Positions 1 through 64,000 of a stretch of DNA of 64,000 bases are shown here, one piece after another; within the stretch, counting starts at the first letter, position 1; each line of letters begins with the position of its first letter. This stretch comes from Actinomycetota bacterium (GTDB taxonomy: Bacteria; Actinomycetota; Coriobacteriia; Anaerosomatales; Anaerosomataceae). A program made the translations under genes and the position numbers. The notes below the pieces were generated by a model. It searched no databases, was not told the origin of the DNA, and saw only the letters and a list, made by a program, of their open reading frames with translations. The stretch is from contig RCMX01000002.1 of assembly GCA_004348925.1 (NCBI GenBank), forward strand, positions 106,046 through 170,045, read 5' to 3'.

Positions 1-1
1 C

Positions 2-70
2 GCCTCGGCGATCCTGGTCACCGTCATCGGGGCCATCGTGACGATTCCGCTGTTGCAGCTGCTCGTCTAG
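2..70 (+). CDS. C-terminus of a membrane protein (partial, enters from upstream)
   Basis: The reading frame is open from the window edge to TAG at 68-70. The 22 visible residues are almost all hydrophobic (ASAILVTVIGAIVTIPLLQ and onward), which fits a final transmembrane helix ending right at the C-terminus. It lies 22 bp before comF, so the two may be co-transcribed. Too little is visible to assign a family. Confidence 0.5.
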   Translation, partial: ASAILVTVIGAIVTIPLLQLLV

Positions 71-92
71 ACGCCCCAACCTGGGGGTCCGC

Positions 93-767
93 GTGGGCGT
101 GCTTGCCGTTCTTGCCGAGATCGTGTCGCCGGTTCGTTGCGCCGGCTGCGGCCTACCCGGGTTCGCTTTGTGTCCGGCGTGCCTTGCGTCAGCGCAGCTC
201 GTCGACGTTCGGCACGCGTGTCCGCGCTGCGGTGCACCGCTCGTGGGCACCCGGTGCTCGGAGTGTGTGGGCAGACGGTTCTCGTTCAGCCGGGCGATAT
301 GCGCCGGTCGCCTGGAGCCGCCGATCTCACGCGTCGTGACGCTCTACAAGGATGCTGCCGAACGCAGGTATGCCGCGCTGCTGGGCGCCGTCGTGACGGA
401 TGCGTGCGAGGCCTGGCGTGGATGGCCGGACGCCGTGTGTGCGGTGCCACCCACGCGCGCGGCGCTGCTTCGGAGAGGCTTCGACCACACGGACGCCATC
501 GCGCGCTGTGTCGCTTCGGGACTCGATGCGCCCTACACGCCGCTCCTGTCGGTCGCTGTCCGAGAGGATCAACGACAGTTAGGGCGCGACGCCCGGTTCG
601 CCAACATGGCAGGTGCGTTCACCGTCGCGGGTGACGTGTCGGTTCCCGGACGCGTACTCGTCGTCGACGACGTGCTCACCACGGGGGCGACGCTCGACGG
701 AGCCGCGCGGGCACTACTGGCTGCCGGCGCTTCCGAAGTGCGAGTCGCGGCCGTCGCGCGAGCGTGA
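93..767 (+). CDS. comF: ComF family phosphoribosyltransferase-like protein
   Basis: 224 aa, GTG start with a G-rich SD (82-87). The N-terminus carries two zinc-knuckle-like cysteine pairs (CAGC...CPAC at about 17-30, then CPRC...CSEC at about 43-58), as in ComF/GntX proteins. The C-terminus has the PRPP-binding signature VLVVDDVLTTGATL near residue 190. ComF proteins take part in DNA uptake or processing of incoming single strands in competent bacteria; a cytoplasmic nucleotide or DNA-related role is inferred here. No other competence gene is beside it. Confidence 0.88.
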   Translation: MGVLAVLAEIVSPVRCAGCGLPGFALCPACLASAQLVDVRHACPRCGAPLVGTRCSECVGRRFSFSRAICAGRLEPPISRVVTLYKDAAERRYAALLGAVVTDACEAWRGWPDAVCAVPPTRAALLRRGFDHTDAIARCVASGLDAPYTPLLSVAVREDQRQLGRDARFANMAGAFTVAGDVSVPGRVLVVDDVLTTGATLDGAARALLAAGASEVRVAAVARA

Positions 768-776
768 GCTGAACGC

Positions 777-1190
777 CTAGCCGGTCCGGCGCCGCAGGTT
801 GCCGAGAAGGACCGTCGTCACGACCACGGTCGCGAATGCCGCCCATGGGCCTGCACCCGCCGCATCGTTCATGCTGAAGAGCGAGACCACGGCGAGCCCG
901 AGAACGGCTCCGACGATTGCACCCGCGTATCCCATCCAGACGGAGAACGGTCGGCTGCGATACCGCGCGATGGTGGCAGGGCCGAGCGGCGCGCCCACTA
1001 CCAGGCCGAGCAATCCGCCCATGAGGGCACGTGCGATATCTTGCAGTCCCTGTGTTCCGCTGATGAGGTCCAGAAGCCACCGCGCGCCCGCCCCGAACGC
1101 ATACCCGAAGATCGCGGCCGTCACGGCGGCTGCCAGTGCTTCCAGCGCGTAGTCGATCGGTCCCGGCCGGACAGTCGTGGAACGGGTCAT
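777..1190 (-). CDS. Small hydrophobic membrane protein, unknown function
   Basis: 137 aa if started at the ATG at 1190, which has a strong SD (GAGGAGGC) on the minus strand; the frame stays open further upstream to 1364 but without a better start. Four hydrophobic stretches (about residues 17-35, 50-70, 86-105 and 113-130) suggest a four-helix membrane protein with a short basic tail (LLGNLRRRTG). Convergent with comF, divergent from the ABC receptor gene. I recognise no family. Confidence 0.7.
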   Translation of the reverse strand: MTRSTTVRPGPIDYALEALAAAVTAAIFGYAFGAGARWLLDLISGTQGLQDIARALMGGLLGLVVGAPLGPATIARYRSRPFSVWMGYAGAIVGAVLGLAVVSLFSMNDAAGAGPWAAFATVVVTTVLLGNLRRRTG

Positions 1191-1563
1191 CGGCGCCTCC
1201 TCTTGCATCATCGGGCAGGTAGTCCGAGTATTCCCGTTCAGGAATACGGCTGTCAGGAACGCTTGCACCGTTTCCTGGTACACTTCTGGGTGCTTCCATC
1301 CGGGTCTGTGGTTGCGGGCGCGCAAGCGTCTCAGTCCAAGGTAGATGCGGCCAAAAGGATCCACGTAAGCCGGTGGGCGACCATCGCGCGAGCATGGCGC
1401 GTCTTAGGGGTAAGTCGTACCGTCCGGTCCAACCATCCCGGTTGGCGGGCGAGAGGGCCGGTAGTGAGATAGCATCAAGCGGAAGCCCCGGTACGCGAGT
1501 GTGGGGCCAAAGACCAGGTCAGCCGGATGGAAGCACCGTTCGTACTACGACTGGAGGGATTCG
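1191..1563. promoter_or_regulatory. Divergent intergenic region (373 bp)
   Basis: Separates the minus-strand membrane protein from the plus-strand receptor gene. On the minus strand I see a plausible promoter, CTGACA (1256-1251), 18 bp, AATACT (1232-1227). No convincing plus-strand promoter, tRNA or known riboswitch signature was found, although the leader of about 370 bp before an amino-acid-type receptor is long enough to hide one. Confidence 0.35.
1228..1247. promoter_or_regulatory. Inverted repeat GTATTCC-N6-GGAATAC, possible operator
   Basis: Perfect 7-bp arms (1228-1234 and 1241-1247) lie in the spacer and -10 of the putative minus-strand promoter for the membrane protein ending at 777. 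The position would suit a repressor, but no cognate regulator is evident. Confidence 0.3.
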
Positions 1564-2412
1564 ATGACCCGCTCCAAGCGAGCGCTTGCGCTGATCCTCT
1601 CGGCGATACTCATCGTCGGGATCGCCGGATGCGGCGGCAAGGACAAACAGGCGTCACTCACGCCGACGATCGTGCCGCCGGTGATTGCGGAAGACGGCGT
1701 TTTGCGCGCGGGAGTCGACCTCTCGTACCCTCCGTTCGCAGGTGAGGACAAAGGTCAGAAGGTCGGGCTGGACGTCGATGTCGCGGCGGCTCTTGCCGAG
1801 AGGTTGGGTCTGTCACTCGAGCTCGTCGACCTGAAGCCCTCGGACATTCCGGGTGCGCTGCAGAACAAGCAGATCGACGTTGCCCTCGGCGCTACCTCCG
1901 TGACCGACGCAGTGCTGGCCGGTCTTACCCCGGCAGGATCGTACATCTCGGACGGAGCGGGCTGCTTCTCGATCGTGACCAGTGGCACTGTGGCTCCAGA
2001 GATCACGCCGACAACGCTCGCGGGAATGAAAGTCGGCTGCCAGAAGGAATCGGCCGCCTACTGGCGCCTTGAATCCGACTACGGTGAGGGATTCGCCACG
2101 ACGTTCGAGACGGTGCGCGCGGGCTTCGAAGCGCTGGCGGCAGGAGAGATCGACGTACTTGTCGCAGACGCAGTGGTCGGAGCGTACATCGCTCGCGACT
2201 TCAAAGACGCACGCTTCGTCGGACAGTACGGGCAGGCGACCGCGCTCACCGTCGTTGTGGCGCCCGAGGCGCCGGAGTTGGAGACGGCAGTCCGGGAAGC
2301 CCTGGATAGCCTCTCGTCCGAAGGTGTGCTCGAAACCATTCGCACCAAGTGGGTCGGCAGCCTCCCGGTATTCGATGTTTCTGCATCAGAGGATGGGAGC
2401 GCCACTCCATAG
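1564..2412 (+). CDS. Extracellular solute-binding lipoprotein, family 3 (atypical ligand site)
   Basis: 282 aa, ATG 1564 with SD GGAGGG (1553-1558). Lipoprotein signal with lipobox VGIAGC places it on the outer face of the membrane. The body matches family 3 amino-acid receptors: LRAGVDLSYPPFAGE at the first strand, then a glutamine-receptor-like core. Unlike its neighbour at 2600 it reads VTDAVLAGLTPAG where these receptors normally carry an arginine that clamps the ligand alpha-carboxylate, and it has two extra cysteines (GAGCFS, KVGCQKES). A non-amino-acid or modified ligand is therefore possible. It probably serves the ABC transporter encoded downstream, but has its own terminator. Confidence 0.85.
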   Translation: MTRSKRALALILSAILIVGIAGCGGKDKQASLTPTIVPPVIAEDGVLRAGVDLSYPPFAGEDKGQKVGLDVDVAAALAERLGLSLELVDLKPSDIPGALQNKQIDVALGATSVTDAVLAGLTPAGSYISDGAGCFSIVTSGTVAPEITPTTLAGMKVGCQKESAAYWRLESDYGEGFATTFETVRAGFEALAAGEIDVLVADAVVGAYIARDFKDARFVGQYGQATALTVVVAPEAPELETAVREALDSLSSEGVLETIRTKWVGSLPVFDVSASEDGSATP

Positions 2413-2440
2413 GCGAGTGAACATCCGTTCCGTACAGCAG

Positions 2441-2470
2441 AAGGCCGACGCAACAACGACGGCCTTCTTG
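2441..2470 (+). terminator. Intrinsic terminator-like hairpin after first receptor gene
   Basis: Stem AAGGCCG (2441-2447) pairs with CGGCCTT (2460-2466), loop of 12 nt, followed by a short pyrimidine run (CTTG). Confidence 0.6.
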
Positions 2471-2508
2471 CATATCACCACCGCGGCCCTGCATATATTT
2501 CGTCCCCT

Positions 2509-2537
2509 CTGACATTCTATGCGAGCTGCGCTATAGT
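2509..2537 (+). promoter_or_regulatory. Sigma-70-type promoter for second receptor gene
   Basis: CTGACA (2509-2514), 17-bp spacer, TATAGT (2532-2537). Predicted transcript start near 2544, about 56 nt before the ATG at 2600. Confidence 0.65.
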
Positions 2538-2599
2538 TATGCAGCGTGATGTTGAGGAGGGCACGCACGGTGCCCGTCGTGTTCATCGAAGGAGGATCC

Positions 2600-3427
2600 A
2601 TGTCGAAGAGCAAGAAGTGGGTAGCGCTCGCACTGGCTGTCGCGCTCGTCTTGGCCGTTGGCCTGACCGGTTGCGCCAAGAAGACCGACGAGGGCACCAC
2701 GGGCGAGACCAACGGCGGCGAGCCCGCGGCGGTCGAACTCAAGACGATCGAGGCCGGCAAACTGCTGGTCGGCTCGGACACGGCGTTCCCGCCGTTCGAG
2801 TCAATGAACGGTGATGTGGCTGAGGGCTTCGATGTTGACCTCATGAAGGCCATCGGCGAAAAGCTCGGTCTTGAGGTCACGTTCCAGACCGAGATCTTCG
2901 ATACCCTGATCCCGACGCTCAAGGCCGGTGGCAAATTCGACGTCATCGCATCGGGCATGACGATCAAGCCTGACCGCCAGCTGGAGATCGACTTCACCGA
3001 TGCGTACTACGACTCCAACCAGTCGCTCGTGATGAAGAAGGGTACCGCGTACACCGGTCCCGAGCAGCTCGCCGGCAAGAAGATCGGCGTGCAGTCCGGT
3101 ACCACGGGTGAGGCTTGGGCCAAGGAGAACGTCGAAGGCGCGACGCTCGTTCCGTTCAAGAACGCCACAGACGCCTTTGCCGCCCTGCAGGCCGGCAACG
3201 TCGATGCAGTCGTCAATGACCTGCCTGTCTCGACCGAGCTTCTCAAGGACGACGACCGTGGCATGGAAATCGTCGCCCAGATCCCCACGGGCGAGCAGTA
3301 TGGCTTCGGCGTGAGCAAGGACAACCCCGATCTCACGGCCGCTATCAACAAGGCCCTCGGCGAGCTCAGGGCCGACGGCACGTACAACGAGATCTACCAG
3401 AAGTGGTTCGGCATTCTGCCTGAGTAG
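2600..3427 (+). CDS. Amino-acid ABC transporter substrate-binding lipoprotein, family 3
   Basis: 275 aa, ATG 2600 with SD GGAGGA (2591-2596). Lipobox VGLTGC near residue 24. Typical receptor features: VGSDTAFPPFES, the arginine-bearing stretch TIKPDRQLEIDFTDAYYD (ligand carboxylate clamp), and GKKIGVQSGTTGEAWAKE. It should capture a polar amino acid outside the membrane and deliver it to the permease at 3521 and ATPase at 4861. The gene has its own promoter and is followed by a strong hairpin, which would let the receptor be made in excess over the membrane parts. Confidence 0.93.
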   Translation: MSKSKKWVALALAVALVLAVGLTGCAKKTDEGTTGETNGGEPAAVELKTIEAGKLLVGSDTAFPPFESMNGDVAEGFDVDLMKAIGEKLGLEVTFQTEIFDTLIPTLKAGGKFDVIASGMTIKPDRQLEIDFTDAYYDSNQSLVMKKGTAYTGPEQLAGKKIGVQSGTTGEAWAKENVEGATLVPFKNATDAFAALQAGNVDAVVNDLPVSTELLKDDDRGMEIVAQIPTGEQYGFGVSKDNPDLTAAINKALGELRADGTYNEIYQKWFGILPE

Positions 3428-3459
3428 CTGACGGGGAACGTTGTTAACGTGTATTCTGC

Positions 3460-3489
3460 GGGGGACTCCTGATGCATCAGGGGTCCCCC
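3460..3489 (+). terminator. Strong hairpin between receptor and permease genes (attenuator)
   Basis: 15-nt arms (3460-3474 and 3475-3489) are complementary except for one position, folding GGGGGACTCCTGATG onto CATCAGGGGTCCCCC. No U-run follows, so it may be a partial terminator or RNA-processing element setting receptor:permease ratio. Confidence 0.55.
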
Positions 3490-3520
3490 GTGATTCGAAC
3501 CGGCCATGATAGGGGCATGC

Positions 3521-4855
3521 ATGTTTGACCTGACCCGCAAGTACCGGCAGGGCACGCTCTTGTCGGTGCTCGTCATCTTCCTCCTGCTGCTGACCCTTGC
3601 GGCGCCGGCGTTCGCGATGAGCGGCGGCAAAGTCACCGTCGATCGAGACACCGGGGGACAGCTCACCCGGTTCACCTTCGCTGCAACCACCGGCGCTGAT
3701 GAGACCGTCTCCAGAATCGACTTCCTGTTCCCCGAGGGCTTCGAAGTCTCAAAGGCGCGCGTTGACGTCACCTTGCTCGAAGGCCTCAAGCGCATCGATG
3801 CGATCTATGAGCGGCGCATCGATCCGCAGACAGGGGTCGTGACGGTCTTGTTCGATCCTGCGGTACCACCCGGCAGCAATCTCTTCATGCAGATTCGCGA
3901 AGTCATGACTCCCATCGCAGGTGGTACCTACGTGCTGCCTGTCGAGTACCGCCTGCTCGGGGATTCCGCCGAGACAACGCCTCGCGCGATCGACGGACTC
4001 AGCTTCAAGTACAAGACCCCGCCGCGCGAAGAAGTGATCTCGCGCTGGCTCGATGGTCAGGGTTGGGTCACGACGTGGAACAACGTCAAGTTCCTCAACC
4101 TGTTTCTCAAGCCGCAGCAATTCGTCCGTGCGGTGCCGCTGCTCTTTGCGGGCTGGCTGATGTCGTTGGCGCTCGTTCTCAGCGCATTCCCGATATCGAT
4201 CATCGGCGGTCTGGGCACCGCGTTCATGAAGATGTCGAAGGTGCCGCCGGTCAGATGGCTCGCATCGATCTACATCAATGTCATCCGGGGAACACCGCTC
4301 TTCCTGCAGATATTCGTCGTCTTCATCGGCCTCAGGACGACCGGCCTGCGGTTCCCCGACTTCGTCTCGGCGATCGTGGTGCTTGCGTTCAACTCCTCGG
4401 CGTATCTTGCCGAGATATTCCGGGCTGGCATCCAGTCGATCTCGAAGGGCCAGTTCGAGGCCGCCTCATCGCTTGGCATGTCCTACTGGCAGGCGATGCG
4501 ATACGTGATCATCCCGCAGACGGTTCGTCGTGTTCTCCCGACGATGACCTCCGAGTTCATCCTGCTCTTCAAGGACACCGCTCTGTTCGCCGCAGTCGGG
4601 ATCTTCGAGCTCATGTTGCGCTCACAGAACTTCGTATCGCGGTCGGGGAACCTGACGGCGTACGTTGTCGCGGCGCTGTACTACCTGATCATCACCATCC
4701 CGCTTATCAACCTCGTGGGACGCCTTGAGGTCAAGCTCGCGCAGTCGGAGCATGGCGTTGCGGCGCCGACCATCAAACGGCGGGATAGGCGCACGCCGGC
4801 GCTGCTCTCGGGTCCGGATTTTGACACAACCGCCGCGAAGCATGAATCGAGGTGA
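3521..4855 (+). CDS. Amino-acid ABC transporter permease with extra N-terminal extracytoplasmic domain
   Basis: 444 aa from ATG 3521 (SD AGGGGC about 7 nt upstream; an in-frame ATG at 3506 has none). Residues about 10-33 form a signal or anchor helix ending APAFA; about 34-190 are a soluble, beta-rich domain ([19 protein letters not shown] onward) not normal for this family; about 200-430 are a HisM/GlnP-type permease with [18 protein letters not shown] and the EAA loop [18 protein letters not shown] that contacts the ATPase. Usual permeases are 220-250 aa. The stop overlaps the start region of the ATPase gene, so they are translated together. The added domain could be a docking or ligand-handling domain; that is inference. 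Confidence 0.88.
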
Positions 4856-4860
4856 GCGCC

Positions 4861-5595
4861 GTGACACAGCCGGTCGTTCGAATCGTCAGTCTTCACAAGT
4901 CGTTCGGTGCTCTTGAGGTGCTCAAAGGCGTTGACCTTGAAGTGCAGCGTGGCGAGGTCGTCGTAATCCTCGGGCCGAGCGGCTCCGGGAAGTCCACGAT
5001 GCTGCGCTGCGTGAATCATCTTGAAGAGCCGACGAGCGGCGAGGTCTGGCTCCAGGATGTGCAGATCAACGCCCAGGGCGCGAACGTCAACAAGGTTCGC
5101 GAGCACATCGGCATGGTGTTCCAGAGCTTCAACCTGTTCCCGCACCTCACCGCCAAAGGCAATGTGATGCTGGCCCAGCGCAAGGTGCTCGGGCGGAGCG
5201 AGGAAGAGGCGGCGCGCATCGCCGATGAGCAGCTGGCGAAGGTCGGTCTGTCCGACAGGGCCGATCACTACCCTTCGCAGCTCTCCGGCGGGCAGCAGCA
5301 ACGTGTCGCGATCGCTCGTGCCCTCGCAATGGATCCCATCGTCATGCTCTTCGACGAGGTCACCTCGGCACTCGACCCTGAGCTCGTGCGTGACGTGCTC
5401 GAGGTCATGAAGGAACTGGCGCGTGGAGGCATGACGATGCTCGTGGTCACACACGAGATGGGCTTCGCCCGCGACGTGGGTAGCCGTGTCGTCTTCATGG
5501 ACGGCGGCGTCATCGTCGAGGAAGGCTCCCCCGAGCAGGTCTTCGACAATCCCCAAAACGATCGCACCAAGGACTTCCTCGGCCATATCAGTTAG
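4861..5595 (+). CDS. Polar amino-acid ABC transporter ATP-binding protein
   Basis: 244 aa from GTG 4861, preceded by SD GAGGTGAG (4849-4856); the in-frame GTG at 4852 overlaps the permease stop but has no spaced SD. Walker [10 protein letters not shown], signature LSGGQQQR, Walker [13 protein letters not shown] and the H-loop VVTHEMGF are intact, as in GlnQ/HisP. It powers import through the permease at 3521. Last gene of the transporter operon; a GC-rich inverted repeat (CCCGCG 5613-5618 with CGCGGG 5642-5647) follows. Confidence 0.95.
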
Positions 5596-5685
5596 AGGAA
5601 TTCGCGTACTCACCCGCGGCGGGCCGCTTGTGGCGGCGCGTCGCGGGTATGTTCATCTGTGACCGGATCGAACAGGAGGCCCACG

Positions 5686-6219
5686 ATGAAGATGATCATC
5701 AAGGGACGGCACATGGAAGTCACGCCGGCCATCCGCAGTTATGCCGAGGAGAAGATCGGCCGTATCGCGAAGATCCTCAACAGCATGATCCTGAGCACGG
5801 AGGTCGAGCTCTTCGCCGAGAAGAACCCGTCGATCGAGAATGGACAGGTCGCCGAGGTCACCGTGTACACGAAGGGGCATGTGATCCGGGCGAAGGAAGC
5901 CGCCAGCGACATGTACGCCGCGATCGACCTTGTCTCAGACAAGCTCGAGCGTCAGGTCAAGAAGTTCAAGACGAAGATCGTCGACAAGCACCGGGCGCCT
6001 GTCGTGATGCCTCCGGTCGCCGAACCTGCTGCGGAAGCCGAACCGGCCATCGTCAAGACGAAAGTCGTCGAGGTCAAACCCATGTCGCAGGAAGAAGCGA
6101 TTCTGCAGCTTGAGCTGCTCGGGCATGACTTCTTCGTATTCTCGTCGGCGGAGACCGAGGAGATCAGCGTGTTGTATCGACGCAACGATGGAGACTACGG
6201 GCTCATCGAGCCGAGATAG
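5686..6219 (+). CDS. hpf: Ribosome hibernation promoting factor, long form
   Basis: 177 aa from ATG 5686 with perfect SD AGGAGG (5674-5679, 6-nt spacing). N-terminal about 100 residues (MKMIIKGRHMEVTPAIRSYA, then TVYTKGHVIRAKE) form the S30AE/RaiA fold that sits in the decoding centre. A charged alanine/proline linker leads to the C-terminal dimerisation domain (EEAILQLELLGHDFFVF... GDYGLIEP). The long form alone makes 100S ribosome dimers in stationary phase. Stands as a single gene between two transcription stops. Confidence 0.95.
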   Translation: MKMIIKGRHMEVTPAIRSYAEEKIGRIAKILNSMILSTEVELFAEKNPSIENGQVAEVTVYTKGHVIRAKEAASDMYAAIDLVSDKLERQVKKFKTKIVDKHRAPVVMPPVAEPAAEAEPAIVKTKVVEVKPMSQEEAILQLELLGHDFFVFSSAETEEISVLYRRNDGDYGLIEPR

Positions 6220-6244
6220 CGCTCCGAAGTCACCAGACCCGTCA

Positions 6245-6279
6245 GAAGGGGGCGCATGCGCCCCCTTCATAGTTTGTTA
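6245..6279 (+). terminator. Intrinsic terminator after hpf
   Basis: Perfect 24-nt palindrome (6245-6268, arms GAAGGGGGCGCA / TGCGCCCCCTTC) followed by the T-rich stretch ATAGTTTGTT. Confidence 0.85.
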
Positions 6280-6307
6280 CTACGAGTAGCAAGCTACCTG
6301 AATGCGG

Positions 6308-6337
6308 TTGACATGCAGGAAAACTGCGGACTATCGT
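6308..6337 (+). promoter_or_regulatory. Sigma-70-type promoter upstream of the 6419 gene
   Basis: Perfect TTGACA (6308-6313), 18-bp spacer, TATCGT (6332-6337). Predicted start near 6344 gives a 75-nt leader before GTG 6419. Confidence 0.6.
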
Positions 6338-6418
6338 TGAACGTGGTATCCATGTTCGGGCCGCAAACGCTTCATCGTCGAAGTTGATTCGGACCACAGA
6401 CCACGCAGGGGGTCCCGA

Positions 6419-7078
6419 GTGGAGAACACGGTTTCGTCGGCGATCATCGCTGAGATAGAGGAAGCTCTGTCCCAGGTCGCCGAGATCAAAGCCGCGCGGG
6501 TTGTCGCATCTTCGGATGGGTTCATCGAGGAGATACACGTCCTCGCCCTCCCCACCAAATCCCCGAAACAGCTCGTTCGCGACATCGAGTCGACCATCAT
6601 GGCAGCGTTCGGCGTTGCCATCGATCACAAGATCATCTCGATCGCACAGTTGGGACCCGACGTGCTCTCCAAACCGGAGACCAAGGTGCATGCGCGAGCG
6701 CGGATTCATGCGATTAATGCCGAGGTCACCGGCGTTCAGGCCAACAGCACCGTCACGCTCGAGCTTGAAGGCGACATTTACGTGGGGACGGCCTCTGGTC
6801 CTGCGAGCCAGACGGGTCGTCAGAGGCTGGTCGCGCTCGCGACACTCAATGCTGTCGAGCAGTACCTCCACGGGAGCATGAGCTTTGCACTTGAGGATGT
6901 GGAAATCGTTCGTCTCGGCAGGGAATCGGTCGCAGTCTCCTGCATCGTGCTCGTTACCTCATTGGGCGAGCAGGCGTTCTCTGGTTCAGCACTGGTTCGG
7001 CAGAACGAGAAGGACTCAATCGTCAGGGCGACGCTTGATGCGATCAACCGACGGATGGGTTTCTTGACAACCCCATAG
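6419..7078 (+). CDS. Conserved-looking protein of unknown function, first gene of accessory locus
   Basis: 219 aa, GTG start with SD AGGGGGT (6407-6412). Soluble, with no signal peptide or membrane segment. The N-terminal half begins with an amphipathic helix (SAIIAEIEEALSQVAEIKAA) followed by alternating strands and helices (RVVASSDGFIEEIHVLALP, DIESTIMAAFGVAIDHKIISIAQL). The second half has another alpha/beta unit (ARARIHAINAEVTGVQANST, RLVALATLNAVEQYL). No catalytic motif is visible. The repeated small alpha-beta units are compatible with a ligand-binding or regulatory domain. It precedes the peptide ORF and two HD-domain genes on the same strand and has its own promoter, so it may belong to their pathway. 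Confidence 0.75.
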   Translation: MENTVSSAIIAEIEEALSQVAEIKAARVVASSDGFIEEIHVLALPTKSPKQLVRDIESTIMAAFGVAIDHKIISIAQLGPDVLSKPETKVHARARIHAINAEVTGVQANSTVTLELEGDIYVGTASGPASQTGRQRLVALATLNAVEQYLHGSMSFALEDVEIVRLGRESVAVSCIVLVTSLGEQAFSGSALVRQNEKDSIVRATLDAINRRMGFLTTP

Positions 7079-7116
7079 CATCCAAGTTTGGGCCAACGCC
7101 GTGAGAAACCGGTTTG

Positions 7117-7212
7117 AACACTGTCAGCGAATCACGTAGCGGAGCGGACAGCGTTCTTCCATTACTAGCGGGATGGGAGAAGACCCGAAATCACCGTAAA
7201 GGGGGTCTTCTC
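7117..7212 (+). promoter_or_regulatory. Structured leader RNA before the small peptide ORF
   Basis: Two hairpins can be drawn. The first pairs 7117-7125 with 7147-7155 (9 bp, one mismatch). The second pairs GAGAAGACCC (7177-7186) perfectly with GGGTCTTCTC (7203-7212) across a 16-nt loop. The second stem contains or abuts the only G-rich SD (7201-7205) for the ATG at 7216, so folding would hide the ribosome site. No known riboswitch signature is recognised. Confidence 0.5.
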
Positions 7213-7215
7213 AAC

Positions 7216-7290
7216 ATGAAGAGAATCATTTTCCTGCTTAGCTCTCTCGCCGCGCTCGTTCTGGGCGGCGGCGCCTGGTTCCGCGCATAG
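7216..7290 (+). CDS. 24-aa hydrophobic peptide (putative)
   Basis: ATG 7216 to TAG 7288-7290. Starts MKRIIFLLSSLAALVLG and ends GGGAWFRA: a basic N-terminus, one hydrophobic segment long enough to cross or enter a membrane, then a short tail, like a signal-peptide-only or pheromone-precursor peptide. A G-rich SD lies 10-14 nt upstream, inside a hairpin. It sits between the 6419 gene and an HD-GYP gene, in an otherwise empty gap of 285 bp. Function unknown; a signalling peptide, membrane regulator or leader peptide are all possible. Chance occurrence cannot be excluded for so short an ORF. Confidence 0.5.
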   Translation: MKRIIFLLSSLAALVLGGGAWFRA

Positions 7291-7363
7291 CAGTACGGAA
7301 TGGCATGACGCGGCGTTGGCCCACCTGCTCTTCACACACCTACTCACAATATCGAAGGTGCTC

Positions 7364-8623
7364 ATGCGACTCAGGTTCTACTACTCAGCGACCGTTCTCG
7401 CCGCGGTTCTTGCGTTCGCGTGGTGGGCACAGGCATCGCCAGTGCGAGACTGGACTTCAGTGCTTGTGCTGGCCGCCTTTGCTTTTCTCGCGGAGACGCT
7501 AGCCTTTCAGTTGCCCTTGTCGGGATCGGTTTCGTTAGGTTTCGCGCTCGGCTTTGCTGCGCTCCTATACGATGGACCAGTTGCAGCGTCGTTCGTTGCA
7601 CTTGTGGGCAGCGTTTCTGTCCAAGATATTCGAGACCACCGTCCGATCGACGTTCAGCTGTTCAACAGTGCACAGCTAGTCATTTCGATTCTGTCCGCCT
7701 CGTGGGTGTATCAAGCATTGGGTGGTCGTCCTCTTGCCTGGATAGCTGCGGGATCTCCCGGCTCAGGTGCGCTTGGCCTGGGCGCAGCGATGGTCGCTGC
7801 AACAGCGTTCGTTGTCGTCAACATAGGTCTTGTGGGGGAAGCCCTGGCGCTGCGCACGCGCTTGTCTCTAGCGAGCGTGTTGCGTGAACAGAGCTTCGGG
7901 TCGTACTGGATTAGCTTCGTGATGCTGGCTCTCCTGGGCTACGTTCTCGCGAGAGTCGTTCATTCCGCGGGATGGGTCGGGGCGGTGCTTCTTGCTGCAC
8001 CCTTCGTGATTGCCCGAAAGACGTTCCGAGTCTATCTTGAACTGTCAGCGGCGTATGCGGATACCATTCGCTCTTTGGTCCAAGCGCTTGAGGCGAAGGA
8101 CCCATACACGAGGGGCCATTCGGAGCGCGTTGCAGCGTACTCCAAAGCGATGGCGCTGCGACTTGGCTATTCCGATGCGTCGGCGGAACGAGTCGAAATC
8201 GCGGCATTGCTCCACGACGTTGGCAAGGTCGGCATTCCGGAATCAACCCTTAGCAAGGCCGGAGCACTCACGCCAGTGGAGTACGAGCAGATTCGCCAGC
8301 ATCCAACAAAGGGCGAAAGCGTGCTACTGGAGGTTGAATTTCTCGCGGACATTGCGCCGATTGTGGCAGCGCACCATGAGCGTATGGACGGAACTGGCTA
8401 CCCGTGCGGGACTGATGGCGCGGACATTCCAGTTGAAGCGCGAATCCTGGCCGTGGCTGACGCGTTCGATGCGATGACGTCTTCTCGACCATACCGATCG
8501 GCGCTGAAAGCTGACTCGGCCGTCATCGAACTTCGCTCAGTCGCCGGGAGTCAGCTGGATGAGAAGGCGGTCGACGCGCTTCTGAGTCATCTCGCAGAGA
8601 GCGGGGCGTTAGAGAGCGTATGA
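7364..8623 (+). CDS. Membrane-bound HD-GYP domain protein (probable cyclic-di-GMP phosphodiesterase)
   Basis: 419 aa from ATG 7364 with SD AAGGTG; the frame opens upstream at TTG 7316 but lacks a good SD. Residues about 1-225 are six or more hydrophobic helices forming a MASE-like sensor. Residues about 236-415 are an HD-GYP domain: H252 in RGHSERV, H284-D285 in LLHDVGKVG, HHERMDGTGYP with GYP at 345-347, and VADAFDAMTSSRPYR. All canonical metal ligands seem present, so it should hydrolyse cyclic-di-GMP. Its stop overlaps the next start (ATGA), so the two HD genes are translationally coupled. GC3 is visibly lower than in housekeeping neighbours, which suggests acquisition. Confidence 0.88.
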   Translation: MRLRFYYSATVLAAVLAFAWWAQASPVRDWTSVLVLAAFAFLAETLAFQLPLSGSVSLGFALGFAALLYDGPVAASFVALVGSVSVQDIRDHRPIDVQLFNSAQLVISILSASWVYQALGGRPLAWIAAGSPGSGALGLGAAMVAATAFVVVNIGLVGEALALRTRLSLASVLREQSFGSYWISFVMLALLGYVLARVVHSAGWVGAVLLAAPFVIARKTFRVYLELSAAYADTIRSLVQALEAKDPYTRGHSERVAAYSKAMALRLGYSDASAERVEIAALLHDVGKVGIPESTLSKAGALTPVEYEQIRQHPTKGESVLLEVEFLADIAPIVAAHHERMDGTGYPCGTDGADIPVEARILAVADAFDAMTSSRPYRSALKADSAVIELRSVAGSQLDEKAVDALLSHLAESGALESV

Positions 8624-9876
8624 CGCGAGAACCAGATACCGCCTACTCATCTCGAGATTCTCGCGGCCTGTGGTGGGGTGTCGCGGCTGTGTCCACTGCA
8701 GTGATCTCCCTGGGCACGGCGATAGTCGTTTCGCATGGTGGTTGGAATCTTCCGTTGGCACTTGAGGTGGGCTTAGCGGCCGCGGTGACAGCCGCACTGG
8801 GGCTTCGACTGCCGCGCGGAGATGTCGTCAGGGTTGACGCGCTAGCCGCGAGTGCGGCCCTTGCGCTACTTGCCCCGGCAGCAGGCATGATCACGCTATT
8901 CTTCGGATGTCTGACGGGAATGTATCTCTCACGCCGAATGACCCGCTCATCGCCGGTCTCGGTGCTTGTCGACTCAAGTCGTCACGTGACCGCACTCGGT
9001 CTCGCATACTTGGTGAAGTACTCTGCGGTAACCCTGAGTCTCACCGAGGTCGCCTTGGCGGGGCTAGCGATCGCGGTCTATGCGTGCGTAGAGTTGTCCT
9101 CGCTTGCGGCCCAGCAGGCCTTCACCTCTGCGACTGGCTACTCGGTGGTTGCGGGCAGTATGTTCCGATCAGTCTGGCAGATATACCTTGGACAGGCGTG
9201 TCTGGGCATCGCTCTGGCAGTCGTGTATCCCTCGATGGGCGCCTGGGCAATACCTGTCATGACGATTCTCGGGGCTATCCTGCTGAATGGTTTCGCGCTC
9301 TATCTGCGGGTGAAGATTGCGTACCAGGAGACCATCGCTGCGTTGGCCAAGGTGAGCGAGCTTCACTTGGCGAATCGCCGTGGTCATTCTGAGCGCGTCG
9401 CCAACATGGCGGTATCGGTGGGACGACGGCTGGCAATGACGCCGCACAGTCTCGAGGCGCTGAACTACGCGGCCCTACTTCACGAGATTGGCTCGCTAGG
9501 GCGCGACTTCGAGGACCCAGCAGCGCATGAAGACGTTGCGGGTTGGGCGGAGAAGGGCGCAGAGATTCTTCGAGCCGTACCGTTCCTGGAAGATGCCGCT
9601 GAGATGGTGAGTTGTCAGCACGAAGTGGTGGGGGCAAGTCGTGATGAGCGAGCACGGGTATCTCAGATCGGCGGCGCGATCATTCGTGCATGTTGCGTTG
9701 TTGAGGATGAGTTACGCGGCGCCAGTGAGTCCGGCGAGTTGTCCGACAGTCCACGACTCGTAGATCGGGTGAATTCCGCGGAAGGCCGGATTCCAGAAGA
9801 GATTCTTCGGGCGGTAGTCCTTGTTGCGGAACAAATGCGAGTGTATGAGACTCGGGCAGTGCCTACTAAACGCTAG
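8620..9876 (+). CDS. Membrane protein with degenerate HD domain (likely non-catalytic)
   Basis: 418 aa, ATG 8620 overlapping the preceding stop. Same plan as its neighbour: about 225 residues of membrane helices followed by an HD-like domain (RRGHSERVANMAVSVGRRL, then AALLHEIGSLG). The defining HD pair is changed to H288-E289, and no GYP motif or following DAFDAM segment is present (only CQHEVVGAS where HHE would be). It is probably a duplicated HD-GYP protein turned into a sensor or partner subunit of the 7364 protein. Metal or ligand binding may persist without turnover. Confidence 0.8.
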   Translation: MTREPDTAYSSRDSRGLWWGVAAVSTAVISLGTAIVVSHGGWNLPLALEVGLAAAVTAALGLRLPRGDVVRVDALAASAALALLAPAAGMITLFFGCLTGMYLSRRMTRSSPVSVLVDSSRHVTALGLAYLVKYSAVTLSLTEVALAGLAIAVYACVELSSLAAQQAFTSATGYSVVAGSMFRSVWQIYLGQACLGIALAVVYPSMGAWAIPVMTILGAILLNGFALYLRVKIAYQETIAALAKVSELHLANRRGHSERVANMAVSVGRRLAMTPHSLEALNYAALLHEIGSLGRDFEDPAAHEDVAGWAEKGAEILRAVPFLEDAAEMVSCQHEVVGASRDERARVSQIGGAIIRACCVVEDELRGASESGELSDSPRLVDRVNSAEGRIPEEILRAVVLVAEQMRVYETRAVPTKR

Positions 9877-9947
9877 GACTCTGGTCTTGGCGAGAATTGT
9901 CGCGTGGAACTCATCAGCTTAGGCTTCCGGTTCGACTCCGGCTTCGC

Positions 9948-9953
9948 TACAAT
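9948..9953 (+). promoter_or_regulatory. Putative -10 element for the BTAD regulator
   Basis: TACAAT (9948-9953) matches the -10 consensus at 5 of 6 positions, 28 nt before the TTG start at 9982. The -35 is poor (TTCCGG, 9925-9930, 17 bp upstream), so activation by a factor is possible. Confidence 0.35.
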
Positions 9954-9981
9954 CGGCTAACCCTCAGGAGGATCTCCCAGT

Positions 9982-12900
9982 TTGGGGGAGGACATGGGAG
10001 AGACAAGGTCTGACGGCGTCCCCGATTGCGGATACGCCGTGATGAGACGACGACTAATTGAAGCCTTTCAGCGTACAGCTCCGGAGGTCACTGTCGTGGT
10101 CGCTCCCGGCGGCTACGGGAAGACTGTATTCGGCGCGCAGGTTGTACGCACAGTGGGAGAGTCGTTCTTGTGGATTTCCATGAGCGGGTGCTCGCCAACC
10201 GCGGGTGACTTTCCGTCTGCGGTTGCGGCGAGGCTACGACATGGAGTCACGGACAACAGTGAGCCTGGAGCGACGTCCCGGTATTCGACTTCGGGCTCTG
10301 GATGGGAGCGCCTGCGAGATGAGCTCGGGGCTCGTTCTGACTTACCCCTACTGGTAGTTCTCGATGGGTTGGACGTGCTCGATTCGGTCGCATCGCTTAA
10401 GCGACTGCGAGACTTGCTTAGGGACATGGGGGTGGCGAGTCCCAAGGTAGTGTGCACGTGCCGCACGATTTGCGAGCGACCTGGCGCCTCAGCTCACGAT
10501 ACGAGTTGCTGGACCGTCACGCGCAATGAGTTGGAGTTCACGGTCGAACAGACCAGGGACCTTGCGACACATGTCCTGCAAAGGGAGGTTGCTACCTCAG
10601 ATGCTGAGGCGCTTGCCCTGTCATCTGGGGGGCAACCAGCGCTGTTGGTCCTGCTGCTTCGCCATGCAATGTGTCATGACACCTCCATCTCGGCTGCGCT
10701 CAGTCGCGCTCCCAGAGATGTGGGCGACTATCTCCGATCAGAGTTCATGGCTCCCCGTGGGGCGGAAGCTAGACGCACACTTGGTGCGGCTGCCTTGCTC
10801 GGAAGCGGGTCGATTGGCGATCTGGTAAGAGTGACGGGGCTCAGCTCCGCAGACGTTTTGTCGTTGGCAACCGCTGTCCCACTGCTTCGACTCAAGAGCG
10901 ATGCCGTTGGTGTGCGGACTTTCGAGATACACGAGCTGGCGTCTGAGGTTTTTGGCGCCGCGCTGCTCGCGCGCGCATCCGATGTGGACTGCTCAACGAT
11001 CGACTCGATTATCAGGGAGCTTGAGGGGCGCGGAGAGTACCACAGACTATTCGGCATTCTCGTGCGAATGGAGGACACCGAGTACTTGGTCTCGCACGTG
11101 GAGCGTCTTGGAGGCCGGCTTCTTGAGGAGGCCTGCTTTGACTTGCTCGAGTCCTTACTTGTTCAGATTCCGGTCTGTGTTCAAGCTGGTAGTGTTCGCC
11201 TACTGCTGCTTGGGGCTATGCTACTGCGGCTGAAGGGGCGAGTTCCCGAAGCTCTCGAGCGCGCAGCCTCAGCACGGAGGTTGGCGATCGCGAGCAGTGA
11301 CGCGGTGCTGGAGCGAGACTGCCTAATCATTGAGGCTCGACTACGAATCGATGCCTGCCAGTTCCAATTCCTGGTTGAACCTCTTACGCGGGTGTTCGAG
11401 AGCGCTGTGACGACCGGAGACTATGACACCGCGGCCTTGCTCAGCGCCTACCTGGCGACCTCTCACGCTCAGCTCGGAGATGTCGTTACCGGCCGAGAAT
11501 ATGTTGAGCAATACAAGGCGCTCTATCAGCGCAACGGCGTCCGGGCCGCGACCCGAGCGCAATCGATTTCGATGATCCTTCTCGTCCTGGGCATCATCTG
11601 TGGTGATGTTGCTTCGGCTGCGGCGGTGCTGAAGGATGTCCGAGGTGACTCCGGCCAGCCGCTGGAGTTCAGGCTGCTGTGCGAGGGGAATCTGGCGGCC
11701 CTCCTTATGGAGATGGGGCGCATCCGCGACTCACTGCAGATTTCGCGTGCGGCACAGAGTCAAGCTCAGCGGAGGGGGTTTGCCTATCTAATTGACAGCT
11801 TCAGGGGTACGGATGCGGCGGCCTGTGCGGGTTTTGGCGAAGTCGCGGAGGCAGAGGCTCTCATGGCGTCTGCGATAGAACACCCTATCTGCCCTGAAGA
11901 CGCGTCAAATATTGCGGGCAATCGGATGTATCGATCGACCATTCGGCGTGCATCTGGCCTGCTCGACGAATCACTCGCGGACGCCGAACAAGCTCTGGTT
12001 GTCTTCTCGCGTGAAGCGGGAAGACTGCCCACAATGGCCTGTTTGGCGCGCTGTGAGGTGTCGGCTTCGATGTTGTCGCTTGGCGACGCACAGCGCGCTC
12101 ATGATCTAGCACTCGAATCGCGCTCCGAGGCCAATGCGTGGACGGCTGCGTACCACCTCCTCCGCGCCGATATGGTGTTGGCGGAGATCGAGCGGCAGCA
12201 GGGGGTAGTCGAGGATGCGGTCGCCCGAATCGCGCAGCACCGGGAGTACATTCTCACCGAAAGCGCCAACTGGCAGATCGCGATGTACGTTCGCGCGTTC
12301 CCGGGTCTGCTGGGCATATTCGCAAAGGCCGTGGGTGCAGAGGCGCTGCCGTCGCACCTGCTTCGGATGATCCTGCCCGACTACGCGCGACCGGCGCTCG
12401 AGGCATGCCACGACGACTTGCAGACCGCCGAGGTCGAGCGGCTGGCCGTGCGGCTTCTCGGCAAACGGGCTGCAGCCGTGTTCATGCGAGAGCGCGCCAG
12501 CGGTCCGAAGGCGGCGGTTCGCCTATTCGGCGGCATGCAAGTCGTGACGCCCACAGGCAGCGTCACCGATAAGGACTGGCGCAAGCGCAAAGCCCGCCTC
12601 CTCTTCGCGCTGCTCGTGCTCCGTCGTGGGCAAGATATGCCACGCGAGCAGATCTTCGAGCACTTCTGGCCCGAGATGGACGAGGAGCGCGCAAAGAGCA
12701 ACTTCTACGTCACGTGGAGCATCATGAAGCGCGCGCTGTCGGTAGGCACCGGTGGCAAGGGGCCCTGCCCATACGTCGAGCATGTCGGCGGGGTATGTCG
12801 CGTGGTCCCATCGTCGGTGTCATCTGACTTCGCAGAGTTCGAGGATGCCCTCATCGCGATGCGCAAGGCAGACCGCGCTGGCGATGCGTCACTTGCGTTG

Positions 12901-13293
12901 GCTGCGGCAGAGCGCATCGTCGAGCAATACCGGGGCGAGCTGCTGCCCGGGGAGCTCTACGACGAGTGGCTCGGTCCGATACGCGATCGGTGCCGACAGG
13001 ACTACGGCGATGCGATGCTACGTGCCTCGCAGCTCACGTATGAGGCGGGCGATCCCGAGAAGGCGCTCCACCTCGTTCGTGCCGGTCTGGGTCAGGATCC
13101 CTGGCGCGAGGATCTGTATCAGGCCGCGCTCCGCTACCTCATTCACACCGGGCAGCGAAGCGGCGCTATCGAGACATACGTCGCCTGCAAGAGTAAGCTT
13201 GCCGAGGATCTGGGCCTCGATCCTTCGACCGAGACACAGCGACTCTACGACCAGATCCTGGCCATGGAAGATCCACCTGGGGCGCCAGGGTAG
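9982..13293 (+). CDS. Giant STAND ATPase-TPR transcriptional regulator with C-terminal BTAD module
   Basis: 1103 aa. TTG 9982 has SD AGGAGGA (9966-9972) at 9 nt; ATG 9994 is an alternative. Residues 41-48 (APGGYGKT) are a MalT/AfsR-type P-loop, with VVLDGLDVLD as Walker B near 120, so it is a STAND signalling ATPase. About 350-800 are helical repeats of TPR/MalT type that in relatives bind inducers. About 844-935 (AVRLFGGMQVVTP... WRKRKARLLFALL... MPREQIFEHFWPE) is an OmpR-like winged helix, and about 940-1095 a bacterial transcriptional activation domain (LLPGELYDEWLGPIRDRC). In SARP proteins the DNA-binding part is N-terminal; here it is at the end. Codon use becomes high-GC3 near 12,100, inside the gene. 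Confidence 0.9.
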   Translation: MGEDMGETRSDGVPDCGYAVMRRRLIEAFQRTAPEVTVVVAPGGYGKTVFGAQVVRTVGESFLWISMSGCSPTAGDFPSAVAARLRHGVTDNSEPGATSRYSTSGSGWERLRDELGARSDLPLLVVLDGLDVLDSVASLKRLRDLLRDMGVASPKVVCTCRTICERPGASAHDTSCWTVTRNELEFTVEQTRDLATHVLQREVATSDAEALALSSGGQPALLVLLLRHAMCHDTSISAALSRAPRDVGDYLRSEFMAPRGAEARRTLGAAALLGSGSIGDLVRVTGLSSADVLSLATAVPLLRLKSDAVGVRTFEIHELASEVFGAALLARASDVDCSTIDSIIRELEGRGEYHRLFGILVRMEDTEYLVSHVERLGGRLLEEACFDLLESLLVQIPVCVQAGSVRLLLLGAMLLRLKGRVPEALERAASARRLAIASSDAVLERDCLIIEARLRIDACQFQFLVEPLTRVFESAVTTGDYDTAALLSAYLATSHAQLGDVVTGREYVEQYKALYQRNGVRAATRAQSISMILLVLGIICGDVASAAAVLKDVRGDSGQPLEFRLLCEGNLAALLMEMGRIRDSLQISRAAQSQAQRRGFAYLIDSFRGTDAAACAGFGEVAEAEALMASAIEHPICPEDASNIAGNRMYRSTIRRASGLLDESLADAEQALVVFSREAGRLPTMACLARCEVSASMLSLGDAQRAHDLALESRSEANAWTAAYHLLRADMVLAEIERQQGVVEDAVARIAQHREYILTESANWQIAMYVRAFPGLLGIFAKAVGAEALPSHLLRMILPDYARPALEACHDDLQTAEVERLAVRLLGKRAAAVFMRERASGPKAAVRLFGGMQVVTPTGSVTDKDWRKRKARLLFALLVLRRGQDMPREQIFEHFWPEMDEERAKSNFYVTWSIMKRALSVGTGGKGPCPYVEHVGGVCRVVPSSVSSDFAEFEDALIAMRKADRAGDASLALAAAERIVEQYRGELLPGELYDEWLGPIRDRCRQDYGDAMLRASQLTYEAGDPEKALHLVRAGLGQDPWREDLYQAALRYLIHTGQRSGAIETYVACKSKLAEDLGLDPSTETQRLYDQILAMEDPPGAPG

Positions 13294-13323
13294 CGACCGG
13301 CATCGACATCACAGGGAGCGGCC

Positions 13324-13863
13324 GTGCTACTGCTTGACGGTATAGTGCTCGGGCTTGTTCTCGGCCTGCTCACGGGAGGGTCGTTTGCGCGTTTTGCCCG
13401 TGTCCACCTCAAGGGCGAGTGTCTGTTCATGCCGCTCCTGGCGTTCCAGCTCATCGTGCCGAGGCTTGCGACAGCACTCGGACTTGCGCCCGCTTTCGCG
13501 CTCGCGCTTTGGGTGACAGCGATGTGCGGTCTGATCGCGTTGGCGCTGTGGAACCGGCACTGGGCCGGCCTCTCGATCGCGGCGCTCGGTATCGCACTCA
13601 ATGTCGTGGTGATCGTGGCGAACGGCGCGATGCCGGTCTCGCTCGACGCGATCGCCCGGCTTGATCCCAAACTCGTGCCCAACTTCGACCTCGTGCACGA
13701 GCAGCTTACCGATGAGACGCGCTTACAGGGGCTTGCGGACGTCATCGCAGTCCCCGGTCCGAAGTGGCACCGAGGAGTCGCGAGTCCGGGTGACCTCCTC
13801 CTCTCGGCCGGTGCAGGAATCTTCGTCTTTTCTGCCATGCGCAAGAAATCCGAGGAAGGTTAG
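13324..13863 (+). CDS. DUF5317-like membrane protein
   Basis: 179 aa, GTG 13324 with SD AGGGAG (13313-13318). Starts with a membrane helix ([18 protein letters not shown]), continues with hydrophobic segments and [20 protein letters not shown], and ends [19 protein letters not shown]. This layout and the closing GD-L--AGAGIF segment are typical of DUF5317 proteins of Actinobacteria and Firmicutes, whose function is unknown. It follows the BTAD gene by 30 bp on the same strand, but its codon use is like the host genes. Confidence 0.7.
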
Positions 13864-14228
13864 CGTCGGTTCAGCGCCGGTTTAGATGCCCCCTGTATCG
13901 TAGGTATCGGCCCGGACATCCGGGCGGGTCGGAGGGGGCAGGTTCGATCGGTTCCCGAAAGGGCGATGCGGTTCTCGGCGTTCGATGGTGTGGAGACGGG
14001 AGACTCCTGAGGGGCACCAGACTTCGCAGGGTTCACGAACCGGTGGGGCTGTGCGAGTCCGACCGAACTCGGGGCGGCTTCGGGTGCGTCATGACCCGGA
14101 GCCGCCCTTCGCGTCCCGTTGCCGAAACGCTGCCGGAGCTACTCGGCATCCACGCATCCGGGAGGGCCGCCTGTGCTAGAATTGCTGTGCTTTTTGCCCC
14201 TACTCCAGAATCCGCGAGGTCACGTTAC
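13864..14228 (+). ncRNA. Structured 365-bp intergenic region before secA (possible ncRNA or long leader)
   Basis: Contains nested pairing TGCCCCCT (13887-13894) with AGGGGGCA (13933-13940) enclosing CCCGG-acat-CCGGG (13911-13924), and downstream a 14-bp stem with one G-U pair, 14072-14085 with 14094-14107 (loop GCGTCATG). The frame of secA stays open upstream to 14043, but secA homology starts only at 14229. The spacing and strong helices suggest a transcribed RNA, either a free RNA ended by the second hairpin or the 3' UTR of the 13324 gene. It does not match any class I know (SRP RNA, 6S, RNase P, common riboswitches). Confidence 0.35.
14174..14182 (+). promoter_or_regulatory. Extended -10 promoter (TGC-TAGAAT) upstream of secA
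   Basis: TGCTAGAAT with an extended TG element, 46 nt before ATG 14229; the -35 region is poor. The 12-nt string TGCTAGAATTGC recurs upstream of ftsE (21714-21725). Confidence 0.5.
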
Positions 14229-16985
14229 ATGGCCAACTTCCTGACGAAGATCCTCACCATGGGCGAAGGTCGCCAGATGCGTGAGTACGAGGGCGTTGTC
14301 GAGCAGATCAACGCCTTCGAGCCCGCCGTTTCAGCGCTCTCCGACGAGCAGCTGCAAGCGAAGACGCCCGAGTTTCGCGCTCGGCTTGCGGACGGCGAGA
14401 CGCTCGACGACCTGCTGCCCGAGGCGTTCGCCGTCGTTCGCGAGGCCGCGAAGCGCACGCTCGGCATGCGACACTTCGACGTGCAGTTGATCGGCGGCAT
14501 CGTGCTGCATCGTGGGATGATCGCCGAGATGAAGACCGGCGAAGGTAAGACGCTCGTCGCCACACTCCCGGTCTACCTGAACGCGCTCGCCGGCAAAGGC
14601 GTGCATGTCGTGACGGTGAACGACTACCTCGCCAAGCGCGACAGCGAGTGGATGGGCCGCGTGTACCGGTTTCTGGGCCTCGAGGTCGGTCTCGTGCAGT
14701 CCCAGATGGATCCCGAGCGCCGGAAGCCCGCGTACGCGGCCGACGTCACCTACGGCACGAACAGCGAGTTCGGGTTCGACTATCTGCGCGACAACATGGT
14801 CACTCGTCCCGATCTGCGCGTGCAGCGCGGGCATAGCTACGCGATCGTCGACGAGGTCGACTCGATTCTCATCGACGAGGCCCGCACGCCGCTCATCATC
14901 TCCGGCGCCGGCACCAAGTCCGCCGAGTCGTACAAGCAGTTCGCGAAGGTCGTACCACGCCTGAAAGCGGATGAGGACTTCGAATTCGATGAGGCCAAGC
15001 GAACCATCGCTCCCACCGAGGATGGCGTCCGCAAGGTCGAGCAATGGCTCGGCATCGACGATCTGTACTCGGATCCCTCGGGGCAGCTCGTCAATCACCT
15101 GCAGCAGGCGCTGAAGGCCCAGTTCATGTTCAAGCGCGATGTCGACTACGTCGTCAAGGACGGCGAAGTGCTCATCGTCGACGAGTTCACGGGGCGTCTC
15201 ATGGTCGGGCGTCGTTACTCGGAAGGATTGCATCAGGCGATCGAGGCGAAGGAGAAGCAGCATGTGCGCGAGGAGAACCAGACCCTCGCGACCATCACGC
15301 TGCAGAACTTCTTCCGCATGTACGAGAAGCTCGCCGGGATGACGGGCACCGCCGTCACGGAGGACCAGGAGTTCCGCGAGATCTACAAGCTTCCCGTCAC
15401 GGTCATCCCGCCGAACCGCGAGATGATCCGAGACGACCGCAACGACCTCATCTACCGCAACGTCGAGGCGAAGTTCAACGCCGTCATCGAGGAGATCGTC
15501 GAGCGCAATGCGAAGGGGCAGCCGTGCCTTGTCGGCACCATCTCGATCGAGAACTCCGAGCGGGCGTCGCGCATGCTGCAGAAGCGCGGTATCCCCCACA
15601 AGGTGCTCAACGCTAAGTTCCACGAGCAGGAGGCGCACATCATCGCGCAGGCCGGACGGCTTGGTGCAGTGACTATCGCAACCAACATGGCAGGCCGCGG
15701 CACCGACATCGTGCTTGGCGGCAACCCCGACTTCCTCACCGATGAGATCCTCATCGAGCGCGGCATCAAGCCTGAGGAGGCCACCGAAGAGCAGCTCGCC
15801 TCGGCGCTTGAGCGCTCGAAGGAGATCTGCGCCGAGGAGCACAAACGGGTCGTGGAGGCCGGCGGCCTCGCGATTCTCGGCACCGAGCGTCACGAGTCGC
15901 GTCGCATCGACAATCAGCTTCGCGGCCGCGCCGGGCGGCAAGGCGATCCCGGCGCCAGCCAGTTCTACCTCTCGCTTGAGGACGACCTCATGCGGCTGTT
16001 CGGCGGCAACCGGATGGAGCGCGTCCAGGGACTCATGGAGCGCACCGAGATCCCGGAGGACATGCCCATTCAGGCTGGCATGGTGAGCAAGGCCATAGAA
16101 AGCGCCCAGCGACAGGTTGAGGCGCAGAACTTCGCCGCCCGCAAGTACGTGCTCGAATACGACGACGTCATGAATACGCAGCGGCAGGTCATCTACGGCG
16201 AACGCAACCGCATTCTCGACGGCAAGGACATCCACGGTCGCGTGACCGAGATGATGGGGGAGACCATCGGTCTCATCGTGAAGGAATACTGTCCCGAGAA
16301 GGCTTACTCGGAAGAGTGGGACTGGGACACGCTGGCCGAGGACCTCAAGGGACTCACAGGCCTGAACCTCATCACACCGGAGCTCAAGGGCAGAGTCGAG
16401 AACCCGTTCGAGCTTGCCGACGAGCTGACCGAGGCCGCCCTCGCGGCATACGGCACCAAGGAAGCCGAACTCGGTGCCGAGAACCTCCGAGAGCTCGAGC
16501 GTCAGGTCATGCTCCGCGTCATCGACACGCGCTGGATGAACCACTTGCTTGAGATGGACTATCTCCGAGAGGGCATCGGCCTGCGGGCCATGGGTCAGCG
16601 TGATCCGCTCGTGGAGTACAAGTCCGAGGCATACGAGATGTTCCGGTTCCTCGTGGATGAGATCAACCACGACTTCCTGCGCACGATCATGCACATCCAG
16701 GTCGTCCAGGACACGCCAGCGCCCGAGATCCTGGCGCAGCCGGTCAGCTACTCGGCTCCGAGCGAGCAAAGCATCTTCTCGGGCGCGATGCAGCAAGCCG
16801 CGGCATCGGTCGAAGGGCCGTCCGGCGATGCCATCTCGCAGGCTGCGGCCGTCGCGGGCAGGGGCGGGCCGGGACGCACGGTGGAGAAGGACAAGGGCGA
16901 TCCGTTCGCGAACGTCGGTCGCAATGACCCGTGCCCCTGCGGCAGCGGGCGCAAATACAAGCACTGCCACGGCGCGAGCGCATGA
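14229..16985 (+). CDS. secA: Preprotein translocase ATPase SecA
   Basis: 918 aa from ATG 14229 (SD GAGGT at 8 nt), where similarity starts ([16 protein letters not shown]). Motor motifs: [20 protein letters not shown] (Walker A), [20 protein letters not shown] (DEAD-like Walker B), [13 protein letters not shown] and [16 protein letters not shown] (helicase motifs V/VI). The C-terminus ends in the zinc-binding tail [13 protein letters not shown], used to contact SecB, lipids or the ribosome. It drives secreted proteins through SecYEG at the cytoplasmic membrane. Followed by a hairpin and prfB, a gene order common in Gram-positive bacteria. Confidence 0.97.
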
Positions 16986-16990
16986 CCCGG

Positions 16991-17018
16991 GCGGTCAGGG
17001 GCACCACCCCCTGACCGC
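16991..17018 (+). terminator. Hairpin between secA and prfB
   Basis: 11-bp perfect stem GCGGTCAGGGG / CCCCTGACCGC with a 6-nt loop (17002-17007). No U-tract; may act as a partial terminator or mRNA 3' end. Confidence 0.5.
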
Positions 17019-17056
17019 AACGAGTCCTGTCCGCGTCGGCCGAAACATGGTTCAAG

Positions 17057-18187
17057 ATGATCGAAGACCGCACTCAACAGATCCAGGCGATGCGCGAACG
17101 AGTCGCGCGCATCGGCGAATACCTTCATCTCGACGCCAAGCGTGCCGAGGTGGCCTCCCTCGAAGAACTCACGGTGGCGCCCGGCTTCTGGGACGACCCG
17201 ACATCGGCACAGGGCGTCATGTCGAAGGCGGCCGAGCTCCGGGACGAGATCACGTCGTTCGAGTCGATCGTCGCCGACCTTGACGACTTCGAGGTCGGCA
17301 ACGAACTCGCCGTCGCCGAGGACGATGAGGAGCTGGCAGCAGAAGCGGCCGCTACCGAGCGGGATCTGCTTCGCCGCATCAACGACCTCGAGCTTGCATC
17401 GTGGTTCACCGGCGAGTTCGACCACGGCGACGCAATCGTCACCATTATCCCGGGCCAGGGCGGTCTTGAGGCGCAGGACTGGGCCGAGATGCTTATGCGC
17501 ATGCTCACCAAGTACGCCGAGCGCCGCAAATGGAAAGTCGATCTGCACGACGCGCCCGCAGGCGTCGAGATCGGCATCGACCGGGCGGTATTCACCGTGC
17601 ACGGCCGCAACGCCTACGGCATGCTGCAATCCGAGGTCGGCGTGCACCGGCTTGTCCGCATCAGCCCCACCGACGAGAAGAAGCGTCGGCAGACCACCTT
17701 CGCGAAGATCGAAGTGCTCCCGGTGCTGCCGGATGAGGTGCAGGTCGAGATTCGCGAAGAAGACCTGCGCATCGACGTATATCGCTCATCGGGCCCCGGG
17801 GGCCAGTCCGTCAACACCACCGACTCGGCGGTCCGCATCACGCACCTGCCGACGGGCCTCGTCGTGACGTGCCAGAACGAGAAGAGCCAGCTCAAGAACA
17901 AAGAGAGCGCGATGACGATTCTCCGCTCACGTCTGTATGAACTCGAGGAGGAGAAGCGTCTCGCCGAGCTCGATGCTCTCAGGGGCGAGAAGCTCGATAT
18001 CTCCTTCGGCAGCCAGATCCGAAACTACGTGCTCTATCCGTACCAGATGGTCAAAGACGTCCGGTCGGGAGTAGAGACCAGCCAGGTCGACCGTGTGCTC
18101 GATGGAGAGCTCGACGAGTTCATCGTCGGCTTCCATCGTTGGCGCGTGGAGCACCAAACGGCTTCGGCTATGGGCGGGGGCGCGTAG
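17057..18187 (+). CDS. prfB: Peptide chain release factor 2 with variant stop-recognition tripeptide
   Basis: 376 aa, ATG 17057. Hydrolysis motif SGPGGQSVNTTDSAVR is intact, and the flanking HRLVRISP...RRQTTFAKIEVLP identifies RF2 rather than RF1. The frame is continuous, with no in-frame TGA and no programmed frameshift at the usual codon-26 site. The tripeptide anticodon, SPF in typical RF2, reads SPT here (codons at 17663-17671), followed by DEKK. RF2 ends translation at TGA and TAA. The phenylalanine change is notable in a window where TAG is the commonest stop. The PHP gene starts on the base after its stop. Confidence 0.95.
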   Translation: MIEDRTQQIQAMRERVARIGEYLHLDAKRAEVASLEELTVAPGFWDDPTSAQGVMSKAAELRDEITSFESIVADLDDFEVGNELAVAEDDEELAAEAAATERDLLRRINDLELASWFTGEFDHGDAIVTIIPGQGGLEAQDWAEMLMRMLTKYAERRKWKVDLHDAPAGVEIGIDRAVFTVHGRNAYGMLQSEVGVHRLVRISPTDEKKRRQTTFAKIEVLPVLPDEVQVEIREEDLRIDVYRSSGPGGQSVNTTDSAVRITHLPTGLVVTCQNEKSQLKNKESAMTILRSRLYELEEEKRLAELDALRGEKLDISFGSQIRNYVLYPYQMVKDVRSGVETSQVDRVLDGELDEFIVGFHRWRVEHQTASAMGGGA

Positions 18188-18946
18188 ATGCGCCTGCTGG
18201 CGGATCTCCACACGCATACCGTCGCGTCCGGTCACGGGTACTCTACGGTCACCGAGGTCGCGACCGCGGCGGCCGCGAAGGGACTTGAGCTCGTCGCGAT
18301 CACCGATCACGGCCCCGCAGTTCCTGGCGGGGCGCACCTGTGGTACTTCTGGAACATGAAGGTGATCCCCTCGGTTCTCGGCGGTGTTCGCATCCTGAAG
18401 GGCTGCGAGGCCAATCCGTGCCTCGATACGGACAACGGCATCGATCTTCCCGATGAGATGCTCTCGATGCTCGACTTCGTCGCCGTGGGCCTGCATCCGG
18501 CATGCGGATTCGATGAGGTCGATCGCGTGAAGAACACGGAGGCGCTGCTCCGCGTTGTCGAGAACCCGTTCGTCGACATGATCACGCATCCGGGCAACGA
18601 GGATGAGTTCCCGGTCGACCTGGACGCCATCGTGAGCGCCGCGGTGCGCAACGGGGTGATCCTGGAGCTCAACAACTACTCGTTCGACCCGCGAAGCGGT
18701 CGGCACTCGTCGTTCGCGCGCGAGCGCGAGTTCGCCGAGGCGGCCCGGGATGCCGGCGCCACCATCGCCGTCAACTCCGACGCGCACTTCCACCTCCTCG
18801 TTGGCGAAGTCGGTAACGCCCTCGCCGTGGCCGAGGAGATCGGGTTTCCGGAGGAGCGGATCGTGAATCGCGATGCGGCGTCGGTCCTTGCTTTTCTCGG
18901 CGCGAAACGTGAACGGTCGAGGATCGATGCAGGGGGAGTGTGGTAG
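18188..18946 (+). CDS. PHP domain metal-dependent phosphatase (YcdX-like)
   Basis: 252 aa, ATG directly after the prfB stop. PHP signatures in order: DLHTHTVASGHGYSTVTE (metal-binding HxH), ITDHGPAVPG, the metal-ligand stretch around GCEANPC, then HPGNEDEFPVDL and NSDAHFHLLVGEVG. This order matches the YcdX/YciV-like PHP phosphatases, trinuclear-metal cytoplasmic enzymes that hydrolyse small phosphoesters. The true substrate cannot be told from sequence. Translationally coupled with prfB and the YitT-type gene. Confidence 0.88.
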   Translation: MRLLADLHTHTVASGHGYSTVTEVATAAAAKGLELVAITDHGPAVPGGAHLWYFWNMKVIPSVLGGVRILKGCEANPCLDTDNGIDLPDEMLSMLDFVAVGLHPACGFDEVDRVKNTEALLRVVENPFVDMITHPGNEDEFPVDLDAIVSAAVRNGVILELNNYSFDPRSGRHSSFAREREFAEAARDAGATIAVNSDAHFHLLVGEVGNALAVAEEIGFPEERIVNRDAASVLAFLGAKRERSRIDAGGVW

Positions 18947-18948
18947 CG

Positions 18949-19851
18949 ATGGTGGCACGCAGCCTCTCGAAAGTCACACCGAGCACGGTCCTTAGGAGCC
19001 GCCGCGTCAGGGACTACCTGTTCATGACGGTCGGCATCCTCATCACCGCATGGGGTCTCGACGCATTCCTTATCCCGAACAAGCTGGTGGCGGGCGGCGT
19101 GTCCGGCTTGTCGACCGTGCTCTACTACACACTGCTCGACCAGGGGATCAAGGTTCCTGTCGGCATGATGATGCTTGCGATGAACGCCGTGCTGCTGGTG
19201 GTCGCGGTGTCGTTCAGGGGCTGGCGCTACGGGGCGAAGACCATCTACGGCATGATCGCGCTTTCGGTGGCAGTTGACGTACTCGCGCCGTTCACGCCGC
19301 ATCTCGCCGTGAACGATCACCTGCTGGCCGTTCTCTACGGCGGCGTCGTCACCGGCATCGGTATGGGTCTCGTGTTCAAGGCGCGCGGCAACACCGGCGG
19401 GACCGATATCGTCGCGCAGCTACTGGCGGATCGAAGCAACTTCGGCGTCGGTCAGATGATGCTTGCCGCCGATGCGACGGTCACCCTCTTTGCTGCCATC
19501 AAGTTCGGACCCGATCTGGCGCTCTACGGCGCGGTCGCCGTGGTCATCATGGGCCGCGTGATCGATCTCGTGCAGGAGGGCCTCTCGGTGGAGAAGGCTG
19601 CCTACATTATCTCGGAGCATGCGGACCGCATCGCCGAGGCGATACTGCATGAGCTCGGGCGCGGCGCTACCGGTCTCGCAGGGCGAGGGCTGTACTCGGG
19701 GAAAGAACGGGAGATCATCCTCACGGTCGTCTCCCGCCGGGAGATAGACGCGCTCAAGGCACTCGTGCATGCTGCTGACCCCGCCGCCTTCATGATCATC
19801 TCGGACATTCACGAAGCACTCGGCGAAGGATTCAAGGAGATAGGAGTCTAG
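18949..19851 (+). CDS. YitT family membrane protein with C-terminal DUF2179 domain
   Basis: 300 aa from ATG 18949 (SD AGGGGGAG about 10 nt upstream; GTG 18940 is also in frame but too close to it). Five or so membrane helices (MTVGILITAWGLDAFLIPNKLVAGGVSGLSTVL, VARGNTGGTDIVAQLL-type loop) are followed by a soluble DUF2179 domain (ISEHADRIAEAILHELGRGATGLAGRGLYSGKE). YitT proteins are uncharacterised; a transport or sensing role is often assumed. Stop is immediately followed by the transketolase start. Confidence 0.88.
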   Translation: MVARSLSKVTPSTVLRSRRVRDYLFMTVGILITAWGLDAFLIPNKLVAGGVSGLSTVLYYTLLDQGIKVPVGMMMLAMNAVLLVVAVSFRGWRYGAKTIYGMIALSVAVDVLAPFTPHLAVNDHLLAVLYGGVVTGIGMGLVFKARGNTGGTDIVAQLLADRSNFGVGQMMLAADATVTLFAAIKFGPDLALYGAVAVVIMGRVIDLVQEGLSVEKAAYIISEHADRIAEAILHELGRGATGLAGRGLYSGKEREIILTVVSRREIDALKALVHAADPAAFMIISDIHEALGEGFKEIGV

Positions 19852-20703
19852 ATGGCGGAGGGTCGTTCACCCGATGAACTGCGCGAGCTCGCCCGGCGTA
19901 TGCGCTGCGATATCGTGAGCATGCTGACCGAGGCAGGCTCGGGCCACCCCGGCGGCTCGCTGTCGGCGGCTGACATCGTCGCGACGCTGTACGGCTCGGT
20001 GCTGCGGCACGACCCGGCGCAACCCGCACTGCCCGAGCGCGATCGCTTCGTGCTGTCGAAGGGCCACGCTGCACCCGTGCTGTATGCGGCGCTTGCCGAG
20101 ACGGGCTACTTCGACCGCACGCACCTTGGCACGCTGCGCAAGCTCGGATCGATCCTGCAGGGACACCCCGACTGCAAGAAGACGCCGGGTGTGGAGGTCT
20201 CGACCGGGTCGCTCGGCCAGGGATTGGCCATCAGCAACGGCATGGCGCTCTCACTCAGACTCGACGGGATGATGGAGCCCACCGTGTACTGTCTGCTCGG
20301 CGACGGTGAGCTCCAGGAAGGCGAGGTCTGGGAGGCAGCGATGTTCGCATCGCACCACGGGCTGACAAATGTGGTCGCGATCGTCGACAACAACGGACTC
20401 CAGATCGACGGCGCCTGCTCAGAGGTCATGTGCCTTGGTGAGATAGCGCACAAGTTCGCCGCGTTCGGCTGGGAGGCCGTCGAATGTGACGGCCACGACA
20501 TCGGCACGCTCGTGCGTGTCCTTGGCGGAGCCCGCGCCCGTGCCGAGGCTGGCGGCAAGCCGGTCGTGGTCGTGTGCTCGACGATCAAGGGGAAGGGTGT
20601 TTCCTTCATGCAGGGCCTCGCTGACTGGCATGGAAAGACGCCCACGGCCGAGCAGGCCGCGACGGCGCTGGCGGAGCTCGGCTGCAACGGAGAGGTGGCG
20701 TGA
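19852..20703 (+). CDS. Transketolase, N-terminal (TPP-binding) subunit
   Basis: 283 aa, ATG 19852 with SD GGAG within the preceding coding end. Thiamine diphosphate motif GDGELQEGEVWEAAMFASHH...IVDNNGLQIDG and the substrate histidine segment LSKGHAAPVLYAAL are present. With the next gene it forms a split transketolase, as in many anaerobes and archaea, moving two-carbon units between sugar phosphates to supply ribose and erythrose phosphates. The TGATG junction with the C-terminal gene couples their translation. Confidence 0.95.
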   Translation: MAEGRSPDELRELARRMRCDIVSMLTEAGSGHPGGSLSAADIVATLYGSVLRHDPAQPALPERDRFVLSKGHAAPVLYAALAETGYFDRTHLGTLRKLGSILQGHPDCKKTPGVEVSTGSLGQGLAISNGMALSLRLDGMMEPTVYCLLGDGELQEGEVWEAAMFASHHGLTNVVAIVDNNGLQIDGACSEVMCLGEIAHKFAAFGWEAVECDGHDIGTLVRVLGGARARAEAGGKPVVVVCSTIKGKGVSFMQGLADWHGKTPTAEQAATALAELGCNGEVA

Positions 20704-21644
20704 TGGGCGAGAAGCGTGCAACGCGCGAAGCGTTCGGAGCGACGCTCGTCGAGCTCGCCGATGCAGGTATGGATGTCGTCGTGGTCGAGGCGGACCTCTC
20801 GAAGTCCACAACGACCGCGACGTTCGAGAAGGCGTATCCGGCCCGCTTCTTCAACGCCGGCATCGCCGAGCAGAACATGATCGGCACGGCAGCCGGCCTG
20901 GCCGTTGGCGGCAAGATCGCGTTCACGGGCTCCTTCGCGGTATTCGCGACCGGCCGGGCGTACGATCAGGTTCGCAACACCGTCTGCTACTCAGGACTCG
21001 ACGTGAAGCTCTGCCCCACACACTCGGGCATTACGGTCGGACCTGACGGCGGCAGCCACCAGATGCTTGAGGACCTTGCGCTCATGCGCGTGCTCCCCGG
21101 AATGCGGGTGCTCGTGCCGGCGGACGCGCGTGCGGCAGCGTCGGCGATCCGCGTGGCGGCAGCGACGCCGGGCCCGTTCTACGTCCGGCTCGGCCGTGCC
21201 GCTGTTCCGCTGGTGTACGATGAGGGCTTCGAGTTCGAGCTCGGCCGCGCTTACGTGCTTCGCGAGGGGACGGATGTCACCCTGGCCGCATGCGGCGTCA
21301 TGGTGGAGCGAGCACTGGCCGCAGCCGAACTTCTCGCGGCCGAGGGCGTCTCAGCGGAGGTGCTCGATGTCGCGACCATCAAGCCGATCGATGCCGATAC
21401 GGTCGTCGCCTCGGTCGCCAGGACGGGCGCGGTCGTCACCTGCGAAGAGCACTCGATCATCGGGGGTCTCGGGTCGGCTGTAGCCGAGGTTATCGGCGAA
21501 CAGCGCCCCGTGCCACTCCGCCGCGTAGGCGTCCGTGATGTCTTCGGAACATCCGGCGATCCCGAGGAGCTCATGGTGCATTACGGGCTCACCGCGATCG
21601 ATATTGCCGCCGCCGCGCGTGAGGCGATCGCCGTTCGGGCGTGA
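20703..21644 (+). CDS. Transketolase, C-terminal subunit
   Basis: 313 aa, ATG 20703 overlapping the N-subunit stop by one base. Contains the pyrimidine-binding region with the catalytic glutamate segment FNAGIAEQNMIGTAAGLA, the loop THSGITVGPDGGSHQMLEDLAL, and the C-terminal domain (VTCEEHSIIGGLGSAVAEVI). It completes the active site of the split enzyme in the cytoplasm, in the non-oxidative pentose phosphate pathway. DXP synthase also shares these folds, but the split layout and PDGGSHQ loop favour transketolase. Confidence 0.94.
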   Translation: MGEKRATREAFGATLVELADAGMDVVVVEADLSKSTTTATFEKAYPARFFNAGIAEQNMIGTAAGLAVGGKIAFTGSFAVFATGRAYDQVRNTVCYSGLDVKLCPTHSGITVGPDGGSHQMLEDLALMRVLPGMRVLVPADARAAASAIRVAAATPGPFYVRLGRAAVPLVYDEGFEFELGRAYVLREGTDVTLAACGVMVERALAAAELLAAEGVSAEVLDVATIKPIDADTVVASVARTGAVVTCEEHSIIGGLGSAVAEVIGEQRPVPLRRVGVRDVFGTSGDPEELMVHYGLTAIDIAAAAREAIAVRA

Positions 21645-21713
21645 AGGGCGTGTGAAGTTCGAGAAACGCTGCGGGCGTGAGAGCGTCGGTACGGCAGCGG
21701 TTTTGCTAGAATT

Positions 21714-21722
21714 GCCCGGGAA
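21714..21722 (+). promoter_or_regulatory. Extended -10 promoter (TGC-TAGAAT) upstream of ftsE
   Basis: TGCTAGAAT (TAGAAT 21717-21722), 24 nt before ATG 21747, within a string also found before secA. No good -35. Confidence 0.5.
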
Positions 21723-21746
21723 TCGTTATCAACAGATGGAGCATCC

Positions 21747-22433
21747 ATGATATCCATGCGGAACGTCAGCAAGACGTATGGTGCTGACAAACCCGCTCTC
21801 TACGACGTGAATGTGGAGATCGAGCAGGGAGAGTTCGTCTTCCTCGTCGGTCATTCGGGTTCCGGCAAGTCCACATTCATCCGACTCCTTCAGCGCGAGC
21901 TGCTGCCGTCGGAAGGCTCTATCGTCGTTGCGGGCCAGGACCTGACCAGGATGAAGAACTGGAAGGTGCCGTTCCTGCGCAGGAACATCGGTTGCGTCTT
22001 CCAGGATTTCAAGCTGCTGCCGAACAAGACCACCTATGAGAACGTGGCGTTTGCCCTCGAGGTCATCGGTCGGAGCAAGCACGTCATCCGCACCCAGGTA
22101 CCCGAGGTGCTGCGTCTGGTCGGCCTGGAAGAGAAGATCAACAGCTACCCTGATGAGCTCTCCGGTGGTGAGCAGCAGCGGGTGAGCATCGCCCGCGCGT
22201 TCGTGAACCGCCCGCCGCTCTTGCTCGCGGACGAGCCGACGGGCAACCTCGACCCGGCAACGTCGCTGGGGATCATGAGCCTCTTCAGCCGCATCAACAA
22301 GACCGGCACGACCGTGCTGGTTGCGACGCATGACAGGGAGATGGTCGACTCGATGCGCAAACGCGTCATCGCACTGGAGAACGGCCGTGTCATCCGTGAC
22401 CAGGATCGCGGGGTGTACGGTTATGGCGATTAA
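21747..22433 (+). CDS. ftsE: Cell division ABC ATPase FtsE
   Basis: 228 aa, ATG 21747 with SD GGAG. Starts [12 protein letters not shown]; Walker [10 protein letters not shown], signature [17 protein letters not shown], Walker [14 protein letters not shown]. The FtsE-specific stretch [25 protein letters not shown] is clear. With FtsX it couples ATP hydrolysis in the cytoplasm to control of cell-wall hydrolases outside. The 3' end overlaps ftsX by 11 nt. Confidence 0.97.
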
Positions 22434-23340
22434 CGTCGGCTATTTCGTTCGGGAGTCGGTCCAGAGCTTCCGCCGCAACTGGGTCATGAGCCTCGGCGCG
22501 GTCATCACCATCTACCTGTCGCTGCTGATCGTCGGCGCTTCCGTCGGCAGTAGCATGATCGTCGGGCAGGTCGTCCGGTCGGTCGAGGAAAAGGTCTCGA
22601 TCCGCATCTTCCTCAAGGACGGCGCGGCACCCGCCGACGTCGACGCGCTCAACAAGGCGCTGGTCGGTGATGTACGCGTCAAGGACGTGAAGTACACCTC
22701 GAAGGAAGAAGCCCTCGAGGAGCTCAAGAAGACGACGCTGGCAGACAGCCCCGAGATCGTCGACCAGCTTGAGGTCAACCCGCTTCCCGCGTCACTTGAC
22801 GTGAATCTGAAGAAGCCGCAGGACGTCAACGCCGTCGTTGAGACGATCAAGGCGAATCCGGGGTTCCTCAAGGTCGCAGACCGTCCGGATACTCCCGAGA
22901 AATCATTGAAGTACGGGCAGCAGATCGTGAACCAGCTGTTCGCGTTCACGAGTGCGCTGCGGGTCATAGGTGCCGTCTTCATCATCATGCTGGCTGTCAT
23001 CAGCCTCATCTTCATCAACAACACGATCCGGCTTGCGATCTACGCCAGGCGCAAGGAGATCGGCATCATGAGGCTCGTGGGAGCGTCGAACTGGTTCATC
23101 CGTACGCCATTCCTTCTGGAGGGCGTATTGCAGAGTCTCCTCGGAGCGTTCCTGGCGTTGCTGACGCTCGGCTCGGTCCAGTGGTTCCTGTTGCCCAAGC
23201 TCAAGGAGAGCATCTCGTTCCTACCGGTCTCGCTCTCGGCAGGTGCCTCGGTGCAGATCTCTCTCATACTCATCCTGAGCGGCGTGATCATCGGTCTCGC
23301 CGGCTCCGCCGTCGCCCTGAGGCGCTATCTGAAGGTCTAA
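22423..23340 (+). CDS. ftsX: Cell division permease-like protein FtsX
   Basis: 305 aa from ATG 22423 inside the end of ftsE. One N-terminal helix ([20 protein letters not shown]) precedes a large extracytoplasmic domain (about 50-170, [24 protein letters not shown]...), then three helices with the FtsX/MacB signature [29 protein letters not shown]. The outer domain normally recruits peptidoglycan hydrolases or their activators; the downstream S41 protease may act in the same envelope process. Confidence 0.96.
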
Positions 23341-23345
23341 TCCCC

Positions 23346-24536
23346 ATGAACAAAGCACTGAAGTACACCATCGGCGCAGCCGTCGTGCTGATGCTCATCG
23401 TTGTCGCGTTCGCAGGCGGAGTCCTGTTCGACCGCATGTTGCCGTCCGTCGGCGTCGTCCCCGGCGTGGGCAAGGCGCCGGCCAGTGTCGAGCGCGCCGC
23501 GACCGAGGTCCAGAAGATCATCAACGCCGAGGCGCTCGAACCGAGCGATGAAGCGTCGATGACTGCCGGAGTCGTCAAGGGCATGCTCGAATCCCTGGGC
23601 GACCCCTACGCGACGTACTTCGACGCGGAGCACTACAAGTACTTCACCGAGCAGACCAACGGCGAGTTCTACGGCATCGGCATCACCATCGCCGACAAGG
23701 ACGGTCGGGCGTACGTGGTGAAGGTTCTCGACAAGACGCCGGCGCAGGCAGCCGGCCTCAAGGCCGATGATGTGATCGTCTCGATCGACGGCGTGACCCG
23801 CGACAAATGGGACGTCGACGAGGTCGTGAAGCGCGTGCGCGGTCCCGAGGGAACGCCGGTGAAGCTTGGAGTGACGCGGTCCGGCTCGGAGAAGCCCATC
23901 GTCTTCACGATCAAGCGCGCGAAGATCGAGGTGCCCAACATCGAGCAGGAGTTGGTCGGCAAGGATGTCGGCTACATCCGCCTGTACTCATTCAACCAGA
24001 GGTCGGGAGACGACGTTCGCGGGGCGATCGACAGCCTGTCCAAGAAGGGCGCCAAGGCCTTCATCCTCGATCTTCGCGACAATCCCGGCGGTCTTCTCAG
24101 CGCGTCTGTCGACGTGGTCTCGCTCTTTGTGAAGGACGGCGTGGTGGTCACCGTCGACGGCCGTGCCGCAGGCACGGATGAGACGTATCGTGTCTCGGGC
24201 GACACTGCGACCGAGGCCCCCCTCGTGCTGCTCGTCAATGAGAACTCCGCCTCGGCAAGCGAGATCGTCGCCGGCGCGCTGCAAGACTACAAGCGTGCGA
24301 CGATCATCGGCGTGACATCGTTTGGCAAGGGGAGCGTCCAGCAGATCGAGGAGCTGTCGTTCGGCGGCGCAGTCAAGCTGACGATCGCGCACTACCTCAC
24401 GCCGCTGGGGCGCGTCATCGACAAGAAGGGCGTCGTGCCCGAGATCGCCGTGAAGATGGATGCCGAGAAGCAGGCCGACAAGGCCACGGATTCGCAGTAC
24501 CAGCGCGCGCTTACGGAGATCCGCAAGAAGCTCTAG
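23346..24536 (+). CDS. C-terminal processing peptidase, S41 family
   Basis: 396 aa from ATG 23346, 5 bp after ftsX. N-terminal anchor helix (IGAAVVLMLIVVAFAGGVLF), a helical cap with the AGVVKGMLESLGDPYATYF motif, a PDZ domain (GIGITIADKDGRAYVVKVLDKTPAQAAGLKADD), then the protease core with the Ser-Lys dyad region NENSASASEIVAGALQDYKR...SFGKGSVQ. Acts outside the membrane on exported proteins or hydrolases. Its last bases overlap the convergent 24533 gene by 4 bp. Confidence 0.95.
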   Translation: MNKALKYTIGAAVVLMLIVVAFAGGVLFDRMLPSVGVVPGVGKAPASVERAATEVQKIINAEALEPSDEASMTAGVVKGMLESLGDPYATYFDAEHYKYFTEQTNGEFYGIGITIADKDGRAYVVKVLDKTPAQAAGLKADDVIVSIDGVTRDKWDVDEVVKRVRGPEGTPVKLGVTRSGSEKPIVFTIKRAKIEVPNIEQELVGKDVGYIRLYSFNQRSGDDVRGAIDSLSKKGAKAFILDLRDNPGGLLSASVDVVSLFVKDGVVVTVDGRAAGTDETYRVSGDTATEAPLVLLVNENSASASEIVAGALQDYKRATIIGVTSFGKGSVQQIEELSFGGAVKLTIAHYLTPLGRVIDKKGVVPEIAVKMDAEKQADKATDSQYQRALTEIRKKL

Positions 24537-24955
24537 TCGTCGTCCTCGTCGTCATCGAGGGTCACGTACGACTGTGGGTCGAACGCGATCTCGTCCATCA
24601 GCCGGATGACCGGGCGGCCTTCGCGCAGGTCCGGCTCGTCGAGCGGCTCCATCACAAGACTCAGGCCGTCGCCGTTGAGCTCGATGCGCGTCGTTCCGTC
24701 GTCGGCTGTTGTGAAATCGAGGTAGCGGAAGCTTGCCACGTTGAGGAACAGGCAGCCGTTGACGAGCAGCGTCGAAGAGTCCGGGTCGGCCATGATCTTC
24801 ACGAGCGTCGCCTTGCCTTCGGTGACCGGCTCGCCGTCCACGGCGTACCGGTACTCGAAGGTCTCCACGGTCTCCATGGCGCGGACCATGTCGCGAAGGC
24901 TGGTGAGGGTGCCTGTCCCGATAAGGGTCGGTGTGAGTTCCCGCTGGTTGTGCAT
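24533..24955 (-). CDS. Acidic protein of unknown function, convergent with S41 peptidase
   Basis: 140 aa, ATG at 24955 with SD GGAG on the minus strand. Soluble, predicted mostly beta (SSTLLVNGCLFLNVASFRYLDFT, TRIELNGDGLSLVMEPLDEP), ending in a strongly acidic tail (VTLDDDEDDD). Only 4 bp overlap separates its stop from that of the S41 gene. It is divergent from rnr. I do not recognise a family; a small ligand-binding beta fold is a guess. Confidence 0.7.
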   Translation of the reverse strand: MHNQRELTPTLIGTGTLTSLRDMVRAMETVETFEYRYAVDGEPVTEGKATLVKIMADPDSSTLLVNGCLFLNVASFRYLDFTTADDGTTRIELNGDGLSLVMEPLDEPDLREGRPVIRLMDEIAFDPQSYVTLDDDEDDD

Positions 24956-24997
24956 GTGCGCTCCGAACGCTCAGGTGTAGAGTTGCACCATACAGAG

Positions 24998-25003
24998 ATT
25001 GTA
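24998..25003 (-). promoter_or_regulatory. Extended -10 (TGC-TACAAT) for the 24533 gene
   Basis: On the minus strand GTGCTACAAT places TACAAT at 25003-24998, 43 nt before the ATG at 24955. No clear -35; same extended TG form as other promoters in the window. Confidence 0.4.
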
Positions 25004-25078
25004 GCACCGCGGCAAGCCGCGCCCGGCCCGCCCGGCGGGGCCGACGAACCGCTCGTCGAACGGGCCCGGGGAGGTTCT

Positions 25079-27163
25079 ATGCGTCCTGACAAGCTGGTCG
25101 TGAAGACGCTTCGCGCGGGCGGCGGAAAGCCGATGACCGCCGGGGACCTCGCCGCTGCGCTGGAGGGCGAGGGTCTGGCAGAGTCCCGAATCGCGACGGT
25201 TCTCGCATCGCTCGTGAAGTCCGGAGCGGTAGCCGAGGGACCCGGTGGCACGTATATCGCGCTCAAGGAGCGCGGACTGCTCGTGGGACGTGTGACCATG
25301 AACCGCAGGGGATTCGCGTTCGTGGTGACGCCGGTCGGCGACGTGTACGTAGGACGCCGAGACACCAACGGCGCGATGCATGGCGACACCGTCGCGCTCA
25401 GGCTGAACGATCAGCGCTCGCGCGAGGGGCGCTCCGGTGAGATCGTTCAGGTGCTCGAGCGCGCGGTCACCCGCGTGGTGGGCACGTTCGAGCGGCACGG
25501 CGCGCTCGGTATCGTGACGCCAACCGATGCGCGGGTTCGCTCGGACATCTTCGTGAGCCTCAAGGGCGACGTCATGCCCAGGCCGAACGACATCGTCGTG
25601 GCACGCATCACGCGCTACGCCACGCAGCGCGATGCGATGCAGGGCGTCATCGAAGAAGTCCTCGGCCCGGCGGATGCGCCTGGCGTGGACGTGGAGATCG
25701 TCATCCGCGAGCACTCGCTGCCGACCGCGTTTTCCGAGGAGGTCGAGGCAGCCGCGAACGTGCTCGTGCAAGACGGGGAGGCGGAGCTCGCGCGCGGCCG
25801 TACGGACGTCCGCGACCTGTTCACGGTCACGATCGACCCGACCGACGCGAAGGACTTCGACGACGCCATCTCCATCGAGCGCCGCGAGGGCGGTTTCCGC
25901 ATGTGGGTGCATATCGCCGACGTGAGCCACTACGTGCCGTGGGGGAGCGTCATCGACGAAGAGGCGCGTATGCGCGCGACCTCCGTCTATCTTGTCGACC
26001 GCGTCATTCCGATGCTTCCCGAGCGACTCAGCAACGGTATCTGTTCGCTCAATCCCGCCGAGGACCGCCTGACGTTCACGGTTGAGATGGACCTCGACAA
26101 GACGGGACTCGTCGAGGCGTACCGCCTGTACCCTTCGGTCATGCGAAGCGACCACCGGCTCGACTACGATACCGTGGATCGCTGGCTTTCGGGTGGCGGC
26201 TTCGCGAACGACGAGCTCAAGCGCGTGCTCACCGACTTCCGCTCGGCGGCAGACGCGATCCACAAGCGGCGTATCGCGCGGGGCGGGCTCGACTTCGACA
26301 CCGTCGAGGCGCGCGTGAAGCTTGACGAGACCGGCAAGCCGATCGAGGTCGTGCTGCGAAAGCGCACCGTCGCGACCAACATGATCGAAGAAGCGATGGT
26401 GCTCGCCAATGAAGTCGTCGCGCGCCACATGCGCGATGCCGAAGCGTCGATGATGTACCGCATCCACGAAGATCCGGATCCCGACGCGCTCGGCCAGATC
26501 GCCGTCATCCTCAAGGAATTCGACTACCCGATGAAGGACATCCACGGCGCGAGCCCTCAGACGTTCCAGAAGATCGTGAAGTTCGCGAAGGGCCGCCCTG
26601 AGGAGCTGCTGATCAACTCGCTGTTGCTGCGCGCCCTTGAGCGGGCGCGCTACTCGGAAATCCTTGAGGGACACTTCGGCCTCGCGAGCGATGCGTACTG
26701 CCACTTCACGAGCCCCATCCGGCGCTACCCGGACCTCATCGTTCATCGCCTGCTCAAGGCGCAACTCACCGGGACGCTCGGCAATGAGCCGGTCGCCAGC
26801 ATGGCGCACGAACTCGGCTGGCTCGCCGAGCACTGCTCGGTCATGGAGCGCGAGGCGGAGTCGGCGGAGGATTCGTCGCAGAAGGTCAAGCTCGTGCAAC
26901 TGATGGCCGACCATCTCGGCGAGGTGTTCGAGGGCATCGTCACCGGCGTGATGTCGTTCGGCTTCTTCGTGCAGCTCGACAACACCGCCGAGGGACTCGT
27001 GCACGTGCAGGCGCTCGGCGACGACTACTACCGCTTCGATGCCGAGCGGTTCATGCTCTGGGGGGAGAACCGCGGCAAGCAGTTCCGTCTCGGGCAGCGT
27101 CTCAAGGTACGCGTGCTCGACGTGAGTCCGGCCGAGCGACGGATCGACTTCGAGGTCGCGTGA
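25079..27163 (+). CDS. rnr: Ribonuclease R
   Basis: 694 aa from ATG 25079 with SD GGGGAGG at 6 nt. Winged-helix RNase R N-terminus (DLAAALEGEGLAESRIATVLASLVKSG), cold-shock domains (GRVTMNRRGFAFVVTPVGDVYVG), the RNB catalytic core with metal-binding aspartates DPTDAKDFDDAISIE and the HIADVSHYVPWGS loop, and a C-terminal S1 domain (FEGIVTGVMSFGFFVQLDN). Processive 3'-5' exonuclease for structured RNA. Partners with SmpB-tmRNA in degrading stalled messages; smpB and ssrA lie just downstream. Confidence 0.96.
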   Translation: MRPDKLVVKTLRAGGGKPMTAGDLAAALEGEGLAESRIATVLASLVKSGAVAEGPGGTYIALKERGLLVGRVTMNRRGFAFVVTPVGDVYVGRRDTNGAMHGDTVALRLNDQRSREGRSGEIVQVLERAVTRVVGTFERHGALGIVTPTDARVRSDIFVSLKGDVMPRPNDIVVARITRYATQRDAMQGVIEEVLGPADAPGVDVEIVIREHSLPTAFSEEVEAAANVLVQDGEAELARGRTDVRDLFTVTIDPTDAKDFDDAISIERREGGFRMWVHIADVSHYVPWGSVIDEEARMRATSVYLVDRVIPMLPERLSNGICSLNPAEDRLTFTVEMDLDKTGLVEAYRLYPSVMRSDHRLDYDTVDRWLSGGGFANDELKRVLTDFRSAADAIHKRRIARGGLDFDTVEARVKLDETGKPIEVVLRKRTVATNMIEEAMVLANEVVARHMRDAEASMMYRIHEDPDPDALGQIAVILKEFDYPMKDIHGASPQTFQKIVKFAKGRPEELLINSLLLRALERARYSEILEGHFGLASDAYCHFTSPIRRYPDLIVHRLLKAQLTGTLGNEPVASMAHELGWLAEHCSVMEREAESAEDSSQKVKLVQLMADHLGEVFEGIVTGVMSFGFFVQLDNTAEGLVHVQALGDDYYRFDAERFMLWGENRGKQFRLGQRLKVRVLDVSPAERRIDFEVA

Positions 27164-27191
27164 GGCGGTGGCGCGTGTCAGCGCTCGGCGG

Positions 27192-27197
27192 TACACT
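27192..27197 (+). promoter_or_regulatory. Putative -10 (TACACT) for the M42 peptidase gene
   Basis: TACACT lies 39 nt before ATG 27236; the -35 region is weak. Confidence 0.3.
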
Positions 27198-27235
27198 GAC
27201 ATCTCTTGTCCGCTATTCATCGAGGAGGCCGTTTC

Positions 27236-28297
27236 ATGCGCGCTGAGTCGTTCGATTTCCTCAAGACGCTCGTTGAGGCTCCGTCGCCCTCCGGCTACGA
27301 ACAGCCTGCCGCAAAGGTGTTCCGCGACTACGTGACCCCGATCGCCGACGCGGTGGAGACCAACGTTATGGGTTCGGTCCATGCGACGGTCAACGGCACT
27401 GCGGGCGGCCCGTCGGTCATGCTCGCCGGCCACATCGACGAGATTGGCTTCATGGTCACCTACATCACCGACGACGGTTTCTGCGCGTTCGCCGGCATCG
27501 GCGGTCACGACCCGCAGATCCTGCCAGGCGCTCGCGTCACCGTCCATACCGCCGACGGCCCGCTGCTCGGCGTACTCGGCCGCCTTGCGATTCACCTGCT
27601 GGAGGAAGACGAGCGCAAGCAGGTCGTCAAGATGCACAAGATGTTCATCGACCTCGGCATGAAAGGCGACGAGGTCAAGAAGCGCGTTCGTATCGGCGAT
27701 CCGGTCACCTACGGCGTCGGCATGGAGACCTTCGGCGACAACATGGCGGTCTCGCGCGCATTCGATGACAAGATGGGCGCCTGGATCGCAGCCGAGGTGC
27801 TTCGCTCGGTCAAAGACGCCGGTGGCGCCAAGGGTGACTTCATCGCCGCCGCGACGGTGCAGGAAGAGATCGGCCTGCGCGGCGGTACCACGTCCGCATA
27901 CGGCGTGGACCCTGTCGTGGGCATCGCCGTGGAGGTCACGCACGCGACCGACTACCCGGATGTCGACAAGCGCAAGCACGGCGACGTGAAGTGCGGCGGC
28001 GGTCCGGCCATCGCTCGGGGCGCCAACATCAATCCGCGGGTGTTCGACCTGTTGTGCGAAGCCGCCGAGGCCGAGAAGATCCCGTACCAGGTCGAGGGCG
28101 CGCCTCGCGGCACCGGTACCGATGCGAATGCCATCCAACTTTCGCGTGGAGGCAAGGCGGCCGCGCTTGTGAGCGTCCCGCTGCGCTACATGCACACACC
28201 CACCGAGGTGCTGTCGATCGATGACCTCGAGAACACCGTGAAGCTGCTCTCGGCGTTCGTTCTGCGCCTCACGCCAGACACCGACTTCACACCGTAA
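27236..28297 (+). CDS. M42 family metallopeptidase (glutamyl aminopeptidase/endoglucanase-like)
   Basis: 353 aa from ATG 27236, SD GAGGAGG at 7 nt. M42 metal-site segments are in order: LAGHIDEIGFMVTYI, the FDDKMGAW bridging aspartate, VQEEIGLRGG (catalytic glutamates) and EVTHATDYP, with YMHTPTEVLSIDDLEN at the end. These cobalt/zinc aminopeptidases form large dodecameric shells in the cytoplasm and trim peptides released by proteases. The exact specificity cannot be told. Confidence 0.94.
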   Translation: MRAESFDFLKTLVEAPSPSGYEQPAAKVFRDYVTPIADAVETNVMGSVHATVNGTAGGPSVMLAGHIDEIGFMVTYITDDGFCAFAGIGGHDPQILPGARVTVHTADGPLLGVLGRLAIHLLEEDERKQVVKMHKMFIDLGMKGDEVKKRVRIGDPVTYGVGMETFGDNMAVSRAFDDKMGAWIAAEVLRSVKDAGGAKGDFIAAATVQEEIGLRGGTTSAYGVDPVVGIAVEVTHATDYPDVDKRKHGDVKCGGGPAIARGANINPRVFDLLCEAAEAEKIPYQVEGAPRGTGTDANAIQLSRGGKAAALVSVPLRYMHTPTEVLSIDDLENTVKLLSAFVLRLTPDTDFTP

Positions 28298-28312
28298 CGA
28301 ACGAGTAGAGCC

Positions 28313-28783
28313 GTGCCCAAAGAAGAGCGCCTCATAGCCAACAACAAGAAGGCCTTCCACGACTACACCGTGGTCGAGACCTTTGAAGTCGGCATCGCGC
28401 TTACGGGCACCGAGGTCAAGTCGTTGCGCGAGAACAAGGCGAGCCTGCGCGACGCGTTCGCCTCGGTGAAGCGCGGCGAGGTATGGCTCCACAACGTGCA
28501 CATATCGCCATACAGCCATGGCAATCGCGGCAACGTGGATCCCAACCGCGCGCGAAAGCTGCTGTTGCACAAGAACGAGATCCGCTACCTCATCGGCAAG
28601 ACGAAGGAGACCGGATTCACGCTCGTGCCGCTCAAGATGTACTTCGCGACGACGGGGCTCGTGAAGCTCGAGCTCGCACTCGCGCGAGGCAAGAAGTCGT
28701 ATGACAAGCGCGACGCGCTTGCCGAGAAGGACGCGAAGCGCGACGTCGCCCGGGCACTCAAAGACCGCACGCTCGGCAGGTAA
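28313..28783 (+). CDS. smpB: SsrA-binding protein SmpB
   Basis: 156 aa, GTG 28313, 15 bp after the peptidase gene. Typical core: [66 protein letters not shown] and the basic C-terminal tail [24 protein letters not shown]. It carries tmRNA into stalled ribosomes. ssrA follows 99 bp downstream, the classic arrangement. Confidence 0.97.
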
Positions 28784-28807
28784 CGGCACGACGCTTGCAC
28801 TGACAAG

Positions 28808-28836
28808 GTGACGTGGCGTGGCTGCGGGGATATACT
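28808..28836 (+). promoter_or_regulatory. Promoter of tmRNA gene
   Basis: GTGACG (28808-28813), 17-bp spacer, TATACT (28831-28836). Start predicted near 28843, about 40 nt before the mature 5' end, implying 5' processing. Confidence 0.6.
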
Positions 28837-28882
28837 ACGCATCCGCGCTCAGCGCGGCAGGACGTTGACAACGTTCGATTCC

Positions 28883-29233
28883 GGGGGCGACTGGATTCGA
28901 CATGATAGGTTCGAGGGTAGCAGCAGGTCGAGGTCTCCTCGCCTCGTTAAACAGGGGTAAAGACGCTCAAGCGTCGACAATAATTACGCTCTCGCTGCTT
29001 AATTAAGTAGCGACGTCGCCCGGTGAGAGTCCCCGTCACCGGTCCCGACGTCACTCAGGGGACATGCGCGACGGACGTAGGCTGTATGCCGTTATGCGCG
29101 AGAATGAACGGCCAGGGCACGGGCACGCGGGTCACCGAGTGTCGCCCGTTCTGACGATAATCGGTGTCTGAGCCTGGAGATACTACCCGGGGGTCTATTG
29201 TGGACCGGAGTTCGATTCTCCGCGCCTCCACCA
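28883..29233 (+). ncRNA. ssrA: Transfer-messenger RNA (tmRNA)
   Basis: The 5' end GGGGGCGACTGGATTCGAC is the hallmark tmRNA start. The first seven bases pair with CGCCTCC near the 3' end (one G-U), followed by discriminator A and encoded CCA (to 29233). The T-arm is CGGAG-TTCGATT-CTCCG. The tag frame ends D-N-N-Y-A-L-A-A before TAA at 29000-29002; the resume codon is not obvious, since the usual GCN/GGN is not seen just upstream. Rescues stalled ribosomes with SmpB and tags peptides for ClpXP (encoded at 53.9-55.7 kb). Confidence 0.96.
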
Positions 29234-29242
29234 CACGTTTGC

Positions 29243-29276
29243 AGGAGTCTGCCGATCGCCGGCAGGCTCCTGTTCT
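29243..29276 (+). terminator. Terminator after tmRNA
   Basis: 12-bp stem AGGAGTCTGCCG / CGGCAGGCTCCT (one G-U pair), loop ATCGC, followed by GTTCTC. Confidence 0.75.
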
Positions 29277-29297
29277 CATAGGAGGGCGGCGAGCTGC

Positions 29298-29326
29298 TTT
29301 ACAGGCATTACCTGCGCTGGTATGTT
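29298..29326 (+). promoter_or_regulatory. Promoter of first multihaem cytochrome
   Basis: TTTACA (29298-29303), 17-bp spacer, TATGTT (29321-29326); about 33-nt leader to ATG 29366. Confidence 0.55.
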
Positions 29327-29365
29327 CTGCGCAGTCGCACCATGGGGTCTTCCAGGGGAGTCGCA

Positions 29366-30478
29366 ATGAGGGTCGGACTGACGCGCACGATCGCCCTGCT
29401 CACGATCACGATGGCGTTCCTGGCCTCGGCGTCAGTTGCTCTCGGCTGGAATGAGACGGGCATGGTTCCCAAGGGCGGATCGAACGGCTACGGCGATTGC
29501 GCCTACTGTCACACTCCGGGATGGACCAACACGGGCTACGGGCCGCACCGTGGCTACTCCAACGGCACGCGCGTGTGCGAGCATTGCCACACCCTGCACG
29601 ATTCGGGATCCGCCACGCAGCTTCTGATCGGTGCAACGATCCAGGCCACGTGTCAGACCTGTCACGATGGCAGCGGCGGGAGGGGCGTCTACGGAGCGAT
29701 TGCGGCGAGGGGACTGGCGGTCGGCGCGCGGCATCGCACCGAGGCCACGTCGGTCGTTCCCGGCGGCAACGCTGGCGACGGTGGTAGTGCTGTGATGGCG
29801 TTTGCCGGGACGAGCGGGACGCTCACCTGCAGCGATTGCCATACGCCGCACGGGCAGAATGCGGTGACACCGTTTCTAGGCGAGCGCATGCGCGTCTACA
29901 TGGGGGGCTACCCCTCGTACGTCTCGAATAGACTGCTCAAGCAGCGCCCTGCGAACGTTGCGACCGCTGTTGCCGAATACGGTTCAGACTGGTGCATGGC
30001 GTGTCATCAAGGTCGCGCTTCCGGGGTGGTCGGCGGTGCGATGAATCATCCTGTCGAATCGAAGCTGACGACGGCATCTCCGTACAACTACCGCCAGCTC
30101 GGCATCATCACGGGATCCGGCTCTGTTGCGACGACCGCGACGACCATCGGATTCGCGGGAAACAACTATGGCTACTCCTACAACACCGGCTACCTAATGC
30201 CGTACCCACGGGTGGGCACGCAAGCCGGACACCTGCCCATCTGCCAGCAGTGCCATGAGGACACACGTTTCGTGGGCACGCTCACAGAGGATGGCACGCA
30301 GGCGATTCCGAGCAGGACGACCATCCTTGCGGGAGATGGCTGGCAGTCAGTCGAGAACCCGCGGTTCCAGAACTTCCCGCACGAAACGCAGGGCTACCGG
30401 ATGCTGGTCGAGTCGACCACGACGGCGTTCATGGACGACCTCTGCCTGAACTGCCATCCGAAGCCCGCACTTCCGTAG
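29366..30478 (+). CDS. Secreted seven-haem c-type cytochrome
   Basis: 370 aa from ATG 29366 with SD AGGGGAG; ATG 29342 is in frame without SD. Signal peptide of about 28 residues (TIALLTITMAFLASASVALG). Seven CxxCH haem motifs in order: CAYCH, CEHCH, CQTCH, CSDCH, CMACH, CQQCH, CLNCH, with the doublecys-like TPHG, HQGR and EDTR contexts. The C-terminal block RFQNFPHETQGYRMLVEST is shared with the cytochrome at 33475. Likely an extracytoplasmic electron carrier; donor and acceptor unknown. No haem-lyase genes are in the window. Confidence 0.92.
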   Translation: MRVGLTRTIALLTITMAFLASASVALGWNETGMVPKGGSNGYGDCAYCHTPGWTNTGYGPHRGYSNGTRVCEHCHTLHDSGSATQLLIGATIQATCQTCHDGSGGRGVYGAIAARGLAVGARHRTEATSVVPGGNAGDGGSAVMAFAGTSGTLTCSDCHTPHGQNAVTPFLGERMRVYMGGYPSYVSNRLLKQRPANVATAVAEYGSDWCMACHQGRASGVVGGAMNHPVESKLTTASPYNYRQLGIITGSGSVATTATTIGFAGNNYGYSYNTGYLMPYPRVGTQAGHLPICQQCHEDTRFVGTLTEDGTQAIPSRTTILAGDGWQSVENPRFQNFPHETQGYRMLVESTTTAFMDDLCLNCHPKPALP

Positions 30479-30501
30479 CGCGCAGGCAGCTGTCGGGACG
30501 A

Positions 30502-30861
30502 CTACTCTTCTGTAGGATCGACTCTGCGACGAGCGACCTTGCGCCTGGCGTTCACGTGCTTGGCCATGAGCGTCCGCTCCTTCGCCGAACGGGACTTCCT
30601 GGTCGGAACGCGCTCTGTCGCCACGTACGATTGCTCGGCGAAGCGCTTCCGGAGTCGCGCGAGCGCTGCCTTCTTGTTGAGGTACTGGCTCCGCTCGCGC
30701 CGCGCCACCACGACGATACCGCTTGGCCGATGCTTCAGGCGCACGGCGCTGTCGGTCGTGTTCACGCCTTGCCCGCCAGGGCCTGTGGCGCGAAACGTCG
30801 TGACGTCGCACTCCGCCAGTAGCGCGTCATCGTCCTCTGGCATCTTGTAGTCGCGGTCCAT
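30502..30861 (-). CDS. Release-factor-like GGQ domain protein (alternative ribosome rescue)
   Basis: 119 aa from ATG 30861, SD GGAGGT on the minus strand. Only the peptidyl-tRNA hydrolysis domain of class I release factors is present: ATGPGGQGVNTTDSAVRLKHRP with GGQ at residues 29-31. It ends in a basic tail (AKHVNARRKVARRR) as in ArfB/YaeJ and mitochondrial relatives that enter the empty mRNA channel of stalled ribosomes. No stop-codon-reading domain. It lies 1.3 kb from ssrA, suggesting a tmRNA-independent backup. Convergent with the cytochrome gene. Confidence 0.82.
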   Translation of the reverse strand: MDRDYKMPEDDDALLAECDVTTFRATGPGGQGVNTTDSAVRLKHRPSGIVVVARRERSQYLNKKAALARLRKRFAEQSYVATERVPTRKSRSAKERTLMAKHVNARRKVARRRVDPTEE

Positions 30862-30966
30862 CGAAACCTCCGAAGCCATTCTAGCGCGCAACGGTCGCGT
30901 GACGGACGCCGCGGTTCGGGTGACCTACCCGCCCGCCCGGGTTACGGTTGGGGTCGGAGGTGCTCG

Positions 30967-31635
30967 ATGTCTCAAGGTCCCCACCCTCAGCCCGAACTCA
31001 GGACGATCGTGTGGCGCGCGCTCGGTGCGCTCGCGCTCATCCAGCTTGCGCTCGCCGCGATCTTTCGCGGCCTGCTCCTCGTCGCCCACGGCACCGGCAG
31101 CGTCTTCCGCTTCCAGCTCGTGAACGGCGCCAGCTTCTTGGCCCTCGGCATCCTGCTGCTCATCGTCTTTCGCCCCACGCTATCCGCGCTCGGCCTGTCT
31201 CTTGCCGGCAAGCCCATGCATACGTGGGCTCTGTCGTTTCTCGGCGTCGCTCTCGTTCTGACGCTGGTGATCACCTCGCGATCGTTCGGCATCATGCCTT
31301 TCGTCCTCAATCTGACGTTCGGACTTGCGGTGCCTGCGTTCGAGGAGCTGCTCTTTCGCGGCTGGCTCTTCGGTAAGCTGCGGCCCATCTCGGCCGGGCC
31401 CCGTGCCGCGTGGGTGACGATTTCGACGGGCGCGGTACTGTTCGGGCTGTGGCACCTGGGCTATGCCCCCACGCTGCTACAGCATCCGGCGCATCCTGAG
31501 ATAGCGTCGTTGCTGGCATTCAAGGTCGGCTACGGGACCGTCCTCGGTCTTGCCACCGGCTGGCTACGCGAGCGCACCGGTGGTACGTACGCGCCTTTCG
31601 TGCTGCACGCGGTCGCGAACATCTTCGCGCCATAG
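30967..31635 (+). CDS. CPBP family intramembrane metalloprotease
   Basis: 222 aa, ATG 30967, SD GGAGGTG at 5 nt. Six to seven hydrophobic segments. Abi/CAAX protease motifs: EELLFRGWLFGKL (EExxxR), FGLWHLGYAP (FxxxH) and the C-terminal HAVANI. These membrane-embedded glutamate-type proteases act in prenyl-protein processing, bacteriocin immunity or stress. The substrate here is unknown, as no bacteriocin gene is nearby. Confidence 0.9.
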   Translation: MSQGPHPQPELRTIVWRALGALALIQLALAAIFRGLLLVAHGTGSVFRFQLVNGASFLALGILLLIVFRPTLSALGLSLAGKPMHTWALSFLGVALVLTLVITSRSFGIMPFVLNLTFGLAVPAFEELLFRGWLFGKLRPISAGPRAAWVTISTGAVLFGLWHLGYAPTLLQHPAHPEIASLLAFKVGYGTVLGLATGWLRERTGGTYAPFVLHAVANIFAP

Positions 31636-31648
31636 CCAGAGGGTATGG

Positions 31649-31661
31649 GATACTGACGCCA
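31649..31661 (+). promoter_or_regulatory. Leaderless-type promoter at the 31661 gene
   Basis: GATACT (31649-31654) ends 6 nt before ATG 31661, so transcription would begin at or next to the start codon; no SD is visible. Confidence 0.35.
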
Positions 31662-32035
31662 TGACCGAGAAGACCCGATACGGCTTCACCGCCGAGGCGT
31701 GGCGCGCCGGCAAGGCCGAAGCGCGCGACTTTCTCATCGCACGCGCTCGCGAGCGCGGCACGACCACGTATTCCGAGCTGTGCGATGCCGTCACCGCGAT
31801 CCGCCTCCGACCGTACTCGTTCGGCATGATGAAGTTCCTGAACGAGGTGTGCGCCGAGGAGGACGCCGCCAACGGCATCATGCTCGCCTCGCTCGTGACG
31901 CGCAAGGACTCCGGCATGCCCGGCGACGGGTACTTCAAGTTCGCAAGCGGGCTCGGCCGCGACGCTTGCGACCGCGAGGCGTTCTGGCGCTCGGAGATCG
32001 AGCGAATCTACGCAGCATTCCCCCCGAAGGAGTAA
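31661..32035 (+). CDS. Small conserved protein of unknown function
   Basis: 124 aa, ATG 31661. Soluble alpha/beta protein. Residues 1-60 are helical (WRAGKAEARDFLIARARERGTTTYSELCDAV), then the motif MLASLVTRKDSGMPGDGYFKFASGLG, which I recall in unnamed actinobacterial proteins, and a helical end. No catalytic residues can be assigned. The end carries the SD (AAGGAG) of the following membrane gene, so they form an operon. Confidence 0.75.
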   Translation: MTEKTRYGFTAEAWRAGKAEARDFLIARARERGTTTYSELCDAVTAIRLRPYSFGMMKFLNEVCAEEDAANGIMLASLVTRKDSGMPGDGYFKFASGLGRDACDREAFWRSEIERIYAAFPPKE

Positions 32036-32041
32036 TCGAGC

Positions 32042-32506
32042 ATGCCGGCATTCGTTGCCGGGCTACCCGCCTGGCTGAAGTATATGGTCATCACCGTGAT
32101 TCCCTGGATCGAGTTGCGGGGGGCTGTTCCGCTCGCCGTCCAGCAGCACGAGCAGTACTATCTGCCGCTCATCCTGATCTCCAACCTCGCCATATTCTGG
32201 CCCGGCTACTACTTCCTGGAGCTCGTCTACCATCGGATCCCGGAGGGTTGTTGGCTGCACCGCAAGCTCGAGGGCATTCGCGTCAAGGCTCATCCGCTGG
32301 TCGAGAAGTATGGTGTGCTCGGACTTGCCGTGTTCGTCGCGATTCCGCTGCCGGGCACGGGCGCCTACTCCGGGACTGCCGCCTCCTGGCTCCTTAAGAT
32401 GGAGCCCAAGAAGGCGTTTCTAGCGGTGTCCCTCGGCGTGATCGGCGCATTCTTTCTCGTCTGGGCCGTGTCGGCCGGGGTTGCCGCCGGCTTCAGGCTG
32501 TTCTAG
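32042..32506 (+). CDS. Small multidrug-export-type membrane protein (COG2426-like)
   Basis: 154 aa, ATG 32042, SD AAGGAG at 8-9 nt. Characteristic signatures: VITVIPWIELRGAVPLAV at the first hairpin, ALAIFWPGYYF-like helix, then YGVLGLAVFVAIPLPGTGAYSGTAASWLL and a closing helix (VSLGVIGAFFLVWAVSAGVAAG). Four membrane segments. The family label is historical; actual transport function is not established. Confidence 0.85.
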   Translation: MPAFVAGLPAWLKYMVITVIPWIELRGAVPLAVQQHEQYYLPLILISNLAIFWPGYYFLELVYHRIPEGCWLHRKLEGIRVKAHPLVEKYGVLGLAVFVAIPLPGTGAYSGTAASWLLKMEPKKAFLAVSLGVIGAFFLVWAVSAGVAAGFRLF

Positions 32507-32527
32507 CGCTCCGCCAGGCTCACCGAG

Positions 32528-33364
32528 ATGACACAGCCGCATCTGCCACGTCGAACCCCCTTCGCGTTCGGGCTCACCTTCGTCCCGCCCGGGGCGCTCG
32601 GCGGCCTCGTCACGGGCACCTCCGAGCCCGCACAGTCGGTACTTCGAGCATGCCAGGAGCTTCGTGCGGCATTCGCGTTCGTTCCGTCCTGGGAACCCTG
32701 GGCCGAGCAGACCCTCGACGTCCTCGTGAGTGCGGGCGTTAGCGCTTTCTGGGCCGTTCAGGGACCGTTGTGGCCCGTCCTGCGTGCCCGGGGCATCGTG
32801 GAGGGGCTGCGTGAGACGCTCACGGATCCTTCGGGCATGTTGCAGCGCATCGAATCCGGCCTGGACGCGGTCGTCGCCCGCGCCAGGCATGGCCTCGAAT
32901 CCGGCGCCGCGGGAATCGTGCTTGCCGAGGACCTGGCGGGTACCGAGGGTCCGCTGGTGGCACCTGACTTCGCGATCGAGCAGTTGCTGCCGGCGTACAC
33001 TGCGGTCGTTCGAGTCACGAGCGAGTTCTCTTCTCCTGCGATTCTCCATTCCGACGGTGACACGCGCTGGTTGCTGGGAGCGGTCAAGCGCGCCGGCTTC
33101 ACGGCGGTCCATGCCGGGGGAGGACTGGATTTCGATGGTTTCGAGCGGTTGTTCTGGGCCGCCAGGGCGAATGACCTTGCCGTTATCGGCGGTCTGCAGA
33201 GTACGGCTCTGTCGAACGGGCGCGCGCAGGCAGAGGTGCTGGGAAGTCGGGCGGGTTTGCTTGCCCGGGCAGGGGGCCTCCTGCTTGGCGACGATGGCGG
33301 AATCACCGAGCCGCAGCAGATTGCCCTGCTCGCCGAAGCGCTGGTCGCCGCTCGCACGATTTGA
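32528..33364 (+). CDS. Short uroporphyrinogen decarboxylase-superfamily protein
   Basis: 278 aa, ATG 32528. Weak but ordered resemblance to the URO-D/methyltransferase superfamily: a glycine/alanine-rich helix, AAGIVLAEDLAGTEGPLVAPDFAIEQLLPAY (matching the D-G--GP--SP------PY block), PAILHSDGDTRWLLGAVKRAGFTAVHAG (HSDG block) and a final GLLLGDDGGI. It is about 60 residues shorter than HemE and lacks the N-terminal arginine-rich FAGRYLPE-like substrate motif. A corrinoid-linked methyl transfer or unknown function is more likely than haem synthesis. Confidence 0.65.
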   Translation: MTQPHLPRRTPFAFGLTFVPPGALGGLVTGTSEPAQSVLRACQELRAAFAFVPSWEPWAEQTLDVLVSAGVSAFWAVQGPLWPVLRARGIVEGLRETLTDPSGMLQRIESGLDAVVARARHGLESGAAGIVLAEDLAGTEGPLVAPDFAIEQLLPAYTAVVRVTSEFSSPAILHSDGDTRWLLGAVKRAGFTAVHAGGGLDFDGFERLFWAARANDLAVIGGLQSTALSNGRAQAEVLGSRAGLLARAGGLLLGDDGGITEPQQIALLAEALVAARTI

Positions 33365-33474
33365 TCTCTTCGGTCGCCGGTCGCCCTGCCTGCAGTTTCC
33401 AGGTACTATCTTGAATCAGAAGATGCGAACGCTGAACTACGATGCTTCGCTGCACGACCGGGGGAGGGGTACGT

Positions 33475-34589
33475 TTGCGGGTAGCAGGTCGCGTTATCGT
33501 GCTTGTGTCGATTATCGTGTTGGCTGGCTTCGCTCTCTGCGAGGCCGCCCTGGGGTTCTCCGAGACACCGTATGCGGGTCGTGCCGATTATGGAGACACC
33601 TGCTGGTACAGCAACTGTCACGCTGTCTCGAATGTGGATGGGACGGGGCCGCACGGCAACTACAGCGCGACCTCCCGGGTCTGTTCGCTCTGTCATACCC
33701 TGCATGATGCATCCGACTCCGGCATCAAACTACTGCCGCAAGCGACGGTAACAGCCACCTGCCTGATGTGTCACGACGGCACGGGCTCTCCGGGAAGCGG
33801 CGTCTATGGCGCCATTGTCGGAAGGGTCTGACAGTGGGCGCGGAGCACTCCATAAACGCGACCAACGTGGTGCCCGGGGGTGATCCGAGCGGGGGGAGCG
33901 CGACAGTAGCGTTCTCCGAGTCCGGACTCCTGGGGTGCGGGGATTGCCACAGCGTGCACGGCAACAACACGGTAGTTCGATTCGCGGGAGAACGGGCAAG
34001 GAACTCGTCGAACGACACCTTCCGCAACTACGAGCTGCGGAGTACGCGGCTGCTGAAGACGCGTCCGGGAGCGGCAACGACCTCGGTTGCCGAGTACGGC
34101 TCAGACTGGTGTCTGTCATGCCACCGGGGTCGCGCGTCCGGGTCGGGGGTGGTTCACAATCATCCGGTGGAATCGTCCCTCACGACAGTAGCGCCCTACG
34201 TGTATGACAGGGTGCCCCGTATGTACTCGAATTCCTCGACGACACAGGTCCTGGGCACGATGGGGCGCCTCAGTCCCGATCCTGCTACCGGACTCACGCG
34301 GGTCAGGCACAATCGAGCGTTCGTCATGCCGTGGCCGCGAACGTCGCTTCAGGCAGGCCACTACCCGATCTGCATGCAGTGCCATGAGGACACACGGTTC
34401 GTCGGTGAGGTCGGTGCCGTAGCGAGCTCCACCGTATCGGCGGCGAACGGTACGGCCGTTGCCGATAATCCCAGGTTCCAGAACTTCCCACACGAAACAC
34501 TCGGCTATCGGATGCTGGTCGAATCGACCACGACCGCATTCACCGATGACCTTTGCCAGAACTGTCACTCAGTGGCGCAGTTGCCGTAG
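33475..34589 (+). pseudogene. Seven-haem c-type cytochrome disrupted by a one-base frameshift
   Basis: A paralogue of the cytochrome at 29366. Frame 1 (TTG 33475 with SD GGGGGAGGGG, or ATG 33442 without one) ends at TGA 33829-33831 after GVYGAIVGRV. The rest continues one frame back to 34589 (GLTVGAEHSINATNVVPGGD...). The paralogue reads AGG-GGA-CTG where this gene has AGG-GTC-TGA, so one G is missing in the run at 33824-33826. Rejoined, the protein is about 371 aa, as long as the paralogue (370). Haem motifs: one CX4CH (CWYSNCH), then CSLCH, CLMCH, CGDCH, CLSCH, CMQCH, CQNCH. Could be a real mutation, phase variation or a sequencing error. Confidence 0.82.
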
Positions 34590-34617
34590 CGGTCGGGCCC
34601 CGAACCTCCACGTCGTC

Positions 34618-34661
34618 CACGACAGAGCGAGGCGCCCCGGGGGGCGCCTCGCTCTGTCGTG
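34618..34661. terminator. Perfect 44-nt palindromic bidirectional terminator
   Basis: Two perfect 21-nt arms (34618-34638 and 34641-34661) around GG, between the convergent cytochrome and DsrK-like genes. Strong enough to stop transcription from both sides, although U-runs are short. Confidence 0.7.
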
Positions 34662-34674
34662 CTGTCTGTACGTG

Positions 34675-35958
34675 CTAGACGTGGGTCGGCTTGGTCCCCT
34701 TGAGCGGCATGGCTGCCACGACGAGGTCGATGACCTGCCAGACCTGAAGTCCGAGCTCGTGGACCTCGTTGAGCTCTTCGATCTGGAGGCGGCAGTTCTC
34801 GCACGGGCAGGCCAGCACTGTGGCGCCGCTCGCCTTGAGCTGCTCGACCTTCTTGATCCCGGACGCGAGTCGAACGTCCTTGAACTCCTCCATCGCCACG
34901 ATCCCGCCACCGCCACCGCAGCACCACTGCTCTGCGCGGTTCGGCGTCAGGTCGACGAAGTTGTCGGTCACTGCCTTCACGATGTCGCGCGGCTCCTCGA
35001 ACTTGCCGCCGTTGCGACCGAGCTGGCACGGGTCGTGGTAGGTGACCTTGCCCTCGATGAGACCCTTGTCCACCGTGATGCGACCTGACTTGATGTACTG
35101 GTCAACCTTCTCGAGGATGTGGCTGATCTTGAAGGGCATCGGTTCTTTGGACCACGCCTCGTAGAAGAACTCCGCGACGCGGTACGCATGACCGCACTCC
35201 GGAACCACGATCTCCTTCACGCCGAGGCGCTTGGCCTCGTCGATATAGCGCTTGGTGATGAGCCGCGCCTTCTCGACGTCGCCGTAGAAGAAGCCGTAGT
35301 TGGCCGCCTCGAACATCGAGATCGTCCAGTTCTCGCCAGCCTCTTCGAAGATGACGGCGGCCGGACGGATCGAGTGCGCGCCGGCGAGCGCTACGTACAG
35401 GATGTCGGCGCCCTCCTTGTTCACCGGTACCTGTGAGTTCGGGTTGCCGGTGATGGCGCGCACCTCTTCCTGGATGTCCTCGAAGCCGCTCACCATGACG
35501 TCGTTGAACATCTCGGCGTTGTCGCCTTTGAAGATCGCGGCGTCAGCGAGCTGGCCGAGCATCTCGTTGCCTTTGCCCGCGGCGATGAGGATCGCTTTGG
35601 CTACCGAGAGGATCCAGGCGGTGTCGATCGAGAACGGGCAGTAGTACATGCAGCGACGGCAGCCGGTGCAGGCGTAGGTAGAGTCGTACAGCTCGTCGAG
35701 AAGGTTCTCGTCGGGGTCGCGTGCCTCGTAGAGCGCTGGCACGAACTCGCCGGTCTTCGTGAAGTACTTCTTGTAGATCTGACGGATGAGCTCTGCACGA
35801 CGGGCGGGGAGGTACTTGAAATCCCCCGTACCCACGTACTGGTGGCACGCGTCCTTGCAGATCGCGCAGCGCGCACAGATATCCAGGTACTGCTTGAGCT
35901 GGCGGTTCATCTTCTTGTCGATGACCCCTGTGAGGGTCGTGAGCTGCGTTGAGTCCAT
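34675..35958 (-). CDS. DsrK/HdrD-like iron-sulfur protein
   Basis: 427 aa, ATG 35958. N-terminal half has two ferredoxin-type clusters: CARCAICKDACH (residues about 28-39) and CTGCRRCMYYCPF (about 96-108). The C-terminal half has two CCG-domain sites: VPECGHAYR, and HDPCQLGRNGG...QWCCGGGGG...CPCENC. This matches the catalytic subunit of DsrMK, TmcB and HdrD families, which exchange electrons with disulfide or persulfide substrates on the cytoplasmic face. The cytochrome b partner is encoded 2 bp upstream. In DsrMK it passes quinol electrons to a DsrC-type trisulfide; no dsrC or dsrAB is seen in this window. Confidence 0.88.
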   Translation of the reverse strand: MDSTQLTTLTGVIDKKMNRQLKQYLDICARCAICKDACHQYVGTGDFKYLPARRAELIRQIYKKYFTKTGEFVPALYEARDPDENLLDELYDSTYACTGCRRCMYYCPFSIDTAWILSVAKAILIAAGKGNEMLGQLADAAIFKGDNAEMFNDVMVSGFEDIQEEVRAITGNPNSQVPVNKEGADILYVALAGAHSIRPAAVIFEEAGENWTISMFEAANYGFFYGDVEKARLITKRYIDEAKRLGVKEIVVPECGHAYRVAEFFYEAWSKEPMPFKISHILEKVDQYIKSGRITVDKGLIEGKVTYHDPCQLGRNGGKFEEPRDIVKAVTDNFVDLTPNRAEQWCCGGGGGIVAMEEFKDVRLASGIKKVEQLKASGATVLACPCENCRLQIEELNEVHELGLQVWQVIDLVVAAMPLKGTKPTHV

Positions 35959-35960
35959 GC

Positions 35961-36686
35961 TTACTCACTCCTCACAAGGTTGGACGAGAATGCGCCTATC
36001 GCATGCACGAGCTTGCTGAACGGGAAGTACATGAGCAGCAAGTCAGTGAAGAGCATGTGCGTTCCAAGCGAGACGCCGACATTGCTGGCGAGCAGTTCGG
36101 CCGGAATCTCCGGCTTGAACGTCAAGAGGCTCACAAACCACTCGCGGTAGGTGGCTGCGTGGACAACGCCGCCATACACGAACCGCATGTGATCGCCCAT
36201 CACGATGACGCCAAGCAGCAAGAACAGGAGCAGGTAGTCTTCCGGCACCGAAAGGTTCTTGTAGGGGCCGAACGTCCTGCGGGCGATCCAGAAGAGCACG
36301 CCAACGAGCATGAGGGTGCCTGCGATGCTGCCGGACCACGCCGCAAACGTGTTCATGCCGGCTTCGCCGAGCCATGCCGGCAGCAGCGGGAACTCGCGGA
36401 TCAGGCGCAGGTGTCCAACGAACGCGCCGAGTGCGGCCACATGGAACGCCATGGCGAAGATCCACATCGTCGGTTCGATCTTGGCGGACTGCGGGGCGAT
36501 GAACGTGTCGGCGAGCAGCTTGCCGAAGCGCCCCGCGCCGCTCTTCGGCTTCGGGAACATCCCGAGACGGACCGGCGACTTCGGCGTTGTGGCCCACTGG
36601 TAGATGCGCCAGGCCATCCCGCCGAAGAACACCACGGCCGTGAGGTAGATGCCCCAGACGGAGGTGATCCAGAGGTAGGTTTCCAT
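35961..36686 (-). CDS. NarI/DsrM-like membrane cytochrome b subunit
   Basis: 241 aa from ATG 36686 (METYLWITSVWGIYLTAVVFFGGM); SD is weak (AGAGAG). Five hydrophobic helices. Histidines placed for two haem b groups: FHVAALGAFVGHLRL, GDHMRFVYGG, HAATYREW and GTHMLFTDLLLMYFPFSKLVHAIG. This fits nitrate reductase gamma/DsrM, a quinol oxidase subunit. It sits between tusA (10 bp) and the DsrK-like gene (2 bp), so it should anchor the iron-sulfur subunit and connect the menaquinone pool to sulfur chemistry. Confidence 0.87.
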   Translation of the reverse strand: METYLWITSVWGIYLTAVVFFGGMAWRIYQWATTPKSPVRLGMFPKPKSGAGRFGKLLADTFIAPQSAKIEPTMWIFAMAFHVAALGAFVGHLRLIREFPLLPAWLGEAGMNTFAAWSGSIAGTLMLVGVLFWIARRTFGPYKNLSVPEDYLLLFLLLGVIVMGDHMRFVYGGVVHAATYREWFVSLLTFKPEIPAELLASNVGVSLGTHMLFTDLLLMYFPFSKLVHAIGAFSSNLVRSE

Positions 36687-36696
36687 GTCGCTCTCT

Positions 36697-36939
36697 CTAC
36701 TTGACGCGCTTGACGAGGAAGACGAACTCTCCGCCGACCTTCTCGGCCTGCAAGACTTCATTGCCGGTCGACTTCGCCCATGCGGGGATGTCAGCCATGG
36801 CGCCGGGGTCGGTCGCGATGGCACGAATGACGCCGCCGACTTCGACTTTGCCGATGTTCTGGCTCACTTTGACCATCGGAAGCGGGCAGAGAAGGCCCTT
36901 GAGGTCGAGTTCGAGGTCGATCTTGGTTTCGTCGGACAT
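36697..36939 (-). CDS. tusA: TusA family sulfurtransferase
   Basis: 80 aa, ATG 36939, SD AAAGGAG at 6 nt. The catalytic motif LKGLLCPLPMVKVSQ (CPxP) carries the persulfide-accepting cysteine near residue 18, and GGVIRAIATDPGAMADIPAWAK is the conserved second strand/helix. TusA proteins relay sulfane sulfur in the cytoplasm. Neighbours (DsrE-like, DsrMK-like) suggest sulfur respiration or oxidation rather than tRNA thiolation. Confidence 0.93.
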   Translation of the reverse strand: MSDETKIDLELDLKGLLCPLPMVKVSQNIGKVEVGGVIRAIATDPGAMADIPAWAKSTGNEVLQAEKVGGEFVFLVKRVK

Positions 36940-37008
36940 GATTGCTCCTTTGACGGGCCGTACCGGGGCACGACCGGTTGCTGATACACGCTGGTGTGGT
37001 TTGCGGGA

Positions 37009-37497
37009 CTAGATGAACAACTGGATGTCGGCGTCTTGCGCCTTGAGGAGGAAGAACCCGACGCCCACCGGCTCTTTGACTCCGTCGATGAAGCTCTCCT
37101 GCGGCATTTCCATGACGTCCATCGACATCTGGCACCCGTACATGTTCACGCCGAGGTCGATCGCGAGGTCGCGGAGTTCGCTCAGCTTGCTCACGTTGTG
37201 ATTGCCCATCATCTTGCCGAACATCCACCGACCCATGCCGCCAAAGCTGAACTTGGACGGGTTGGCCTTCATGATGTCGCCGCCGTACATCAGACCGAGC
37301 ATGCGGCCGAACAGCGTCTTGCCCGTGCTGACGTTCTTCTTGATCGCGCGCAGGCCCCAGAACGTGAAGAACATGGTCACTTCCATGCCCATCGCGGCTG
37401 CGCCCGTTGCGATGATGAAAGCGCCGAACAACTTGTCCATGTCGCCGCTCATCACCACCATTGCCAGGCTCTTCTGGCGGGGCTCCTCTTCCGGCAT
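37009..37497 (-). CDS. DsrE/DsrF-like peroxiredoxin-type sulfur relay protein (DsrE2-like)
   Basis: 162 aa, ATG 37497, SD GGAGGA at 7-8 nt. Opens with SLAMVVMSGDMDKLFGAFIIATGAAAMGMEVTMFFTFWGLRA, the standard DsrE2/DsrE-like N-terminus with a hydrophobic segment. The putative sulfur-carrying cysteine is in VNMYGCQMSMDVM. Such proteins receive persulfide sulfur from, or pass it to, TusA. It is the first structural gene after the ArsR regulator. Confidence 0.9.
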   Translation of the reverse strand: MPEEEPRQKSLAMVVMSGDMDKLFGAFIIATGAAAMGMEVTMFFTFWGLRAIKKNVSTGKTLFGRMLGLMYGGDIMKANPSKFSFGGMGRWMFGKMMGNHNVSKLSELRDLAIDLGVNMYGCQMSMDVMEMPQESFIDGVKEPVGVGFFLLKAQDADIQLFI

Positions 37498-37549
37498 CTA
37501 GCGTTCCTCCTTTTGAGACTCAGGGTATGTTGACGACCCGAGGGCCGCT

Positions 37550-37900
37550 TCAGCCTTGGTCGTGTTCACCCGGAGCGGCCGCGGTACGGCTCTGCTCTTC
37601 GAGTGACTCGCGCATGACCTCGGTGATGAGGTCGAAAGCGACGAGGATCTTGGGATTCGACAGGGTGTAGAAGATGTTGGAACCCGACCGGCGTGAACGG
37701 ACGACGCCGCGGCTGCGCATGATCGAGAGGTGTTGGGAGAGCGTCGCCTGCGGGATGCCGGTCCGAGAAGCGATCTCGCTCACCGAAACCTCACCGTCGC
37801 GAAGACTCTCAAGGATCATCTGCCGCTTGGGGTTAGCAAGCGTCTTGCAGACCTCCGAATGAAGACAGTAGAAGCTTTCGTCGTCCACGGTTTCCTCCAT
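37550..37900 (-). CDS. ArsR family repressor of the sulfur operon
   Basis: 116 aa, ATG 37900. Winged helix of ArsR/SmtB type: CKTLANPKRQMILESLRDGEVSVSEIASRTGIPQATLSQHLSIMRSRGVV, then the wing RRSGSNIFYTL. Two cysteines lie near the start (C12 and C18: YCLHSEVCKTL), unlike the ELCVCDL metal site of ArsR. They could form a disulfide or polysulfide bridge as in persulfide-sensing ArsR members, though those use a different pair. Its promoter overlaps a 19-bp palindrome, so autoregulation is likely, with dsrE, tusA and the DsrMK-like genes under its control. Confidence 0.9.
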   Translation of the reverse strand: MEETVDDESFYCLHSEVCKTLANPKRQMILESLRDGEVSVSEIASRTGIPQATLSQHLSIMRSRGVVRSRRSGSNIFYTLSNPKILVAFDLITEVMRESLEEQSRTAAAPGEHDQG

Positions 37901-37910
37901 TGCTACTCAC

Positions 37911-37934
37911 ATATGCGAATATGCGAATATGATG
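37911..37934. repeat. Short direct repeats ATATGCGA upstream of arsR
   Basis: Two tandem copies of ATATGCGA (37911-37918, 37919-37926) followed by a partial third (ATATGATG), just downstream of the predicted arsR transcription start. May be secondary regulator half-sites. Confidence 0.5.
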
Positions 37935-37944
37935 CCATCATATT
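37926..37944. promoter_or_regulatory. Perfect 19-bp palindrome, probable ArsR operator
   Basis: AATATGATG-C-CATCATATT, both arms exact. It covers the -10 element and start site of the minus-strand arsR promoter, the classic position for repression. Confidence 0.65.
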
Positions 37945-37968
37945 AGGACTTGCTAACAATCAATGCAA
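37940..37968 (-). promoter_or_regulatory. Promoter of the arsR-dsrE-tusA-dsrMK-like operon
   Basis: On the minus strand TTGCAT (37968-37963), 17-bp spacer, TAATAT (37945-37940). Start predicted near 37933, about 33 nt before ATG 37900. Confidence 0.65.
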
Positions 37969-38043
37969 GTGGCTTCACAAGCGATTCGTCCCGATGGCGT
38001 CAACCGTCCGTCCGAAGTGCCTTCGGCGCGTGTTGGCGCTGCT

Positions 38044-38071
38044 TTGAACCCCCGATGGCGCGTGCTACGAT
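38044..38071 (+). promoter_or_regulatory. Promoter of the chemosensory operon
   Basis: TTGAAC (38044-38049), 16-bp spacer, TACGAT (38066-38071) with an extended TG at 38063-38064; about 70-nt leader to GTG 38147. Confidence 0.5.
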
Positions 38072-38146
38072 TAAGCGCGCATGAACCCTTGCGTGGGCGC
38101 CGTCGACCGGCTGCCGCGCTGACACGAACCGGACGGAGAGGATCAC

Positions 38147-38893
38147 GTGGCCCTCGAGGGTAACCTCAAGGACTTCTCACTCGCGGACATGTTCCGTCTG
38201 CTGGCGTCCGGTCGGAAGACCGGGACGCTGCATCTTGAGTTGCCGGATGCGCAGGGGAAGGTCTGCTTCAAGAAGGGTCGCGTCTTCTTCGCGTCCAGCA
38301 ACTGGCACAGGGAGTCGCTCGGCCGACGTATCGTGAAGGCCGGCGTGATCTCCGAGAAGCAGCTCCGCCAGGCGCTCGGCTTGCAGAAGATCCAGAAGAA
38401 GGAGAAGGCGGACCGTCGCCTGGGGCAGATTCTCGTCGACGAAGGCTACCTGGACGCCAAGGTCCTCGAGACCTTCATTCAGGAGCAGATCAACGACACG
38501 CTCTTCGATCTCTTTCGTTGGGAAGACGGCCAGCTTCGCTTCGAAGGTGACGAGACGTGCGAAGAAGAGGACATCGGGATCTCGGTGTCCGTCGAGAACA
38601 TCATCATGGAGTCGTCCCGACGTCTTGAGCTCTGGGGCCGGATCAGGCAGAAGATCCCCTCGCTGGAGACCGAGTTCATCATGGCCTCCGCGCCCGGGGA
38701 CAAATCCATGGAGATCCACCTGAAGCCGAAGGAATGGATGTTGCTGTGCTACCTGCATGGCGGCCGGTCGGTGAAGGAGCTGGTCGGCCTGACCGGCTAC
38801 AACGATTTCGAGACCGCGAGGATCCTCTACGGCATGTACTCAGCCGGACTCATAGAGCGAATAGGAGACGACGCTGACGGCGTCGTCGACTGA
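38147..38893 (+). CDS. DUF4388 domain protein, head of the chemosensory operon
   Basis: 248 aa, GTG 38147, SD GGAGAGGA. The N-terminus MALEGNLKDFSLADMFRLL...KTGTLHLE...GRVFFASS is a DUF4388/PatA-like domain often fused or linked to two-component and gliding systems. A central helical part (LGQILVDEGYLDAKVLETFIQEQINDTLFDLF) resembles the MshEN-like N-domain of pilus ATPases. The C-terminus (MLLCYLHGGRSVKELVGLTGYNDFETARILYGM) looks like a winged helix. Probably an adaptor for type IV pilus or chemosensory signalling. Confidence 0.82.
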   Translation: MALEGNLKDFSLADMFRLLASGRKTGTLHLELPDAQGKVCFKKGRVFFASSNWHRESLGRRIVKAGVISEKQLRQALGLQKIQKKEKADRRLGQILVDEGYLDAKVLETFIQEQINDTLFDLFRWEDGQLRFEGDETCEEEDIGISVSVENIIMESSRRLELWGRIRQKIPSLETEFIMASAPGDKSMEIHLKPKEWMLLCYLHGGRSVKELVGLTGYNDFETARILYGMYSAGLIERIGDDADGVVD

Positions 38894-38904
38894 GGGCGTG
38901 ACCG

Positions 38905-40413
38905 GTGAACGGTGAGGGTCTCGCGAAGGACTTGACGATTGATGAGTTCGCGCGCTTTCGCGACTTCATCCACTCATCCTCCGGCATCTTCCTTGAGGAC
39001 GGCAAGCTCGACTCGTTGCGCATATCGCTCGTCACGCGGGCGACCCGGTTCGGGTACTCGTCTTTCGACGACTACTACCGACTGCTCGTGCAAGACGACC
39101 AGGAGTTCAACGAGCTCATGAACCTGGTCACGATCAACGAGACGAGCTTCTTCCGGTTCCCCCAGCAGTTCGCGGCGCTGCGAAGCAAGATCCTGCCCGA
39201 GATCATGGCGGGCAAACCACAATCCAACCGCAACATCCGAATCTGGTCGGCGGGATGCTCCACCGGCGAGGAGCCGTACTCACTCGGCATGACGTGCATC
39301 GATGCCGGCGTACAGGGGCTCGGGTGGAAGCCCCAGATCCTCGGGACCGATGTCTCCACGAAGGCTCTCTCGGCTGCCAAGAAGGGCATCTACGGCAAGC
39401 GTGCGATGCTCAACGTCTCCAAAGACGTCGTTGCGAGGCACTTCGAGCCGGCGAACGACCTGTTCGCTGTGGCGCCGCATGTTCGTAGCGTTGTCGACTT
39501 CGGCTACCACAATCTCATCAAGGAGCCGTATCCGCTCTCCCTCATGGGGAACTGGGATATCATCTTCTGCCGCAACGTCACCATCTACTTCAAGATGGAA
39601 TCGACCAAGCGCGTCGTCTCCAACTTCTACAACAGCCTGAACGAGGGCGGCTATCTGTTCATCGGCCATTCCGAGACGCTCTCATCGATCAGTGACGTCT
39701 TCGAGGCGGTCGAGGTCGACGGCGTCTTCTTGTATCGGAAGCCTCGCGCGAAGCGGTTGTTCGCCGCGGCCCGACCGGGACAGCGACCACCCATCGTAGT
39801 GCCGCCGGTTTCTGCCGTGGCGAAGCCTGCGTCCCGAACGCCTCGCCAGCCGACCCCCGCCCCCGCACCTGTCCCGGCGCCTGCAGAGTGCGGCGACGGG
39901 GAGGATCTCCTCGCCCAGGCGAGGCAGTGCCTTGAGCAAGGACATCCCGAGCGGGTTCTCGACCTCGTCGCACGTATCCTCGCTAACGACGCAGGCAACG
40001 CAGAAGCGCACCTGCTGTCGGCGTACGTGCACGCTGACTCCGGCGACTACGTCGAGGCGTTGGAAGCGTGTCACCGGGCGCTTGCGATCAACCCGCTGCT
40101 TCCGGTCGCCCGGTACATCCTCGGCATCATCCACCAGCGCCAGGGCGATCCTGTCCGTGCGATCAGCGAGCTCAAGAAGACGATCTACATCGACGCGGAT
40201 TTCGCGCTCGCGCACCTGAATCTCGCGAACATCTACAAAGCTCAGCGCAAGTGGGAATCTGCCGCGCGCGAGTACGAGAATGCGCTGCGAGCGCTCTATA
40301 AGAGCCCTGAGGGTTCGTGGACCGAGTTCCTCGGCGGGTTCAAGGCGGATCTGCTTGCGAAGACCTGTGAGCGCAGTCTGCTAGAGTGTCGGAAGGCGAT
40401 GGGGGCCGCCTGA
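38905..40413 (+). CDS. cheR: CheR methyltransferase with C-terminal TPR repeats
   Basis: 502 aa, GTG 38905 with SD GAGGG (38892-38896). N-terminal CheR helical domain (DFIHSSSGIFLEDGKLDSL), SAM-binding motif IRIWSAGCSTGEEPYSLGM, and the active region NWDIIFCRNVTIYF...GYLFIGHSETL. A proline-rich linker (about 295-325) leads to TPR repeats (AHLLSAYVHADSGDYVEALEACHRAL...). It methylates glutamates of the MCP at 43924. TPR-bearing CheR proteins are typical of FrzF-like and alternative-function systems rather than classic flagellar ones. Confidence 0.94.
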   Translation: MNGEGLAKDLTIDEFARFRDFIHSSSGIFLEDGKLDSLRISLVTRATRFGYSSFDDYYRLLVQDDQEFNELMNLVTINETSFFRFPQQFAALRSKILPEIMAGKPQSNRNIRIWSAGCSTGEEPYSLGMTCIDAGVQGLGWKPQILGTDVSTKALSAAKKGIYGKRAMLNVSKDVVARHFEPANDLFAVAPHVRSVVDFGYHNLIKEPYPLSLMGNWDIIFCRNVTIYFKMESTKRVVSNFYNSLNEGGYLFIGHSETLSSISDVFEAVEVDGVFLYRKPRAKRLFAAARPGQRPPIVVPPVSAVAKPASRTPRQPTPAPAPVPAPAECGDGEDLLAQARQCLEQGHPERVLDLVARILANDAGNAEAHLLSAYVHADSGDYVEALEACHRALAINPLLPVARYILGIIHQRQGDPVRAISELKKTIYIDADFALAHLNLANIYKAQRKWESAAREYENALRALYKSPEGSWTEFLGGFKADLLAKTCERSLLECRKAMGAA

Positions 40414-40488
40414 TGGGGCGGGCACTAAAGCAAACACGCGCGTGGGGCGATACATCACTGGAGAGCGGTGTCGAGGAGGGAGCTGGGA

Positions 40489-40866
40489 ATGCCTGCACGC
40501 ATACTCGCGGTTGACGATAGCCCGACCATACTTGAGATGATCAAGGCGATTCTCGAGGCTGGCGGTTACGACGTCATCACCGCCGCCGACGGCGCGGAAG
40601 CGCTGGAGACGGCACGTAGCGAGAAGCCTGACTTGATCCTACTCGATGTGATGCTGCCCAAGCTGGACGGCTATCGCGTTTGCCGCTTGCTGAAGTTCGA
40701 CCAGAACTACAAGAACATCCCGATCATCATGCTCACGGCGAAGACCGAGGAGCAGTCGATGGCGACCGGTATCCGTACCGGTGCGAACCAGTACCTCACC
40801 AAACCCGTGGAACCCGACACACTGCTCTCGGCCGTCGCCGAAGAGCTCGCGAAGGTGCAGGGCTAG
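40489..40866 (+). CDS. CheY-like single-domain response regulator
   Basis: 125 aa, ATG 40489, SD AGGAGGG at 8 nt. Receiver features: acidic pair ILAVDDSPT, phospho-acceptor Asp in LILLDVMLPKLDGYRV, Thr in IIMLTAKTEEQS, Lys in YLTKPVEPDTL. No output domain, so it works by protein contact, probably on a type IV pilus motor. The intact phosphorylation site makes it the likely phosphate acceptor from CheA. 6 bp before the PilB-like gene. Confidence 0.93.
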   Translation: MPARILAVDDSPTILEMIKAILEAGGYDVITAADGAEALETARSEKPDLILLDVMLPKLDGYRVCRLLKFDQNYKNIPIIMLTAKTEEQSMATGIRTGANQYLTKPVEPDTLLSAVAEELAKVQG

Positions 40867-40872
40867 GCGCAG

Positions 40873-42789
40873 ATGGACGAAGCGAACGCAATTTCCAGTC
40901 GCGTGCTCGACAGCCTGGTGACGGCGGGGCTCCTTACCGTCGATCAGCTCGCGACCGTAGGCGAACAGGCGGCGTCACGTGGCGTGAGCCCCGGAGCGGT
41001 GCTGGCGGAGCGCGGCCTTGTCTCCTCTGCGGACGTCGCGTCCGTGCTTGAGCATGAGATGGGAGTGCCGAGGGTCGATCTGTCTAGCTACGCACCGGAG
41101 GACGCCGCGCTCGCACTCGTTCCCGGTGATGTCGCCAGGACACGTGGCGTGCTGCCGCTCTTCGATATCGAGGGCATGCTGACCGTCGCTATCGGCGACC
41201 CTATGGATGTGTTCATGCTCGACGAGCTCGCCGCAGGACTCGGGATGGAGCTGGAGCCGGTGCTCACCGAGAAGGCCGCCGTCGCGACAGCGATCGAGAC
41301 GTACTACGGCGGCGTGACATCCGCGGCCGCGGAGGCGGAGACCGAGCGTGATGGCGACGAGGTCACGACACAGCCGCCGATGACTGCCTCTGATGAGATG
41401 CCGCCTCCTCCGCCAGTCGCGGAGATCGACGATGTGCCGATGTTCGCTGTCTCGGACTTCTTCGATGAGCATGCGGAGCACGATGTCACGACTCCAACCG
41501 TGCCTGTGGCGCCTGTTGCCGAGGTCACGCCGGAGGAGGCCGCACCGCTCCCGCCCGCGGAGACTATCGAGCAGATGGCCGAGGCGGAGCCGGTTCGCGG
41601 TTCGCGCTCCATCGATCTTGATGTGCTCGCCGTGGCGGACAGCCGGAAGATCGCGGTGCTCGTCACGGAGATCCTTGAGAGTGCGGTCGCTCGCGATGCG
41701 AGCATGATCCATCTTCTCCCGTACAAGGACGACTTCTTCCTCGTGTTCCGGGTGAAGGGCGGCCTCGAGAAGGTCGCGAGTGCACCGCTTTCGCTCCAGG
41801 GCGCGCTCGTGGACGGGCTGAAGAGTTTCGCGAAGATGTCAGGCGTGCAATCCTCCCGACCGGCGCTTTCACGCGTCCGCGCCCGGGTCGCCGAGAAGGA
41901 CCTCGTCGTGACGGTCTCGGCCGTTCCGACCATCGCCGGGCAACGGCTCGTCATCTCGCTGGCACCGCACAGGCCTCACCCGCGGGGGCTGAGCGACCTG
42001 GGAATGTCAGAGGCCGAGGTCCGAGCGCTGCACGCGATGGTTGAGCGGGGCCGCGGCATTCTTCTCGTGTGCGCGCCTGTGGCGGCCGGCGCCAGCACGA
42101 CGTACTACGCGCTCATGGCGCACGCGGCCTCCATCGGCAAGACCGTGTATTCGGTCGAGCGCTCGGTCGAGTACGAGATCCCTGCCGTCGCACAGGTCAT
42201 GGTCAACACGGCATCGCCGGTGCCCGCCGCGAACTACCTTGCAGCCGGATTGAAGCAGGACACCGACGTCGTCGCTATCGACGGGCTTCGGACCGTGGAG
42301 GATGTCCACCTTGCGGTCGAGGCAGCGGGTCTCGGCAAGCTCGTTATCGCCACCTTCCCGGCATCGGACATCGCGTCAGGTGTGCGACGCATGCTCGACC
42401 TCGGTGTGGAGCCACACAGTCTCGCCTCGGCGCTGACGCTCGGGGTCGCGCAGCGGCTCGTGCGTCTCAACTGCCCGAACTGCACGGTGGAAGCGCCGAG
42501 CGACGCGCTCGCGCGAATTCCGGGTGTGACGAAAGATGTCGCCAATCTGACCGGCACGGGATGCCCGAACTGCGGCAAGAGCGGCTTCCGGGGCGCGGTG
42601 GGCATCTTCGAGGTGCTCCCGTTCACCGAGTCGGTGCGCGCCAGAGTCGCCACGTGTTCCACCGGCGCCGAGATCGCCGCCGCGGCAGATGCGGCCGGCA
42701 TGCGGCCGCTTGCCGCATCCGGCCTCGCACGCGTGCGTGCGGGCGCGGTGAGCGCCGATGAGCTCGACAGGGTCCTGCGGTTCTCCTAG
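40873..42789 (+). CDS. PilB/GspE-like protein with inactivated ATPase motifs
   Basis: 638 aa, ATG 40873. Residues about 1-140 form a MshEN-type N-domain (VLDSLVTAGLLTVDQLATVGEQAASRG... ETYYGG), the class that binds cyclic-di-GMP. A long acidic proline-rich linker covers about 150-250. The rest is the PilB/GspE ATPase fold with its Cys4 zinc site (CPNC...CPNCGKSGFRGAVGIFEVLPF). Walker A, normally GPTGSGKTTT, is APVAAGASTT (401-410), with the lysine gone. Walker B reads VVAIDGLRTVED (from about 466) instead of -GEIRD-ET. It cannot hydrolyse ATP in the usual way, and probably acts as a cyclic-di-GMP-responsive scaffold joining chemosensory and pilus proteins. Confidence 0.88.
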   Translation: MDEANAISSRVLDSLVTAGLLTVDQLATVGEQAASRGVSPGAVLAERGLVSSADVASVLEHEMGVPRVDLSSYAPEDAALALVPGDVARTRGVLPLFDIEGMLTVAIGDPMDVFMLDELAAGLGMELEPVLTEKAAVATAIETYYGGVTSAAAEAETERDGDEVTTQPPMTASDEMPPPPPVAEIDDVPMFAVSDFFDEHAEHDVTTPTVPVAPVAEVTPEEAAPLPPAETIEQMAEAEPVRGSRSIDLDVLAVADSRKIAVLVTEILESAVARDASMIHLLPYKDDFFLVFRVKGGLEKVASAPLSLQGALVDGLKSFAKMSGVQSSRPALSRVRARVAEKDLVVTVSAVPTIAGQRLVISLAPHRPHPRGLSDLGMSEAEVRALHAMVERGRGILLVCAPVAAGASTTYYALMAHAASIGKTVYSVERSVEYEIPAVAQVMVNTASPVPAANYLAAGLKQDTDVVAIDGLRTVEDVHLAVEAAGLGKLVIATFPASDIASGVRRMLDLGVEPHSLASALTLGVAQRLVRLNCPNCTVEAPSDALARIPGVTKDVANLTGTGCPNCGKSGFRGAVGIFEVLPFTESVRARVATCSTGAEIAAAADAAGMRPLAASGLARVRAGAVSADELDRVLRFS

Positions 42790-42831
42790 ATTCGGACGGT
42801 GAGTGTGGCCCGCAAAAGGAAGACAGAGGAT

Positions 42832-43350
42832 ATGTCGCCCGCTGTAAGCGATTCGAGTGAGCCCGTGCCGACGACGGGTCCGGTCTCGTTCGAGATCCCC
42901 CAGGTCGTCGTCTTTCGCCTCGACGAACAGCTGCATGCACTGCCGATCGAGTGCGTCCAGGAGATCCAGCAGATCGTGGAGTTCACGCCGGTTCCGGGGG
43001 GGTCGGCCGCGCTTGTCGGCATGATCGACCTCCGGGGCAGCGTCGTGCCCGCCATCGACCTTCGCGCCCTGCTCGGCATGCCGATGATCGACTATTCGCT
43101 CGATACGCCGATGATCTTCTTCAGAACGCACGGTCGGCTGGTCGCGCTCCTGGTCGATGAGGTCGACGACGTCGTCGACCTGCCGGATGATTGCATGCAG
43201 CCGCCATCGAACCTGTACGACCTTGCGGATCGCATGATCGGCATCTGCAAGCTCACCCAGGGGCTCGTCATCGTGCTCGATCCCGATCGGCTCGTACCCG
43301 ATGCGGCGCCGTCGAGCGGCGATGTGTTCGGCATGGAGGATGCGCTGTGA
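42832..43350 (+). CDS. cheW: CheW-like coupling protein 1
   Basis: 172 aa from ATG 42832; SD placement is ambiguous and GTG 42799 is in frame. One CheW SH3-like domain: VVVFRLDEQLHALPIECVQEIQQIVEFTPVPG, ALVGMIDLRGSVVPAIDLRALLGMP, LVALLVDEVDDVVDLPDD. It links receptor to CheA at the membrane. An N-terminal extension of about 25 residues is unlike CheW 2. Stop overlaps the next start (GTGA). Confidence 0.88.
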   Translation: MSPAVSDSSEPVPTTGPVSFEIPQVVVFRLDEQLHALPIECVQEIQQIVEFTPVPGGSAALVGMIDLRGSVVPAIDLRALLGMPMIDYSLDTPMIFFRTHGRLVALLVDEVDDVVDLPDDCMQPPSNLYDLADRMIGICKLTQGLVIVLDPDRLVPDAAPSSGDVFGMEDAL

Positions 43351-43901
43351 ACAACGAGTCGCCGATCATCCGCGAGTCCCTGGCGCAGCAGTCGCTCGAC
43401 ATCCTTCGCATGCGCGCCGAGTCACTGTCGCTGGCCGAGGATGAAGAGACCACCGCCGAGACGCTCGGCTTGCTGCTCTTCCGTCTCGGCGAGGAATGGT
43501 ACGCGGTGCCGATCGCCGGTGTCCGGGAGATCATCAACGACTTCGTCCTGACGCCCATCCCGCGGGTTCCTGAGTTCATCCGTGGCGTGATGAACGTGCG
43601 CGGCGAGATCGTCTCGGTGACTGACATCGCGGTGCTCATGCGTATCGCCTCGGACGGGCACCGGTTCGAGCGAGAGCTGCCTGCGGCGATCATCGTGCGT
43701 ACGGAGCTGTGTGTGAGCGCGCTCGTGGTCGATGAGATCGGCGATATCGTCGAAGTCGCCCGCGAGTCCGTTGAGCCGCCGCTGGCGACGCTCGATCGCT
43801 CCCAGGTCGAGTTCATAAGCGGCTCGGTGTACCTGGACGGCAGACTGATCGGCATCGTGAACCTTGATCGGGTACTGGAACCGATCGGTGAGAACTCATA
43901 A
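43347..43901 (+). CDS. cheW: CheW-like coupling protein 2
   Basis: 184 aa, GTG 43347 overlapping the previous stop. CheW domain with [54 protein letters not shown] and [23 protein letters not shown], plus a helical N-terminal extension of about 40 residues ([19 protein letters not shown]). Two different CheW proteins for a single MCP suggest distinct docking, one perhaps to CheA and one to the PilB-like or DUF4388 protein. Confidence 0.92.
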
Positions 43902-43923
43902 TGGCACGAGAGGGGACCATGAC

Positions 43924-45150
43924 ATGCTCACGGGACTGATCAAGAAGATCCGCGGCTCGTTCCTCTGGAAGTACTCGCTCGTCAACCTGGGGCTCATCGT
44001 CCTCGTGAATGCGATACAGCTTTCCGTTGCGTGGTTCATGTTCGGCGATGAGCTCGCCGGTGAGCCGGAGCTGTTCACCGATCTGGCCATCGTGCTCGGC
44101 GCCTTCCTGGCGACAGGCGTCGTCTTCATCTACATCTACGCACAGGTCGGCAAGCGATTCACCGCGCCGCTCGGGCACGTGGTCGCGAGCGTGAAGTCGG
44201 CGTGCGAAGGCGAGATCGGCCACAAGGTCGACGTGAAATCGGAAGACGAGTTCGGCGTTCTGGCGCGCTCCTACAACCAGATGCTCGACCTGATCGTGTA
44301 TCTCATCACGCAAACCCAGGAGTCTTCCAACCGACTGTCGGGTGCATCCTCGGAGATTCTCTCCGCAACGGAACAGCAGGCCTCCGGCGCTGCGGAGCAG
44401 GCGGCATCGATCAGCGAGACGACGGCGACGATGGAGGAGCTCGCCTCCACGTATCGCCAGATCGCCGAGAACGCCAACCAGGTCGTGCACATGGCCGAGG
44501 CGTCCCTCGGGAACGCCGAGAGCGGTCAACAGGCGGTCGCGAACACGCTTGACGCGATGGAGCAGATCAAGGCCCGCGCGCAATCCTCGGCGAACAAGAT
44601 CCTCCAGCTGGGTGAGCGGAGCCAGCAGATCGCCCAGGTCCTTGCGATCATCAACAACATCGCCGACCAGACGAAGATCCTCGCGCTCAACGCGGCGATC
44701 GAAGCTGCACGCGCAGGCGAAGCCGGCAAGGGCTTCTCGGTCGTCGCCGTGGAGATCCGCAAGCTGGCCGAGTCGGTCGTGGATTCCACCGGCGAGATCG
44801 AGACGATCATGACCGAGATCCAGACTGCCGCAAACGACCTGGTCATCTCGACGGAGCAGGAGCTCAAGCAGGTCAACGCCGGTGTGGAGCTTGCGGGTGT
44901 CACCGGCGACAGCCTCGAGAGTATCCTCGATACCATCGAGCAGACCACCGTGGCCGCCAAGGAGATCTCTGCCGCTACCCAGCAGCAGAAGAGCGCGACC
45001 GATCAGGTCGTGAAGGCCATGCGAGAGGTCGCCCTGGTTGCCCAGCAGACCGCGGCCGGCAGCAAGCAGGTGGCCGCCGCGGCCGAGCAGCTCTCGGCGA
45101 TCGCCCGCGAGTCCAGCCATGTCGGCGCCGCATTCCGCATCATCAGCTAG
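43924..45150 (+). CDS. Methyl-accepting chemotaxis protein without a sensor domain
   Basis: 408 aa from ATG 43924, SD GAGGGGA at 7 nt. Two membrane helices ([22 protein letters not shown] and [20 protein letters not shown]) separated by only about 13 residues, so there is almost no outside sensor. A HAMP domain follows ([22 protein letters not shown]), then the long signalling coiled coil with tip [32 protein letters not shown]-type sequence. FrzCD-like receptors sense internal or membrane cues such as contact or pilus tension; that is a plausible role here. Confidence 0.94.
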
Positions 45151-45180
45151 CGAGCAACCAGCACACGCGAAGGGATCGCA

Positions 45181-47475
45181 ATGGTCGAGTTCGACCGGTC
45201 GGCGTTCATAAAGAAGTTCCAGGAGGAGGCGACGGAGTATCTGCAGCGCCTCAACGAGGGCGTCATCACGCTCGAGGCGGAGCCCGAGAACCGCGAACTG
45301 ATCGACCAGATGCTTCGTGACGCACACACGCTCAAGGGTTCGTCACGCATGGTCGGTCTCATCGAGATATCCGACGTCGCACATCGGCTCGAGGACATCA
45401 TGGTGAAGGTCCGCGACGGCGACATGCGATACGCCCCCGAGATGTCGGACGTGTTCTTTGAAGCGCTCGACACGATCGTGTTCCTCTCGGAGAGCGCTGG
45501 CGCGGATGTGAGCGGCGAGGCCGACATCCCGGCGCTGCTCGAGCGGCTCGCGGTCGTCGCCGGCAATGGCGCGCTCGACGAAGCGGCCGAGGACGCGCCT
45601 GCCGGGCCGATGCCGGAGGCGCCTCCCGCACCGGCGGCACAATCGCCCGCCAAGGAGCAGAAGTCCGCGAGCAAGGGAGTGAAGAAGCCCTCTCCCAAGA
45701 AGGCCGTGCACGACGAGGAGACGCTGCAGACCCGTGTGCAGCATACGGTCCGGGTCCGCACCGAACAGGTGGACCGGTTGCTCAACCTCGTCAGCGAAGT
45801 CGTCATCGCCCAGATCAAGGACGAACAGCGCTCCCGGGATCTCCGCAGCCTACAGGCGCTGATGAACGAGACCAACCAGCTGTGGAGCCGTGTTCGCACG
45901 ACGGCGATGAATATGGCGGCGAATGACTCGGGCGGGTTCAGCGAAGAGCTCGAGATGCTCGACGAGCTCCTCGCAGACCAGCGCAAGCGCCTTGGGTCCA
46001 TCGTGAAAGTCGATGCCGAGGACGCGTCGCGTGCATCGACCGTCGTCTCTGATCTCCAGGAACAGAGCATGGCGCTTAGGATGCTGCCGGTCTCCACGGT
46101 CTTCAACACCTTCCCGCGTTCGGTGCGCGACCTTGCACACCAGTTCAACAAGGATGTGGAACTAGAGATCGAGGGCGGCGACACCGAACTCGACAAGAAG
46201 GTCCTCGAGGAGATCAACGACCCGCTCATCCACATCATGCGCAATGCGGTCGACCATGGCATCGAAAGCCCTGCCGAGCGCGTAGCGGCGGGGAAGCCCG
46301 CGAAAGGTACCATCCGTCTCGCTGCCAAGCAGGAAGGCGACCACATCATCATCGAGATCGCCGATGATGGCGCCGGTATCGATCCGGAGAAGGTTCGGGC
46401 TGCTGCGGTGCGCAAAGGCTACGTCTCACAGACCGAAGCGAAGTCCATGTCGGACCGCGAGGCGAGCTACCTCATCTTCGAAGCCGGGTTCTCAACGAGC
46501 GCCATCATCACCGAGATCTCCGGCCGCGGCGTCGGCATGGACGTGGTCCGCGAGTTCATCGTCGAGAAACTCAAGGGCTCGCTCGACGTGACCTCGGTGC
46601 TTGGTCAGGGGACGACGTTCCGGCTCACGATACCGCTCACGCTTGCGATCATCCGTGCGCTTCTCGTCAGCACGGGAGGGCGCACGTACGCGATTCCGAC
46701 CGCTTCTATCGAGGAGACCCTTCGCATAGACCCGGCCGAGGTCATCAAGGTCGAGGGCCGCGAGGTCATTCGCCGCCAGCGCCGAACGATCCCCATCGTG
46801 CACCTGCGCGATGTTCTCGGGCTTGAAGCGGGAGAGGTCAGCGGGCGCAAGTTGCCGGTCGTGACGGTCGGCTTCTCGGGACATCGCATCGGGTTCCTGG
46901 TCGATTCGTTCGTCGGTGAGCAGCAGATCGTCATCAAGACGCTCGGCACGCATCTGGTGCGTGTCGACAACGTCGCCGGGGTGACCATCCTTGGCGCGGG
47001 CGAAGTGGTCCCGATCCTGAACGTCCCGGACCTGATGCACCACGCACGGCAGCTTGCCGGGATGCGTACCCGGCAGGCCGCAGCCGCCAAGAAGGCGGAG
47101 TCCGGACCCAAGCGCATCCTCATCTGCGAGGACTCCTTCACCACGCGCGAGCTTGAGCGATCGATCTTCGAGGCGGCGGGCTACGACGTGGAAACGGCGA
47201 TCGACGGTGCGCTCGGTCTCGCCAAATTGCGTGAGGGACTCAGAGTCCACGCGGTCGTGACCGACGTCCAGATGCCCAACATGACCGGCTTCGAACTCAC
47301 CCGGGCCATCAAGTCCGATTCGAGACTCAAGGCTATCCCGGTGATCATCGTCACCTCTCTTGAGAGGGAAGAAGAGAAGGCCGAGGGAATCGAGGCCGGT
47401 GCGGATGCGTACATCACCAAGTCGGTCTTCAACCAAGACACGCTCATCGACACCGTCGAGCGCCTGATCAGGTAG
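45181..47475 (+). CDS. cheA: CheA histidine kinase with C-terminal receiver domain
   Basis: 764 aa, ATG 45181. HPt domain with phospho-His in MLRDAHTLKGSSRMVGL (about residue 47). Proline/alanine/lysine-rich linker (about 145-180). Dimerisation region, then ATPase boxes IHIMRNAVDHGIESPAER (N), EIADDGAGIDPEKV (G1) and GRGVGMDVVREFI (G2). A CheW-like domain is followed by a REC domain (RILICEDSFTTRELERS, Asp in VVTDVQMPNM, Lys in YITKSVF) at about 645-764. This is the FrzE/PilL-like layout of alternative or twitching systems. The fused receiver may be a phosphate sink. Confidence 0.95.
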   Translation: MVEFDRSAFIKKFQEEATEYLQRLNEGVITLEAEPENRELIDQMLRDAHTLKGSSRMVGLIEISDVAHRLEDIMVKVRDGDMRYAPEMSDVFFEALDTIVFLSESAGADVSGEADIPALLERLAVVAGNGALDEAAEDAPAGPMPEAPPAPAAQSPAKEQKSASKGVKKPSPKKAVHDEETLQTRVQHTVRVRTEQVDRLLNLVSEVVIAQIKDEQRSRDLRSLQALMNETNQLWSRVRTTAMNMAANDSGGFSEELEMLDELLADQRKRLGSIVKVDAEDASRASTVVSDLQEQSMALRMLPVSTVFNTFPRSVRDLAHQFNKDVELEIEGGDTELDKKVLEEINDPLIHIMRNAVDHGIESPAERVAAGKPAKGTIRLAAKQEGDHIIIEIADDGAGIDPEKVRAAAVRKGYVSQTEAKSMSDREASYLIFEAGFSTSAIITEISGRGVGMDVVREFIVEKLKGSLDVTSVLGQGTTFRLTIPLTLAIIRALLVSTGGRTYAIPTASIEETLRIDPAEVIKVEGREVIRRQRRTIPIVHLRDVLGLEAGEVSGRKLPVVTVGFSGHRIGFLVDSFVGEQQIVIKTLGTHLVRVDNVAGVTILGAGEVVPILNVPDLMHHARQLAGMRTRQAAAAKKAESGPKRILICEDSFTTRELERSIFEAAGYDVETAIDGALGLAKLREGLRVHAVVTDVQMPNMTGFELTRAIKSDSRLKAIPVIIVTSLEREEEKAEGIEAGADAYITKSVFNQDTLIDTVERLIR

Positions 47476-47504
47476 CTTCACCGGTACCAGAGGGGGAGCA
47501 TCAC

Positions 47505-48554
47505 GTGGCGGCACCAGCGCCCATACGGGTCGTGATCGTCGACGACTCGCTTGTCGCCAGAGAGATGCTGGCTCAGATCCTTGCGACCGATCCGGGGATC
47601 GAGGTCGTCGGCCAGGCCGTCGATGGCCGGGACGGCGTCGAGATGGTGGCGCGGTTGCGGCCAGACCTCGTCACGATGGACATCCATATGCCTCGCATGG
47701 ACGGCCTTGAGGCGACCGAGTCGATCATGGCCTACACGCCCACACCCATACTCGTCGTCTCCTCCTCGGTACACGGGGAAGGGATGGGGCGCGCTTTCGA
47801 CGCGCTCTCGGCAGGTGCGCTGGAAGTGATCAAGAAGCCTGAGCCCCGTGATTGGGCCGACCTGGAGCGCATCGGCCGCGAGGTCATCCGGAAGGTGAAG
47901 ATCCTTGCCCGCGTCAAGGTGATCACTCACATCAGGGGGAAGCGGGGCACGCCCGCCCGACCCGAGAAGGTTCCTGCCGTCGCGGCTGCAGGCGGCCATT
48001 CGATCGTCGCGATCGGTTCTTCGACCGGGGGACCATCCGCCCTCATGAGCGTCCTCAAGCCGATGCCGCGCACCTTTCCGCTCCCGATCGTCATCGCGCA
48101 GCACATCGCCGACGGCTTCATACCCGGGCTGGTGAACTGGCTTGATGGCAGCTGCGCCGTATCGGTCAAGGCAGCCGAGGACGGCATGACGATGCAGCCG
48201 GGCGTCGCCTACTTCGCGCCGACGGGCCGCAACCTCAAGGTCGACGGCTCTCGCCTTGCCTTCGCCGCGCCCGAGAAGGGCCAGCTCTACATCCCCTCGG
48301 CTGACACGCTCCTCGCTTCTGTGGCGCGCACCCATCACGGCCGTGGTATCGGCGTGCTCCTCACCGGCATGGGTGCAGATGGCGCCTCCGGACTCAAGGC
48401 GATGCATGACGCCGGCTCGCCCACGATCGCTCAGGACGAAGCGACCTCCACCGTGTTCGGCATGCCGAGGGCTGCAGTCGAAATCGGGGCGGCTTCCACC
48501 GTGCTCCCGGTGCAGGACATCGGCGCGGAGATCCTTCGCCTCATCGGCCGGTAG
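47505..48554 (+). CDS. cheB: Chemotaxis response regulator protein-glutamate methylesterase CheB
   Basis: 349 aa, GTG 47505 with SD GAGGGGG. Receiver domain (VVIVDDSLVAREML, Asp in LVTMDIHMPRMDGLEA), linker, then methylesterase with catalytic Ser in VAIGSSTGGPSALMS, His in IVIAQHIADGFIPGLV and Asp in LTGMGADGASG. It removes methyl groups placed by CheR to reset the MCP. Last gene of the chemosensory operon; the presence of both CheR and CheB shows adaptation is retained although no flagellar gene is in the window. Confidence 0.95.
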   Translation: MAAPAPIRVVIVDDSLVAREMLAQILATDPGIEVVGQAVDGRDGVEMVARLRPDLVTMDIHMPRMDGLEATESIMAYTPTPILVVSSSVHGEGMGRAFDALSAGALEVIKKPEPRDWADLERIGREVIRKVKILARVKVITHIRGKRGTPARPEKVPAVAAAGGHSIVAIGSSTGGPSALMSVLKPMPRTFPLPIVIAQHIADGFIPGLVNWLDGSCAVSVKAAEDGMTMQPGVAYFAPTGRNLKVDGSRLAFAAPEKGQLYIPSADTLLASVARTHHGRGIGVLLTGMGADGASGLKAMHDAGSPTIAQDEATSTVFGMPRAAVEIGAASTVLPVQDIGAEILRLIGR

Positions 48555-48565
48555 CCCGGAACCGC

Positions 48566-48579
48566 TATACTGCTTCTCA
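48566..48579 (+). promoter_or_regulatory. Leaderless-type promoter of murI
   Basis: TATACT (48566-48571) ends 7 nt before ATG 48579. No SD precedes the ATG, so the mRNA probably starts at the A of the start codon. Confidence 0.45.
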
Positions 48580-49514
48580 TGCCAGATATGCGCGCGCTCC
48601 CCATCGGTGTGTTCGACTCCGGACTCGGCGGCCTCACGGTCGCCCGTGAGCTCATGCGCGCGCTGCCGGACGAATCGCTCGTCTATCTGGGCGATTCCGC
48701 GCGGTGCCCGTACGGGCCACGCGGTCCTTCCGACGTTCGCGAGTTCGTTCTGGAGATCGGGAGCTGGCTGGCGTCGCGTCCCGTCAAGCTGATCGTCATC
48801 GCATGCAACACAGCGACGGCTGCAGGCCTGGCGCTGGCGCAACGCGTGTTCGACGTGCCGGTCATCGGCGTGGTCGAACCCGGTGCGCGGGCGGCGGTGC
48901 AAGCGACCGTCAATCGGCAGGTCGGCGTGATCGCGACCGTGGGCACTGTCGAGTCTGGGGCGTACAGCCGGGCCGTCAGGGCGCTCGACGCCGGCGTCAC
49001 GGTCTTCTCGGCGGCTGCGCCGCGCTTCGTCGACGTCGTGGAGGCCGGACTTCGGATGGACGACAGTCCCGTCGAAGCGTGGATGTCTGCGACGGCGGAC
49101 GTCTTCATCCGGCCGTCGTTCTACGAGATCGCCCGCGACTACCTCGACCCGCTCAAGCGCGCCGGGATCGACACGCTTGTGCTTGGGTGCACGCACTTTC
49201 CGCTGCTGTCCCCGGCGATCCAGCAGGTGGTGGGCCCGCAGGTGCACCTCATCTCCTCTGCCGAGGAGACTGCCCGCGAGGCCGCCGAGACGCTTGCGGC
49301 GCGCGGACAGCTGGCCGACAGCACCAGCGCGCCCGTACACGAGTTCCACACGACCGGCGATCCGACCGAGTTCGAAATGCTCGGCAGCCGGATCCTCGGC
49401 GTGCCGACCGGTCGGGTCGGTGTGGTGGCGCTCGAGGAGCTCTCGGGGCGCGTAGACGATTCGATGCGCGCCGCTGCAACGGCGTTCGCAGCCGAGGAGG
49501 AAGCATGCGACTGA
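48579..49514 (+). CDS. murI: Glutamate racemase
   Basis: 311 aa, ATG 48579, probably leaderless. Motifs: PIGVFDSGLGGLTVARELM, YLGDSARCPYGPRG, first catalytic cysteine in IVIACNTATAAGLAL, second in TLVLGCTHFPLLSPAIQ. It makes D-glutamate for peptidoglycan in the cytoplasm. C-terminus extends about 40 residues past the usual length (family about 260-290). Overlaps the MBL hydrolase start by 10 nt. Confidence 0.95.
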   Translation: MPDMRALPIGVFDSGLGGLTVARELMRALPDESLVYLGDSARCPYGPRGPSDVREFVLEIGSWLASRPVKLIVIACNTATAAGLALAQRVFDVPVIGVVEPGARAAVQATVNRQVGVIATVGTVESGAYSRAVRALDAGVTVFSAAAPRFVDVVEAGLRMDDSPVEAWMSATADVFIRPSFYEIARDYLDPLKRAGIDTLVLGCTHFPLLSPAIQQVVGPQVHLISSAEETAREAAETLAARGQLADSTSAPVHEFHTTGDPTEFEMLGSRILGVPTGRVGVVALEELSGRVDDSMRAAATAFAAEEEACD

Positions 49515-50254
49515 CGGTGCTGGGTTCGTCCGCTTCCTACGCGAGCGCGGGCAGGGCGTGTTCGGGGCACCTCGTCTGCTCCGGCGGCGATGCGGTGCTC
49601 TTCGACTGCGGGAATGGCGTGCTCGCGAATCTTGCGAGCGTCATGGACCCGCTGGGACTCAAGGCTGTGCTGATCACCCACGAGCACATCGACCATTTCG
49701 CGGACGTCTACGCGCTTCAGGCCGCGCTTCGCTACGCTCCCGCCGGCCCTGCTCCGGCGCTGCCGCTCTACCTGCCGCCCGGCCTGTTCGAGCGCATGGG
49801 CGCGGTCCTCGACGAGAAGGGTCAGCGTGAGCTTGCCGAGGCATTCCTCGTGCATGAGCTCGAGGTCGGAATGGACCTGCACTTCGGACGCATCACCGTG
49901 CGCGTGGGTGCCGGCGACCACGTGGATCCCACCTTCACGCTCACGGCATCCGACGGCGATGCGCGCATCGTCTACACGTCGGACACTCGTCTTGGCGACG
50001 CCGCGCTCGCTGCGGCGCTCGATGCCGACATCCTGCTGACGGAGGCGACCCTGCCGCCCGAGTACGCGGGGCGCGCGGCGCACATGACTCCCGCCGAGGC
50101 GGGGGAGCTTGCCGCTCGCGCCGGTGCCCACACCCTCGTGCTCACGCACCTCTGGCCCACCGTCGACCGCGAGGCTGCGGCGCTCGAGGCAGGTGCCGCA
50201 TTCAAAGGACGTATCATCGTGGCAAGCGAACTCGACGAGATCGCGCCAGAGTAG
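49505..50254 (+). CDS. Metallo-beta-lactamase fold hydrolase
   Basis: 249 aa from ATG 49505, SD GAGGAGGA within murI. Motif order: MRLTVLGSSASYASAGRACSG, metal-binding HEHIDHFADV (HxHxDH), GDHVDPTFTLTASDG, IVYTSDTRLGD and LTHLWPT. It is close to the RNase Z/phosphodiesterase-like branch, but the specific substrate is unknown. Ends 9 bp before rph, so a shared operon with murI, rph and the XTPase. Confidence 0.9.
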   Translation: MRLTVLGSSASYASAGRACSGHLVCSGGDAVLFDCGNGVLANLASVMDPLGLKAVLITHEHIDHFADVYALQAALRYAPAGPAPALPLYLPPGLFERMGAVLDEKGQRELAEAFLVHELEVGMDLHFGRITVRVGAGDHVDPTFTLTASDGDARIVYTSDTRLGDAALAAALDADILLTEATLPPEYAGRAAHMTPAEAGELAARAGAHTLVLTHLWPTVDREAAALEAGAAFKGRIIVASELDEIAPE

Positions 50255-50263
50255 GAGGAGCAC

Positions 50264-51013
50264 ATGCAACGTTCAGGCGATCGTGGGGCTGACGCCCTGC
50301 GGCCTGTCCGCATCACCCGCGGATACCTCAAGCACGCGCACGGCTCGTGCCTGATCGAGCTCGGCGACACGCGTGTGCTCTGCGCCGCGATGATGTCGGA
50401 CTCGGTCGCCGGCTGGCGGCGCGGCTCCGGTCTCGGCTGGATCACCGCCGAGTACTCGCTTCTGCCGGCTTCCACGCACACCCGTACCCGCCGAGAAGTG
50501 AGCATGGGTGCACCGGGTGGGCGAACGCACGAGATACAGCGGCTCATCGGTCGCTCGCTTCGCTCGGTCGTCGACATGGGCGGCATGGGCGGAGAGTTCA
50601 CGCTCAACGTGGACTGCGACGTGATCCAGGCCGACGGCGGTACGCGCACGGCGGCCATCACGGGCGCGTACATCGCCGTTTACGACGCGTTCGCCACCTG
50701 GCGTGACGCGGGCAAGATCAAGGAGATCCCGTTGCTCGACGCGGTCGCTGCCACCTCGGTGGGCATGGTCGACGGTGTCGAGTTGCTGGACCTGGACTAC
50801 TCGGAGGATAGCAACGCCGAGATCGACATGAACGTGGTCGTTGACGGGCAGGGACGCTTCATCGAGGTGCAAGGCACCGGTGAGCGCACGCCGTTCGACC
50901 GCGCACGCCTCGACGGGCTGCTCGACCTGGCCCTTTTGGGCACCGGTCGGCTCGTGGAGCTGCAGCGCCGCGTCATCGCCGAGGATCTGGAGACGGTCGA
51001 TGAGCGCTGGTGA
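50264..51013 (+). CDS. rph: Ribonuclease PH
   Basis: 249 aa, ATG 50264, SD AGGAG. Phosphorolytic 3'-5' exonuclease fold: RPVRITRGYLKHAHGSCLIELGDTRVLCAA, GSGLGWITAEYSLLPASTHTRTRRE, GRTHEIQRLIGRSLRSVVDM, LNVDCDVIQADGGTRTAAITGAYIA. It trims tRNA 3' ends with phosphate. Overlaps the XTPase start by 14 nt, an arrangement common in actinobacteria. Confidence 0.97.
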   Translation: MQRSGDRGADALRPVRITRGYLKHAHGSCLIELGDTRVLCAAMMSDSVAGWRRGSGLGWITAEYSLLPASTHTRTRREVSMGAPGGRTHEIQRLIGRSLRSVVDMGGMGGEFTLNVDCDVIQADGGTRTAAITGAYIAVYDAFATWRDAGKIKEIPLLDAVAATSVGMVDGVELLDLDYSEDSNAEIDMNVVVDGQGRFIEVQGTGERTPFDRARLDGLLDLALLGTGRLVELQRRVIAEDLETVDERW

Positions 51014-51620
51014 GAAGCGTCGCGTGATCGTCGCGTCGACCAATCACGGCAAGCTTGCCGAGATCCGCTCGGCGCTCGATTTCGATGACCTCGACTTCGT
51101 CACGGCGGCCGATCTCGGTCGCGAACCGCTCGAAGTAGAGGAGACCGGCGAGACGTTCCTCGAGAACGCGCTGCTCAAGGCGCGTGCATACGCCGGAGCG
51201 TTCGGCCTGGCAGCACTCGCGGACGACAGCGGCCTCGAGGTCGACGCGCTCGACGGCGAGCCGGGGGTTCTCTCGGCACGCTACTCGGGCGAGGGCGCGA
51301 CCGATGCGCGCAACAACGAGAAGCTGCTTGCGGCGCTCGACGGCGTTCATGGCGTGCACCGCACCGCGCGGTTCCGCTCGGCCATCGCGCTTGTGGAGCC
51401 GGACGGCACGGTTGTGACCGCAGATGGCGCGTGCGAGGGCGCCATCGGCTTCGAGGGGCGCGGAGACGGCGGCTTCGGCTACGATCCGCTCTTCCTGCCC
51501 GCCGCCACGCCCGGTCGCACGATGGCCGAGCTCTCGCTTGCCGAGAAGAACGCCATCAGCCATCGGGGCGCAGCGCTTCGGGCGCTCCGGCACGCTCTCA
51601 TCTCCGAGCACCGCGGGTAG
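51000..51620 (+). CDS. XTP/dITP diphosphatase (RdgB/HAM1 family)
   Basis: 206 aa from ATG 51000 inside rph. Motifs: VIVASTNHGKLAEIRSAL, ETGETFLENALLKARAYA, LADDSGLEVDALDGEPGVLSARYSG, GFGYDPLFLPA and AEKNAISHRGAALRAL. It removes non-canonical purine nucleoside triphosphates from the pool. Last gene of the murI operon, followed directly by the tRNA cluster. Confidence 0.96.
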   Translation: MSAGEKRRVIVASTNHGKLAEIRSALDFDDLDFVTAADLGREPLEVEETGETFLENALLKARAYAGAFGLAALADDSGLEVDALDGEPGVLSARYSGEGATDARNNEKLLAALDGVHGVHRTARFRSAIALVEPDGTVVTADGACEGAIGFEGRGDGGFGYDPLFLPAATPGRTMAELSLAEKNAISHRGAALRALRHALISEHRG

Positions 51621-51640
51621 CGCTCAGGCGGCTGCGCGAA

Positions 51641-51646
51641 TATACT
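51641..51646 (+). promoter_or_regulatory. Putative -10 (TATACT) for the tRNA cluster
   Basis: TATACT lies 55 nt before tRNA-Pro; the -35 region is weak. Confidence 0.4.
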
Positions 51647-51701
51647 GTTGCTCGCCCTCGGGGCGGGTCGTCCGGTGAGGCCCTCGTTTCGGGCACGACG
51701 T

Positions 51702-51778
51702 CGGGCTGTAGCGCAGCTTGGTAGCGCATCTGCTTTGGGAGCAGAGGGTCGCAGGTTCGAATCCTGTCAGCCCGACCA
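51702..51778 (+). tRNA. tRNA-Pro (TGG)
   Basis: Acceptor CGGGCTG pairs with CAGCCCG. Anticodon stem TCTGC/GCAGA with loop TTTGGGA gives TGG. T-loop GTTCGAAT. CCA is encoded. Confidence 0.96.
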
Positions 51779-51783
51779 GATTT

Positions 51784-51859
51784 GCGGCGGTAGTTCAATT
51801 GGTAGAGCATCAGCCTTCCAAGCTGATTGTTGCGGGTTCGAGTCCCGTCCGCCGCTCCA
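51784..51859 (+). tRNA. tRNA-Gly (TCC)
   Basis: Acceptor GCGGCGG pairs with CCGCCGC; anticodon loop CTTCCAA reads TCC; T-loop GTTCGAGT; encoded CCA. Only 5 bp after tRNA-Pro, so cotranscribed. Confidence 0.96.
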
Positions 51860-51924
51860 TTGACAATAGGTCGACCCAAAGGTACTGTTCGCACTCGGCA
51901 GTCCGGTGGTCGTCTCCGATATAC

Positions 51925-52001
51925 GCGCCCGTAGCTCAGCTGGATAGAGCGGGAGACTTCTAATCTCTAGGTCGGGGGTTCGAATCCCTCCGGGCGTGCC
52001 A
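51925..52001 (+). tRNA. tRNA-Arg (TCT)
   Basis: Acceptor GCGCCCG pairs with CGGGCGT (first pair G-U); anticodon loop CTTCTAA reads TCT; T-loop GTTCGAAT; encoded CCA. Confidence 0.95.
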
Positions 52002-52012
52002 TTGCCACACAT

Positions 52013-52090
52013 GGTGGGTGTAGCTCAGTTGGTTAGAGCGTCGGACTGTGGCTCCGAAGGTCGCGGGTTCGAGCCCCGTCACCCACCCCA
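52013..52090 (+). tRNA. tRNA-His (GTG)
   Basis: Acceptor GTGGGTG pairs with CACCCAC, with the extra G-1 (52013) facing C73, the identity mark of tRNA-His. Anticodon loop CTGTGGC reads GTG. Encoded CCA. Confidence 0.96.
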
Positions 52091-52100
52091 GGTAGCACCC

Positions 52101-52123
52101 GGGACCCCCGAATGCGGGGTTCC
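52101..52123 (+). terminator. Hairpin after tRNA-His
   Basis: 8-bp stem GGGACCCC / GGGGTTCC with a 7-nt loop; no T-run. Confidence 0.45.
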
Positions 52124-52143
52124 GTGCGCGAAGGCAGGGCGGC

Positions 52144-52171
52144 TTGCATTTCAATCGGCAGGTTGTAGAAT
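52144..52171 (+). promoter_or_regulatory. Promoter of tRNA-Lys
   Basis: TTGCAT (52144-52149), 16-bp spacer, TAGAAT (52166-52171), 16 nt before the tRNA. Confidence 0.6.
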
Positions 52172-52186
52172 GTCCTAGCGTTTGAT

Positions 52187-52262
52187 GGGCCGTTAGCTCA
52201 GCTGGTAGAGCAGGGGACTCTTAATCCCAAGGTCATAGGTTCGATCCCTATACGGCCCACCA
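52187..52262 (+). tRNA. tRNA-Lys (CTT)
   Basis: Acceptor GGGCCGT pairs with ACGGCCC; anticodon loop CTCTTAA reads CTT; T-loop GTTCGATC; encoded CCA. Confidence 0.95.
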
Positions 52263-52273
52263 TCGATACTTCG

Positions 52274-52303
52274 AAGGTCGACGCCTCTGGCGGCGGCCTT
52301 TTT
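52274..52303 (+). terminator. Terminator after tRNA-Lys
   Basis: AAGGTCG pairs with CGGCCTT (one G-U), with an inner CGCC/GGCG helix, followed by T5. Confidence 0.75.
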
Positions 52304-52334
52304 GCTATCATGGATGCTTGGCTTGTTGAACCGA

Positions 52335-52418
52335 GCGGGCGTGGCGGAATGGCAGACGCGCCGGGTTTAGGTCCCGGTGAGGCGACTCGTGGAGGTTCGA
52401 ATCCTCTCGCCCGCACCA
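52335..52418 (+). tRNA. tRNA-Leu (TAG)
   Basis: 84 nt with a class II variable arm. Acceptor GCGGGCG pairs with CGCCCGC; anticodon stem GGG/CCC with loop reading TAG; encoded CCA. Preceded by an extended -10 TGC-TATCAT (52303-52311). Confidence 0.95.
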
Positions 52419-52473
52419 TTTCGTCACTGTAACCGCTATGTGCGTCTATCAGACCCGTACACCTGGAGGATCG

Positions 52474-53862
52474 TTGGAAACCACTGCCGAGCGTTTGGAG
52501 GGCAATCTCGTTCGCCTCACCGTCACCGTTCCCGCGGCCGATGTCGATGCCGCTATCGAGAAGGCGTACCGCGACGTCGCATCCAAGCTGCGCATCCCGG
52601 GCTTCCGCCCCGGCAAGGCGCCGAAGACCATCATCGACTCCCACGTCGGTGCTCCGGCCGTGCTGGCCGAGGCGCAGGAGGAGATCGTGGATGCCACGTA
52701 CCCGCTGGCGATCGACGCCGAGGGGCTGCGTCCGATCGAGTCGCCGGACATGGGCGAGCTCGACGGTCTCATCCCCGGCGAGTCGTTCACGTACGTTGCC
52801 GAGATTGTGACGCGACCGGAGCTGTCGCTCACGTCGGTCGATGACCTGAAGGTCTACGCCGGTGCCAAGACCACCAGCGATGCCGAGGTGGAGCAGCAGA
52901 TCGAGCAGACCCGCGAGCGCTTCGCGACCGTCGAGTCGGCCGAGCGCCCGGTAGCCGCCGGCGACTTCGTGCTGCTCTCCTTCGTCGGCACCGTCGACGG
53001 CGAGCCCTACGAGGGCAACACCGTGGATAAGTACCTGTTCGAGCTTGGTCGGGGGCTTATGCCCACCGAGTTCGATGACGCGCTCATCGGCGCGTCGGCC
53101 GGCGACCAGGTCGTGGCGGAGTTCGCAATCCCGGAGACATCCTCGAACGAGGAGTTCGTCGGCAAGCAGGCACGCTTCGACATCACCGTGCACGAGGTCA
53201 AGGCCAAGATCATGCCCGCCCTCGACGATGAGTTCGCCGCAAGCGTGGGTGGCTTCGACAGCATGGACGAGCTGCGCGCCGACATCCGCAAGAAGATGGA
53301 CGAGAGCAAGGCGCTCGGCCACATGCGCCGCGTCGAGCTGCTCGCCCGCGAACTCATCGCGTCGCGCCTCGATGGCGAGGTGCCCGAGGCCATGGTCAAG
53401 CAGCGCTCGGCAAGCATGACCCGCGACTTCTTCGAGAGTCTCGACGAGCGCAACATCACGCTTCCCGCGTACATCGAGGCGACCGGCGTGGATGTCGCGC
53501 AGATCCAGGCCGACATCGCCGAGCAGTCGCTCATGCGCGTGACCGAGGAGCTCGCCCTTGAGGCGCTCTTCCGCGCGAAGGGCATGGAGATCACGGACGC
53601 CGACTTCGACGAAGCGGTCCTTGAGATCGCGGGTGGCGACGAGTCGGCTGTCGAGAAGACCCTCGAAGGCCTTCGCGAGGCCGGCGCGACGCCGATCGTG
53701 AAGGAGAGCATCGTCCACCACAAGGCACTCGAGTGGCTCCTGGCGAACGTCGAGATCCTCGAAGACGAGCCGGTAGCCCCCGAGGAGAAGAAGGCCAAGA
53801 AGGCCGCGCCGAAGCGCAAGAGCGCCAAGGCGGAGAAGGCCGACAAGGCCGAAGAGGAGTAG
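52474..53862 (+). CDS. tig: Trigger factor chaperone
   Basis: 462 aa from TTG 52474, which has SD TGGAGGAT and gives the family N-terminus (L)[22 protein letters not shown] 52438 upstream lacks both. Ribosome-docking signature GFRPGKAPK, then the FKBP-like PPIase domain ([20 protein letters not shown]), and the helical chaperone cradle. Ends in a lysine/alanine-rich tail. It meets nascent chains at the ribosome exit. Head of the tig-clpP-clpX operon. Confidence 0.96.
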
Positions 53863-53864
53863 GC

Positions 53865-54476
53865 ATGACCCACGAAGCACAGGGACTCGTCCCCATCGTC
53901 GTCGAGCAGACGTCACGCGGTGAGCGTTCCTTCGACATCTTCTCCCGCTTGCTCAACGAGCGCGTCGTCTTCCTCGGCCACGAGATCGACGACGTGATCG
54001 CGAACCTCGTGATCGCGCAGCTTCTGCACCTGGAGAGCGAGGATCCCGAGAAGGACATCAACCTCTACATCAACTCGCCGGGTGGCTCAGTCACCTCGGG
54101 CATGGCGATCTACGACACCATGCAGTACATCCGCTCGGATGTGAGCACCATCTGCATCGGTCAGTGCGCTTCGATGGCAGCCGTTCTGCTGGCAGCCGGC
54201 GCTCCGGGCAAGCGATTCGCGCTGCCGAATAGCCGCGTGCTGATCCACCAGCCGTGGGGCGGCACGCAGGGCCAGGTCACCGACATCGAGATCCAGGCCA
54301 AAGAGATGCTCCGCATGCGCGCAACGCTCGACGAGATCCTCGCCAAGCACACCGGGCAGACGGTGGAGAAGATCCACCTCGACACCGAGCGCGACAACAT
54401 CATGACCGGCGCTGAGGCAGCGGCATACGGCCTCGTCGACGCCATCATGGAGCACCGGCCCAAGAGCGAGGACTAG
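53865..54476 (+). CDS. clpP: ATP-dependent Clp protease proteolytic subunit
   Basis: 203 aa from ATG 53865, 2 bp after tig. Catalytic Ser in [18 protein letters not shown], His in [14 protein letters not shown] and a C-terminal Asp region. N-terminus [22 protein letters not shown] is typical. The serine loop reads GQCASMAAV where most have GQAASMGAF, a mild variation. Forms the 14-mer chamber used with ClpX, next gene. Confidence 0.96.
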
Positions 54477-55748
54477 GTGACCGTGGACCGTCGCGACAAC
54501 AGCACCGAGCACCTCGTCTGCTCCTTCTGCGGCAAGCCGCAGCACCAGGTCCGCAAGCTCATCGCGGGTCCGGGGGTCTACATCTGCGACGAGTGCGTCG
54601 ATTTGTGCAACGACATCGTCGACGAGGATCAGGTCGAAGAGTGGGCGCCGGCGGGTCCGGATGAACTGCCCACCCCCCGAGAGATCCTCGCGACGCTCGA
54701 TGAGTACGTCGTCGGGCAGGACCTCGCGAAGAAGACGCTGGCAGTCGCGGTCTACAACCACTACAAGCGCGTTCGATGCGCTCCCTGCGAGAACACCGAC
54801 GACGTCGAGATAGCCAAGAGCAACATCATGCTTCTCGGCCCGACCGGCTGCGGCAAGACGCTGCTCGCTCAGACGCTGGCGCGCATCCTGAAGGTGCCGT
54901 TCGCCATCGCCGATGCGACCACGCTCACCGAGGCTGGCTACGTTGGCGAGGACGTCGAGAACATCCTCCTCAAGCTGATCACCGCTGCCGATTTCGACAC
55001 CGCCAAGGCGGAGGTCGGCATCATCTACATCGACGAGATCGACAAGATCGCCCGCAAGGCCGAGAACCTCTCGATCACGCGCGACGTGTCGGGCGAAGGC
55101 GTGCAGCAGGCGCTCCTCAAGATCCTTGAGGGCACCGAGGCATCCGTTCCGCCGCAGGGTGGACGCAAGCATCCGCAGCAGGAGCTCATCAAGATCGACA
55201 CGACGAACGTCCTGTTCATTCTCGGCGGTGCGTTCGTCGGCCTTGAGAAGATCATTGCGGACCGTATCGGCAAGAAGGGCGTCGGCTTCGGCGCCGAGCT
55301 GACCGACGCGAGCAAACACGACACGGGCACGCTGCTCGCCCAGGCGCTCCCGGAGGACCTGCACCGATTCGGGCTCATTCCCGAGTTCATCGGTCGCGTC
55401 CCGGTCGTCGCGCACGTGGAGGAGCTGGGGGAGGAGGAGCTCGTCCGGATCCTCACCGAGCCGAAGAACGCACTCGTGAAGCAGTACCAGCGCCTCTTTT
55501 CGCTCGAGGGCGTCGAGTTGTCCTTCACCGAGGATGCGCTCGTGGCGGTAGCCGGCCAGGCGATCAAGCGTGCGACCGGTGCGCGCGGGCTGCGCTCGAT
55601 TCTCGAGTCGCTGTTGCTCGACCTGATGTACGACCTGCCGGGGCGCTCCGACGTGCACAGTGTCACGATCACCCGTGAGGTCGTCGAGGGAGATGGTTCG
55701 CCGATGATGTCCCTTGTGGGACCGGATTCGGCCGACGCTTCGGCCTAG
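54477..55748 (+). CDS. clpX: ATP-dependent Clp protease ATP-binding subunit ClpX
   Basis: 423 aa, GTG 54477 directly after the clpP stop. Zinc-binding domain [15 protein letters not shown]...CDECVDLC, Walker [17 protein letters not shown], Walker [12 protein letters not shown], sensor and arginine-finger region [10 protein letters not shown], and a ClpP-docking loop ([16 protein letters not shown] region). Unfolds tagged substrates, including tmRNA-tagged peptides, for ClpP. Confidence 0.97.
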
Positions 55749-55768
55749 CGCGTGTTCCTGCAGCAACC

Positions 55769-55797
55769 AGAAGGGGCCCCCGAGGGGCCCCTTCTTC
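55769..55797 (+). terminator. Terminator after clpX
   Basis: 12-bp perfect stem AGAAGGGGCCCC / GGGGCCCCTTCT, loop CGA, then TC. Lies between the convergent clpX and small Cys-rich gene and may serve both strands. Confidence 0.75.
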
Positions 55798-55819
55798 ATA
55801 TGTGCGTGCCCGGGGTCTT

Positions 55820-56038
55820 TCAGCCGGCTGCGACAAGCGCTTCGGCGCGCTCGGTCTGACTCGGGTAGAGATCTGCGGGAATCCGCTCACGGCCGAGGGT
55901 TCTGAAGACCATGTGCCGTGCGCACTGCGTATTGCTGCCACGGCAGTAGCGCTGCTTGATGATGTTCGACATCGATGGCATCTCGGCCATCTGGTCGTTG
56001 AAGAACGGGCATGCGTTCAGGCACTCGCAGTCAGCCAT
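55820..56038 (-). CDS. Small cysteine-rich protein of unknown function
   Basis: 72 aa from ATG 56038 (MADCECLNACPFFNDQM). Cysteines at 4, 6, 10 and two later (QRYCRGSNTQCARHMVF) form a conserved-looking C-x-C-x3-C...C-x6-C pattern, and the end ERIPADLYPSQ resembles unnamed small proteins common in anaerobes. The layout suggests metal or iron-sulfur binding, not proven. Single gene between clpX and valS on the opposite strand; followed by the clpX terminator. Confidence 0.75.
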   Translation of the reverse strand: MADCECLNACPFFNDQMAEMPSMSNIIKQRYCRGSNTQCARHMVFRTLGRERIPADLYPSQTERAEALVAAG

Positions 56039-56178
56039 GCTCTCCACCTCTCAGCAGGGACTCCCTGCTCTCATTCTCGGCGCACCACCGGCGATGATAA
56101 ATACCCCCGGGGGATCTATTCTTCTCTCTGCAGCGGATCCGCGCCCGGCGATGATTCGCCGCAGGCACTGCTTTCCCT

Positions 56179-56184
56179 TAGAAT
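56179..56184 (+). promoter_or_regulatory. Putative -10 (TAGAAT) for valS
   Basis: TAGAAT with a weak -35 (TTCGCC 56155-56160, 18 bp). Start predicted near 56191. Confidence 0.4.
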
Positions 56185-56221
56185 CGTCTCCTATCGAAGC
56201 ATGGAAGGGATGACGCACCGC

Positions 56222-58897
56222 ATGAGCGAGATGTCCAAGGCGTACGAACCCGAATCAGTCGAAGGCACGATCTTCGCCTCGTGGACCGAGGCTGGCTACT
56301 TCGGTCAGAGCATCGTCCCGGGCGAGACGCCGTTCACCATCGTCATTCCGCCTCCCAACGTGACCGGTTCGTTGCACATGGGTCACGCGCTCAACAACAC
56401 CATCCAGGACGTCGTGATCCGGCGCTCGCGCATGACCGGTCGTCCCACACGCTGGGTGATCGGAACCGACCACGCCGGTATCGCCACGCAGAACAAGGTC
56501 GAGCAGAAGCTTGCCGCCGAGGGTCTGTCGCGCCATGACGTCGGTCGCGAACGCTTCATCGAGCTTTGTTGGGAGTGGCGGGCCGAGCACGGCTCCACCA
56601 TCATCAGCCAGCTCAAGGCCATGGGCTGCTCGTGTGACTACGCCGACGAGCACTTCACCATGGACGAGCCGTACCAGCGCGCGGTGAAGCGTGTGTTCGT
56701 CCAGCTCTTCAATGAGGGTCTCATCTACCGCGGCAAGCGGATCATCAACTGGTGCCCGCGGTGCACGACGGCTCTCTCGGACATCGAGGTGGAGCACGAG
56801 GAGCTCGACGGTCACCTGTGGCACATCCGCTACCCGCTCAAGGAGGCGGTCGGCGGTCGTGATCACGTGATCGTGGCCACTACTCGTCCCGAAACAATGC
56901 TTGGCGACACGTGTGTAGCGGTTCACCCGGGGGACGAGCGCTACCGCGACCTCATCGGCGCCACTGTGGTGCTGCCGCTCCTTGGCCGGGAGATCCCGAT
57001 CGTTGCAGACGAGTACGTCGACCCGGCGTTCGGCACCGGCGCCGTCAAGGTGACGCCAGCGCACGACCCCAACGACTTCGAGATCGGCGAGCGCCACGAC
57101 TGCGCGAAGATCAACGTGCTCGCCGCTGATGCGAGCATCACCGCCGAGGGCGGTCCGTATGAGGGCCTTGACCGGTACGATGCACGTAAGCGCGTCATCG
57201 CCGACCTGGAGGCCGCCGGCCTGCTCGTGAAGGTGGATGATCACGTCCACTCGGTGGGGCACTGCTACCGGTGCCACACCGTCGTGGAGCCATGGCTCTC
57301 CGACCAGTGGTTCGTCGACATGAAGCCGATCGCCGCGCCCGCTATCGACTGTGTGCGCGACGGGCGCGTGAGCTTCCACCCCGAGCGCTGGGCCAACGTG
57401 TACTTCCACTGGATGGAGAACATCCGTGACTGGTGCGTGTCCCGGCAGTTGTGGTGGGGACACCAGATCCCGGTCTACCACTGCGACGCGTGCGGTGAGA
57501 TGACCGCAAGCGAGACCGACGTCACCTCATGCCCGAAGTGCGGCGGTGCCGTGCGCCAGGACCCGGACGTTCTCGATACCTGGTTCTCCTCGGCGCTGTG
57601 GCCGTTCGCGACGCTGGGTTGGCCGGACGAGACGCCGGAGCTCGAGTATTTCTATCCCACGAGCGTGCTCTCGACCGCACGCGACATCTTGTTCCTCTGG
57701 GTCGCACGCATGATCATGCAGGGTCTCAAGTTCGTGGGCGACATCCCATACAGCGACGTCATCATCCATCCCACCGTCTTCAACGCCGAGGGCAAGCGGA
57801 TGAGCAAGTCGCTCGGCACGGGTGTCGACCCGCTCGACCTCATGGAGCACTACGGTGCCGACGGCATGCGCTTTGGCCTCATGCTGCAAACGACCGGCAG
57901 CCAGGACATCAAGTTCGCCGAGGAGAAGCTGGCGTCGTCCCGCAACTTCGCCAACAAGATCTGGAACGCCAGTCGCTTCGTGCTTATGAACATCGGCGAG
58001 GGCTACGTGCCCGGGCCGCCGAAGGCCGAGACGGTCGCCGACCGTTGGATCCTCTCGCGTCTCGCCGAGCTTGCCGAGACGGTGGACCTCGGGCTGGATC
58101 CGGATATCGCCCGCAGCGCCGGCACCGACGCGTTCCAGTTCGGCGAGGTCGCGCGCTCGCTTTACGACTTCTTCTGGAACGAGTTCTGCGACTGGTACAT
58201 CGAGCTGTCGAAGGGCCGTCTGGCTGCGGGCGGGGAGACTGCGCTCACCGCGCAGCGCAACCTCGTCTTCGTGCTCGACCGGGCGCTTCGCCTGCTCCAC
58301 CCTATGATGCCCTTCATCACCGAGGCGATCTGGCGCAACCTGCCGCTTGCCGCCGAGGATGCTGCCGACTCGCTCATGATCGCTGCCTGGCCGACCGGGC
58401 TGGCCGATTACCGCGACGAGGACGCCGAGGAATCGATGCGCGTGCTGCAGGAGCTCGTGACCGAGGTGCGCGCCGTGCGCGCCCGCTACGCGGTGCCCCC
58501 GAAGGCGCAGGTCTCGGTGATCGTCCGCGCTGGCGGAGCTGACGCGATGCTCGTGGAGTCTCAGCGCCACTACCTTCACGAACTGGCCGGTGTTGCGAAC
58601 CTCACCATCGATGCGGCTGCCGTCAAGCCACCGCACGCCGCGGTGGGTGTGGCTGGCGGCGCCGAGATCTTCGTCCCGCTCGAGGGGCTTGTGGACATCG
58701 CCGCCGAGCGCGAGCGCGCCAAGAAGGACCTCGATCGTGCTGCGGTAGACCTCGACCGACTCACGAAGAAGCTTGGCAACGAGGGCTTCCTCGCCAAGGC
58801 CGCGCCTGATGTCATCGAGAAGGACCGTGCGAAGGCGACGGAGCTGGCGGCCCAGGTGGCGAAGCTCACCGAGCAGATCGCCGACCTGGCGGAGTAG
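56222..58897 (+). CDS. valS: Valyl-tRNA synthetase
   Basis: 891 aa from ATG 56222; ATGs at 56201, 56210 and 56231 are also in frame and SD evidence is weak, so the exact start is uncertain. HIGH-type motif PPNVTGSLHMGHALNN, editing domain (TTRPETMLGDTCVAVHP), tryptophan-rich DTWFSSALWPF, KMSKS-type KRMSKSLGTG, and a C-terminal coiled coil (ERERAKKDLDRAAVDLDRLTKKLGNEGFL) specific to ValRS. Charges tRNA-Val. folC follows 4 bp later. Confidence 0.96.
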   Translation: MSEMSKAYEPESVEGTIFASWTEAGYFGQSIVPGETPFTIVIPPPNVTGSLHMGHALNNTIQDVVIRRSRMTGRPTRWVIGTDHAGIATQNKVEQKLAAEGLSRHDVGRERFIELCWEWRAEHGSTIISQLKAMGCSCDYADEHFTMDEPYQRAVKRVFVQLFNEGLIYRGKRIINWCPRCTTALSDIEVEHEELDGHLWHIRYPLKEAVGGRDHVIVATTRPETMLGDTCVAVHPGDERYRDLIGATVVLPLLGREIPIVADEYVDPAFGTGAVKVTPAHDPNDFEIGERHDCAKINVLAADASITAEGGPYEGLDRYDARKRVIADLEAAGLLVKVDDHVHSVGHCYRCHTVVEPWLSDQWFVDMKPIAAPAIDCVRDGRVSFHPERWANVYFHWMENIRDWCVSRQLWWGHQIPVYHCDACGEMTASETDVTSCPKCGGAVRQDPDVLDTWFSSALWPFATLGWPDETPELEYFYPTSVLSTARDILFLWVARMIMQGLKFVGDIPYSDVIIHPTVFNAEGKRMSKSLGTGVDPLDLMEHYGADGMRFGLMLQTTGSQDIKFAEEKLASSRNFANKIWNASRFVLMNIGEGYVPGPPKAETVADRWILSRLAELAETVDLGLDPDIARSAGTDAFQFGEVARSLYDFFWNEFCDWYIELSKGRLAAGGETALTAQRNLVFVLDRALRLLHPMMPFITEAIWRNLPLAAEDAADSLMIAAWPTGLADYRDEDAEESMRVLQELVTEVRAVRARYAVPPKAQVSVIVRAGGADAMLVESQRHYLHELAGVANLTIDAAAVKPPHAAVGVAGGAEIFVPLEGLVDIAAERERAKKDLDRAAVDLDRLTKKLGNEGFLAKAAPDVIEKDRAKATELAAQVAKLTEQIADLAE

Positions 58898-58901
58898 GCC
58901 G

Positions 58902-60212
58902 ATGCCGGGCGACCCCACGTATGCCGAGGCGATTGCGGCGCTTGAGCGAGCGCTTCGCTTCGGCATACACCCGTCGCTCGAGGGCATCTCGGCGCTGGTG
59001 GAAGTCCTCGGCCACCCCGAGCGCGCATACCGCACCGCGCAGGTAACCGGCACGAACGGCAAGACGTCTGTCACGCGTATGTTCTCGGCGATCCTGCAGG
59101 CGCACGGCTTGCGCGCGGGCACGTACACGAGTCCGCACCTGGAGTCGTACACCGAGCGGATCGCCGTGGCCGGACTTCCCATCGCCGAGGAGGCATTCGC
59201 GCGGTCGCTTGGCGCGGCTCTGCGTGCCGGTGAATCGCTGCGCGCGGCCCGGAGCGGCGAGCCGTTCACGGAGTTCGAGATCCTGACGGCCGCCGCGCTC
59301 GTAGCGTTCGCCGAGGCGGGGGTGTTCTGGGCCGTGCTCGAGGTGGGTATGGGAGGCCGATGGGACGCGACGAGCGTCGTCTCGCCGTCCGTCTCGGTGG
59401 TCACCGGCGTAGCGCTTGACCACACCGATCGTCTCGGCGGTACGCGAGAGGCGATCGCGTCGGACAAGGCCTTCATCATCAAGCCGGGCTCTGTGGCTGT
59501 GCTCGGTCCCGGCTGCGAGGGGGTCGAGGAGCCGCTTCTGGCACGAGCGGCGTCGGTGGGCGTCCCGGTCGTCCGCGTGGGCCTGCCAGATGCCGATGTG
59601 GCGTGGCGGGTGACCGGTATCCCGACTGCTCCCGGCGGTCGAATGCGACTCGATGTGGCCGGCACCCTCGCGAGCTACACGGACCTGCCCGTTCGCGCTC
59701 CCTCCTATCAGGCGCCGAACGTCGCCGTAGCCGTCGCTGCTGCGGAGGCCGCTCTTGGCGCACCGTTGGACATCGATGCGCTGAGAGACGCTCTTTCGAG
59801 CATGACGTTCCCGGGCCGATTCGAGCTGCTCCGTGAGCATCCGACGCTCGTGGTCGATGGCGCTCACAACCCCGAGGCAGCGGCCGTGCTCGCGGGCGCC
59901 GTTCGAGAGGCGTTCGGCGGTGAGAAGCCCGTGTTCCTCCTCGGCGTCATGGCCGACAAGGACGTGCGGGGCATCGTCCGCGCGCTCTTGCCGGTCTCGG
60001 CAGGGTTCGTGTGCGCGCGAAGCCGCTCGGATCGCGCGCTGTCGGCAGGCGATGTCGCGCACGTGGTGCGTGCCGAGGGCGGCGTCGTGCTCGGCGAATC
60101 CGATGACCTTGCAGCGGCCGTCGACCTGGCGGAAAGCCGCGCCGCCGCGGGGGTCGTCTCTGCCGGCAGCATCTACATCGCGGGCGAGGTACGGGCACTG
60201 GCGCGGCCGTGA
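58902..60212 (+). CDS. folC: Folylpolyglutamate/dihydrofolate synthase
   Basis: 436 aa from ATG 58902. Mur-ligase fold: TAQVTGTNGKTSVTRMFSAIL (P-loop), SPHLESYTERIAVAG, WAVLEVGMGGRWDATSVV, ALDHTDRLGGT, and the C-terminal domain VVDGAHNPEAAAVLAGAVREAF with VFLLGVMADKD. Adds glutamate to folates. The valS-folC pair is a conserved Gram-positive order. Confidence 0.94.
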   Translation: MPGDPTYAEAIAALERALRFGIHPSLEGISALVEVLGHPERAYRTAQVTGTNGKTSVTRMFSAILQAHGLRAGTYTSPHLESYTERIAVAGLPIAEEAFARSLGAALRAGESLRAARSGEPFTEFEILTAAALVAFAEAGVFWAVLEVGMGGRWDATSVVSPSVSVVTGVALDHTDRLGGTREAIASDKAFIIKPGSVAVLGPGCEGVEEPLLARAASVGVPVVRVGLPDADVAWRVTGIPTAPGGRMRLDVAGTLASYTDLPVRAPSYQAPNVAVAVAAAEAALGAPLDIDALRDALSSMTFPGRFELLREHPTLVVDGAHNPEAAAVLAGAVREAFGGEKPVFLLGVMADKDVRGIVRALLPVSAGFVCARSRSDRALSAGDVAHVVRAEGGVVLGESDDLAAAVDLAESRAAAGVVSAGSIYIAGEVRALARP

Positions 60213-60259
60213 GCCGCGACGTTGCGGTGCCGTTGCGTGCCCAGGTTCCGCGAATGCGA

Positions 60260-60265
60260 TAGAAT
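60260..60265 (+). promoter_or_regulatory. Putative -10 (TAGAAT) for the zinc-ribbon gene
   Basis: TAGAAT, 65 nt before ATG 60331; no good -35. Confidence 0.35.
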
Positions 60266-60330
60266 CCCGTTAGTCGTGCTCCGGGCAGCCAGAAGCGCCC
60301 GAACAGCCCAGTGGGGCGAGAGGGGAACGC

Positions 60331-60771
60331 ATGAACGACCTTTTGGGACCGATTCTCAAGCCGTACATGCCCGCGATCCAGCTATCGCAGAGGCTCTGTA
60401 CGCTGTTCTTCATCGTGTTCTCGATCGCGCTGGTCTTCTGGACCTGGCGTGACGCGCAGCGGCGGGGAGCGATGCCCTGGTTCTGGGCGATCGTCGTGGC
60501 GCTCTTCAATGTAGCTGGCTGGAGCATCTACATGGTCGTTCGTCCGCCGGAGTCGCGTGAGGACGCCCGCGAACGCGAGTTGGAGATTCGCGCTCGCGAA
60601 GCCGAGCTCACGCGCGACAATCCGGTGTGCCCCGCGTGCTTCAAACCGGTCGACAAGGAATTCCTCATCTGCCCCTCGTGCATGAAGAAGCTCAAGAAGG
60701 AATGCACGAGCTGCGGCAAGGCCCTCAAACTGGATTGGGCGGTGTGTCCGTACTGCAAGACGAAGCAGTAG
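60331..60771 (+). CDS. Membrane-anchored double zinc-ribbon protein
   Basis: 146 aa, ATG 60331 with SD GAGGGGA. Two membrane helices (LCTLFFIVFSIALVFWTW and WFWAIVVALFNVAGWSIYMV) are followed by a charged helix (REDARERELEIRAREAEL) and two zinc ribbons (CPACFKPV...CPSCMKKL and CTSCGKAL...CPYCKTKQ). The domain is of the DZANK/zinc-ribbon type. Function unknown; a membrane-linked adaptor is likely. Confidence 0.85.
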   Translation: MNDLLGPILKPYMPAIQLSQRLCTLFFIVFSIALVFWTWRDAQRRGAMPWFWAIVVALFNVAGWSIYMVVRPPESREDARERELEIRAREAELTRDNPVCPACFKPVDKEFLICPSCMKKLKKECTSCGKALKLDWAVCPYCKTKQ

Positions 60772-60817
60772 CGTCGCACGGTACGCTGCAAGCAGGTAAA
60801 CTGAATGTATCGTCGGT

Positions 60818-60839
60818 CCGCCCCGCCGTCGCGGGGCGG
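60818..60839 (+). promoter_or_regulatory. Hairpin in thrS leader
   Basis: 9-bp perfect stem CCGCCCCGC / GCGGGGCGG with a CGTC loop, 9 nt before the thrS SD. No T-box sequence is visible in the 85-bp gap, so this is not a T-box; it may affect initiation or end the upstream message. Confidence 0.4.
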
Positions 60840-60859
60840 TCCCTTATCGGAGGTAGATG

Positions 60860-62779
60860 ATGGTCGAGATCTCGGTGAAGCTTCCTGACGGCAGCGAACG
60901 TGCGGTTCCGGAAGGCGCGACGGTCCTTGATGTTGCGACTGCCATCGGCCCCCGTCTCGCGCAGGCCGCCCTGGCCGGTTCGGTCAACGGTGCGCTCGTC
61001 GATCTCGGCACGGTCGTCAACGACGGCGACGAGGTCGCGGTCATCACATCCAAGAGCCCCGAAGCGCTCCACATCGTCCGTCACTCGGCGGCGCATGTCA
61101 TGGCCGAGGCCGTGAAAGACCTCTTCCCGACGGCCAGGTTCGGCATCGGACCTGCCATCGAGGACGGCTTCTACTACGACTTCGATGTGGACCGCCCGTT
61201 CACCCCCGAGGACCTTGAGGCGATCGAGACGCGGATGCGTGAGATCGTCGCCGAGGAGAAGACGTTCACGCGCGGCGTGCTCGACAAGCTCGAAGCGTGG
61301 GACGCCTTCGACGGCCAGCCGTACAAGCGTGAGCTGATCGAGGACCTGCCCGATGGCGAGGTCATCTCCATCTACACCCAGGGCAACTTCACCGATCTGT
61401 GTCGGGGACCGCACGTGCCGTCGACCGGACTTCTCGGCGCGTTCAAGCTCATGAAGCTGGCCGGCGCATACTGGCGCGGTGACAGCACGCGTCCCATGCT
61501 GCAGCGCATTTACGGCACCGCCTGGCTCACGCAGAAAGACCTCGACGCGCATCTCATGCGTTTGGAGGAGGCCGAGAAGCGCGACCACCGCAAGCTCGGC
61601 AAGGAACTCGACCTGTTCTCATTCCACGAGATCGCAGGGGCGGGTCTGCCGCTCTACCACCCCAAAGGCGCACGCATCCTTCGTCTGCTGCAGGAATGGT
61701 TGCGCGCCGAACTCTACCGTCGCGGCTACGTGGAAGCGATCACGCCGCACATGTACAAGGCCGACGTGTGGAAGACGAGCGGCCACTACGATTTCTACCG
61801 AGAGAACATGTACTTCTTCGAGATCGACGAGGGCGACGGAAAGGTCAACGAGTACGGCATAAAGCCGATGAACTGCCCGGGCCACGTCATGATCTTCGAC
61901 AACGACGTGCGCTCCTACCGCGACCTGCCGATGCGCATCTTCGAGTTCGGCACCGTCTACCGTCACGAGATGTCCGGCGTCGTGCACGGCCTCATGCGCG
62001 CCCGCGGCTTCACGCAGGACGATGCGCACATCTTCTGTGCGCCGGAGCAGGTGCACGATGAGGTCATCCGGATGCTCGAGCTGGTGGACTACATCATGGG
62101 CGACGTCTTCGGTTTCGAGTACTCTGCCGAGATCTCGACCCGACCCGCCGAGAAGTCGATCGGCGCGGACGACATGTGGGAGCTCGCCACCAGGTCGCTC
62201 ATGGGTGCGTGCGAGAGCCGCGGTCTTGCCTATGAGATCAACGAAGGTGACGGCGCCTTCTACGGTCCCAAGATCGATATCAAGCTCAAAGACGCCATCG
62301 GGCGCACGTGGCAGTGCTCGACCATCCAGGTCGACTTCAACTTCCCCGAGCGCTTCGGGCTCACCTACCGCACCGCCGAGAACAGCGAGGCCGTGCCGTT
62401 CATGCTGCACCGCACCATTCTGGGCAGCATGGAGCGGTTCCTCGGCATCCTGATCGAGCACTATGCAGGGGCGTTCCCCACATGGCTCGCACCCGTCCAG
62501 GCAGTGATCGTCCCGATCTCCGACCGGCATCTCGAATACGCCGACGAAACGCGCCGTGCGCTTGAAGCCGCAGGCGTCAGAGCCGAGGTCTATGCCGAGA
62601 ACGAGCCGATGCGCGTGAAGATCGCGAAGGCGCAGCAGCAAAAGGTGCCCTACATGCTCATCGTCGGCGACAAAGAGGTCGAGTCTGGTGCTGTCGGCGT
62701 GCGTGAGCGTACAGCGGGCGATATCGGTGCCATCGCCGTCGAGGAGTTCGCGAAGCGGGTGCAGTCCGAGAGGCCATAG
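60860..62779 (+). CDS. thrS: Threonyl-tRNA synthetase
   Basis: 639 aa from ATG 60860 (SD GGAGG at 6 nt; ATG 60857 is too close to it). TGS domain (VEISVKLPDGSERAVPEGATVLDVA), editing domain with HSAAHVMAEAVKDLFP and GFYYDF, class II catalytic core (MNCPGHVMIF motif 1/2 region, FEFGTVYRHEMSGVVHGLMRARGFTQDDAHIFC, RTILGSMERFLGILIEHYAGAFP motif 3) and the anticodon domain. Charges tRNA-Thr. Confidence 0.97.
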   Translation: MVEISVKLPDGSERAVPEGATVLDVATAIGPRLAQAALAGSVNGALVDLGTVVNDGDEVAVITSKSPEALHIVRHSAAHVMAEAVKDLFPTARFGIGPAIEDGFYYDFDVDRPFTPEDLEAIETRMREIVAEEKTFTRGVLDKLEAWDAFDGQPYKRELIEDLPDGEVISIYTQGNFTDLCRGPHVPSTGLLGAFKLMKLAGAYWRGDSTRPMLQRIYGTAWLTQKDLDAHLMRLEEAEKRDHRKLGKELDLFSFHEIAGAGLPLYHPKGARILRLLQEWLRAELYRRGYVEAITPHMYKADVWKTSGHYDFYRENMYFFEIDEGDGKVNEYGIKPMNCPGHVMIFDNDVRSYRDLPMRIFEFGTVYRHEMSGVVHGLMRARGFTQDDAHIFCAPEQVHDEVIRMLELVDYIMGDVFGFEYSAEISTRPAEKSIGADDMWELATRSLMGACESRGLAYEINEGDGAFYGPKIDIKLKDAIGRTWQCSTIQVDFNFPERFGLTYRTAENSEAVPFMLHRTILGSMERFLGILIEHYAGAFPTWLAPVQAVIVPISDRHLEYADETRRALEAAGVRAEVYAENEPMRVKIAKAQQQKVPYMLIVGDKEVESGAVGVRERTAGDIGAIAVEEFAKRVQSERP

Positions 62780-62806
62780 GCCTGGTTTCGACCCTGGGAG
62801 TAACGC

Positions 62807-64000
62807 GTGAGTTGGCTTGCGCCCGCGATCGTTGCGATTCTGAGCGGCAGCGTGATCCTGAGCGCCGTGTTCCTCTATCTGTACGCGCGCGAGCGTCAGT
62901 TGTGGATGGGAATCTGGGGAGCCGCGTGGGTTGCGTACACGTTGCGCTTCGGCGTCGAGCTGTATCAGGCGCTTTCGGGCACGCAGGCTGTCGGTCCCGC
63001 GCTCGTTAACACACTGCTCGTCCTTGTGACCGGTGTGTTGCTGCTCGATGGCACGTACCAGTTGGCCGGCAAACGCATCCCGCGCTGGCATCGGTATCTT
63101 GCGCTCGGTGTTGCCGTCTGGGCGTGCTCGGCCGCACTGTTGTCGTTGCCTCTGCCCACGATGAGCACACCGTCCTGGATATTCAGGGGCGTTGCGAACA
63201 TCGCGGCGGGTGTCGTGTGGTATCGAAGCGTGGTGAACAGCGGGCCATGGGGCAAGATCACGGGCGTCGCCTTCGTGCTATGGGGCCTGCATAACCTCGA
63301 CTACCCGTTCCTTCGGGGTGTCGCCTCGTTCGCCGCATTCGGATTCATGTTGGGTGCGTTCCTCGAGTTCACCATCGCATTCGGCGCGCTGATCGCGTAT
63401 TTCGAACTCACCAGAGGCCAGCTGCGCGAGAGCGAATCCCGGTACAGGGCGATCTTCGAATACAGCGCGTCGGTGATGATGATCATCGACCCCGCCGACT
63501 CCAGCATCGTGCAGGTGAACGCTGCGGCTTCGCAGTACTGGGGTTGGCCTGCCGAGGTGTTGACGTCGGTGAGGATAGCCGACATCGCCGCGCTCGGCGA
63601 AGAGGAGCTTCTGGCCGAGATGGCCGACGCGACGCTGGGCGCGCGGCACTTCTCCAATCTCGAATCCCGTCTCGCCTCCGGCGAGATTCGAAACATCGAG
63701 GTGTACTCGGGACCGGTCACCCTTGAAGGGCGCGTCGTTCTGTATTCGATCGTACATGATGTCACCGATCGCGCGCGTGCCGAACGGGATCTTCGGGAGA
63801 GCGAACAGCGGTACTCGACGCTGTTCGAGGACAGCAAGTCCCCAATGCTCATAATCGCAAGCGACGACGCTCGCATCCTCGACGCTAACGAGGCGGCGGC
63901 GCGAATGTACGGCTGGCCCGTCGACTCGCTCGTTCACATGAGCATCAGAGACCTCAGCATCGACAAGCATGAGAACATCCAGCGCGAGGTTGCCGAGACC
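62807..64000 (+). CDS. Membrane PAS-domain sensor protein (partial, runs off the window)
   Basis: 398 codons visible from GTG 62807 with SD GGGAG at 6 nt; the frame is open to the end of the window. The N-terminal about 200 residues form roughly seven hydrophobic helices (WLAPAIVAILSGSVILSAVFLYLYARE...). They are followed by two PAS domains (RYRAIFEYSASVMMIIDPADS and RYSTLFEDSKSPMLIIASDD), each with the closing NAAASQYWGW or NEAAARMYGW turn. The output domain lies beyond the window, so it could be a histidine kinase or a cyclic-di-GMP enzyme. 27 bp after thrS. Confidence 0.85.
   Translation, partial: MSWLAPAIVAILSGSVILSAVFLYLYARERQLWMGIWGAAWVAYTLRFGVELYQALSGTQAVGPALVNTLLVLVTGVLLLDGTYQLAGKRIPRWHRYLALGVAVWACSAALLSLPLPTMSTPSWIFRGVANIAAGVVWYRSVVNSGPWGKITGVAFVLWGLHNLDYPFLRGVASFAAFGFMLGAFLEFTIAFGALIAYFELTRGQLRESESRYRAIFEYSASVMMIIDPADSSIVQVNAAASQYWGWPAEVLTSVRIADIAALGEEELLAEMADATLGARHFSNLESRLASGEIRNIEVYSGPVTLEGRVVLYSIVHDVTDRARAERDLRESEQRYSTLFEDSKSPMLIIASDDARILDANEAAARMYGWPVDSLVHMSIRDLSIDKHENIQREVAET

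Follow-up and report, generated by a model that had tools for sequence, protein, structure and literature searches.

The locus described here lies in a 64-kb stretch of DNA (the whole of what was analysed, called the window; genome G000) and is probably a polymorphic peptide-signalling (pherotype) system, in which a secreted tetrapeptide would be read by an HD-GYP receptor. The central evidence is that the tail of a 24-aa micropeptide varies amongst relatives together with the membrane domain of the HD-GYP protein encoded next to it. The features of the locus are as follows.

6419..7078, + strand: ORF of P219, a conserved 219-aa protein without assigned function
7089..7101, + strand: P1 5' arm, TGGGCCAACGCCG, pairing with 7311-7323
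7116..7156, + strand: P2 stem, GAAC.CTGT...ACAG.GTTC
7159..7176, + strand: P3 stem-loop with conserved loop TAGCGG
7177..7212, + strand: P4 hairpin, GAGAAGAC/GTCTTCTC
7216..7290, + strand: ORF of the 24-aa micropeptide, MKRIIFLLSSLAALVLGGGAWFRA (ATG at 7216, stop codon ending at 7290); codons 1-20 signal-peptide-like, codons 21-24 the variable tail WFRA
7276..12100, + strand: tract hypervariable against the sister species G004, its first base being that of peptide codon 21
7311..7323, + strand: P1 3' arm, CGGCGTTGGCCCA, 3' of the peptide stop codon
7364..8623, + strand: HD-GYP protein; residues 1-207 membrane domain, residues 225-419 HD-GYP phosphodiesterase
8620..9876, + strand: ORF of HDx, a paralogous membrane HD protein with a degenerate active site
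9982..13293, + strand: STAND-TPR-BTAD regulator (from Pfam, segment identities and profile)
13324..13863, + strand: DUF5317 membrane protein (PF17248, E 1.2e-23), a member of the block

A first-pass annotation of the window had placed five same-strand elements between the hpf terminator and the DUF5317 gene. All five were located where it had put them, on the + strand, and the terminator was confirmed at 6245-6268. They and DUF5317 make up one constant block with hpf on one side and secA on the other throughout the order (Anaerosomatales, as taken from record names). DUF5317 is syntenic in most loci and was counted as a member of the block, not as its border, because in most relatives it separates the HD protein gene from the BTAD gene. 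Of 47 good genomes from the order, 44 had the regulator and 43 had P219, both far above chance, and the genomes bearing them share a single gene order. The search of relatives that the annotation had proposed thus returned a conserved neighbourhood and not scattered homologues, with the peptide ORF conserved upstream of the HD-GYP genes. Reading and scanning the block genes revealed no kinase and no prenyl transferase. The host is a subsurface actinobacterium.

The micropeptide ORF was found in nearly every locus long enough to reach its position. The consensus from 45 loci is MKRIxxLLxSLAALVLxGGA followed by a variable tail, mostly of four residues, with the pattern x, aromatic/hydrophobic, K/R, hydrophobic (K/R at position 23 in 41/45). 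The identity of the tail shifts among loci whilst its chemistry stays. Codons 2-20 have a pN/pS of 0.32 and are under purifying selection, whereas the tail, with 0.88, is not. The micropeptide is a real coding, conserved gene. G19 and A20 are invariant (45/45 loci) and resemble a signal-peptidase site; the genome has three signal-peptidase matches.

For the HD-GYP protein, ATG 7364 is the likely start rather than TTG 7316, since the latter falls within 7311-7323, where a conserved RNA stem has its 3' arm. Its active site is complete, as annotated, with H252, H284, D285, K288, H313, H337, H338, D366, G345 and Y346 invariant over 53 loci. These metal and catalytic residues, the GYP motif, and HD-GYP structures in the PDB that it matched by both profile and fold assign it to the HD-GYP class. 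Its structure model has a pLDDT of 91.5. The membrane domain of this model matched RibU with Z 12.6 over 161 residues and ThiT, BioY, FolT, PanT and CbiM/NikM with Z 10-12.5, scores that need cautious reading in helical proteins. Structure matches spanning residues 1-207 were exclusively S components or CbiM/NikM, and the domain is thus predicted, from the model alone, to have the fold of an ECF-transporter S component. ECF S components bind small ligands. The HDx ORF overlaps that of the HD-GYP protein by 4 bases, and the two proteins align with E 7e-18. In the window HE replaces HD and QH replaces HH in HDx, in keeping with the ruined site first described; order-wide, GYP and one metal ligand (D366) are lost and HH and K mostly so, and HDx thus lacks an HD-GYP active site when the same residues are checked. 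The genome also has 11 GGDEF matches, and no PilZ effector was found in it at E 0.001.

Three sister pairs show a sharp break precisely at codon 21. In G000/G004, G006/G016 and G005/G015, the leader and codons 1-20 have 95-100% DNA identity, whereas codon 21 and all that follows up to the end of the HD-GYP membrane domain have ~40-55%. Within the window, 7276..12100 is the one long tract with genes syntenic to those of G004 yet without a nucleotide match. In G005/G015 only the tail and membrane domain have been swapped: identity recovers to ~93% shortly past +700, where the membrane domain ends, and amounts to 60% for the membrane domain, 98% for the HD part, 91-94% for HDx and 97-98% for the flanks. 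In the membrane-domain tree G000 groups with other WFRA genomes, and the groupings G000+G004 (p-AU 0.0002) and G006+G016 (p-AU 0.0004), both sisters in the flank tree, are rejected.

The tail followed the membrane domain across the wider set of loci. With flank and HD-domain similarity removed, the partial Mantel correlation of tail and membrane domain was r 0.27 (p 0.0005); for all other segments, including the STAND/TPR part, the correlation with the tail vanished once the membrane domain was controlled. Where nearest relatives were discordant, the tail sided with the membrane-domain relative 21:7, compared with 15:12 for the HD part, 16:10 for HDx and 14:11 for STAND, although both these counts and the Mantel tests remove phylogeny incompletely. 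The spacer separating tail and membrane domain also tracks the tail, and physical linkage of the two could be the source of part of the correlation. Taken together, these comparisons suggest that the peptide tail is partnered by the membrane domain of the HD-GYP protein rather than by the STAND-TPR protein. By analogy, the pattern is that of pherotype polymorphism (ComX/ComP): a putative mature signal and a sensor domain co-vary between conserved flanks, a likeness of function and not of descent.

Co-variation would also arise by contact within one cell, if the peptide stayed uncut and unreleased and served the HD-GYP protein as a small membrane subunit or as a regulator. The 24-mer is hydrophobic and the partner gene adjoins it, in line with such a subunit. 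Contact gives no motive for replacing alleles between near-identical sisters, however, and the variation begins right after an invariant GGA fitting a signal-peptidase site, whilst the predicted partner fold contains a ligand pocket. We therefore regard a subunit as unlikely. Very unlikely, in our judgement, is that tail and membrane domain hitch-hike in a recombination hotspot, or in a tract under selection for a downstream gene (the STAND regulator or HDx). The entire 7276-12100 tract differs in G000/G004, the spacer was replaced as well and the STAND half varies on its own, all of which hitch-hiking would fit. Against it, the swap in G005/G015 is limited to tail and membrane domain, with 86-98% identity downstream, and the tail signal lies in the membrane domain and is absent from other segments.

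The regulator carries the annotated domains, with matches to BTAD (E 1.3e-20) and MalT-like (E 1e-7) and to AAA_16 at E 1e-4, a match too weak for that family's cut-off. Its N-terminal ~690 residues are hypervariable and its DNA-binding/BTAD part is conserved. This N-terminal half varies independently of the tail (G010/G018: STAND 31%, membrane domain 85%), and the pherotype model leaves its hypervariability without explanation. Readable loci beyond the order have the core (RNA, peptide, HD-GYP protein, second HD protein and P219) but not the regulator, which by this distribution is an order-level addition to the core module. The earlier proposal of a signal sensed at the membrane and passed to the regulator is partly supported: its outline agrees with the co-variation and the conserved neighbourhood, and the step from membrane to regulator is putative. 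The covarying RNA stem and the peptide-HD-GYP module, micropeptide included, are shared with other actinobacterial classes, and the tail varies little in some other families. A 1099-aa downstream protein in G303, taken by its length as a candidate regulator, was rejected as a cyclase-AAA-TPR protein, not BTAD. A contig labelled 'Bacillota' (L112) has hpf and P219 and ends ahead of the peptide position.

P219 itself is not polymorphic (99% identity to G004). The window's copy matched no family in Pfam or NCBIfam, with stray Pfam ZT_dimer matches in 7 of 44 members, and a sequence-based search of the PDB returned no convincing relative. Its predicted fold has two domains, the N part CDF-C-terminal-like and the C part LeuA-regulatory-like. 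A dsRNA-binding fold was disbelieved, as the Foldseek matches had a TM-score of about 0.2 and an rmsd of about 20. The promoter that P219 had been credited with was not above chance (1 match, 1.2 expected in shuffles).

A covarying RNA stem that has no counterpart in Rfam encloses the leader and ORF. In 33 loci, P1 showed both-side changes in 6 of 13 pairs, and its 3' arm is preserved although the surrounding tract is variable. P2 had 99.1% of cells paired and is mostly invariant, hence showing little covariation; P3 was 99.4% paired, with both-side changes in one pair, and is able to extend and then compete with P4. P4, whose 3' arm lies between the ribosome-binding site (7200-7205) and the start codon, was 100% paired and in outgroups is kept with altered sequence. 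The leader folds more strongly than shuffles (z -3.3), as expected of the folded leader first noted, and the fold extends beyond the peptide ORF that it was said to precede. In 18 loci of other families P1 was clear in 10, the others being not clearly above shuffles. A known riboswitch was dropped as an identity for the leader, which matched no Rfam 15 covariance model at E <= 1; no second copy was found elsewhere in the genome. A role for the RNA alongside the peptide is likely.

In general form, a peptide that is short and hydrophobic and follows a structured leader recalls type I toxins, but a membrane-active intercellular or type I toxin, with the HD proteins as immunity and an arms race behind the polymorphism, is hardly credible for one locus in nearly all genomes of the order, in single copy here, with a tail of only four residues and a partner that retains a complete phosphodiesterase site. 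It is likewise most improbable that the ORF encodes a leader peptide and controls the downstream operon via P1-P4 by being translated, not by its product: P1 does close past the stop codon, and the ribosome-binding site has P4 beside it, but selection acts on the amino acids with third positions free, the ORF has no run of control codons and the tail variation is tied to a protein domain.

In the pherotype system that we favour, the structured RNA would gate translation of a 24-aa precursor in which residues 1-20 are a bare Sec signal peptide and the rest is a tail, usually four residues long. Cleavage by signal peptidase would follow Ala20 and leave the tetrapeptide, here WFRA, outside the cell; such a mature product is shorter than any pheromone we know of. 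The S-component-like domain of the adjacent HD-GYP protein may read the tetrapeptide and so alter the protein's cyclic-dinucleotide phosphodiesterase activity, most likely on c-di-GMP and probably in complex with the pseudo-enzyme HDx. In Anaerosomatales the outcome may be handed to the STAND-TPR-BTAD regulator. Replacement of tail and receptor-domain alleles would then create groups of cells, each responding to no signal but its own.

We see about an even chance that this is an undescribed class of communication, ancient in Actinomycetota, that joins a tetrapeptide from a bare signal peptide to a fusion of S-component-fold receptor and c-di-GMP phosphodiesterase, with the ORF in a new regulatory RNA. 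The literature searched on DUF5317, pherotypes with HD-GYP, Anaerosomatales and peptide-phosphodiesterase receptors gave no relevant description. If true, a large group of mostly uncultured bacteria would have a cell-cell language with some of the shortest gene-encoded signals known, peptides would have an additional type of membrane receptor, and pheromone and cyclic-di-GMP breakdown would be coupled within one protein. The RNA would add a new structured family with an internal ORF. Natural allele swaps such as G005/G015 allow receptor specificity to be tested directly with four-residue synthetic peptides.

The locus resembles several known systems in part. With ECF S components (RibU, ThiT, BioY) it shares the predicted fold of the sensor domain, which here is fused to HD-GYP with no transporter function suggested. 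Agr-type autoinducing systems have a polymorphic short peptide and a co-varying membrane receptor. The locus likewise combines such a peptide with a co-varying membrane domain, but its block has no AgrB-like protease or AgrC kinase and no cyclisation residue was seen in the tail. In ComQXPA of Bacillus, signal and receptor genes are adjacent on one strand and form private groups, the signal precursor being most variable at its C terminus and the receptor in its N-terminal membrane domain, with a conserved cytoplasmic part (PMC4008528, PMC4408185). The locus matches this in its adjacent same-strand genes, in the variable peptide C terminus and receptor membrane domain, in the conserved cytoplasmic part and, as proposed here, in private groups; it differs in lacking a prenyl transferase, a histidine kinase and a response regulator, in placing the signal behind a signal peptide and in using an HD-GYP protein as the putative receptor. 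RRNPPA systems (Rap/Rgg/PlcR) trim a short exported precursor to a few residues (PMC9765709). Here too there are a short, putatively exported precursor and a nearby TPR regulator, but it is the membrane domain of the HD-GYP protein that the tail follows, rather than the TPR protein, and the regulator is of the STAND-BTAD type. DSF/RpfC-RpfG ties a cell-cell signal, a fatty acid, to an HD-GYP phosphodiesterase, RpfG, which is a response regulator and takes its input from the kinase RpfC (PMC13220807). The locus would similarly link an HD-GYP phosphodiesterase to a cell-cell signal, but its HD-GYP protein has its own membrane sensor.

In the source genome (2.25 Mb; window G000:C3:106046-170045), all genes of the block from the hpf terminator to secA lie on the + strand:

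6419-7078, +, 219-aa protein (P219)
7216-7290, +, 24-codon peptide ORF within a leader
7364-8623, +, HD-GYP membrane protein
8620-9876, +, HDx, a paralogous HD protein with a ruined site, its gene overlapping the HD-GYP gene
9982-13293, +, STAND-TPR-BTAD regulator
13324-13863, +, DUF5317 protein

The first-pass annotation had grouped five of these elements into one candidate signalling locus, and the neighbourhood held across relatives. Among 61 genomes of the order, 47 of them good, oriented loci share the single gene order hpf-P219-leader/peptide-HD-GYP-HDx-(DUF5317, BTAD, interchangeable)-secA, with the regulator present in 44/47 and P219 in 43/47 good genomes. The proposed micropeptide proved equally real, its ORF being found in nearly all loci long enough to include the leader. 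The HD-GYP site is invariant (53 loci), whilst HDx has lost GYP and one metal ligand throughout the order, with milder decay in other families. About 4 kb upstream of hpf, a raiA RNA (1295-1531, +; Rfam RF03072, 160.6 bits, E 2.6e-40) precedes an amino-acid ABC importer operon.

The peptide consists of MKR, a hydrophobic core, G/S-G-A and a tail of the pattern x-[FWYLM]-[KR]-[hydrophobic], mostly four residues but at times five or six. G19 and A20 are fixed in 45/45 loci with third codon positions free, and pN/pS is 0.32 for codons 2-20 against 0.88 for the tail. Judged by sequence, it has a signal peptide's form, complete with a signal-peptidase site at which cleavage would release a tetrapeptide. 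Some genomes carry two module copies with unlike tails: G053 (L124 and L139, on G053:C12 and G053:C30; AWKM and MARL), which also has additional regulator-like genes, and G007 (L159 and L160; VWKV and YFKL).

The source genome and its sister G004 are 99% identical in P219, 95% in SecA and ~90% in DNA, yet 7.3-12.1 kb is the only long tract of the 64-kb window with syntenic genes that lacks nucleotide similarity to G004. Aligned base by base, few positions differ in the leader and codons 1-20, and identity breaks at codon 21, the tails being WFRA and MYRV. The same break occurs in G006/G016 and G005/G015. In G005/G015 the change is confined to the tail and the membrane domain (HD-GYP residues 1-207; 60% identical), whilst the HD part (98%), HDx (91-94%) and regulator (86-92%) are conserved. 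Pairs with equal or similar tails retain the membrane domain even when other parts have diverged: 85% against 54% for HDx and 31% for STAND in G010/G018 (SFRW/SLRW), and 77%, compared with 65% in the HD part, in G013/G053b (both AWKM). Two more stretches poorly covered by G004, 29000-31000 and 33000-35000, are probably insertions or deletions; the former adjoins the tmRNA gene (28883-29233).

In partial Mantel tests, which remove kinship incompletely, tail correlated with membrane domain at r 0.32-0.34 with P219 controlled and r 0.27 (p = 0.0005) with P219 and the HD part controlled. Controlling for the membrane domain removed the tail signal of the HD part, HDx, STAND and TPR, and no tail correlation was found in Mantel tests for the BTAD DNA-binding part or SecA. 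Nearest-neighbour contrasts, with the same limit, sided with the membrane domain 21:7, other segments being closer to even. The membrane-domain tree clusters the genus's three WFRA genomes, groups both six-residue tails that it contains (G016, G020) and rejects G000+G004 and G006+G016, both sister pairs in the flank tree. Linkage by itself would predict that tail correlation decays with distance. The restricted swap in G005/G015 and the membrane domains retained in like-tail pairs argue for a functional association over linkage alone.

An AlphaFold2 model of the HD-GYP protein on 46 natural sequences (pLDDT 91.5) matched HD-GYP structures at residues 225-419 (9rbz, Z 23.2). For residues 1-207 only ECF S components matched in the VIA-align table, the best being RibU (5kbw, Z 12.6, rmsd 3.4, 161 aligned), alongside ThiT, BioY, FolT, PanT and CbiM/NikM. 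In S components, small ligands sit in a pocket within the membrane; such a pocket would be a plausible site for the tetrapeptide.

Across 33 loci, the leader stems P1-P4 are paired in 97.5% of cells against 39-53% in slid versions, with changes on both sides at 8 pairs, 6 of them in P1. P1 encloses the ORF, closing only past the peptide stop codon. P4 separates the ribosome-binding site from the start codon, and an extended P3 can compete with it, which suggests translational gating.

P219 is conserved and without polymorphism, and its linkage to the module survives rearrangement. Its predicted fold combines a CDF-C-terminal-like domain and a LeuA-regulatory-like one (3f6h, Z 10.7), and it could serve as a metabolic input; for HDx, a role as dimer partner is possible. 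The N-terminal half of the regulator is hypervariable without following the tail, and even near relatives differ strongly, whatever their tails, in STAND and the first TPR part (9982-12060). In G010/G018 the first TPR part is 24% identical, beside the 31% of STAND, and the DNA-binding part 80%.

In the phylum at large, the leader search model R1 matched 26/396 sampled genomes, and 20 loci were retrieved for neighbourhood reading; weak RNA matches among them may be chance. At most of the 20, peptide, HD-GYP and HDx adjoin the leader, with P219 close by, either in the same orientation or divergent. No clear peptide was found at the G356 locus, the G303 peptide is only atypical and no HD gene was matched at G548. 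P1 is rebuilt from different sequence in many of these loci, 10/18 beating every shuffle with up to 20 pairs. In some families (L211, L213, L218 and L220), P219 is divergent from the leader-peptide-HD-GYP unit, still within ~1.5 kb. At L217 (G405, 3647-3980) P219 appears eroded, with a split match and an internal part missing, and the RNA, peptide and HD genes remain. L112 (SKS3.bin89, record titled Bacillota) has hpf and, next to it downstream, a P219 of 46% identity, and its contig stops short of the peptide position.

Taken together, we lean towards a module that works like a pherotype system, a polymorphic secreted tetrapeptide being read by the HD-GYP membrane domain. By the features tested it belongs to no known family; no description was found in the open-access papers searched. 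In ComQXPA, the C terminus of ComX varies most, and marked variation also affects ComP in its N-terminal membrane domain (PMC4008528). The module described here has the same pattern of variability, built from unrelated proteins.

Follow-up and report, generated by a model that had tools for sequence, protein, structure and literature searches.

What is the role of a 24-residue hydrophobic peptide that is encoded behind a folded leader and ahead of a gene for a membrane-bound HD-GYP protein? The question is raised by a micro-ORF in the window, i.e., the whole 64,000-nucleotide stretch of DNA analysed here (Table 1). Comparison with related loci indicates that this micro-ORF probably specifies the precursor of a short linear peptide pheromone, which would be made from a closed, structured RNA and sensed by the adjoining MASE9-type HD-GYP protein. 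The micro-gene in its folded RNA points to an undescribed bacterial cell-to-cell signalling system.

Table 1. Features of the locus, in positions of the window.
Feature	Position	Strand	Remarks
UpA	6419..7078	+	219 aa; function unknown; conserved at the upstream end of the module
Whole RNA element	about 7089-7323	+	~235 nt; leader and micro-ORF inside closing helix P1
P1 5' strand, TGGGCCAACGCCG	7089..7101	+	partner 7311-7323
Stem A	7116-7125 with 7147-7156	+	9 pairs and an A7120.C7152 mismatch
Core motif, AGCGGAGCGG	7138..7147	+	
Alternative hairpin I'	7154-7162 with 7173-7181	+	TAGCGG 7166-7171 in the loop
Hairpin I	7159-7163/7172-7176	+	inner part of hairpin I'
Helix II, GAGAAGACCC with GGGTCTTCTC	7177-7186 with 7203-7212	+	perfect; covers part of ribosome site 7200-7205 (AGGGGG)
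Micro-ORF, MKRIIFLLSSLAALVLGGGA followed by WFRA	7216..7290	+	encodes MKRIIFLLSSLAALVLGGGAWFRA, 24 aa
Putative signal peptide, codons 1-20	7216-7275	+	Ala20 in 49/49
Hypervariable tail, codons 21-24	7276-7287	+	WFRA in the window
P1 3' strand, CGGCGTTGGCCCA	7311..7323	+	3' of the micro-ORF stop
HDGYP1	7364..8623	+	N-terminal MASE9-type membrane sensor and HD-GYP domain; proposed receptor
HDGYP1 sensor part	about 7364-8089	+	linker included
HDGYP2	8620..9876	+	second membrane HD-domain protein; HD_5 3.3e-07; conserved position
Large BTAD regulator (SARP/MalT-like)	9982..13293	+	BTAD 1.3e-20; weak MalT-like NCBIfam match

The micro-ORF and its enclosing RNA

DNA corresponding to positions 7080-7330 was matched in 49 of 61 related genomes, including the window's own, in which the peptide search returned a single copy. 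A covariance model of the leader (R1) recovered 54 of 69 genomes and 34 of 40 genera of the order; applied class-wide, it matched 54 of 396 genomes, all belonging to that same order of Coriobacteriia. Further, an exact-pattern scan of named genomes returned 43 contigs, most of which carry the label Coriobacteriia, Anaerosomatales or unclassified Actinobacteria. Where the neighbourhoods examined were long enough, the gene order was ABC transporter, HPF, UpA, RNA/peptide, HDGYP1, HDGYP2 and BTAD regulator; most genomes have a single locus, in a constant syntenic position. A mobile element with inverted ends was rejected because of this conserved synteny.

UpA matched neither Pfam (at E ≤ 5) nor NCBIfam, and Foldseek matched its AF2 model (pLDDT 83) weakly with dsRNA-binding domains and with the regulatory domain of LeuA. 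HDGYP2 carries no HD-GYP catalytic signature, and the BTAD regulator is the probable output of the module. At the end of UpA (window ~7065-7078), the sequence reads TTGACAAC..CATAG in most relatives with its wobble bases fixed, which suggests a signal at the DNA level; a possible -35 (TTGACA) was conserved there by eye, and no -10 to match it was found. An extra membrane protein of ~180 aa with an NGxMPV motif lies between HDGYP2 and the BTAD gene in many relatives (L150, L126) and is absent from the window. In several families (L139, L132, L131, L129, L134, L130 and L143), the start codon and ribosome site of HDGYP1 lie in a long hairpin, which was not seen in the window. A raiA RNA (RF03072, 160.6 bits) was located at window positions 1295-1531, and the hpf/raiA-type gene (5659-6219) lies a few kb downstream of it.

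The original prediction had ascribed to the peptide the profile of a signal or membrane peptide and had named frame-breaking changes among close relatives as part of what would refute it. The reading frame was intact in 49 of the 50 aligned loci (contig ends truncate 4 of these), and the 50th, L051, was a chance match. The signal-peptide profile was likewise borne out, as residues 1-20 follow the consensus MKR[I]..LL.SLAALVL.GGA with Ala20 present in all 49 distinct complete ORFs. Judged by a pN/pS of 0.08 in codons 2-20 vs. 0.91 in the tail (32 close pairs, which are not independent), codons 2-20 are under purifying selection. The tail itself comprises 4-6 residues and takes 42 different forms among the 49 loci; of the 36/49 tails with four residues, 35 have Arg or Lys at position 3, and most have Phe or Trp at position 2.

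With regard to the RNA, the 10-bp stem described over the ribosome site lies exactly where it had been claimed (helix II), ending 3 nt before ATG 7216, and the second, 9-bp stem upstream was found as stem A, with one mismatch added. The structured leader and the hidden ribosome site of the original prediction were retained, the site lying partly in helix II; the extent of the element was not, since helix P1 had been overlooked. In P1, GGGCCAACGCCG right behind the UpA stop pairs with CGGCGTTGGCCC right behind the micro-ORF stop and, as the two strands flank leader and ORF, a single helix would close an RNA of ~235 nt. The predicted folding energy of 7087-7325 was -104 kcal/mol vs. a shuffled mean of -82.8 (z -4.25; 0 of 200 shuffles as low).

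The other part of the refutation test proposed with the original prediction was a lack of covariation in the stems. In the alignments employed (A1/A2; 43 of the 50 aligned loci, leaving out the chance match and six that are truncated at contig ends; L031 duplicates L001), the RNA does covary, mostly in P1, and the prediction is thus not refuted by its own test. P1 was paired in 91.1% of cells, with both sides changed in 9 of 13 pairs and 46 double-change cells vs. 13.3 in shuffles. Its covariation score was 0.296 vs. 0.170 when shuffled (0/500) and at most 0.108 when the helix was slid; tested locus by locus, p<0.05 was reached in 33 of 43 sequences of the order, not in all. Stem A (96.0% of cells paired, both sides changed in 1 of 8 pairs) and helix II (95.7% paired) vary mostly on one side, via G-U, and, taken together with hairpin I, kept 96.3% of cells with few double changes.

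Hairpin I' was paired in 98.5% of cells (41 distinct sequences), with both sides changed in only 1 of 10 pairs. This hairpin and helix II are mutually exclusive, and hairpin I' also excludes part of stem A; the sequestered leader fold was predicted at -36.5 vs. -28.0 kcal/mol for the alternative, which is 8.5 kcal/mol less stable. Conserved, mutually exclusive pairing of this kind fits an RNA switch and, since transcription would complete hairpin I' ahead of the 3' strand of helix II, a co-transcriptional switch by the alternative hairpin is plausible; the lower stability of the alternative fold and its scant covariation count against it. The ligand- or temperature-driven switch that had been proposed from the leader is kept as just one part of the explanation. 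The proposal took in neither the hypervariable tail, nor its co-diversification with the sensor, nor the spread of the module past the order.

No match to the element was found in Rfam release 15, either at the gathering cut-off or at E ≤ 5, and 10 outside-order loci yielded nothing but a chance miRNA match (E 0.1). Assemblies often break inside the RNA (G002, G007, G045, G047, G052, G057, G059 and G066), as expected if a conserved RNA sits between variable alleles in mixed populations.

The tail co-diversifies with the sensor domain of HDGYP1

HDGYP1 matched Pfam HD_5 (9.2e-45) and contains both the HD and the HHExxDGxGYP motifs. Its N-terminal part is likened to the MASE9 sensor of HD-GYP proteins (PF20972) through matches in 17 of 27 homologues (best 7.5e-09), the window's own protein being unmatched at E ≤ 1. 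In the AF2 model of HDGYP1 (pLDDT 88.7), the N-terminal domain is similar in fold to ECF S components, e.g., to RibU (TMt 0.68, E 0.013). To our knowledge, no ligand has been assigned to MASE9, and the word itself occurred in no paper of the open-licence collection searched.

In the pairs compared, DNA identity falls exactly at codon 21. Between G000 and G004, it was 98% over the leader and codons 1-20 and then 39-60% through HDGYP1; the HPF, UpA and ABC ATPase proteins were 94-99% identical, the tails were WFRA vs. MYRV, and HDGYP1 reached only 48%. G003, which is farther from G000 upstream, has the same tail, WFRA, and an HDGYP1 that is 76% identical. A similar profile was observed for G005 and G015 (tails VWKY/IWKG), where DNA identity was 94-100% from UpA to codon 20, 40-61% in the sensor domain and 86-95% beyond, corresponding to 61% protein identity in the sensor vs. 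98% in the HD domain. Likewise, two contigs of G007 (tails VWKV/YFKL) share 45% of the sensor vs. 87% of the HD domain. When tails were equal or nearly so, sensor identity was at least that of the HD domain (80 vs. 71, 86 vs. 70, 75 vs. 72 and 76 vs. 65%), with the exception of the near-equal tails WFRL/WFRA of G012/G019 (57 vs. 65%).

These relationships were also quantified in the 30 loci with all four genes (the two contigs of G007 were left out, and G002 is represented by proteins from two contigs), by partial Mantel permutations whose r values are not fully corrected for shared ancestry. With UpA held constant, tail similarity followed HDGYP1 (partial r 0.416, 0/2000) and, to a lesser extent, HDGYP2 (0.277, 3/2000), and did not track BTAD (0.094, 361/2000); because of the latter result, the BTAD regulator was dropped as main candidate for the peptide receptor. 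Within HDGYP1, tail similarity followed the sensor given the HD domain (0.327, 0/2000) and did not follow the HD domain given the sensor (0.103, 289/2000). At the sequence level, then, the tail co-diversifies with the N-terminal membrane domain of HDGYP1. Identical tails also occur in distant genera whose receptors are only ~44-45% identical (WFRA in G000/G019, SFRW in G010/G035), an ordinary value, so the sensor is not fixed by the tail alone.

A second diversifying block, independent of the tail, comprises HDGYP2 and the N-terminal half of the BTAD regulator (L149/L150). Between G010 and G018, the sensor is kept (86%), with HDGYP2 down to 56% and BTAD to 45%.

Proposed signalling route, alternatives and known systems

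In the mechanism that we infer, a 20-residue signal peptide ending in GGA would precede a signal of 4-6 residues (WFRA in the window), and signal peptidase would release this tail outside the cell. The tail would then be bound and sensed by the MASE9-type, S-component-like membrane domain of HDGYP1, which would alter c-di-GMP breakdown by this protein, with HDGYP2 and the BTAD regulator acting downstream. In the P1-closed RNA, the ribosome site would be hidden by helix II and would become accessible when the alternative hairpin forms. As in peptide-pheromone precursors in general, a putative signal peptide is combined with a variable C-terminal signal that co-diversifies with the gene of the candidate receptor.

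The main rival to this reading is a membrane-bound micro-subunit, which would stay in the bilayer and regulate the neighbouring MASE9 protein in the same cell, so that tail and sensor would co-vary through protein contact. A single hydrophobic helix, the adjacency of the genes and the co-diversification fit such a subunit equally well. However, the Ala20 behind Gly-Gly that is invariant in 49/49 ORFs resembles a signal-peptidase site, conservation resides in the hydrophobic part and variation outside it, the modelled sensor is folded like an S component, with a ligand pocket, and the replacement of alleles between close species is reminiscent of pherotypes. On these grounds, we regard the subunit as unlikely.

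Alternatively, the micro-ORF might be an attenuation leader peptide, translation of or stalling on which would control the downstream HD-GYP gene in cis. Its position between the P1 strands and ahead of HDGYP1 agrees with this, as does unusually good folding around the receptor start in 9 of 34 loci (z<-2), about seven of which form a long hairpin around the start codon; the remaining 25, however, have no such fold there. Moreover, the C terminus, which would occupy the peptidyl-transferase centre, is the most variable part of the peptide, the opposite of the pattern in stalling peptides, and this makes a leader peptide highly improbable.

The pheromone reading was also compared with known peptide systems. 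In agr and comQXPA, as here, a hypervariable peptide end and the sensor domain of an adjoining membrane receptor diversify together between conserved flanks. There, however, the receptor is a histidine kinase rather than an HD-GYP c-di-GMP protein; here, no modifying or exporting protease gene was among the neighbours seen, and a linear 4-6-mer lies behind a plain signal peptide in a structured, closed mRNA. Neither an AgrB protease nor a histidine-kinase receptor was found among the Pfam-searched neighbours (HPF, UpA without a match, two HD proteins and BTAD). In RRNPPA systems, the precursor has a signal peptide and ends in a short linear signal, as the micro-ORF product would. Their receptors are cytoplasmic, whereas the co-varying partner here is a membrane domain; a cytoplasmic TPR receptor matched to the peptide was not found adjacently, as the adjacent gene encodes a membrane protein and BTAD gave the low value cited above. 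The RRNPPA group (PMC9765709) includes Rap-Phr and arbitrium.

Searches of open-licence full texts on HD-GYP proteins with peptide pheromones, Coriobacteriia quorum sensing, MASE9, pherotypes and structured RNAs turned up no account of the system, an absence that weighs little because only such texts were covered. None of the terms sought was present in the text on the order Anaerosomatales (PMC9686372). A review on c-di-GMP sensing (PMC8846402) lists MASE1 among domains of unknown purpose and does not contain the word "pheromone", and a 2016 review (PMC4748050) found that quorum sensing had not been reported for Coriobacteriia. Peptide quorum sensing is known as such; among the families tested here, none fits the class of receptor, the class of RNA or the precursor family. 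If the pheromone reading is true, a c-di-GMP phosphodiesterase would act as the direct receptor in a family of peptide quorum-sensing systems, the MASE9 sensor domain would gain a class of ligands, and a class of RNAs would be defined that enclose the ORF of their own pheromone.

The module outside the order

MASE9 was present in 81 of 246 genomes of the phylum, and a control search also gave matches in Thermotoga and Thermus. Elsewhere in the phylum, 70 MASE9 loci were collected, and 3 at contig edges were left out. A signal-peptide micro-ORF lay just upstream in 34 of the remaining 67, vs. 1/67 on the antisense strand, and it preceded 24 of 34 MASE9 genes with HD-GYP output and 10 of 33 without. 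By the criteria used, 33 of the 67 genes had no micro-ORF, including 10 of 34 even with HD-GYP output. As background, 31 of 170 long genes from the order's loci and the window had an upstream micro-ORF, and 29 of these 31 were HDGYP1. Outside the order, 21 of 42 distinct peptides have Arg/Lys-aromatic ends. Two tandem micro-ORF copies with identical peptides precede a single MASE9 gene in L168, L170, L176 and L184.

The other parts of the module recur as well. UpA-like ORFs were found at 37 of 105 outside-order loci, a count that includes duplicates, and AGCGRAGCG upstream of the micro-ORF at 19 of 37 outside-order loci. Behind this motif there is often a hairpin with a (T/G)AGCGR loop and then a helix over the ribosome site, unrelated in sequence; other groups have a helix of unrelated sequence at the place of helix II, e.g., one of 12 bp in L165. 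Upon shuffling of outside-order loci, p<0.05 was obtained for 8 of 14 hairpins and 3 of 14 helices. Leader and ORF were enclosed by a helix of 11-20 bp in 18/18 loci with motif and micro-ORF, which represent 14 distinct places. Further, a blind search with the RNA pattern matched 45 of 396 genomes of the phylum, the reversed control pattern also matching many GC-rich genomes. Among the 30 loci retrieved, 19 had such a signal-peptide micro-ORF 5-12 nt past the motif, followed by an HD-GYP gene in 15 of the 19; the remaining 11 look like chance.

This recurrence beside MASE9 genes in other lineages argues against a type I toxin-antitoxin reading, in which a small hydrophobic toxin would be encoded by an mRNA that is kept shut by pairing of its 5' and 3' parts and by concealment of its ribosome site, and silenced by an antisense RNA. 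The short hydrophobic peptide, the long-distance 5'-3' helix and the sequestered ribosome site are indeed shared with hok and aapA mRNAs, whose partner, however, is an antisense RNA, in contrast to the sensor gene and hypervariable C terminus found here. A locus that mostly occurs once per genome at a fixed syntenic place, with a tail that follows the adjoining receptor domain, also argues against a toxin, to which we give very little credence.

In Bacillota, plasmids of Natranaerobius thermophilus and Subdoligranulum variabile carry a UpA-like ORF, the leader motif, a micro-ORF and an HD-GYP gene; Pfam recognised MASE9 in the HD-GYP protein of the former and gave no match in the latter. Taking these loci together with those of the order, we lean slightly towards a broader reading, in which MASE9 would be a peptide-pheromone receptor domain across phyla. 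A common module of UpA, closed RNA with signal peptide and short signal (often ending in Lys/Arg-aromatic), and MASE9 HD-GYP protein in Actinomycetota and Bacillota (Natranaerobius, Subdoligranulum) would turn population density directly into c-di-GMP changes, and the RNA (AGCGRAGCGG / TAGCGG core) would represent a new regulatory RNA class.

In Nonomuraea gerenzanensis, a micro-ORF lies ahead of a weakly MASE9-like HD-GYP gene. In Natranaerobius, a DUF5317 gene follows the HD-GYP gene; at L236, what is probably the N-terminal part of the Natranaerobius MASE9 gene has its own annotation as a small hypothetical protein, and the micro-ORF is left unannotated.
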